A DNA stretch of 35,935 bases from Planctomycetota bacterium (GTDB lineage Bacteria > Planctomycetota > Planctomycetia > Planctomycetales > Planctomycetaceae), in contig RFHO01000043.1 of NCBI GenBank assembly GCA_003696385.1, forward strand, positions 1-35,935, written 5' to 3'. Under the pieces are notes generated by a model that had not been told where the DNA came from, did no database searches, and was given only the letters and a program-made list of their open reading frames with translations. Below, piece after piece: positions 1-35,935 of the stretch (position 1 is its first letter; every line of letters starts with the position of its first letter). The position numbers and the translations under genes were made by a program.

Positions 1-248
1 GTTTTGCGGGTTGCGCGGGCGGATGGAGGTCGGCCGGCGGCCGGTCCGCTTCGGGGCCGTCTTGTCGGCCGTCGCCTGGCGAGGCGACTCGCGGGCCGTG
101 GCGCGCGGACTTCGTTCGATGCGATCGACGGCGTGGAACGTACCGGCGCGGCGGGCTGCGGCCGTACCGCGTGGAGGGGCATCGATGGCGTCGGCCGGTT
201 GTCGACCGCGGTCGCCGTGAACGGACGAAATGACAGGAGCGGACGGGG

Positions 249-1211
249 ATGGCGGAAACGGAGCGGCTGCAGACTCTGGCGGAGAGGTGGACGCGCCGGC
301 ACATTCTGGGATTGGAGGAGCTGTCCGCCGACGAGATCACGACCGTTCTGGATACCGCCGCTCATTTCAAGGAACTGGCCGCAAAGGGGCACGCCAAACA
401 CCGGACTCTGGCGGGCACCGTGGTCGCCAACCTGTTTTTCGAACCCTCGACGCGGACGCGGACGAGTTTCTCACTGGCTGCCAAGCGGTTGAGCGCCGAC
501 ACGGTGGACTTTTCGGCTTCCGGAAGCAGCCTTTCCAAGGGCGAGACGTTCCTCGACACGGCGCGCAACATCGAGGCGCTCGGAGTCACGCTGATGGTCG
601 TCCGGCATCGCTCGCCGGGTGCCCCGCATTTGCTGGCCCGGCGATTACGGGTGGGCGTGCTGAACGCGGGTGACGGCACACACGAACATCCAACCCAGGC
701 ACTGCTGGACATTTTCACCATCCGCGAGCATTGCGGGCGGATCGAGGGGCTGACGGTCGCATTGGTCGGCGACATCCTGCACAGCCGTGTGGCGCGATCG
801 AACATCTGGGGGCTGAAAAAGCTGGGAGCCCGCGTGATCGTCTGTGGGCCGTCCACGCTGATTCCCCCGCAGATCGAACGACTCGGTGTAGAGGTCTCGT
901 ATTCCCTGGACGACATTCTGCCGGAGGTCGACTGCATCAATCTGCTGCGGATCCAGTTCGAACGGCAACGCAGTCATTTCTTTCCGTCCATTCGCGAGTA
1001 CGCACACCTGTTCGGCATGAATCGGGAACGTATCCGTCGAGCGCGCCGGAACGTGCTGGTGCTGGCTCCCGGACCGATCAACCGGGGCGTCGAGCTGACT
1101 CCGGAGGTGGCCGATGGTCCGCACTCGGTGATTCTCAACCAGGTCACCAACGGGCTGATGGTGCGGATGGCGTGTCTGGAATTGCTGCACCGAGCCGCGA
1201 CAAGAGGCTGA
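249..1211 (+). CDS. pyrB: Aspartate carbamoyltransferase catalytic subunit
   Basis: 320 aa ORF with ATCase motifs [63 protein letters not shown]. Confidence 0.96.
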
Positions 1212-1345
1212 AGCACTGGAACCGGCGGGGCCGACACTCGTGTCTGCGCGGTGCGGGAAAGCCGCGGTGGCGTGCGCTTCGAAACAGCGCGACGGACGCG
1301 GGCGCGGGCGGAACCGTTGATGCGGATGAACCGGAGGACCACGTT

Positions 1346-2638
1346 GTGCAGAACATCGCCATTCGGGGTGGACGCATCGTCGATCCCCTTGCCGGACGGG
1401 ATGCGGTCGGCGATCTGTACGTCGTCGACGGACGCATCGTCGCGCGGCCGATGGAGCCGTGGGACGTGGAAATCGACGCAACCGGTTGCCTGGTCTGTCC
1501 GGGGTTCATCGATCTGCACGTGTCGTTCCGGGAACCGGGCGACGAAAAGGACGAGACGATCACCAGCGGCACGGCGGCGGCGCTGGCGGGTGGCTTCACG
1601 GCGGTGGGATGCTTTCCGGATTCGGTGCCGGCGGTCGACAACCGTGCGGCGGTGGAATTCATTCAGCTTCAGACGGACCGCGCTGCCCACTGCCGTGTTC
1701 TTCCTCTGGGGGCCGTGACCAAGAACCGCGCCGGTGCGGAGCTCGCGGAAATCGGTCAGCTCGTCGAAGGAGGCGCGGTGGCATTCAGCGATGGCAAACA
1801 GCCGATCGCGAATGCGGAAATCATGCGGCGGGCGCTGGAATACGTACGGATGTTCGACCGGCCCATTTTCGATCTCCCGCTGGTACCGGAACTGGCCGGG
1901 AACGGGGTCATGCACGAAGGGTTTCATTCGACGCTGCTCGGACTGCCCGGCATTCCCGCTGCTGCGGAGGAGATCATGGTGGCCCGGGACATCGCGTTGG
2001 CGGAACTGACCGGTGCTCACGTGCATTTGATGTGCCTGAGTACCGCGGGCAGCGTGGAACTGGTGCGTCGCGCCAAGCGGCGTGGATTGGCCGTCACGGC
2101 GGATGTTGCCGTCCACAATCTGGTCCTGGACGATTCGGCCGTGAAGTCGTTCGACTCGAATGTGAAAGTCCTGCCGCCGCTGCGTACTGCAGAGGACCAG
2201 GCGGCATTGATCGAAGGACTGCGTGACGGGACGATCAATGCGATCTCGGCCGACCACCAGCCGTTCGCCGAGGAAAAGAAAGAGGTCGAATTCGACCAGG
2301 CCCCATTCGGAGCCATCGGCCTGGAAACACTGCTCCCAGTGTGCGTGACGGAATTGATCGCGACCGGACGGTTGAGCTGGTCGGACCTCGTCCGTTGCCT
2401 GGCCGTCCGACCGGCGGAGATTCTGCGATTGCCGGCGGCAACCCTGGAGCCGGGATCGCCGGCTGCCGTCACGGTGGTCGATCCGTCGGCGGAGTGGACG
2501 GTCGACCCGGATCGGTTCTTTTCCCGCAGCCGCAATACGCCGTTTGCCGGGCGCCGGGTCAAGGGGCGGGTGGTCGCCGTCGTCGTCGACGGTGTCCTTC
2601 GCTTCGCACCGGAATACGACGTCGTTCCAGCGCTTTGA
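1346..2638 (+). CDS. Dihydroorotase-family protein, probably non-catalytic (PyrC'-like)
   Basis: GTG start with GGAGGA at 1333-1338; DHOase-like PGFIDLHVSFREPG, AVAFSDG, LSTAGSVELVRRAK, NVKVLPPLR, SADHQPF, FGAIGLETLLP; several expected metal-ligand His residues are substituted. Confidence 0.9.
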   Translation: MQNIAIRGGRIVDPLAGRDAVGDLYVVDGRIVARPMEPWDVEIDATGCLVCPGFIDLHVSFREPGDEKDETITSGTAAALAGGFTAVGCFPDSVPAVDNRAAVEFIQLQTDRAAHCRVLPLGAVTKNRAGAELAEIGQLVEGGAVAFSDGKQPIANAEIMRRALEYVRMFDRPIFDLPLVPELAGNGVMHEGFHSTLLGLPGIPAAAEEIMVARDIALAELTGAHVHLMCLSTAGSVELVRRAKRRGLAVTADVAVHNLVLDDSAVKSFDSNVKVLPPLRTAEDQAALIEGLRDGTINAISADHQPFAEEKKEVEFDQAPFGAIGLETLLPVCVTELIATGRLSWSDLVRCLAVRPAEILRLPAATLEPGSPAAVTVVDPSAEWTVDPDRFFSRSRNTPFAGRRVKGRVVAVVVDGVLRFAPEYDVVPAL

Positions 2639-2690
2639 GGCCCGTCGACGGCCCGATCGTTGAAACGGCGCGGTGCCATCGGGCTGTGCG

Positions 2691-2708
2691 GCCCGAGCGC
2701 CCTCGGGC
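2691..2708. terminator. Possible hairpin between convergent genes
   Basis: GCCCGAG-CGCC-CTCGGGC perfect 7-bp stem in the gap between convergent genes; no T tract. Confidence 0.35.
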
Positions 2709-2774
2709 ACGTCGCGGCCGGCAAGCCCGGCGGCGCAGACCGCGGGGACGCGCGAACGGATCGCGTTCCCGGGT

Positions 2775-3809
2775 TCATGCCGGGGAGGCGGCGAACGGCA
2801 GGAGTTTTCCCTCACGGGCCGAGCGGTCCAGCAGTTCACACACCGCCTGGACCTGCAACGACCACTGCGGCCACCGCGGTTCCAGACGGCCGCTCTGCAC
2901 CAGGCGGACGAAGTCCTCCACCATGCACACTTCCTGTCGGGGGCCTGTGACGACGCGTTCTTCCGACCGGCCGTCGCTGTCGTGCAGCCAGAAGCGAGGC
3001 CGTTGGTCGTCCCACGGTCGCGTGTAGTCGTCGCACACCAGGGACAACTGCGTGCCGGCCACTTCGATCCAGCGACGGCGGACACGGTCGAATGCCGACT
3101 CGATCGCCGCAGTGCGATGGTCGCCGAAATCGAGCCAGCCCGAGAATGACAGATCCACGTCCCCGTACCAATCCGCGGCACCGAATACCCGCTCGGGCAA
3201 CGCTTCGAAGGCCCAGATCGCGGCACCGACGCAGTACCAACCCAGATCGAGCAGCGATCCCCCTCCCATTGCCCGCTGGAGCCGGAATTCGTTTTCGGGG
3301 ATCCGTGGCCAGCAGAACGAAAACGCGCTGGTGACGCGCCGCAACGGCCCGAAGTCGCCATTCAACAGACACTGCTTCATCGCCGCCGTGCGCGGATGAT
3401 GGATCCACATCACGCCGTCCATCAACTGCACACCCTGTCCGCGACACGCGGCAACCATGCTGCGGGCATCGGCCAAAGTCGCTGCCAGGGGTTTCTCGCA
3501 CAACACGTGCTTGCCCGCCTCTGCGGCGCGAATCGTCCATTCCGGATGCAATGCCGGCGGCAGGGGAATGTAGACCACGTCGATCGTCTCGTCCTGCAAC
3601 AGCTGCCGGTAATCGCCGTATGCCACGGCGCAGCCGTGTTCTTCGGCCCAACGCCGCGCTCGCTCGGCATCGCGGCTGGCGACCGCGCGCAGTTCTGCTC
3701 CCCGGGCACCGCGAATTGCCGCCGCCACCTGAACGGCGATTCGAGCCGTGCCGAGGATGCCGAACCGTACCGGTCGATCGGGTGCGATCGGCCCATCGCT
3801 CGATGGCAT
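2775..3809 (-). CDS. Gfo/Idh/MocA family oxidoreductase
   Basis: N-terminal Rossmann RFGILGTARIA, CEKPLA motif, GGGSLLDLGWY; alternative upstream ATG at 3920. Confidence 0.9.
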   Translation of the reverse strand: MPSSDGPIAPDRPVRFGILGTARIAVQVAAAIRGARGAELRAVASRDAERARRWAEEHGCAVAYGDYRQLLQDETIDVVYIPLPPALHPEWTIRAAEAGKHVLCEKPLAATLADARSMVAACRGQGVQLMDGVMWIHHPRTAAMKQCLLNGDFGPLRRVTSAFSFCWPRIPENEFRLQRAMGGGSLLDLGWYCVGAAIWAFEALPERVFGAADWYGDVDLSFSGWLDFGDHRTAAIESAFDRVRRRWIEVAGTQLSLVCDDYTRPWDDQRPRFWLHDSDGRSEERVVTGPRQEVCMVEDFVRLVQSGRLEPRWPQWSLQVQAVCELLDRSAREGKLLPFAASPA

Positions 3810-4001
3810 CGGAGGAACGAATGGCGGCGCCGTTGGCGAATTGCGGCCAACCGCCTCCTCGGTGGGACGTTCCGCAGCGTGCACGTCGTCTCCTTTCTGG
3901 ACCACCTTCACCGGTGACATACGATGCACACCGAACCGGAGGCCGCGGGCGGAAGTCTGCGGCCTCAGCCTGTCCGGTGGGCATCCTCTACGAGGATTAT
4001 C

Positions 4002-5189
4002 ATGCACCGCCTCGAGGATTTCGACTACGAATTGCCGCAGGAATTGATTGCCGAACGCCCGGCCGAACCACGCGATGCCGCTCGGCTGATGGTCGTGAAC
4101 CGCACAGGTGGGACGATTGCGCATCACCACGTCCGCGACCTGCCGGAACTGCTGGCGCCGAATGACTGCCTGGTCTTGAACGACACGCGGGTCGTGCCCG
4201 CGCGGCTGTTCGGTCGACGGGTCGGCACGGGGGGAAAGTGGGAAGGGCTGTTCCTGCACGAACGCACCGACGGCACTTGGGCGCTGCTTTGCAGGACTCG
4301 CGGGCGATTACGCGCCGGTGAGCGGATCGCCGTCGTGTCGGCACACCGCCCGGCCGTGGAGCGCGACGAGCACGCGTCACTCGGTGCAGCGACCCGCGCC
4401 GGATCCGAGGTCGCCGACGGAACGGCCGCCAATCCGCCGGAACACGCGGACGAACTGCACCTCGAACTGGTCGAGCGGGGCGAAGAAGGCGTTTGGTTCG
4501 CGCGCGTCCTCGAACCGGGCATGACCGCGCCGCCGGATGAGACCGACGGCCGGTTCGACGTCAGTCGAACCACGCAGGAGCTGCTGCAACGGTACGGCAC
4601 GATGCCGTTGCCGCCGTATATCCGCCGTGACGTGGAGCCGTCCGATTGGGAGCGCTATCAGACGACGTACGCCCATCGGGCCGGATCGGTCGCCGCGCCG
4701 ACTGCGGGGTTGCACTTCACGCCGCAGCTGTTCGCACGGCTGGGCAAACGTGGCGTGCAACGCTGCTTCGTCACACTGCACGTCGGCCTCGGCACGTTTC
4801 GCCCGATTGCGACCGAGCAGTTGGATCGGCATCGGATGCATTCGGAGATCTGCGAAGTCACACCACAGACCGTGCGTTGCATCGAAGAGGTTCGACGGCG
4901 CGGGGGCCGCTGCGTCGCCGTGGGAACCACCACCGTGCGAACGCTGGAAACCGCCTCGCGCAGCGGACGGCTGCAACCGTTCCGCGGCAGCACGGACCTT
5001 TTCATCCGGCCGCCGTTCCAATTCCACACCGTCGACGCACTGTTGACCAATTTCCACCTGCCGCGGTCCACGTTGCTGGTTCTGGTCAGTGCGTTCGCCG
5101 GACTGGAGCTGATCCGCCGGGCCTACGAGGTGGCGGTTGAGGAACGATACCGGTTTTACAGCTACGGCGATGCCATGCTCATCCTTTGA
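4002..5189 (+). CDS. queA: S-adenosylmethionine:tRNA ribosyltransferase-isomerase
   Basis: DFDYELPQELIAERP, LNDTRVVPARLFG, MPLPPYIRR, AAPTAGLHFTPQL, VTLHVGLGTFRPI, VDALLTNFHLPRSTLLVLVSAFAG, YRFYSYGDAMLI. Confidence 0.96.
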   Translation: MHRLEDFDYELPQELIAERPAEPRDAARLMVVNRTGGTIAHHHVRDLPELLAPNDCLVLNDTRVVPARLFGRRVGTGGKWEGLFLHERTDGTWALLCRTRGRLRAGERIAVVSAHRPAVERDEHASLGAATRAGSEVADGTAANPPEHADELHLELVERGEEGVWFARVLEPGMTAPPDETDGRFDVSRTTQELLQRYGTMPLPPYIRRDVEPSDWERYQTTYAHRAGSVAAPTAGLHFTPQLFARLGKRGVQRCFVTLHVGLGTFRPIATEQLDRHRMHSEICEVTPQTVRCIEEVRRRGGRCVAVGTTTVRTLETASRSGRLQPFRGSTDLFIRPPFQFHTVDALLTNFHLPRSTLLVLVSAFAGLELIRRAYEVAVEERYRFYSYGDAMLIL

Positions 5190-5191
5190 AC

Positions 5192-7193
5192 TCACCGGTC
5201 GCCATTCGCCCGTTCCGCGCCCGTCGCAGCATGCGTCTGTGCCGTGTTCCCGATCGCGGGGGCTGAATGGGGCTCCACGAGCGTGACGATACGATCGGCG
5301 GCGATATCCGTCAGTTGCGATCGACTGCCGGTCGGCCAGCGCACGTCCAGTTCTCGGACCCGCGTGGCCGAACCCAGTCCGAAGTGCAGCCGCGGGTCGC
5401 TCGTCGATGCATAGCTGCTTCCGCCCTTCAACTGCCGGCGGACGGTTTTGCGGCCGCCGTCCCCATCCGGGTCGTCCAGCGTCAGCGAAACGAGCGCCCC
5501 GACGGGAAGCCGAGGGCCGTTGCGACCGATCAGGCGGATCCGCAGCCAGTGTCCGTGCGGCCGCGTCCGATTCGCCAGAACGGCTGCGGGTTCGTTCGTA
5601 TGGCTGACGCACAGATCGATGTCGCCGTCGCCGTCCAGATCGGCGATGGCACAACCGCGCCCCATGTGCGGTGACGCCATGTAGTGTCCGGCCTGCGGGG
5701 CGACATTCACGTACCGCCGTCCGCGAACGTTCTGAAACAGCAATGGGCGCTGCAGAACCGGCGCGTTGGTCGGATATCGGATCACGTGCCCGTTGCTGAC
5801 GAACACATCCTCGTCGCCGTCGCCGTCCGCGTCGAAGAACGCCGTTCCCCAACCCACGTACAGCCCGCCGACCGCCGTCAGGCCGACCGACCGGCTGACG
5901 TGCTGAAAAAAGCAGCGTCCTTCGTTGCGATACAATGCGATGCTTTCCCGCTCGAAATTCGCCACCCACAGGTCCGGCAGACCGTCCAGATTGTAGTCGC
6001 CCAGGTCCACGCCCATGCTGCCGTCGGCCGTGCCCATGTCGTTGAGACTGGTGCCGCTGAGCAGCGACACGTCTTCGAACGCCCGCCCTTCCCGGTTGCG
6101 ATAAAGGAAGTTTGGAACCGTGTCGTTCGCCACGTAGACATCCAGCCACCCGTCCAAATCGAGGTCGGCCACCAGGACTCCCAGTCCCTTCCCGTCGTTC
6201 CTCAGCCCCCATCGGTCAGAGGCGTCCACGAACGTCCCGTCACCGCGATTGAGGTACAACACGTCCGGTAACGGTTCGAATTGCCGGGGAGAACAGACTT
6301 CCCGTTTTTTCGCTTCGCCGGGCGCCGGACAGAATGGATCATTCTCGTTCGACCAGTTGACGTAGTGCGCCACATACAGATCCAGATTGCCGTCCCGGTC
6401 GAAGTCTCCCCACCCGGCGCTGCTGCTCCACAGCCGGTCGGCCAGTCCCGATGGTTCCGCCACTTCCAGAAACGTCCCGTCGCCGGCGTTGCGAAACAAT
6501 TGCAGTCCTCCGTAACCGGTGACCAGGACATCGGGGAAACCGTCGTTGTCATAGTCGGCGACCGCGGCTCCGTGGGAGTAGTACCGCGAGGTGGCCGCAC
6601 GGCAGACACGTGATACGTCGTCGAACCGCCCGTCCGGTCGCTGGCGAAAGATGCCCGAAGACAGCCCCACGGGCCGTCCGTCGTCGTCATAGCGCCCACC
6701 GCCCGGAAAGAACAGATCGATCCGCCCATCACCGTCCATGTCGAAGGTCGCCACGCCGCCGCCCAGTGATTCGAGGATCGCAAAGCGGCCGGCCTCTTCG
6801 CCGTTGCGATACACGAACCGTACGCCCACACGTTCACTGATGTCCTCGAACGCCAGCGGCGTTTCTCCCTCTGTTTCCGATGACGGCGCCGCGGCGTCGG
6901 CCGGTCCGGTTGCGGTCGCGGCCTCCGAAGTGCTTCCTGTGTCGACCGCAGTCGAATCACCACGACACCCGGCCAGCAGTAACGCCACGCCCGCAACAGC
7001 GAACGCGGCGAGCCATCGACGTCGGCCCGCATCGCGACATGTCGACGTTCGCTGCCGGACCACTTTCAGCGGCGCAGACCCGGTTCCACATGCCCTGCCG
7101 GGGCGTCCGAACGGCGCACCCGAATCAGCGTACACCTGGTCCTCCACGGCAGGCCTTGCGGACATCATCACAGTTCGGCGTTGTGGAGTCATT
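5192..7193 (-). CDS. CRTAC1-type FG-GAP/VCBS repeat lipoprotein with ASPIC/UnbV C-terminus
   Basis: Lipobox LLLAGC, repeated D-x-D-x-DG FG-GAP motifs (DMDGDGRIDLFF, DFDRDGNLDLYV, DLDLDGWLDVYV, DADGDGDEDVFV), C-terminal GxxxRxRELDVRWPTG-like ASPIC/UnbV segment; start codon uncertain (7166/7169/7193). Confidence 0.88.
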
Positions 7194-7323
7194 GCGATGC
7201 ACAGGTCCGTTCGCGGAAACCCAGGTTGCATGCCCGAACACCGGCGGGCCGAGCGCCGGCCTCGGCCGTCAATTCGTTCGCTGCCCGATGCCGCTTCGGG
7301 CACCTTCGCCGGACGACGCCCCG

Positions 7324-10300
7324 TCAATCGTCGAACACGCTGGCCGACGAATCGGCTCCCCGCGCGGCAATCGCCCTCACGGCCTCCTCGACCCGCTTCA
7401 CAACGTCCTCCAGCGGCCACATGTCGGCCGCCCAGGTGTCGTCAGCGACCGCCCGTTCGATGGACTCGAGTTGCTCGGTGGCCCGTCGGGCGCCGAATGT
7501 CCGCAACGCCCCCTTGATCCGATGCGCCACCGCGGCTGCCTGCTTCGCATCTCCGGCTGCAAACGCCTGGCGGAGTTTTTTCAGCAGCGGAGGCACTTCG
7601 TCCAGGACCGCCTGCGCGACGATTTCCAAGAGCGATTCGTCGCCTCCGACCTGCTCGAGTGCCGTTTGCCAGCACACCGGTGCTTCCTCGGCGTCCGCGT
7701 CCCCAGACGAACGGGAGACTCCAGCGCCGGACCCGTTTCGCGATGCCGCCGGTGTCCGTTCCCGGAGGCGTGACGGTTCTTCCGTACAGGGCGATGGTGT
7801 TTCCGAGGGGTGCTCCGACCGAACCTCCGGGCCGCGTGCGTCCGGCGGTGACACACGGCAAGCGGCCTCGGCGGTCGTTGATTGCGGCTGTGGACGTTCG
7901 CCGATCGGTTGCCCGCTGTCTGGTGTTTCGGCCGGTTGCGGCAGTCGGCCCAGACGCTGCAGGACCTCGTGGATGGTCCGGAACAGTTCTCGGGCGCGAA
8001 CAGGCTTGGAGACGTACCCGTCCATTCCGGCTTCCAGACAGCGCTCGCGGTCGCCTTTCATCGCGTGCGCCGTCATCGCGATAATCGGGACATGCTCACC
8101 GGTCCTCCGTTCGCGACGCCGAATGCGGCGGGTGGCCTCCAATCCGTCCATCTGCGGCATCTGGACGTCCATCAGCACGACGTCGTAGTCCGCGTCGCCT
8201 TCCAGAGCCTCCACCGCCTTTGCTCCGGTATCGACGACATCCATCCGGTGGCCACGGCGCCGGGCCAGACCCAAGGCGAGCTTCTGATTGGGGACGCTGT
8301 CCTCGGCCAGCAGAATCTTCAGCGGGCGGGCGAACAGCGGCTCGTCGCGGTCGGCCGCGGTTCGCCGAGCGTCCTCGGTGGGTGCCGCGTTCCCGGCGAC
8401 CAGTTGCAACGCCTCCAGCAGCTCCGACTGCTTGATCGGCTTTGTCATGTACCGTGCGACACCGAGCCGACGGCACTGTTCCAGCTCGTGGGGTCGCGCG
8501 GCCGAGGTGAGCAGGATGACCGGCAGTTCTCGGTACCGTTCGTCTCCCCTCAGCGCCTCCAGCAGATCGAACCCATCCCGGTCGGGCATGTTGACATCGG
8601 TAATCACCAGTTCGACGGGTGTCCCCTGATCATGGAGGGTTTGCAGCGTCTGGAGCGCCGTCGGCACGCCGTCTGCCGCTTCGGGCAGCAACTCCCAGTT
8701 GGTGAGCATCTGCACCAGAATCCGGCGGTTGGTCGCGTTGTCGTCCACGACCAACACGCGTCGGCCGCGCAGGGAGGCGGGAAGCCGGTCGCGCCGTGGA
8801 GGTGCGATATCGGTCTTGCCCACCACGATGGTGAACCGGAACGTGCTGCCGGCGCCTGGGGAACTCTCGACAGCGATTTCGCCTCCCATCAACTGTACCA
8901 GCCGCGAGGAAATCGCCAGTCCCAGTCCCGTGCCGCCGTATCGCCGGGTGGTGGACGAATCCGCCTGTTCAAAGGCTTCGAAAATCTGCTGTTGCCGGTC
9001 CTCGGGGATACCGATGCCGGTGTCGCGAACGGTGAATTCCAACAGCAACTCGTTCCCCAGATCGCGTTTGACATCCACCGACAGGACGACCTCGCCGCGC
9101 TCGGTGAACTTGATCGCGTTGCCGAGCAGATTCAACAGAACCTGTCGCAGTCGCGTGATGTCGCCGACCACCATCTCGGGGACGGCCTCCGAGATTTCGA
9201 AGGCCAGTTCCAACCCGCGGTCGTGGGCGCGCTGGGCCAACGATTTCACCAGGTCGCCCAGCCGGTCGTGGATGGCGAAGGGTTCGTTCACCAGGTGCAG
9301 TTTCCCCGCTTCGATCTTCGAAAAGTCGAGGATGTCGTTGATCAGCGCCAGCAGCGATTCCGCCGAATCCTTCACCAGACCGAGGTATTCACGCTGCTCG
9401 GCAGTCAATTCGGTGTCGAGTACCAGTTCCGTCATGCCGATGATGGCGTTCATCGGTGTCCGGATTTCGTGGCTCATGTTGGCCAGGAAATCGCTCTTGG
9501 CGCGGTTCGCGGCCTCTGCGGCGTCCTTCGCTTCGCTCAGAGCCTGCTCGTATTGCTTGCGCTGGGTCACGTCGCGGATGACGACGGCGAAGGCCACCTT
9601 GCCCCGCAGCGGGAGCGGCTGCATCGCGACTTCACCGATGAAGCGTTCCCCGTCGGCTTTCACAAGGGGCACCTCGACGTGCCGACCGATCAGCGAGCCT
9701 TCCTCATGGCTCAACGCGAACCGTTGCAGGTTGTCCTGCATCCGTCCGCGGGTCTCTTCGGCGAAGATCAGGTCGTTGATGTTCTGGCCGATGACGTCCC
9801 GGCGGCGATAGCGGAACGTCCGTTCGGCGGCGCGGTTGAATTCCAGAATGCGGCCGTCTTCGTCCGTAATGATCATCGGATCCAGCGACGCTTCGAAAAT
9901 GACCTGCTTGCGGGCCTCGCTTTCGCGCAGGTCCATTTCGCGCAGTCGTTCGGCCGTCACGTCCCAGAAGATGATCTGCACTCCGACGACGTTGTCGCCG
10001 GCGTCGTAGACGGGTGACTTGAGCACCCTCACATATCGTCGCTGGCCGTCTGCGCCCTTGTGCTCCTCGACGGTCTCGAAAACCTTCCGCTCCTTCATCA
10101 CCCGCAGGTCGTCCTTGCGGTATTTCTCCGCCAGCGGGCGGGGGAAGAAGTCGAAGTCCGTCTTCCCTTCGATGTCTTTCCATTCCCGACCGACGTCCTG
10201 GCAGAACGCCTGATTGGCAAACACGAAACGGCCGTCACGATCCTTGCGAATCAGGCTGACGGGGACGGCTTCGACCAGGGACTGGTACAGCGCTTCGGAG

Positions 10301-10872
10301 TCACGCAGGAGCTGCTCCGACTGCCGTCGCAGCGTCATCTCTTCGTCGAACTGCCGGGTGACGTCCGCGATCCGCTTCCCCAGATGGACGACGTCCTCCA
10401 ACACGCACAGCAGTGCGAAAACGGCCTGCTCGCGTGAAAGACGCAGGCGGAAGCTCTTGCCCCGGAACGTCACCGGCAGCTCGTCCTGCCCGTGCAACGC
10501 CCCGCCCCACGTTCCCTTCTGCAGCAGATAGTTCGCGCGTTGCAGGATCTTCTCCGGCTTCTGACGTCCGACCGCGTACGCATCGGCCCCGGCTTCCAGT
10601 ACGCGAAGAACCTGAAACGCGTCTCCGGCATCGGTCAGCGCAAGAATGGGAACGGGACGTTTGGCCGCCGCGCGCAACCGCCGGATCACGTTGCAGCCGT
10701 CCGCGGCGCCCCCGTTCGCTGCGACCACGGCCAGATCCCATTCGCCGTCCACGACATCCTGCAACTCGGCGTCGGACCGGACCAGTTTCACCGCATGCCC
10801 GACGGATTGCAGCACCGCCTGCAGCGATTGTCCTTCCAGGTCACTCTGGTCAAACAGCAGCACCCGAGGCAT
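7324..10872 (-). CDS. Hybrid sensor histidine kinase: N-terminal pseudo-receiver, two PAS, HisKA, HATPase_c, two REC, Hpt
   Basis: H-box [23 protein letters not shown] boxes [31 protein letters not shown]; RECs VLVVDDN...ITDVNMP...KP and ILLAEDS...LMDVQMP...KP; Hpt [13 protein letters not shown]. Confidence 0.95.
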
Positions 10873-11382
10873 TCCTGTGCCCCCACGCAAGTCCCGTTCC
10901 GGGCAGTAATGAATGTGACGGCGACGCACGCAAGCAATGGCTTCCCGATCGCCCGACGCGGCGGTTTCGTCGCTGGCGGCTGGAACGGTGCCGAATGCGA
11001 CGATCAGCCGGCTGCGGAATCACCGGACAAGCACACCTCGTTGTTTCGACGATCGGCGCCGTGGCGGGAACACGTCCCCTCTGGACGGAATCTGGGACCG
11101 GAATCGACGGCTTCGGGAATTCCGGCCGCGTCGGACACGCGCAATTCAACGGATCGTCACCACCGCCATTGTTGCCACATCCGTTCCGACTGTCACGTAC
11201 GGCACGCGCCAGCCGACCGGACGGCTCCGGCCACTGCGACTTCGGCGGCCAGTCGCTCCATGTCGACGGCGCCTTCGTACGCTATACTGCGTGCCATCAT
11301 CCGAGCCGAATGCGACGGCTGGGCCAGGCGTCGCGTCACCCGCTCCACACCGACAGTGCCGACCAGACCACACGCCGTCACC

Positions 11383-12219
11383 GTGAGCAGTCCACATCGT
11401 CCAGATGCAAGCGCCGTCGCCGGTTGCCTGGTGCTGCTGGGTACCGGAACCAGCGTCGGTGTGCCGGTGATCGGATGTCATTGCGACGTCTGCACGTCGG
11501 ACGAGCCGAAAAACAAACGGACACGCACCGGTGTCGCCGTGCTGGGGCCTGCGGGGAACTTTCTGATCGACACGTCTCAGGAATTGCGGCTGCAGTTGAT
11601 CCGGGAGCGGATCGACGATGTCGAGGCGGTCGTCTATACGCACGCGCACGCGGACCACGTCTTCGGCCTGGACGATCTGCGGATCTTCGGCGTCCGGAAA
11701 CACCGTCCGGTGCCCCTGTACTGTGAGGAGAACGTCGAACGGCACATTCGACGTTCGTTCTACTACGCCTTTCAGCCATCCGCTCCGGACGCCCATGTCG
11801 GAGCGACGCCGCAGCTGGAGTTTCGCCGCATCACGACTGAGCCGTTCGTCGTTTGCGGTTGGCGCGTCCAGCCGATCCGGCTGCTGCACGGCCGGCTGCC
11901 CATCCTGGGGTTCCGAATCGGCGATATCGCTTTCTGCACGGACGTCAGCGCGATTCCCGACTCTTCTTGGGCATTGCTGGAGGGACTACGCGTCCTGATC
12001 CTGGGGGCCCTGCGGGATCGACCGCATCCCACGCATTTCTCCGTCGGCCAGGCTCTGGACGTCATCGACCGTGTCCAGCCTCAGCAGGCCTACCTGACGC
12101 ATCTGTCTCACCAGCTGGACTACCGAGAGGCGAATCGGCGACTGCCGGAGCGGGTTTCGCTCGCCTACGATGGCCTCCGGATTCCATTGTCCGATGCAGC
12201 CTTCGAGAAGAGCGGTTGA
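11383..12219 (+). CDS. MBL-fold metallohydrolase, PhnP-like (phosphoribosyl cyclic phosphodiesterase family)
   Basis: LLGTGTSVGVPVIGCHCDVC, THAHADHVFGLDDLR, DTSQELR, FCTDVS, LTHLSH; likely GTG start at 11383 (the open frame extends further upstream). Confidence 0.85.
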   Translation: MSSPHRPDASAVAGCLVLLGTGTSVGVPVIGCHCDVCTSDEPKNKRTRTGVAVLGPAGNFLIDTSQELRLQLIRERIDDVEAVVYTHAHADHVFGLDDLRIFGVRKHRPVPLYCEENVERHIRRSFYYAFQPSAPDAHVGATPQLEFRRITTEPFVVCGWRVQPIRLLHGRLPILGFRIGDIAFCTDVSAIPDSSWALLEGLRVLILGALRDRPHPTHFSVGQALDVIDRVQPQQAYLTHLSHQLDYREANRRLPERVSLAYDGLRIPLSDAAFEKSG

Positions 12220-12236
12220 TCGGGAGCAGACGGACG

Positions 12237-12785
12237 ATGAGCCGCATCATTCTGAGTTTGGCGATCGTCAGCACGGTGCTGCTGACCTCGGCGTACGTGC
12301 TGGGATGGAACGTCGAACCGGCCGCGGCGCGCACCGGAGAAAGCTTGTTCGATCTTCACTTCGCCGTTGCGCTGGGGGCCATGTTGTTCGCCACCCTGGT
12401 GCATGGAATCACCCTGACGTACTTCATGGGCACGGGGCGATGGCTGGAAGAGACTCTGAGCGCGTATTCCCTGCCGATGGAACGCTTCGAACGCAGTCGG
12501 CGCCTGAAGTATCGCGTCATCGGCTGGATGACGCTGGCGTTTCTTTCGTTGCTGTTCACCGGAGCCTGCGGGGCGGCGGCTCACGTCTCGACGGCCATCG
12601 GTCCCCGGTTCTGGTGGGGGATTCCCGTCGCCACCTGGCATTTTGCGGCCGCCAGCGTCGCGCTGACCCTGAACACCTACGTACACGCACGCGAGTACGA
12701 AGCGGTTCTGGAGAACAACCGGTTGATCCGGAGCGTGGTCGATGACGTCCGCCGGATCCGTGCCGAGCACGGCTTGCCGTGTTGA
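12237..12785 (+). CDS. Small 4-TM membrane protein with paired H-X14-H motifs (candidate b-type diheme protein)
   Basis: 182 aa, four hydrophobic segments; His41/His56 in TM2 and His135/His150 in TM4; starts 17 bp after the MBL gene. Confidence 0.8.
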   Translation: MSRIILSLAIVSTVLLTSAYVLGWNVEPAAARTGESLFDLHFAVALGAMLFATLVHGITLTYFMGTGRWLEETLSAYSLPMERFERSRRLKYRVIGWMTLAFLSLLFTGACGAAAHVSTAIGPRFWWGIPVATWHFAAASVALTLNTYVHAREYEAVLENNRLIRSVVDDVRRIRAEHGLPC

Positions 12786-12861
12786 CGTCCGCCGCCGTAG
12801 CGATCGACACGGACGCAGTGGCACGCAGGCATTTGCGGGGCACTTGCGGACCGGCCGCAGC

Positions 12862-15800
12862 TCACCGCCGCACATGCAGGATCACCGGCAAACTGGCCTG
12901 GCCGCCGCCAGCGGACGTGTTGAGGTGGAACGTCCGCGTCTGTTCGGCGGCGATCGGATCGGCCGTGACGAAGAAGACGCGTTCGGATTCGTTTTCCAGC
13001 ACGAGCAACCCATTGAGCCCCAGATTGTCGATGTAGACGCCGAACGGCAGATTCCGCCCAGATCCCTCCTTGCCGAACGGTACGGCCCCCTTGAAGCCAT
13101 TCCGCTGGATGACCACCTTCATCATCACGGTCTGCCCGGGACGGATCACGAACTCCAGCAGTTGCCCGGGCTGATCGACGACCGGACGGATCCCACCTTC
13201 CGCCGGCCGGATCCGTACGAGGAACTGCGGAGGCGGCCCGAGCTTGATGCTGCCGAAATTGTTCACCTCGCGCGTCACCGTGCGGCCCCAGATCTGCGCG
13301 GTGGCCCTCATGCGAGTCGATCGAGCGGCCTCGCCCTTGGGCGCCGGTGCGTCTTCGTCGGCCCACATCACGCCTTTGGCTTCGATCTGGTTCTCTTCGA
13401 TCACCAGCGGAGTGGTCACGTGGACTCCGGGAGGCACTCCTTCGATGTCGATCCGGATCGGCCCGGTGAAACCGTCGATCCGCCGTGCCCGCACGGTAAA
13501 CTCCCGGGCACCACCGGCCGGCACGGTGGGGTTCGCTCCCTGCAATGTCACCCGAAAGTCCGGTCGGCGGGGACGGATGGTGACGGTATACCGGTAGTCC
13601 TTGCCTTCCCACCCGCGGACATCCTTGATCTTCAGCAGGTACTCGCCATCCCGCGGGACGGTGAACGTCAGGCGTGAGTCCTTCCCCAGCTCACGATGCG
13701 CATCGTCGTCGTTCTCGTAATACAGCTTGAACACCGGCAGCCCATTGGCCACCAAGCGGGTTCCCGGCGGGAACGGTCGCACGATGTAGCACGGTTCGCC
13801 CAGTGCATGGGCCAACGGCGTCGTATCGAACCAGCCCCAGCGTTTCCCCTGTCCCGGGTACACCATGAACCCGGAATCCGGGCCGCGGGGATACAGCCAC
13901 AGGCGGACCACTTCGCCGTTCGCGTAAAGAAACTCGTTCAGCTTCATTTCCTGCCAGTTGAACACGCGGAAATCATCCACCGTGGAGTCGTTCTTGCCAC
14001 GGAAAGTGAAGTACGAGTCGCGCACCGCCTGCAGCCATACGCGTTCGATCCGCTGGCCCGTGCCGTCCAGAATTTCGACGAACGAATCCAGAGGCGATTT
14101 CGACCGGGCCGCATCGACTTCGACCACCCATTGCTCGCCGCGGTGCGCCGAAAACCGGTACAGGTCGAAATCCGCAAGTTCCCCGACGCGGCCGGCGATC
14201 ACCCCGCGCACCCGCGCCGGCAGCTCGATCGGCATGCCCTGTTCAGGCGCATTGTTCGGCTCGCGCTCCTCGAAATCCCGCGGCGGACGCTGGTCCGTCA
14301 CTGGAGGCACGACGACGGGAGCCGCCGTCGGCGTCGTGCCGGAGCGGACGGGCGGCTGGATGTCCTTCAGTGGAAGGAAGTCGAGTGAGCCGTCCAGGCG
14401 CCCGAGCAGCACGGCGTGACTTGCCGGGTCGTAGGCGAGCCCCGAGACGACGTCGGGTTGCTGCTCCCAGACTGCGCGCTCGATGTATTCCCGGGTGTCC
14501 CACAACTTGACCGCCCGATCCCCACCGGCCGTGATCAGCATCCGGCCGTCCGTCGTCAGGATCAGGCGTGTCACGGGGCCCTCGTGAGCGAATCGCGCCA
14601 CGATCATCGGGTTGATCCGAGGACGGTCGGTGGAGACGAAACGCCACACGCGAATGTTGTTGTCGGCGCCGGCCGCGATGATGTGTCTGCCATCCGGCGT
14701 GAAAGCGCAGGCATAGACCTCCTTCAGCGGCTGTCCCAGCGTGTCCATCCGCTGTCCATCGGCCACCCGCCAGACCTTGCACGTATCGTCCGCCGAGCCG
14801 CTCACCAGAAAACGCCCGTCGGGACTGAAGCCCAGATCGTACACCGCACCGTTGTGTCCGCGCAGGACACGAAGCCGTTTCCCCGATGCCGCATCCCACA
14901 GCATGATCGTCTTGTCGTAGCTGCAGGTGGCGATCACACGTCCGTCCGGAGAAATCTCGGCGTCGTAGATCGTGTCACGATGGGCCACGAATTCCAGCTG
15001 CTTTTTCCCGTCGGTCACGGACCGCAGAGAAACCAGGCCGGCGACGCCCGGCATCCCGGCACCGATCAGCAACGCCGTTCCCCCCCGCGCGAACTGCAGC
15101 GACGTGACCGCCCCGGGAAGATCCTTCCACACGCGCACCGGTTTCGCGGACAGCTTTCCCGCCGCAGTCCGGCGGTGGACCGCAACCGTCCCGTACCGCG
15201 CCACGGCCACCAGAGCACCGTCCGGCGTCATCGCCACTGCGTGAATCGGCCGCTGCCGAGTTTGTGCACGAATCGCGGGGATCACGACCGCGAACGGATC
15301 CACGCGTACGCCTTCCGGGCCCTTCGCCCCCGCTTCGATCCACGCCCGCAACAACTGAATGGCGCCCGCGTCGGGCCGTGGTTCGCCTTCCGGCGGCATT
15401 TGGGGTTCGGCCTGACCGGTCAGGACGCGAAGCAACCGGCTGTTGGCCGGGTCGCCCGGCAGCACGACCGGACCTTTCGGCGAGCCCTGGCGCAGGGACG
15501 CGTACGATTCCAGCGACAGATCCCCTTCCCGGTCCTCGTCGTTGTGACACCCCGCACAGTACTTTCGCAACACCGGCAGGACGTCCGCGGCGAACTGCGG
15601 CGGGGCGTCGACATTGTCTCGGTTGTCCGCGCTACTTCTGTCCGCAGCGGCCGACATTCGCCGATCGGCAGTCGTTGCGTTTTTCATGGGACGTCGCGAG
15701 GTCTCCGTTCGCGCCTCCGCCGGCGGGGGCGGCGCGGCAGCCACGGTCTCCAGGCGCAACACGCTGAACACGGCCAGCCAGGCCGTGCCGACGAAGGCCC

Positions 15801-15873
15801 ATCTCCGGCAATGTGGCATCCGCCGCACGGTGTCCCTTCCGCATTCGGTCATCATCACTCGGTTCGCAATCAT
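12862..15873 (-). CDS. PSCyt1-type cytochrome c domain + WD40 repeats + PPC-like domain protein
   Basis: Heme motif CAGCH in FAADVLPVLRKYCAGCHNDEDREGDLSLESY; WD40 units HRDTIYDAEISPDGRVIATCSYDKTIMLWD and HNGAVYDLGFSPDGRFLVSGSADDTCKVW; EREPNNAPEQ...DFDLYRF PPC-like; N-terminal hydrophobic segment. Confidence 0.9.
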   Translation of the reverse strand: MIANRVMMTECGRDTVRRMPHCRRWAFVGTAWLAVFSVLRLETVAAAPPPPAEARTETSRRPMKNATTADRRMSAAADRSSADNRDNVDAPPQFAADVLPVLRKYCAGCHNDEDREGDLSLESYASLRQGSPKGPVVLPGDPANSRLLRVLTGQAEPQMPPEGEPRPDAGAIQLLRAWIEAGAKGPEGVRVDPFAVVIPAIRAQTRQRPIHAVAMTPDGALVAVARYGTVAVHRRTAAGKLSAKPVRVWKDLPGAVTSLQFARGGTALLIGAGMPGVAGLVSLRSVTDGKKQLEFVAHRDTIYDAEISPDGRVIATCSYDKTIMLWDAASGKRLRVLRGHNGAVYDLGFSPDGRFLVSGSADDTCKVWRVADGQRMDTLGQPLKEVYACAFTPDGRHIIAAGADNNIRVWRFVSTDRPRINPMIVARFAHEGPVTRLILTTDGRMLITAGGDRAVKLWDTREYIERAVWEQQPDVVSGLAYDPASHAVLLGRLDGSLDFLPLKDIQPPVRSGTTPTAAPVVVPPVTDQRPPRDFEEREPNNAPEQGMPIELPARVRGVIAGRVGELADFDLYRFSAHRGEQWVVEVDAARSKSPLDSFVEILDGTGQRIERVWLQAVRDSYFTFRGKNDSTVDDFRVFNWQEMKLNEFLYANGEVVRLWLYPRGPDSGFMVYPGQGKRWGWFDTTPLAHALGEPCYIVRPFPPGTRLVANGLPVFKLYYENDDDAHRELGKDSRLTFTVPRDGEYLLKIKDVRGWEGKDYRYTVTIRPRRPDFRVTLQGANPTVPAGGAREFTVRARRIDGFTGPIRIDIEGVPPGVHVTTPLVIEENQIEAKGVMWADEDAPAPKGEAARSTRMRATAQIWGRTVTREVNNFGSIKLGPPPQFLVRIRPAEGGIRPVVDQPGQLLEFVIRPGQTVMMKVVIQRNGFKGAVPFGKEGSGRNLPFGVYIDNLGLNGLLVLENESERVFFVTADPIAAEQTRTFHLNTSAGGGQASLPVILHVRR

Positions 15874-15890
15874 CGGTCCTCGTCCCGTAA

Positions 15891-15979
15891 CCCCGAACCG
15901 CCGTTCGGGGAAGCTTCGCGCCGATACGCGGAGGGCCCCGGTGCCCTACCGCAAGGGAGCACTCCGGAGGCGAAGCTTC
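15891..15979 (-). promoter_or_regulatory. Intergenic inverted-repeat structure upstream of the PSCyt1-WD40 gene
   Basis: CCCCGAA/TTCGGGG hairpin (15891-15910) plus 10-bp inverted repeat GAAGCTTCGC (15910-15919) / GCGAAGCTTC (15970-15979). Confidence 0.45.
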
Positions 15980-16003
15980 TCGTCGGTTCGGTCGTCGGTC
16001 TGC

Positions 16004-18580
16004 TCAGTGATTGAAGACGAACTCACGGCTCGTCAGGATGCCCCACAGAATGTCTTCCAGCACGACGCGTTCGTTCGGGTCTCCCGCGGGCGGAAGCGTC
16101 TTCAGCAGGCCGTCCCGTTCCGCCGGCGTGGGAAACCGGGCCAGGCACTCCAGGAAGATGCGGTCCAACAGCGCGGCGTCGGACAACCCCGCCCGCCGCA
16201 GACGCAACAGGGCGACCAGCCGGTTCCCCGGTTTGCGCAGTTTCTCGTTCAACGTGCTTCCGTTCGAAAGGTGCAATACCTGCACCATGGTCGGCTCGTT
16301 CGAACGCTCGCATTCACAGACGATTCGCCGCTGGTTGCGACCGAACGCCTGCAGGAAATAGTTTTCCACCGCGGCGTCGTACAGCTGGATCGCCCGCGTC
16401 CCCAGCGGATAGAAGTCGACCTTCTGTCGGTCACCGCCCGGGAACGCGACGAATTCGAATTTCGTCGGCACGCCGGTGATCTGCACGTACGCGTCGTGCA
16501 GGACTTCCGCGATCATTCGCCGCGGGTAATAGCGCGAGTAGAACCTCTTTTCGTCCTTGTTGCCCGGCAACGGCCGGGCCGTACGCTGGTACGCGTTGGA
16601 GCGCAGAATCTCACGCATCAGCGCCTTCAAGTCGAACCCGTTGTCGATCAGAAACCGCGCGGCGGCATCCAGCAGCTCGGGGTTGCTGGGCGGGTTCGAC
16701 ATGCGCATGTCGTCGACCGCTTCGACCAGCCCGACGCCGAAAAAATTCGCCCACACGCGATTCGTGATCGACCGCGCGAAGTACGGGTTGTCCGGCGAGG
16801 TCATCCAGCGCGCCAGATGAATCCGGCGATCGCGAGGATCGTCGAAGGGAATCGGCTCTCCGTCCAGCGGCGTCGGCGGCTGCGGTTTACCCGTCCGTGG
16901 CTGGATCAGCTCGCCCGATTCGACCACATAGACGGTCCGGCGACCGTCTCCGCTGCGAGGTTCACCGCCCCAGCCCTTCGCCTTCACCCGCGCGAACAGA
17001 TTCGCCATTGCGTAGTACTGGTCGTTCGTCCATTTCTCCAGCGGATGGTTGTGGCATCGCGCGCAGTTGATCGACAGCCCCAGAAATGCCTGACAGGCAT
17101 TCTCGGTCATGTCTTCGGGGGTCTGATAGAGGGCATAGAAGTTCGTGGCGCCATTGACCGTGCTCTCGCCGGTGGCCGTGAGAATCTCCCACACGATCCG
17201 GTCCCACGGCGTGTTCGCCGCGACATGCTTGCGGATCCACTGGTAGTAGGCCTTGATCGCCGCCGGTCGCAGCAGCGTGCCGTTCAGCATCAACACGTCG
17301 CACCACTTGTACGTCCAGTAGTCTACGAACTCGGGCTGCTCCAGCAGCCAGTCGATCAGCTTGTCCCGCTTGTCCGGCGCCGCGTCTGTCAGAAACCGCT
17401 CGACTTCCTCGGCCGTGGGCAGGCGGCCGATCGTGTCGAGGAACGCCCGGCGGATGAACACGGAGTCGGTACAGGCCGGTGACGCCGGCAGGTTCAGCCG
17501 CGCCAATTGCCGGTCGATCAACTCGTCGATGAAGTTCCGCGGTTTTCGCCGGTCCGTCTGTGCCTTTGCCGCCGGCGGCCCCGAGAACGGTACCGTGACG
17601 CGGGCGATCGCGATCCGGCTGTCGTACCAGGCCACGATCGCCCCTTCACCCGGGCCGACCAGCTGCACCCGGCCGGATTGGTCCACGCGGGCGACGGCTT
17701 CGTTGCTCGAGGACCACTTCACCCACCGCGTCACGTCGCGCACCGTCCCGTCGGTGTACCAGGCACGCACCAGAATCCGTTGTGTTTCACCTTTCTGATG
17801 CAGTGAACGTTCCGGCAGAACTTCCAGTCGCTCCACTTGCGGATCGTCCGGTCGCGGTGGAGCGGCGCCGGCGGCAATCCATTCGGCCAGGATTCGGTAT
17901 TCCAGCGAATCCGTCTCGAAACGCACCCCGCCCTTGTGTGGAACAGCGGCCGAAGGCTTCATCAGAAACAGACTGGCCGCCGGGTTTTCCAGGTTCACGC
18001 GACGCCCGCGGTCTTGTTTGACGATGTTGAAGTGATCCATCACCGGGGCGTAGCCGCGCAGCGACAGCCGGAAGCCGCCCTTGCCTGCCAGCGCACCGTG
18101 ACACGCACCCGAGTTGCATCCCATCTTGGAAAGCACCGGCAGTACATCGTTCCGAAAACTCCAGCGGTGCGGCATATCGAAACCGTGTACCGCCACCGGT
18201 ACCGTCTGCGTTTCGCCTCCAAGCGTGACTTCCAACACGGTTTTTCCATCGCCCACCGGAAGCACGCGACCGTCTTCCACGCGGGCCACGTCGGGGTCGC
18301 GAACACGCAACGTGGCCTCGACCGTCACCTCCGCACCCGGTTCGGCGCCGTGCATCCGCTGCACAAGCACGTGCTGCCACGATTCGGGGCCGAACAACTG
18401 GATTTCCCGCGGCAACACGACCCACGCCGGTTTGCCCGACGCGGCCGGGGCGGCGCGCTCCGTCAGCAGCTCCGGCAGGACCACTGCCGCAACAATGACA
18501 ACCGTGCCCCAGCATCGGGCAAACCCTTTGGCCGCGACGTGAGACTTCGACAAACCGAAGCCGACAATCCGCTTCGTCAT
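16004..18580 (-). CDS. DUF1549/DUF1553 protein with N-terminal cytochrome-like CNSGACH motif and Big-like domain
   Basis: DVLPVLSKMGCNSGACHGALAGKGGFRLSLRGY; FIDELIDRQLARLNLPASPACTDSVFIRRAFLDTIGRLPT (DUF1549); INCARCHNHPLEKW; FARSITNRVWANFFGVGLVE (DUF1553). Confidence 0.92.
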   Translation of the reverse strand: MTKRIVGFGLSKSHVAAKGFARCWGTVVIVAAVVLPELLTERAAPAASGKPAWVVLPREIQLFGPESWQHVLVQRMHGAEPGAEVTVEATLRVRDPDVARVEDGRVLPVGDGKTVLEVTLGGETQTVPVAVHGFDMPHRWSFRNDVLPVLSKMGCNSGACHGALAGKGGFRLSLRGYAPVMDHFNIVKQDRGRRVNLENPAASLFLMKPSAAVPHKGGVRFETDSLEYRILAEWIAAGAAPPRPDDPQVERLEVLPERSLHQKGETQRILVRAWYTDGTVRDVTRWVKWSSSNEAVARVDQSGRVQLVGPGEGAIVAWYDSRIAIARVTVPFSGPPAAKAQTDRRKPRNFIDELIDRQLARLNLPASPACTDSVFIRRAFLDTIGRLPTAEEVERFLTDAAPDKRDKLIDWLLEQPEFVDYWTYKWCDVLMLNGTLLRPAAIKAYYQWIRKHVAANTPWDRIVWEILTATGESTVNGATNFYALYQTPEDMTENACQAFLGLSINCARCHNHPLEKWTNDQYYAMANLFARVKAKGWGGEPRSGDGRRTVYVVESGELIQPRTGKPQPPTPLDGEPIPFDDPRDRRIHLARWMTSPDNPYFARSITNRVWANFFGVGLVEAVDDMRMSNPPSNPELLDAAARFLIDNGFDLKALMREILRSNAYQRTARPLPGNKDEKRFYSRYYPRRMIAEVLHDAYVQITGVPTKFEFVAFPGGDRQKVDFYPLGTRAIQLYDAAVENYFLQAFGRNQRRIVCECERSNEPTMVQVLHLSNGSTLNEKLRKPGNRLVALLRLRRAGLSDAALLDRIFLECLARFPTPAERDGLLKTLPPAGDPNERVVLEDILWGILTSREFVFNH

Positions 18581-18888
18581 CGACGTCGTGCTCCTCTCGT
18601 CAATGGTCTCCGCACGGATCCCGGGGAACATCCCGCCAACCGCCCTCTCCTGCGGCGCTCGGACGGTCGCACGCCGCGGAACCGGCCTCGCGCTTCGCGG
18701 ACACTGCAGGGCCAACGCTGGTTCGCGATTCGTGCCGCGATCCACTCAGGCCGAAACACCTGACCCCATCAAGCGCCATGCGACCTGTCACCGAACACCA
18801 GCCGGTGTCCGGCCCGAAGCCGTTCCCGATCGGCAGTCGGCAGCCGGCCGACACACTCGACCGCCCCGATCGCGGCCCCCGGGCGCGT

Positions 18889-20262
18889 TCAGAACAATTC
18901 GTGGATTTCCCGGTGGCCGAAATCGACCAGCGGGAACGGCCGGCCGGCCGGACCGGGCAGCGTCGTTTCCAGATCGAATCCCAGGCTGTGGAAGATTGTC
19001 GCCGCGATGTCGGCGGGCTCGACCGGTCGATCCGCCGGAACCCCGCCGATCGGATCGCTGGCTCCAATCACGCGGCCGCCCTGAACGCCACCACCGGCGA
19101 AATACACCGTGAAGCACTGGGGCCAATGGTCCCGTCCTCCCGCGGGGTTGATCCGCGGCGTGCGACCGAATTCCGCCAGATTGCAGACCAGCGTGGACTC
19201 CAGCAGCCCACGCTGATCCAGGTCTTCGATCAAGGCGCTGTAGGCCTGATCGTACATCGGGCACACGATGTTCTTCATCCCGGCGATCGAGGTGAACGGC
19301 TTCGAACCGTGGATGTCCCAAGTCACTTCGTTGAAGACCGTCAGGAACGTGTTGATCGTGACGAACCGGACTCCGTTCTCGATCAACCGCCGAGCCAGCA
19401 GGCAACATTGGCCGAACCGCGTCATGCCGTATCGCTGGCGGACCTTCAAAGGCTCCTTCGACAGATCGAATGCTTCCCGGGCCTGTTTGCTGGTCATCAA
19501 CCGAAAGGCCGTGTGGAAGTTCTGATCCAGCAGCGCGGCGTTCTCCGTGGCCTCGAAGACGTCCACCGCCTGATCGACCAGCTCGCGGATCCGCCGCCGC
19601 CTTTGCAGCCGCACGGTACCGATTTCCGGCGGCGGCAAAAGATCCGGAACCTTGAAGTTCGGCTTGGACGGATCGGCATTCAGCACGAACGGGTCGTATG
19701 CCTTGCCCAGAAAACCGCCGGCCTGTCCATTGGGCAGGTTGCCACCACCTCGCCCCATCAGCTCAGGCAGTACGACGAACGGCGGCAGGTCCGTCTTGCG
19801 CCCCCGCAAGTAGGCCACCACGGATCCGATGTGCGGCGTGTTTACGCCACCGGTGAACAGCCGCCCCGTCTGCATCATCTGCCAGCCGGCGTCGTGCACG
19901 GCAGCCCCGTGATGATGGACGGAGCGAACGAGCGAGAATCTGTCGGCGACCTTGGCATGCAGCGGCAGGATCTCGGAAATCTGGATCTCCGGCGACGCCG
20001 TCGCAATCGGACGGAACGGCCCGCGGATCTCTGCGGGCGCCTCCGGCTTCATGTCGAACAGGTCGATATGGCTGGGGGCGCCGAGGTTGAAGATCATGAT
20101 CCCGTTGCGGTCCGGGGCGTCTTGCCGCAGTGCTCCGGCGGCTTTGGCGGCGAAGAACTGCGGAAGCGACAGCAGTGAGCCCAAGGCTCCGATCCGCATG
20201 AAATCCCGACGCGTCGTCCCGTCGCAGGTGGTGACCGTCCCGCGTGCCGTCAGGGTGAGCAT
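18889..20262 (-). CDS. DUF1501 family protein, Tat signal
   Basis: TTRRDFMRIGALGSLLSLPQF twin-arginine signal; GAPSHIDLFDMKP, LAEFGRTPRINPAGGRDHWP. Confidence 0.93.
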   Translation of the reverse strand: MLTLTARGTVTTCDGTTRRDFMRIGALGSLLSLPQFFAAKAAGALRQDAPDRNGIMIFNLGAPSHIDLFDMKPEAPAEIRGPFRPIATASPEIQISEILPLHAKVADRFSLVRSVHHHGAAVHDAGWQMMQTGRLFTGGVNTPHIGSVVAYLRGRKTDLPPFVVLPELMGRGGGNLPNGQAGGFLGKAYDPFVLNADPSKPNFKVPDLLPPPEIGTVRLQRRRRIRELVDQAVDVFEATENAALLDQNFHTAFRLMTSKQAREAFDLSKEPLKVRQRYGMTRFGQCCLLARRLIENGVRFVTINTFLTVFNEVTWDIHGSKPFTSIAGMKNIVCPMYDQAYSALIEDLDQRGLLESTLVCNLAEFGRTPRINPAGGRDHWPQCFTVYFAGGGVQGGRVIGASDPIGGVPADRPVEPADIAATIFHSLGFDLETTLPGPAGRPFPLVDFGHREIHELF

Positions 20263-20506
20263 GCTCGGACTCCCACTCCAGTTGATCGGCCTTGCGTTTG
20301 CCGGCGGGCTGCTGTTTCCCGCCGACCCGCAATGTGCGCCCGCTCTGAGCGACCGCCGGTAGTTTACCCCTTCACGGCTGCGACCGCCAAGCGGCCGATC
20401 GATTGCCGAAGCGCATGAAAAAGGCCCGCCGCGGTGGCCCGGTCATTCCGGATCACCACCGTGTCGGGCACTGCTCCACTTTCTTCGAGAGATTCAGCAC
20501 ACTGCG

Positions 20507-21823
20507 TCAGCTCGATGCAGTGGCCGTCGATCCGCTTCCGAGCAACTCCGCAATCGGCTCACCGCCATCGACGATCTTCATGGGACGGCCCAACGGACTC
20601 AGGTTTTCGATCCGCGGATCCACGCCCATCGCATGACAAATCGTGCAGAACAGGTCTGCCGGCGTCACCGGCCGGTCCTCGACGGACGTGCCGTTGGGGC
20701 TGGTGCGTCCCACGACCAGGCCGCCCCGCAGGCCACCACCGGCGATCCAGGCACTGAACGCCCGCGGATAATGGTCCCGACCGCTGCGTGGATTGACCCG
20801 CGGTGTCCGGCCGAACTCGCCCATCCAGACGACCACCGTCTTCTCGAGCAATCCGCGCTGCTTCAGATCCTTCAACAGCGTGGCTGCGGCCGGATCGACC
20901 TGCTGCGCCAACGTTGCAGTACGCTCGAAATTGTTGTCGTGCGTATCCCAGCCGCCGCTGATCACTTCGATGTACGGAACACCCGCCTCCACCAGACGGC
21001 GGGCCAGCAGGCATCCGCGGCCGAATGTCGAGTCTCCGTAGGCGTCGCGCAGACCCTGAGGTTCGTCATCGAGCTGGAAAACACGCATTTTCGGGCTGAG
21101 CATCAGCCGTGACGCCCGGTCGTACAACTGGCGGTGGTTCTCGACAAGCGGACGCCCGCCTCGGGCGGCGAATTCCTGTTCCAGTTGCTGCAACAGTCCC
21201 AGACGCCGGCGTGCCCGATCGGGCGTCGTCGGTACCGCAGTGTTGTCCGGCAGTCGACCGGGCGAAGCGACGCGAAACGGTTCGTACGCCACGCCCAGAA
21301 ACCCTGCTCCGACGGTCAGACGCGACGTCCCGATCGACACCGCCGGCGGCAAATCCGCCTCCAGATCCGCCACTTCTTTCGCCAGAGCGCAGCCGAGCGC
21401 CGGGTGCTTCACACTGCCGGAGGGCAAATATCCGGTGTGCAACTGGTACGTCGCTCGCGGGTGGCTGCCCTCGCGATTGGTCATCGAGCGAATCAGGGCG
21501 ACATCACCCAGAACGGAGGCCATGTTGTCCCAGCCTTCCGCGATCCGCACTCCCGGAACCGCCGTGCTGATGGCTTTGGTTCCACCGCCATTGGGTGAAT
21601 CGGGCTTCGGGTCGAACGTCTCGAACTGGCTGGGGCCACCGGCCATCCACAACAGGACGAACGACTTGCCCTGTTTCTTCAATTGCTGACCAAAAGCGGA
21701 CAGTACGTCATGCCACGTCACCAGTCCCGCAGCGGCTGCGGCCCCCGCGGAACGCACCAGACATTCGCGCCGCGTCACGCCGTGGCGGCCCACCTTCAAG
21801 GTTTCGAATCGATCGATTGACAT
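20507..21823 (-). CDS. DUF1501 family protein, Tat signal
   Basis: VTRRECLVRSAGAAAAAGLV; WMAGGPSQFETFDPKP, WMGEFGRTPRVNPRSGRDHYP. Confidence 0.93.
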   Translation of the reverse strand: MSIDRFETLKVGRHGVTRRECLVRSAGAAAAAGLVTWHDVLSAFGQQLKKQGKSFVLLWMAGGPSQFETFDPKPDSPNGGGTKAISTAVPGVRIAEGWDNMASVLGDVALIRSMTNREGSHPRATYQLHTGYLPSGSVKHPALGCALAKEVADLEADLPPAVSIGTSRLTVGAGFLGVAYEPFRVASPGRLPDNTAVPTTPDRARRRLGLLQQLEQEFAARGGRPLVENHRQLYDRASRLMLSPKMRVFQLDDEPQGLRDAYGDSTFGRGCLLARRLVEAGVPYIEVISGGWDTHDNNFERTATLAQQVDPAAATLLKDLKQRGLLEKTVVVWMGEFGRTPRVNPRSGRDHYPRAFSAWIAGGGLRGGLVVGRTSPNGTSVEDRPVTPADLFCTICHAMGVDPRIENLSPLGRPMKIVDGGEPIAELLGSGSTATASS

Positions 21824-21959
21824 CGCCGTTTCCCCTTCCGTTTCGCATGGTTGCTGTCGGATTCCGTCCGATGGGCAACCGCGGTCCCGTTTCCGGATCG
21901 CCTGACCCCACACGATGCCTCGCGCGGCGGCCCGGCGGTACGTCCCGTCCGGTCCCCGA

Positions 21960-23825
21960 TCAACGCTTGCTGATGAACTCGGTGGAGTTGATCAACGCCC
22001 ACAGCACGTCTTCGAAGGCCTCCAGCCGGTTCTCCGACTGACGGACGTACGCGGTGATGATCTCCAACTCGCGGTCCGTCGGCTCGCGGTTCAGTACCAG
22101 CAGGTACAGATCACGGATCACGTCCGTACGCGTTCGTGCTTCGCGCACCATCTGCGGGAGCCGCACGCGGGCGAAGGCGCGAATCGCGCCGTTGACCAAC
22201 GGGGAATTCATCATGAACAGCGCCTGCGGGATGGTTCCCATGACGTCTTCCGGCGGTGTCGACGGATCGATGCCGAACAGCAGAGAGAAGCCGTCACGCG
22301 GCGATCGGGGACGCCCCGGTCGAGCCCCCGGCCGACGTCGCGGAAATCCACCGCTGGGCAGGCCGAACACGTTGACCAGAGCCGAATAGATCTGATCGGC
22401 CCGCAGACGTGCAGGAGTCACCGCGGCCATCCCCACCGAAGCGCTCGGGTCCGGTGACCGGGCCTGACGCTGATAGGCCCGCGTGGCCGTGATCGTGCGA
22501 ATCAGCCACTGGATGTCGTAGCCGCTGCGTGTGAACTCCTGCGCGAGGATCTCCAAAGCCTGCGGATGCTGGGGAGTCCGCTCCGGCCCGATGTCGTCGA
22601 TCGGCACGTAGAACCCCTGCCCGGTGAAGGCTGCCCACATGCGATTGACGAAAGCTTTGGCGAACCACTCGTTTCGTGGTGAGGTAATGGCCTTCGCGAC
22701 GGCTCGCCGGCGCGTCAGATCGTCCGTTCCGGTTCGCAGCCGGACGCTGGTGTCCAGGAAGAACACCGGCGTCATCAACGTTCCCTCCTGCTCGGGGTGT
22801 TGCAGATCGGGCATGTAATGCTCCAGCGCGCCGCGCCCCGGCTGGTTGTTCTGAGGCCGAGGCAGCGTCTTCAACTCCTGCAGGCTCAGTTGGCCGTCGC
22901 CGTCCTTGTCGCCGAGCTGCAGTACGCGATCGAACAGCCGCCCCAGCGGAGTCCGCTCGACCTCTTGCTTGGAAAGTTTCCCGTCGCGGTTGCGATCGAG
23001 GAAAATCAGCACCCGTTCGGGGTTCTGGGCGAACGGAAACCGGCGACGCTGCATATTGAACGAGGCCACGACGAAATTGCCTGGGTTGTCCGGATCGCGG
23101 CGCAGCGTGATCCGCGGGAAAAACGCCGCCAGTTGATGAAATTGCCGCCGCGTCCACGAATCCGTGGGGTGGTCGTGACAGTTCGCACACTGGATCTGGA
23201 TTCCCAGGAACACTCGGGCCACCTCGGCCGCCACTTCGGCCGGCTCCGCCTGCTGCGCGAAGATCAACATCGTCGCGCCGTCTTCGCGCACTTCGCCGGT
23301 GGCGGTGATCAACTCTGTGGCAATCTCATCCCACGGCCGGTTCTCCCGCAGCTTGCGGGCCATCCAGTCCACAAAGGCATCGCGCGCCGCAGGGGCACGC
23401 TCATTGGTGGCGTGGCTCAACAGCACGTCACGCCAGTAGCGGGCCCAGTTCAGGGCGTAGTCTTCGGTGCCGAGCAGTTCTTCGACCACCCGCGACCGTT
23501 TGTCTTCGGACGGATCCACCAGGAACAACAGAAGTTCCTGTGGACTCGGCGGTCGTCCCGCGATGTCGAACGTCACCCGACGCAAATAGTCTTCATCCGG
23601 ACACAACGGTGCCGGCTTCAGGCCTGCAGCCTTCAATTCCCCTTCGATTGCCGCGTCCACCTGTGCCGCAACTTCCTGCGGCGCAGCGGCCTTCACGTAC
23701 GGCGCGAAAGCCGCCAAGGCCGCCATCGCCGCAACGCCCCAGAACATCCAGCCAGCGGGGCGCGGCCTCGCCTGTGGCCTTCGCCGGTATACGCCCGCTG
23801 CTTCGCTCGACAGTCGTGTGATCAT
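21960..23825 (-). CDS. DUF1549/DUF1553 protein with two embedded EF-hand loops
   Basis: CPDEDYLRRVTFDIAGRPPS (DUF1549); IQCANCHDHPTDSWTRRQFHQLAAFF; DRNRDGKLSKQE and DKDGDGQLSLQE EF-hand loops; FAKAFVNRMWAAFTGQGF (DUF1553). Confidence 0.92.
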   Translation of the reverse strand: MITRLSSEAAGVYRRRPQARPRPAGWMFWGVAAMAALAAFAPYVKAAAPQEVAAQVDAAIEGELKAAGLKPAPLCPDEDYLRRVTFDIAGRPPSPQELLLFLVDPSEDKRSRVVEELLGTEDYALNWARYWRDVLLSHATNERAPAARDAFVDWMARKLRENRPWDEIATELITATGEVREDGATMLIFAQQAEPAEVAAEVARVFLGIQIQCANCHDHPTDSWTRRQFHQLAAFFPRITLRRDPDNPGNFVVASFNMQRRRFPFAQNPERVLIFLDRNRDGKLSKQEVERTPLGRLFDRVLQLGDKDGDGQLSLQELKTLPRPQNNQPGRGALEHYMPDLQHPEQEGTLMTPVFFLDTSVRLRTGTDDLTRRRAVAKAITSPRNEWFAKAFVNRMWAAFTGQGFYVPIDDIGPERTPQHPQALEILAQEFTRSGYDIQWLIRTITATRAYQRQARSPDPSASVGMAAVTPARLRADQIYSALVNVFGLPSGGFPRRRPGARPGRPRSPRDGFSLLFGIDPSTPPEDVMGTIPQALFMMNSPLVNGAIRAFARVRLPQMVREARTRTDVIRDLYLLVLNREPTDRELEIITAYVRQSENRLEAFEDVLWALINSTEFISKR

Positions 23826-23970
23826 CGGTTCGGCTCCCTGATCGTCGTTGCGCGATTGCCGCCGAGGGCCTCAATCCCTGCCCTGCAATGTCTTCTGTCG
23901 GCCCCCCCCGGCCGTGCGCATCGCCCGGACTCCGCCCCCCACGGTCGATGGACTCACCTCGACAGAATAA

Positions 23971-24004
23971 ACCACGGGAGCCGCCCGTGGTGTCAGCTTT
24001 TTTT
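23971..24004. terminator. Rho-independent-like hairpin (possibly bidirectional) in a divergent intergenic region
   Basis: ACCACGGG-AGCCG-CCCGTGGT perfect 8-bp stem; T7 tract 6 nt after it on +; TTATTCT follows the stem on -. Confidence 0.5.
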
Positions 24005-24161
24005 GAACCATTTCCGGTTGTCTGGGGCATTGCGAGTCGCCCACACCGCCTGCGCACGTTGTGCGAATGCGACGGCGCATGCGCAGCCGACGTGCTTCCC
24101 TGCTGGCCGATGCCCGCTGGGTGACGAAGTGCCGGCCGCTGTGTATACGTGCGCACACATA

Positions 24162-24178
24162 TTGGACGGGCCGTCCAA
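24162..24178. promoter_or_regulatory. 17-bp perfect palindrome, operator-like
   Basis: TTGGACGG-G-CCGTCCAA: two 8-bp arms with a 1-nt centre, in the divergent intergenic region upstream of the MMPL gene. Confidence 0.45.
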
Positions 24179-24500
24179 GAGTCGCGATCCCGAAACAGTC
24201 CATCGACTTGCACCGCCGTAACCGGCAACATACTACCCTCCACGGCCGCTCCGCCATCCGCCGCCGTGCGGCACGGCTCGACACCCGACGGCACAGGCGA
24301 GCCGTGTTTCCGGCCCGGCCATGCCGCACCGCCTTTGGGCCTTGGGCCCCGATCGTCGCCCACACCACCGACAGGCGGCGGATGCGGCCATACGGTCCTC
24401 ACGGTTCCCGATAGAAAGCCGGCGGGCTGCGCTCGGCGCACGACGCCACACGCGTCGTGAAACGGCCCGCGGTACCGCCGCGATCGAGAGAAAACGCCGC

Positions 24501-26783
24501 ATGCAACACTTGGCCGACTGGCTCGTCCGACACCGCATAGCGATCGCGGTCGTCACCCTGGCACTGACCGCACCGCTGGCCATGCTCGGACGGCGCCTTG
24601 AATTCGATCGTTCGATCGAATCGCTCTACGCGGAAGACGACCCACACCTGCGGGATCTGCAACTCAGTCGCCGCGCGTTCGGCGGTGATGAATTCGTCAT
24701 CGTCGCCTGGAAACCGCCTCGGCTGTTCGAAGCCGACGGCCTCACCCTCACCGCCTCGGCCGCCGAAGACATCCGGTCCATGCGCGATGCTCTGGCGGAG
24801 ATTCCCGGTGTGCGCGCGACGCACGACCTCGCCGCCGCGCTTCGCTTCCCCTACCGCCGAGCGCACGTCAAGGAGCTGCTGCGCGGCATCCTGCTGGGCT
24901 ATGACGACCAGACGACCGCCGTAGTCGCATGGCTTGAGCCCGAGCGGGCGACACCCTCGGAGGCAGTCCCGCGCAGCGAAACGTTCCGCCGCATCCGTGC
25001 GCTGGCCGCGGCGCACGACCCGCCGGCGCAGGTGGCCGGTGAAGCCATTCAGGTTCACGACATGTTCCGCTACGTGGAAGAGGACGGAATGGTCCTGTTC
25101 CGCTGGTCGCTGCTGGCCCTTTCGGGCGTCATTCTGCTATTGCTGCGACGTATCCGTTGGGTCGTGCTCCCCGTCGCCGTGGTGCTGGTCACCGTCGCCT
25201 GGACGGAAGGTCTGCTTGTTCTCGCACGACTGAAGCTGAGCATGGTCAGCTCCATGCTCAACTCGCTGGTCACGATCATCGGTGTGGCGACGGTGATGCA
25301 CGCTGCAGTGCATTTCCGCGACCTGCAGGCAGAATCGGGGCTGACGCCCCCCGAAGCGGCACGCCGAACCCTGGCCGAACTGGCCGCTCCCGTCTTCTGG
25401 ACCTGTGCCACCACTGCCGTGGGCTTCCTGTCGCTGCTGTGCAGTGAAATCACACCCGTCCGCAGCTTTGGGACAATGATGGGATTGGCGAGCTTCCTGG
25501 TGTTCTTCGTTGCCATGACGATCTTGCCCAGCGGATTGTCCTGGCCGAGTGGCCATCTAACGCATCCCGCCGGACTGGAGGCCCGCATCGGCGGATGGCT
25601 GTCGCGGACCGCCGCCGGATCGTTGCGTCGGCCGGCACGCGTCTTGTTGGCGGCGTCGACCATTGTGATAGCGGCGCTCTGCGGACTGCCCCGATTGCAC
25701 GTGGAAACCGACTTCAGTCGCAACTTCCGCGAAAACAGCGAAATCGTCCGCGCCCTGAACTTCGTCGAAGACCGGCTGGGAGGGGCCGGAAGCTGGGAAG
25801 TCAACTTTGCCGCACCACGCGTGCTCGACGAGAACTATCTCGAACGCGTTCGCCAGACGACGGCCGCATTTCGCAGCGAGCTGGGCGGCCGCGGCCCCGG
25901 CCGAATCAGCAAGGTCGTCAGTCTGACCGACGGCCTGGATCTCGTGCCACGGATCCCCTTCGTCCTGAACTCGCTCCCCAAACGCCTGGCCGCTCTCGAC
26001 GCCCTGCAAGCCGGTTTCGTCCGGTCACTGTATGACGCAGACAGTGGTCGGATGCGCATCGTTTTGCGTTCCCGTGAACGGCAGCCGGCGGAGCTGAAGA
26101 ATCGGCTGATTGCTCAGGCTCAAGCGCTCGCGGCGACCCGACACCAGGACGTGCGCGTCACCGGTCTGTTCGTTCTGCTCGCGTTCCTGATCGAAAGCCT
26201 GTTGCGTGACCAGTTGCTCAGCTTTGTGATCGCCGTAGTCGGTGTCGGTCTGACGATGTCCGTCGCACTCCGCAGCATGCGACTGGGACTCGTGTCGCTG
26301 GCCCCAAATCTGTTGCCGATCGGGGCAGTCGTCGGCGTGATGGGGTGGGCGGACATCCCCGTCAACATCGCCACAGCCATGATCGCCAGCGTGTCGATGG
26401 GGCTGACCATCGACTCCACCATCCACTACCTGTGGCACTTCCGACGACTGATCCTGGCCGGTTACCGATTCGACAGAGCCGTCGCGGCCACACACGCAAC
26501 CGTCGGCCGAGCCCTGCTGTTCGCAAACCTGGCCCTCGTGGTCGGATTCAGCGTGCTGACGGCGTCCCACTTCGTCCCGCTCATCTACTTCGGCCTGCTC
26601 GTCAGTGCCGCCATCCTGGGCGGTCTGTTGAGCAACCTGTTTCTGCTCCCGGTGCTGCTCCACGTTCTGTACCCGGTCAACCGCGCCGACGATCTCTTCG
26701 ACGGCCTCTCGGAGCCGCCCGGCGGTTCCTCCGTGCGCCCACGTCTCCCTCGGCAGTCGACGGACGCGCCCAGCGGACGATGA
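24501..26783 (+). CDS. MMPL/RND-superfamily exporter (HAE3-like)
   Basis: About 760 aa with duplicated layout: TM, large extracytoplasmic loop, TM cluster, repeated; VSMGLTIDSTIHYLWHF RND-like TM motif. Confidence 0.88.
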   Translation: MQHLADWLVRHRIAIAVVTLALTAPLAMLGRRLEFDRSIESLYAEDDPHLRDLQLSRRAFGGDEFVIVAWKPPRLFEADGLTLTASAAEDIRSMRDALAEIPGVRATHDLAAALRFPYRRAHVKELLRGILLGYDDQTTAVVAWLEPERATPSEAVPRSETFRRIRALAAAHDPPAQVAGEAIQVHDMFRYVEEDGMVLFRWSLLALSGVILLLLRRIRWVVLPVAVVLVTVAWTEGLLVLARLKLSMVSSMLNSLVTIIGVATVMHAAVHFRDLQAESGLTPPEAARRTLAELAAPVFWTCATTAVGFLSLLCSEITPVRSFGTMMGLASFLVFFVAMTILPSGLSWPSGHLTHPAGLEARIGGWLSRTAAGSLRRPARVLLAASTIVIAALCGLPRLHVETDFSRNFRENSEIVRALNFVEDRLGGAGSWEVNFAAPRVLDENYLERVRQTTAAFRSELGGRGPGRISKVVSLTDGLDLVPRIPFVLNSLPKRLAALDALQAGFVRSLYDADSGRMRIVLRSRERQPAELKNRLIAQAQALAATRHQDVRVTGLFVLLAFLIESLLRDQLLSFVIAVVGVGLTMSVALRSMRLGLVSLAPNLLPIGAVVGVMGWADIPVNIATAMIASVSMGLTIDSTIHYLWHFRRLILAGYRFDRAVAATHATVGRALLFANLALVVGFSVLTASHFVPLIYFGLLVSAAILGGLLSNLFLLPVLLHVLYPVNRADDLFDGLSEPPGGSSVRPRLPRQSTDAPSGR

Positions 26784-26834
26784 GACCACCTCGGGGCGGC
26801 CCGGCACGACCGACGGGTGGGTCCGTCCCGCCAC

Positions 26835-28055
26835 TCAACCGCCGAAATCGTCGTACGCGATGTTCTCCGGCTCGACGCCCAGATCGTCGAGCATCTTCAG
26901 AACGGCCTGCAGCATGAGTGGCGGGCCGCAGATGTAGTACTCGCAGTCCTCAGGCGCGGGGTGGTCTTTCAAGTAATTGTCATAGACCACCTGGTGAATG
27001 AAGCCCGTCGGTCCGGTCCAGTTGTCTTCCGGCAACGGCTCAGAAAGCGCCACGTGAAACGAGAAGTTGGGAAATTCGCGAGCCAACGCTTCGAACTGAT
27101 CTTGATAGAACATTTCGCGAAGGCTGCGGGCCCCATACCAGTAGGACACCTTGCGCTTCGTCTTTCGGCGTTTGAACAATTCGAAGATGTGCGAACGCAG
27201 CGGCGCCATCCCCGCCCCACCTCCGATGTAAACCATCTCGTTATCGGTTTCCTTGATGAAGAAGTCGCCGAACGGTCCGGAAACAGTCACTTTGTCGCCC
27301 GGCTTCAGACTGAAAATGTACGACGAGCACTTTCCGGGGGGCGTCCCCTCAGGGGCCCTGGGAGGTGGCGTTGCGATCCGGACATTCAGCATGATGATGC
27401 CCTTCTCGTCCGGATAGTTTGCCATTGAATACGCCCGCTCGACCGGTTCGGTCGTGTGCGATTCCAGCCGCCACAGGTTGTACCGGTCCCAGTCCGGACG
27501 GTACTTTTCGTCAATGTCGAAGTCCGAAAACTTGATGTGATGCGGCGGACAGTAGACCTGAATGTACTGCCCGGGCTTGAAATCCATCTCTTCACCTGGA
27601 GGCAACTCGAATATGGTCTCCTTGATGAAAGTCGCCACGTTGCGATTGGAACGGACGGTGCAGACCCACCGGCGGGTCTCGAGTGCCTCGGGTGGCACTT
27701 CGATTTCCATATCCTGCTTGACCGCAACCTGACAGGACAGCCGATAGCCCATCCGCGCCTCGCGATTCGTGATATGGGCCCGCTCGGTGGGAAGCAGTTC
27801 GCCACCGCCCCGCAGGATCCGCACACGACACTGTCCGCAGGTTCCGGCCCCGCCGCATGCGGACGAAACATAGATGCCCTGGTCGGCAAGGACGTTCAGC
27901 AACTTCCCGCCTGCCGGAACTTCAAGATCCTTCTGCTGATTGACCTTGATATGGACCGTGCCGCTGGGTACGAGCTTGGCCTTGGCAGCCAGAATGATCG
28001 CCACGAGCGCCAGCACGATTCCGGTGAACATCACCACGCCGAAGACGACTTCCAT
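26835..28055 (-). CDS. nqrF: Na+-translocating NADH:quinone reductase subunit F
   Basis: N-terminal TM, 2Fe-2S motif [17 protein letters not shown]-binding [15 protein letters not shown]-binding [24 protein letters not shown]. Confidence 0.97.
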
Positions 28056-28246
28056 CTTGTAGTCTCGCTTTGATCGAGGAATTCTCCAGACAGCGGCCTA
28101 CCGCCGACGATCCCGATGCACCGCTGCGGAACAGGGGCCGCGGATCGGATGTGCCTAACCGCGGCGAACGAAAGGCCGACACGGAGGCATCAGCGGTTGC
28201 GGCGAGCTCTGCGTGGCGTGGCCGGGCGGCCCGCCTCTTGGCCCGG

Positions 28247-28861
28247 TCACAACTGAATGCCGCCAAATGCCATGAACGCCATGGCAATCAGACCCACCGT
28301 TATGAATGTAATACCGAGTCCCTGAAGGCCGGCCGGCACATCGCTGTACTTCAGCTTTTCCCGTACACCCGCCAGCACCGTGATCGCCATCGCCCAGCCC
28401 ACGCCAGACCCGAAGCCGTACGTGACGGCTTCGGGGAAGTTGTACTCGTTCTGAATCATCAGCAGCGTGCCGCCCAGGATCGCGCAGTTCACGGTGATCA
28501 GGGGCAGGAAAATGCCGAGCGTGTGGTACAGCCGCGGAAAGTAGCGGTCGAGCGCCATTTCGAGGATCTGTACCATCGCAGCGATGACGCCGATGTAGGT
28601 GATCAGACCGAGAAAACTGAGATCCAGCTCGGCGTATTGCTCACCCGCCCAGGCGAGCGCCCCCGGCCGAAGCAGGTATTGAAACAGCAGATTGTTGGTC
28701 GGCACCGTGATCCCCTGGATGATGATCACCGCCAGCCCCAATCCCATCGCTGTTCTGACGTCCTTCGACACGGCCAGAAACGTGCACATGCCGAGGAAGA
28801 AGGCCAGCGCCAGGTTCTCGATGAACACCGACTTCACGAACAGGCTGATATAGTGTTCCAT
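28247..28861 (-). CDS. nqrE: Na+-translocating NADH:quinone reductase subunit E
   Basis: [43 protein letters not shown]. Confidence 0.96.
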
Positions 28862-28947
28862 CGTTCTTCTGCCCCGTGTGCCGGGCCGCCGGAGTGATCG
28901 GCGGCGGCGGGTGTTGGGATGAAGCGATTCGGTGGGTAGGACAATTG

Positions 28948-29568
28948 TCAGCTCTTGCCGACCTGTTCCGGTTTCCAGGTACGGATCGCCCAGATGATCA
29001 GTCCGATGAGGAAAAAGGCGCTCGGTGGAAGCAGCATCAAACCATTCGGGACATACCACCCGCCGTCACGTGCCAGCGGCAGCACTTCGACACCGTAAAT
29101 CCTTCCGCTGCCGAACAACTCACGAGTGATCCCGACGACCAGCAGAATGAAGCTGTAGCCCAGCCCGTTGCCGATGCCGTCCAGAAATGACAGCTTCACG
29201 TCGTGGTGCATTGCGTAACCTTCCGCTCGTCCCATCACGATGCAATTCGTGATGATCAGCCCCACGAAAACCGACAACTCCTTGCTGGCTTCGTACGCGA
29301 AGGCCTGCAGAACCTGATCGACGATGATCACCAGCGATGCGATGATCGTCATCTGCACGATGATCCGGATACTGCTCGGAATGTAGTGCCGGATCGCGGC
29401 GACAGCGGCGCTGGAGCAGCCGACGACCAGCGTCACCGCCACGGCCATCACCACTGACGTGTGCAGCTTGGTCGTGACGGCCAGAGCCGAACAGATGCCT
29501 AGCACCTGCAGCGCGATCGGGTTGTTGTCGAAGATCGGCGTCAGCAGGACGTCTTTAGGCTTTTCCAT
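28948..29568 (-). CDS. nqrD: Na+-translocating NADH:quinone reductase subunit D
   Basis: [43 protein letters not shown]. Confidence 0.96.
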
Positions 29569-30337
29569 CGTTGCGTTCCTGTTGCAACCGTTTCAGCAGC
29601 GGCCCGAAACCGTTCTCACCAAGCCAATAGTGGATTGCGTTCTGGACGCCCTTGGACGTAAACGTCGCTCCGGACAGAGCATCGATGTGACAGGGATCGT
29701 CGCTCGAACCGCCGCCTCCACCGGGTTTTTCCACACGGATGCAAACGCGGCCCGTTTCGTCGAAGGCCGTCTTCCCACGCCACTGCGCCCGCCATTTGGG
29801 GTTGTCGACCTCGCCCCCCAAACCGGGCGTTTCCTTGTGTTCATAGAAGCCCAGACCACGGATCGTCCGCAGATCGGCATCCAGCGCGATGAACCCATGC
29901 AGCACCGACCAGAGCCCCAGGCCACTGATGGGGAGCACGATCTGGTCCAACGAACCATCTTCATTGCGTACAAAGTAGACTTCCATGAATCGTGGGTGAC
30001 GCTTGATCCGCGCGATGTCCATGTCCGGTGGCAGGAAGATCATCTGGTCGGTGTCGATCGATTCTTCCTCCTCCTTGGGGACCAACGTGGCCTCCCGCTC
30101 CAGGTCCACCCAGCGGGTTTCGATCCGCTCGAACAGCCTCTCGATCTCCGCCTGCGAAGGGTGCGCGTCTTCGCCGATCAGGCCGGCCACGATCAGAATG
30201 TTGCGCATCTTGTCCAGCCGCCGCTGGGCGGCCTGCCGCGGGCGCAGGGCGACGGTCGTCGCCGACACCAGCAACGAACAGACCAGACAAAGCACGACGG
30301 CAACCGTAATCGTGCGACCGACGGTGTCACGTGGCAT
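29555..30337 (-). CDS. nqrC: Na+-translocating NADH:quinone reductase subunit C
   Basis: Covalent-FMN motif [18 protein letters not shown]-terminal TM; overlaps nqrD and nqrB. Confidence 0.96.
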
Positions 30338-31559
30338 TGCGGGCCAGCCTTCGTTTGATGTTCGCCTGGACGACGAAATGGTCGATCACCGGAGCGAACA
30401 CGTTGCCGAACAGAATCGCCAACATGATCCCCTCCGGAAACGCCGGATTGATGACACGGATCAGGATCGTCATCACTCCGATCAGAATTCCGTAGAACCA
30501 TTTGCCCGTTTCGGTCATCGCGGCCGAAACCGGATCGGTGGCCATGAACACGGTCCCGAACGCGAATCCGCCGACGACCAGATGCCAATACGGCGGCATC
30601 CGGAACATCGCGTTGCTCTCGCTCCCGACCGCGTACAGGAAACCGGAAAAGCCCATCGCGCCGATCAGGACCGCCAGCATGATCCGCCAACTCCCCACGC
30701 CGGTGGCGATCAACAACACCGCCCCCAGCAGGCAGGCCAGCGTGGATGTCTCCCCCATCGAACCGGGCATGGTGCCGAGAAAAGCGTCCCACCAGGACAG
30801 ATTGTTCAGCACGGCTTGCATTCCCACTTGTGGGTTCGCAGAGGCCAGAACCCCCAGCGGCGTCGCACCGCTGAAACCGTCCACGGCAGGTACGGCGGTC
30901 CAGATCGCATCACCGACCATCGACGGTGCATAGGCGAAGTACAGGAACGCCCGACCGGTCAACGCAGGGTTCAGGAAATTCCGTCCCGTTCCTCCGAAAA
31001 CTTCCTTGCCGATCACCACCCCGAAACTGATTCCCAGTGCCGCCTGCCACAAGGGAATCGTGGGCGGTAGCGTAAGCGGAAACAGAACTCCGGTTACCAG
31101 GAACCCCTCGTTGACCTCGTGTCCCCGCACGCTCGCGAAGAGCAGTTCCCACAGCCCGCCCACTACATTACAGACCACGTAAACGGGCAGGAAATACAAC
31201 GCGCCGTGCACGATGTTCGACCACCAGCTCTGCGGGTCGTATCCGGACCCCAGAGCGGCGATCACGCTCCCCCGCCATCCCGGAGCCGAACTCAGGTGCA
31301 GCTCCTGCATGGCGAGATTGGCCTGCAAACCGGTGTTCCACATCGCCATGTAGATGCACGGCAAAAGCGCAACGACAACGGTGATCATCATCCTTTTCAG
31401 GTCCATGCCGTCGCGCACGTGAGACGGCCCGGAGGTCACCTCGTCAGGCGTATACAGGAACGTGTCGATGGCCTCGTACAGCGGGTACAACCGCTGCAGC
31501 TTTCCGCCTTTGACGAACAACGGCTTGACAGCGTCCAGCACGCGGCGAATCGGCTGCAT
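30327..31559 (-). CDS. nqrB: Na+-translocating NADH:quinone reductase subunit B
   Basis: [10 protein letters not shown] covalent-FMN motif; multiple TM segments; [23 protein letters not shown]. Confidence 0.96.
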
Positions 31560-31710
31560 GGTTTCAGCACCCTTTGTCTGTCGTTCCATACCCGCGGGCG
31601 CGGTTGACAGCAATCGCATCGCTCGGAACGGGCCGTCCCAATGCTTCTGCAACCCGAAGCGAGCGGAGAGGACGGAAAGCTCGAAAAAGCGAATCGATCG
31701 AAAGGACGAA

Positions 31711-33066
31711 TCAGCCTTCCTTTTCGTACCGTTCCAGTACCTGCCTCAGGAGCGGGCCATACTCCATCTTGCCGGGACACGCAAAGGTGCACAAAGCCAG
31801 GTCTTCTTCGTCCAGTTCCAGAGCTCCCAGGGCCACGGCCTGTTCGACGTCGCCGACCAGGAGTGCCCGCAGCAGGAACGTCGGCAGGATGTCCAACGGC
31901 ATCACTTTTTCGTACATCCCGATCGGCACCATCGCCCGCTTGCTGCCGTTCTGCGAAGTCGTGAAGTCGAAACGCCTTCCGCGAGCGAACCACGCCGAGG
32001 CGAAAACCGGTTTGATCGAAAACATGTCCATGCCGGGACGCAACCAGCCCAGAAACCGACGCGGGGCTCCCTCGCGCAACACCGAAATCTGATTGTGAAA
32101 CCGTCCCAGAAACGCCAACGGCCCGGTGGCCGTCCGTCCGGACAGCACCGAGCCGCTGATCACGCGGTGGTGCCCGGGTTTGAGCTCCCCGGCGGTCAGG
32201 GTCTCCGTGCATGCTCCCAGGCGCGTCCGCAACAACCGCGGTCGTTCGACCGACGGTCCCGCCAGACTGATCACACGTTCCACCGGCACCACGCCGGTCT
32301 CGAAGAAACGTCCGACGTCGCAGACGTCCTGGTAACCGATGTACCACACCGTCTTGTGCTCGGACACCGGATCCAGAAAGTGAATGTGCGTCCCCGGCAA
32401 ACCCGCCGGATGTGGGCCCGTGAACCGGCTGTGCGTCACGAACCGCAGGTCGGTCCCGGGAATCGCGCTGTCCGCGTCCGTGCAGAGAAAGACGCGTCCT
32501 TCGGTCAGATGCTGCAGCACATGAAGCCCGCGGACAAAGTCCCGTTCTCGCTCCTGAAGGGTCAATCGTGGCGGCGGAGCCAGAGGGTTGGTATCCATCG
32601 CCGTGACGAACAGTGAATGCGGCGTGCTGCCCGGCACAGGCGTCTTGCTGTACGGTCGTGTCCGCAGAGCCGTCCACAGGCCCGACGCCACCAGCGCACC
32701 GGTCACCTCTTCCCGAGTCAGCGCGTCCAGGTCGGTCTTGCGGGGCAACTCGAAGGCCACCGGATCCTCATCAAGCTGCGGATCGACTTCGATCACCAGC
32801 GACAGAAATCTCCGCTTGGCACCGCGGTTGATCTCCCGCACGGTCCCGCCGGCGGGCGCTGTGAACACCACCTCCGGATTCTTCCGGTCTGCGAACAGGC
32901 GTTGACCGCGGCGCACGCGGTCGCCGACCTGGACCTCCAGTGCCGGCTTCATCCCGTTGTAGTCCGGTCCGAGCACGGCGACACGGCTCACGGACCGCGC
33001 CGGCTCGATCGACTCCGACGGTTCGCCGGTGATCGGCAGATCCAAACCCCTGGTAATGCGAATCAT
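31711..33066 (-). CDS. nqrA: Na+-translocating NADH:quinone reductase subunit A
   Basis: [62 protein letters not shown]. Confidence 0.96.
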
Positions 33067-33315
33067 CGAGCGCCACCTGTGCTTCCGCCGCGTTCCCCGC
33101 CCGCCTCGCGGGCTGCGAGACCGACGGTCCACGGACATTGCAGACGCCAGAAACAATGGGGACAACGCCACGCGGTCCGTGGGTTTGGCCCCGGCATGTG
33201 GCCCCGCACGCGGTCCCCGCACGGCGGTCGCTCAGAAGACCGCCGGCGACTCACGAAAGAAATCTCACGCCTTCGGCCATCGCCGAAACAGCCGCGTCAG
33301 CGAAAAACGGCCGCA

Positions 33316-33354
33316 TTGTAGTGACCACCTTCGCCTTTTGTAGTGAAGCGAAGG
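33316..33354. promoter_or_regulatory. Phased direct repeat and hairpin upstream of nqrA
   Basis: TTGTAGTGA at 33316-33324 and 33338-33346 (22-bp period), second copy inside the hairpin CCTTCGC(33328-33334)/GCGAAGG(33348-33354). Confidence 0.45.
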
Positions 33355-33424
33355 GGCCGAACCCGGAACCCGCCGCCACTCTGTTCCGGCCCGCCGTCGT
33401 CCGGCCAGCGGGGTCCCGCCAGCG

Positions 33425-34846
33425 TCAGCTTCGCGGCCGATACACGTGTGTCGGGACGCCGAAAATCCCCTCAGCCGCCTCCATCAACGTCTCCGCCAGC
33501 GTCGGGTGGGCGTGGATCGTGTCGGAGATGTCACGGGCTTCCACGCCCATTTCGACGGCCAGTGCCGCTTCGGCGATCAACTCGCCGGCTCCCACGCCGA
33601 CAATCCCCACACCCAACACCCGTTCGGTGTCGGGATCGACCAGAACTTTGGTCATCCCTTCGGGCCGGCCGATGCTTTGTGCCCGTCCGCTGGCCGCCCA
33701 GGGAAACCGCGACACCTTCACCGCAATGCCCCGCCGCCGGGCCTCGGTCTCGGTGAGGCCGACCCACGCGACTTCGGGATCGGTGAACACCACCGCGGGA
33801 ATTGCGCGATTGTCGAACGCGGCCGGTTCACCCGCGAGCGCATCGACGGCCACATGCGCCTCCCGCGTGGCCTTGTGCGCCAACATCGGCTGGCCGGCGA
33901 CGTCACCGATGGCGAAAATGTGCCTCTGTGTGGTTCGACGCTGCTCGTCGACGACGACGAACCCCTGAGGATCCACCTGTACTCCGGCAGCGTCCAATCC
34001 CACGTCCTCGGTGTTCGGCCGACGCCCGATCGCGATCAGCACACGATCGAAAACCTGCCGTTCCACGGTCCCGTCGCTTTCCAGCTTGGCACCCACTCCC
34101 GCGGCCTGCGAAGACAGCGACAGAACCTTCGTGTCGCAACGGATCGCATGAAACAGACTCTCCAGCCGCCGTTGCAACGGCCGTACCAGATCCCGATCCG
34201 CACCGGGCAGCAGCCCGGACGTCATTTCCACCACGGTGACCCGGCTGCCCAGCGCAGCGTACACGCTTCCCATTTCCAGGCCGATGTATCCGCCGCCGAC
34301 GACCAGCAATCGTCGCGGGACGTCGGCCAGCTGCAAAGCGCCGGTCGAGTCCATCACCCGCGGGTCATCCAGCCGAAACGCCGCCGGAATCGTGGGGCGC
34401 GAGCCGGTCGCCACGATCGCATGTTCAAACTCCAGCCGCGACCGGGAACCGTCCGGATGCGTCAATTCCAGGTGACGGGGATCCACGAACCGCGCTCTCG
34501 CCTGCACGTAGCGGACGCCGCGCTTCTCGGCCAACTGTCGGATCCCGCCAGTGAGCTTCGTAACCACGCTGTCCTTCCATGCCCGGATCTTCTCCACATC
34601 CAACCGTGGCGGGCCGAAGAAGACTCCGCAATCGGCCACCTCGTTGGCTTCGTGGATCAACCGGGCCAGGTGCAACAATGCCTTGGAGGGGATGCAGCCA
34701 CGGTGCAGACACACCCCACCCGGAATCGGCTCGTCGTTGACCAGCGTCACTTCGATGCCCTTGTCGGCCGCGGCGAACGCCGCCGGATAGCCCCCGGGCC
34801 CCGCTCCGATCACCACCAATTGTGTCGAATCGTCTGAATGCGTCAT
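33425..34846 (-). CDS. lpdA: Dihydrolipoyl dehydrogenase (E3)
   Basis: VVIGAGPGGYPAAFAAADKG; redox motif GGVCLHRGCIPSKALL; GGGYIGLEMGSVYAALGSRVTVVE; HAHPTLAETLMEAAE. Confidence 0.95.
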   Translation of the reverse strand: MTHSDDSTQLVVIGAGPGGYPAAFAAADKGIEVTLVNDEPIPGGVCLHRGCIPSKALLHLARLIHEANEVADCGVFFGPPRLDVEKIRAWKDSVVTKLTGGIRQLAEKRGVRYVQARARFVDPRHLELTHPDGSRSRLEFEHAIVATGSRPTIPAAFRLDDPRVMDSTGALQLADVPRRLLVVGGGYIGLEMGSVYAALGSRVTVVEMTSGLLPGADRDLVRPLQRRLESLFHAIRCDTKVLSLSSQAAGVGAKLESDGTVERQVFDRVLIAIGRRPNTEDVGLDAAGVQVDPQGFVVVDEQRRTTQRHIFAIGDVAGQPMLAHKATREAHVAVDALAGEPAAFDNRAIPAVVFTDPEVAWVGLTETEARRRGIAVKVSRFPWAASGRAQSIGRPEGMTKVLVDPDTERVLGVGIVGVGAGELIAEAALAVEMGVEARDISDTIHAHPTLAETLMEAAEGIFGVPTHVYRPRS

Positions 34847-34963
34847 CTGTCCTTCGTTCTGGAAACGTCGTGCACGTGAGCACATGGTGCGCGACCGGCC
34901 GTCGGTCGCGATCCCCGAATCCCGACGGATGCGCAAGCCGCGCACCGAAACCGTCCGTCTTCA

Positions 34964-35935
34964 TCAGAGATCGATCAGCAGGCGAAACGGCTGCTCCAGC
35001 AGGACGGCGAGGGCACGCAGGAACCGGGCCGCGTCGGCGCCGTTGATCACCCGGTGGTCGTAAGACAACGACAGCGGCAGCCACAGGCGTTCTACCACTT
35101 CCCCGTCGCGGACCTGCAGTCGCGGTTGTGACCGAGCCACGCCGAGGATCGCCACCTCGGGGAAATTGACGATCGGAGTGAACGCGGTCCCGCCGATGCC
35201 TCCCAGATTCGTGATCGTGAAGGAAGCACCCTGCATTTCGCTCAGCTCGAGTTTGCGATCCCGCGCGCGAGCCGCCAGATCCCTCAGCTCCTTCGCCACC
35301 TCACGGACGCTCTTTTTGTCGACGTCACGGATCACCGGAACGACCAGCCCGTGCGGCGTATCCACCGCGCAACCGATGTGGTAATACCGCTTGTAGACGA
35401 TCTCCCCCGCCGCTGCGTCGAAACTGGCGTTGAACTTCGGATAGGCGCGCAGCACCGGCACGACGGCTTTGATCAGCACGGCCGTCATGGTGACTTTCGC
35501 ACCGTCCCGAGCTTCGTCGAACTGTCGGCGCGCGCGTTCCAGGTCGGTGATGTCGGCCTCGTCGTGCTGCGTCACGTGCGGAATCACATGCCATGCCGTG
35601 CTCAGGTTCGCCGCGGCGGATCGTCCCAGCTTGCTGAGCCGTTCACGTTCCACCGGTCCCCACTGCGAGAAGTCGGGCAATGGCGTCTGGCTCGTGGCCG
35701 CGGTCGCCCCTCCGCCCTGCGTCAATCGCCGCACGTACGCCTTGACGTCCTCTTTGGTGATCCGCCCGCCGGGGCCCGTCCCCTGCACCTGGTACAGGTC
35801 CACTCCCAGTTCGCGGGCGAGTCGGCGCGTCGCCGGACCCGCCGGTGGCGGTGGGCGGAATCCCGACGCTCCTTCGTCCGACACCGGGCTGGGGACGATC
35901 GTGGCCGGCGATGCGGGGACGACCGGTGCCGCGGA
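34964..35935 (-). CDS. aceF: Pyruvate dehydrogenase E2 (dihydrolipoamide acetyltransferase), 5' end outside the window
   Basis: E3-binding domain ATRRLARELGVDLYQVQGTGPGGRITKEDV; catalytic SYDHRVINGADAARF; frame stays open through an Ala/Pro-rich linker to the window edge. Confidence 0.93.
   Translation of the reverse strand, partial: SAAPVVPASPATIVPSPVSDEGASGFRPPPPAGPATRRLARELGVDLYQVQGTGPGGRITKEDVKAYVRRLTQGGGATAATSQTPLPDFSQWGPVERERLSKLGRSAAANLSTAWHVIPHVTQHDEADITDLERARRQFDEARDGAKVTMTAVLIKAVVPVLRAYPKFNASFDAAAGEIVYKRYYHIGCAVDTPHGLVVPVIRDVDKKSVREVAKELRDLAARARDRKLELSEMQGASFTITNLGGIGGTAFTPIVNFPEVAILGVARSQPRLQVRDGEVVERLWLPLSLSYDHRVINGADAARFLRALAVLLEQPFRLLIDL

Follow-up and report, generated by a model that had tools for sequence, protein, structure and literature searches.

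Many membrane genes of the Planctomycetota are unexplained, and one of them lies in the window analysed here, i.e., the whole stretch of 35,935 nucleotides of contig RFHO01000043.1, where it raises the question of how many haems, if any, its product carries. The open reading frame at 12237–12785 translates without internal stops into 182 amino acids and is called as coding. The protein contains the histidine pairs His41/His56 and His135/His150, whose codons lie where the initial annotation had placed them (Table 1); the members of each pair are 15 residues apart and Phe-Ala follows the first His of each. From this pattern a free-standing diheme b-type cytochrome had been proposed. When six His are placed randomly in 182 positions, two disjoint pairs spaced exactly 15 occur in 0.4% of trials, and pairs spaced 14–15 in 1.7%. 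Evolutionary conservation is a stronger test than chance spacing, and by that test three of the four His are real family features and His150 is not one.

Table 1. Coordinates of the gene and of the residues discussed, with their conservation (149 homologues unless otherwise given).
Feature	Position	Strand	Basis or conservation
Gene, 182-aa four-TM candidate monoheme b-type membrane protein	12237..12785	+	Open frame, coding call, 109 homologues, AlphaFold2
Gly23, TM1, proposed haem-packing glycine	12303..12305	+	146/146 having a residue there
His41, TM2, proposed axial haem ligand 1	12357..12359	+	149/149; under TM2 haem His of b561 profile
Ala45, four after His41, small	12369..12371	+	Gly/Ala/Ser 149/149
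His56, inner half of TM2, without conserved His partner	12402..12404	+	His 142/149, else Asn/Gln/Cys/Tyr
Gly112, TM3, proposed haem-packing glycine	12570..12572	+	148/149
His116, end of TM3	12582..12584	+	Asp 125, His 14, Arg 4 of 149
His135, TM4, proposed axial haem ligand 2	12639..12641	+	149/149; under first TM4 haem His of b561 profile
Ala139, four after His135, small	12651..12653	+	Gly/Ala/Ser 94%
Asn146, inner half of TM4	12672..12674	+	137/149
His150, inner half of TM4, not characteristic of the family	12684..12686	+	His 6/149; close relatives mostly Asn/Ser

The four transmembrane helices claimed for the protein are in agreement with hydropathy and charge, and the AlphaFold2 model built on a 66-sequence alignment gives four helices as well (residues 2–24, 32–76, 82–121, and 131–177; mean pLDDT 92.4, pTM 0.85). 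Positive charges are found at the N-terminus, in the segment between TM2 and TM3, and at the C-terminus, and both termini are therefore placed inside. With this orientation His41, residue 116, and His135 are predicted to lie toward the outer face, with Gly23 and Gly112 also on the outer side. Some distant members of the family (L149–L151, L156–L159, L178, and L179) have a six-helix form with two extra C-terminal transmembrane helices, and the AlphaFold2 model of L126, which is similar to these, has six helices. Long open frames of up to about 690 aa were also seen around some distant members.

Of the 392 Planctomycetota genomes sampled, profile searches first showed 76 and later 81 to have the family, some with the six-helix form. 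A first set of 109 homologues, about 30–47% identical to the window protein, was aligned with it, and in these 110 sequences His41 and His135 were invariant while His56 was present in 109. The same alignment shows Asp116 and Pro117, each in 108 of 110 sequences, where the window protein has His116-Val117 (12582–12587); among distant members residue 116 is mainly Asp or His. Per-position entropies were then computed from an alignment of 149 homologues from across Planctomycetota, and the lowest values, Met1 apart, belonged to Gly23, His41, His135, and Gly112. Similarly, in a 40-sequence alignment (A2) with a mean column identity of 24%, His41 and His135 were the only invariant columns; Gly23 and Gly112, each conserved in at least 90% of the sequences, were together with Met1 the only others that came near to invariance.

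This arrangement of residues has a known parallel. In each hairpin of cytochrome b6, one helix supplies two His ligands to haem and the other supplies conserved Gly that leave space for haem packing (PMC5730185). The family has the pattern once rather than twice, with one His in each of TM2 and TM4, one Gly in each of TM1 and TM3, and a small residue at the fourth position after each His, which is the trace expected of a single bis-His haem site. From this, together with the conservation observed, the topology, the predicted fold and the alignment register against the b561 profile (see below), we infer, with somewhat better than even confidence, a stand-alone four-helix membrane protein that binds a single b-type haem through His41 and His135. 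The haem would lie near the outer (periplasmic) face with these two residues as axial ligands, and space for the porphyrin would come from Gly23 and Gly112 together with the small side chains of residues 45 and 139. Toward the inner face a conserved set of His56, Asn146, and Lys91, at the end of TM2 and around the TM2–TM3 loop, possibly handles quinone or protons. With this putative inner site the protein may carry electrons one at a time between the quinone pool and a partner on the outer side, be it donor or acceptor. Haem occupancy, redox activity, contact with quinone and the direction of flow are all conditional parts of this scheme.

In its proposed layout the protein would correspond to the half of a bacterial cytochrome b561, such as the superoxide oxidase CybB, that carries the outer haem, and the site for the inner haem would either have been lost or never have existed. 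CybB accepts electrons from superoxide at haem 2, on its outer side, and it reduces quinone close to haem 1, the inner one (PMC11869295). Like the members of the family, it is a stand-alone protein of about 180 aa with four transmembrane helices; its haem ligand His45 is at the start of TM2 with Gly49 four residues on (in the L183 sequence), and His137 is at the start of TM4. We read His45 and His137 as the outer pair from the topology, and by the b561 profile they correspond to His41 and His135 of the family. In contrast to CybB, the family has neither a conserved His in TM1 (CybB His13) nor a second conserved His in TM4 (CybB His151), and it has in addition a conserved His56 and a TYFMGTGRW motif. 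Both outer-haem ligands of b561, the His in TM2 and the first His in TM4, are present in 149 of 149 homologues, whereas the inner pair is not conserved (a TM1 His in 8/149, His150 in few), which argues that the family is without an inner haem.

The likeness to b561 was also sought with profiles. Among 66 members, 29 matched PF01292 (Ni_hydr_CYTB, cytochrome b561) at E ≤ 1, against 4 for the next family, and the matches in single members were collinear across TM1–TM4. The best score among the members listed was 21.3 bits, below the curated cut-off of 30.1 bits, and the window protein itself gave no match to PF01292. A b561 profile grown from E. coli CybB scored above 10 bits with 60 of the 149 family members; among controls the same threshold was passed by none of 149 reversed sequences, 7 of 149 locally shuffled ones, and 21 with the His masked. 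In 66 of 68 aligned domains the profile's TM2 ligand column coincided with His41, and in none did it coincide with His56; its first TM4 ligand column fell on His135 in 33 of 50, and the remaining two ligand positions fell on no conserved His of the family. Profile–profile comparison of the family with b561 or cytochrome b (hhalign) gave no significant match, nor did Foldseek against the PDB for either of two confident AlphaFold2 models at E ≤ 0.001, the kind of fold comparison that the initial annotation had suggested. Kinship with b561 therefore stays a lead, and it is better supported that the protein works like the outer half of a b561 than that it is one.

Other known families offered less. 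Searches of Pfam and NCBIfam gave no score reaching a cut-off and a sequence search of the PDB gave no match of weight, in agreement with the initial annotation, which did not recognise the protein as a named family; no curated model names it. The cytochrome b/b6 core (PF00033) also takes its His ligands from helices two and four and has conserved Gly in helices one and three (PMC5730185), but the family shows a single pair of His and a single pair of Gly where the core has two of each. As hhalign gave a probability of 0.5% for PF00033 and no score rose above the shuffled controls, kinship with cytochrome b was rejected. The designed diheme bundle CytbX/4D2 (PMC10120048) is, as the family may be, a minimal four-helix haem bundle in the membrane; it differs in being designed and in holding two haems, and no kinship is implied.

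Two invariant His predicted to lie near the outer face could also hold something other than haem. It is conceivable that His41, Asp or His at 116, and His135 form a non-haem site for Zn, Cu, or Fe, as in a membrane hydrolase, an oxygenase or a metal-handling protein, and it is in keeping with such a site that Asp or His is found at position 116 in 139 of the 149 homologues, next to the level of the two His. We consider this rather unlikely. Distant members have Arg, Glu, Ala, or Tyr at 116 and keep both His, and since residue 116 changes while the His stay, a metal triad is the poorer fit. Moreover, a bare metal ion would have no need of the invariant glycines at 23 and 112 or of a small residue at the fourth position after each His, whereas a porphyrin would.

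The gene neighbourhood bears on whether the protein has fixed partners. The upstream MBL gene matches PF12706 (E 1e-33) and ends at 12219, which confirms the 17-base gap reported for it. Co-transcription of the two genes, which had been thought probable from that gap, did not hold up as a family trait, as the pairing was absent beside the family member in every other fetched locus, and an operon with the MBL gene was therefore rejected. Neighbours are mixed and differ by lineage, including HisD, PF00144 hydrolase, DUF6263, MFS, NadA, and thiolase-like genes. Those that recur are histidinol dehydrogenase (HisD) upstream in 15 loci, a DUF6263 protein upstream in 22, and a PF00144 beta-lactamase-type hydrolase downstream in 24; no conserved redox, haem or respiratory gene was found among the recurrent neighbours of family loci. 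Because the neighbours vary and the recurrent ones are neither haem nor respiratory genes, the protein looks stand-alone. The gene is also missing from nine searched genomes of genus g56 (G105, G126, G234, G278, G289, G346, G394, G425, and G429), several of them single-contig, although g56 belongs to the same family as the window organism and most of that family has the gene, which shows that it is not indispensable. In three genomes a conserved Cys-rich (CxxC-type) protein of 60 aa is encoded directly upstream (L160:8223–8402, L161:7954–8136, and L164:8320–8499); identification of this tiny gene as CcmD was rejected, the protein being Cys-rich and zinc-ribbon-like.

The identical bis-His site could serve a haem-handling or assembly factor, e.g., a haem chaperone, part of an exporter or an oxidase-assembly protein, in which His41 and His135 would hold haem transiently, and the absence of a redox partner gene nearby is what such a role might lead one to expect. 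Nevertheless this appears quite improbable, as the recurrent neighbours include no ccm, cta, cox, or hem genes and the protein matches no known assembly family.

Elsewhere in the window, the minus strand carries a Na+-translocating NADH:quinone reductase operon at 26838–33066, where NqrA, C, D, E, and F pass NCBIfam cut-offs and the open frame at 30330–31652, between NqrC and NqrA, is presumably NqrB. The product of 7327–10872 (minus strand) is a large hybrid sensor histidine kinase; it has PAS, kinase and receiver domains and BarA/TorS-like matches. Three large minus-strand genes at 12865–20262 are convergent with the candidate cytochrome gene; they gave no match in an NCBIfam search, and by eye we take them to resemble the planctomycete set of c-type cytochrome/WD40, DUF1549/1553, and DUF1501 genes.

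What then of His150 and the second haem? Position 150 was Asn in 76, Ser in 17, and His in 5 of the 110 closer sequences, and across the 149 homologues it is mostly Asn, Ser, or Phe. The six carriers of His150 are the window protein, the clade L005/L035/L042/L047, and L129, a distant member. On the tree the window protein has L003 and L032 as sisters, both with Asn150, and its own His150 is therefore a separate recent gain. The residue arose independently of the window at least twice more, in L129 and in the L005/L035/L042/L047 clade, as if a second His site were easily remade. The initial annotation had staked its proposal on the four His not varying freely among orthologues; position 150 does vary, while His41 and His135 are invariant and His56 nearly so. 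As His56 is kept where His150 is rare, the role of His56 is independent of a His at 150, and no constant His partner for it was found in TM1, TM3, or inner TM4 of the 149 homologues. The two conserved His in each of TM2 and TM4 that mark the cytochrome b/b6 diheme core are thus absent from the family, and a four-His diheme was rejected as a family trait. What stands of the original proposal is a free-standing b-type-like protein with one bis-His pair, His41/His135; the two haems do not. That one haem is held by His41/His135 and another by His56/His150 is very improbable, even though the four His are all present in the window protein and match in depth, and His150 has been gained there as in other lineages, given that any His within 142–155 occurs in only 13 of the 149 homologues, that His56 is nevertheless kept in 142, and that the sisters of the window protein have Asn150.

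It is tempting to speculate further on the single-haem protein preferred here, namely that it represents a Planctomycetota family of half-b561 single-haem oxidoreductases in which a His56/Asn146/Lys91 quinone site replaces the inner haem, and in which change of Asn150 to His is remaking the second site in a few lineages including that of the window; as a combined whole this is unlikely.

On the evidence of conservation the proteins of this unnamed family of the Planctomycetota probably hold one haem rather than two. If the haem is real, a single-haem four-helix protein would be about the simplest natural membrane cytochrome imaginable and a natural counterpart of the designed bundles. It would also offer a clean comparison between one haem here and two in b561/CybB, and the natural Asn150/His150 pairs would allow a test of how a second site arises.
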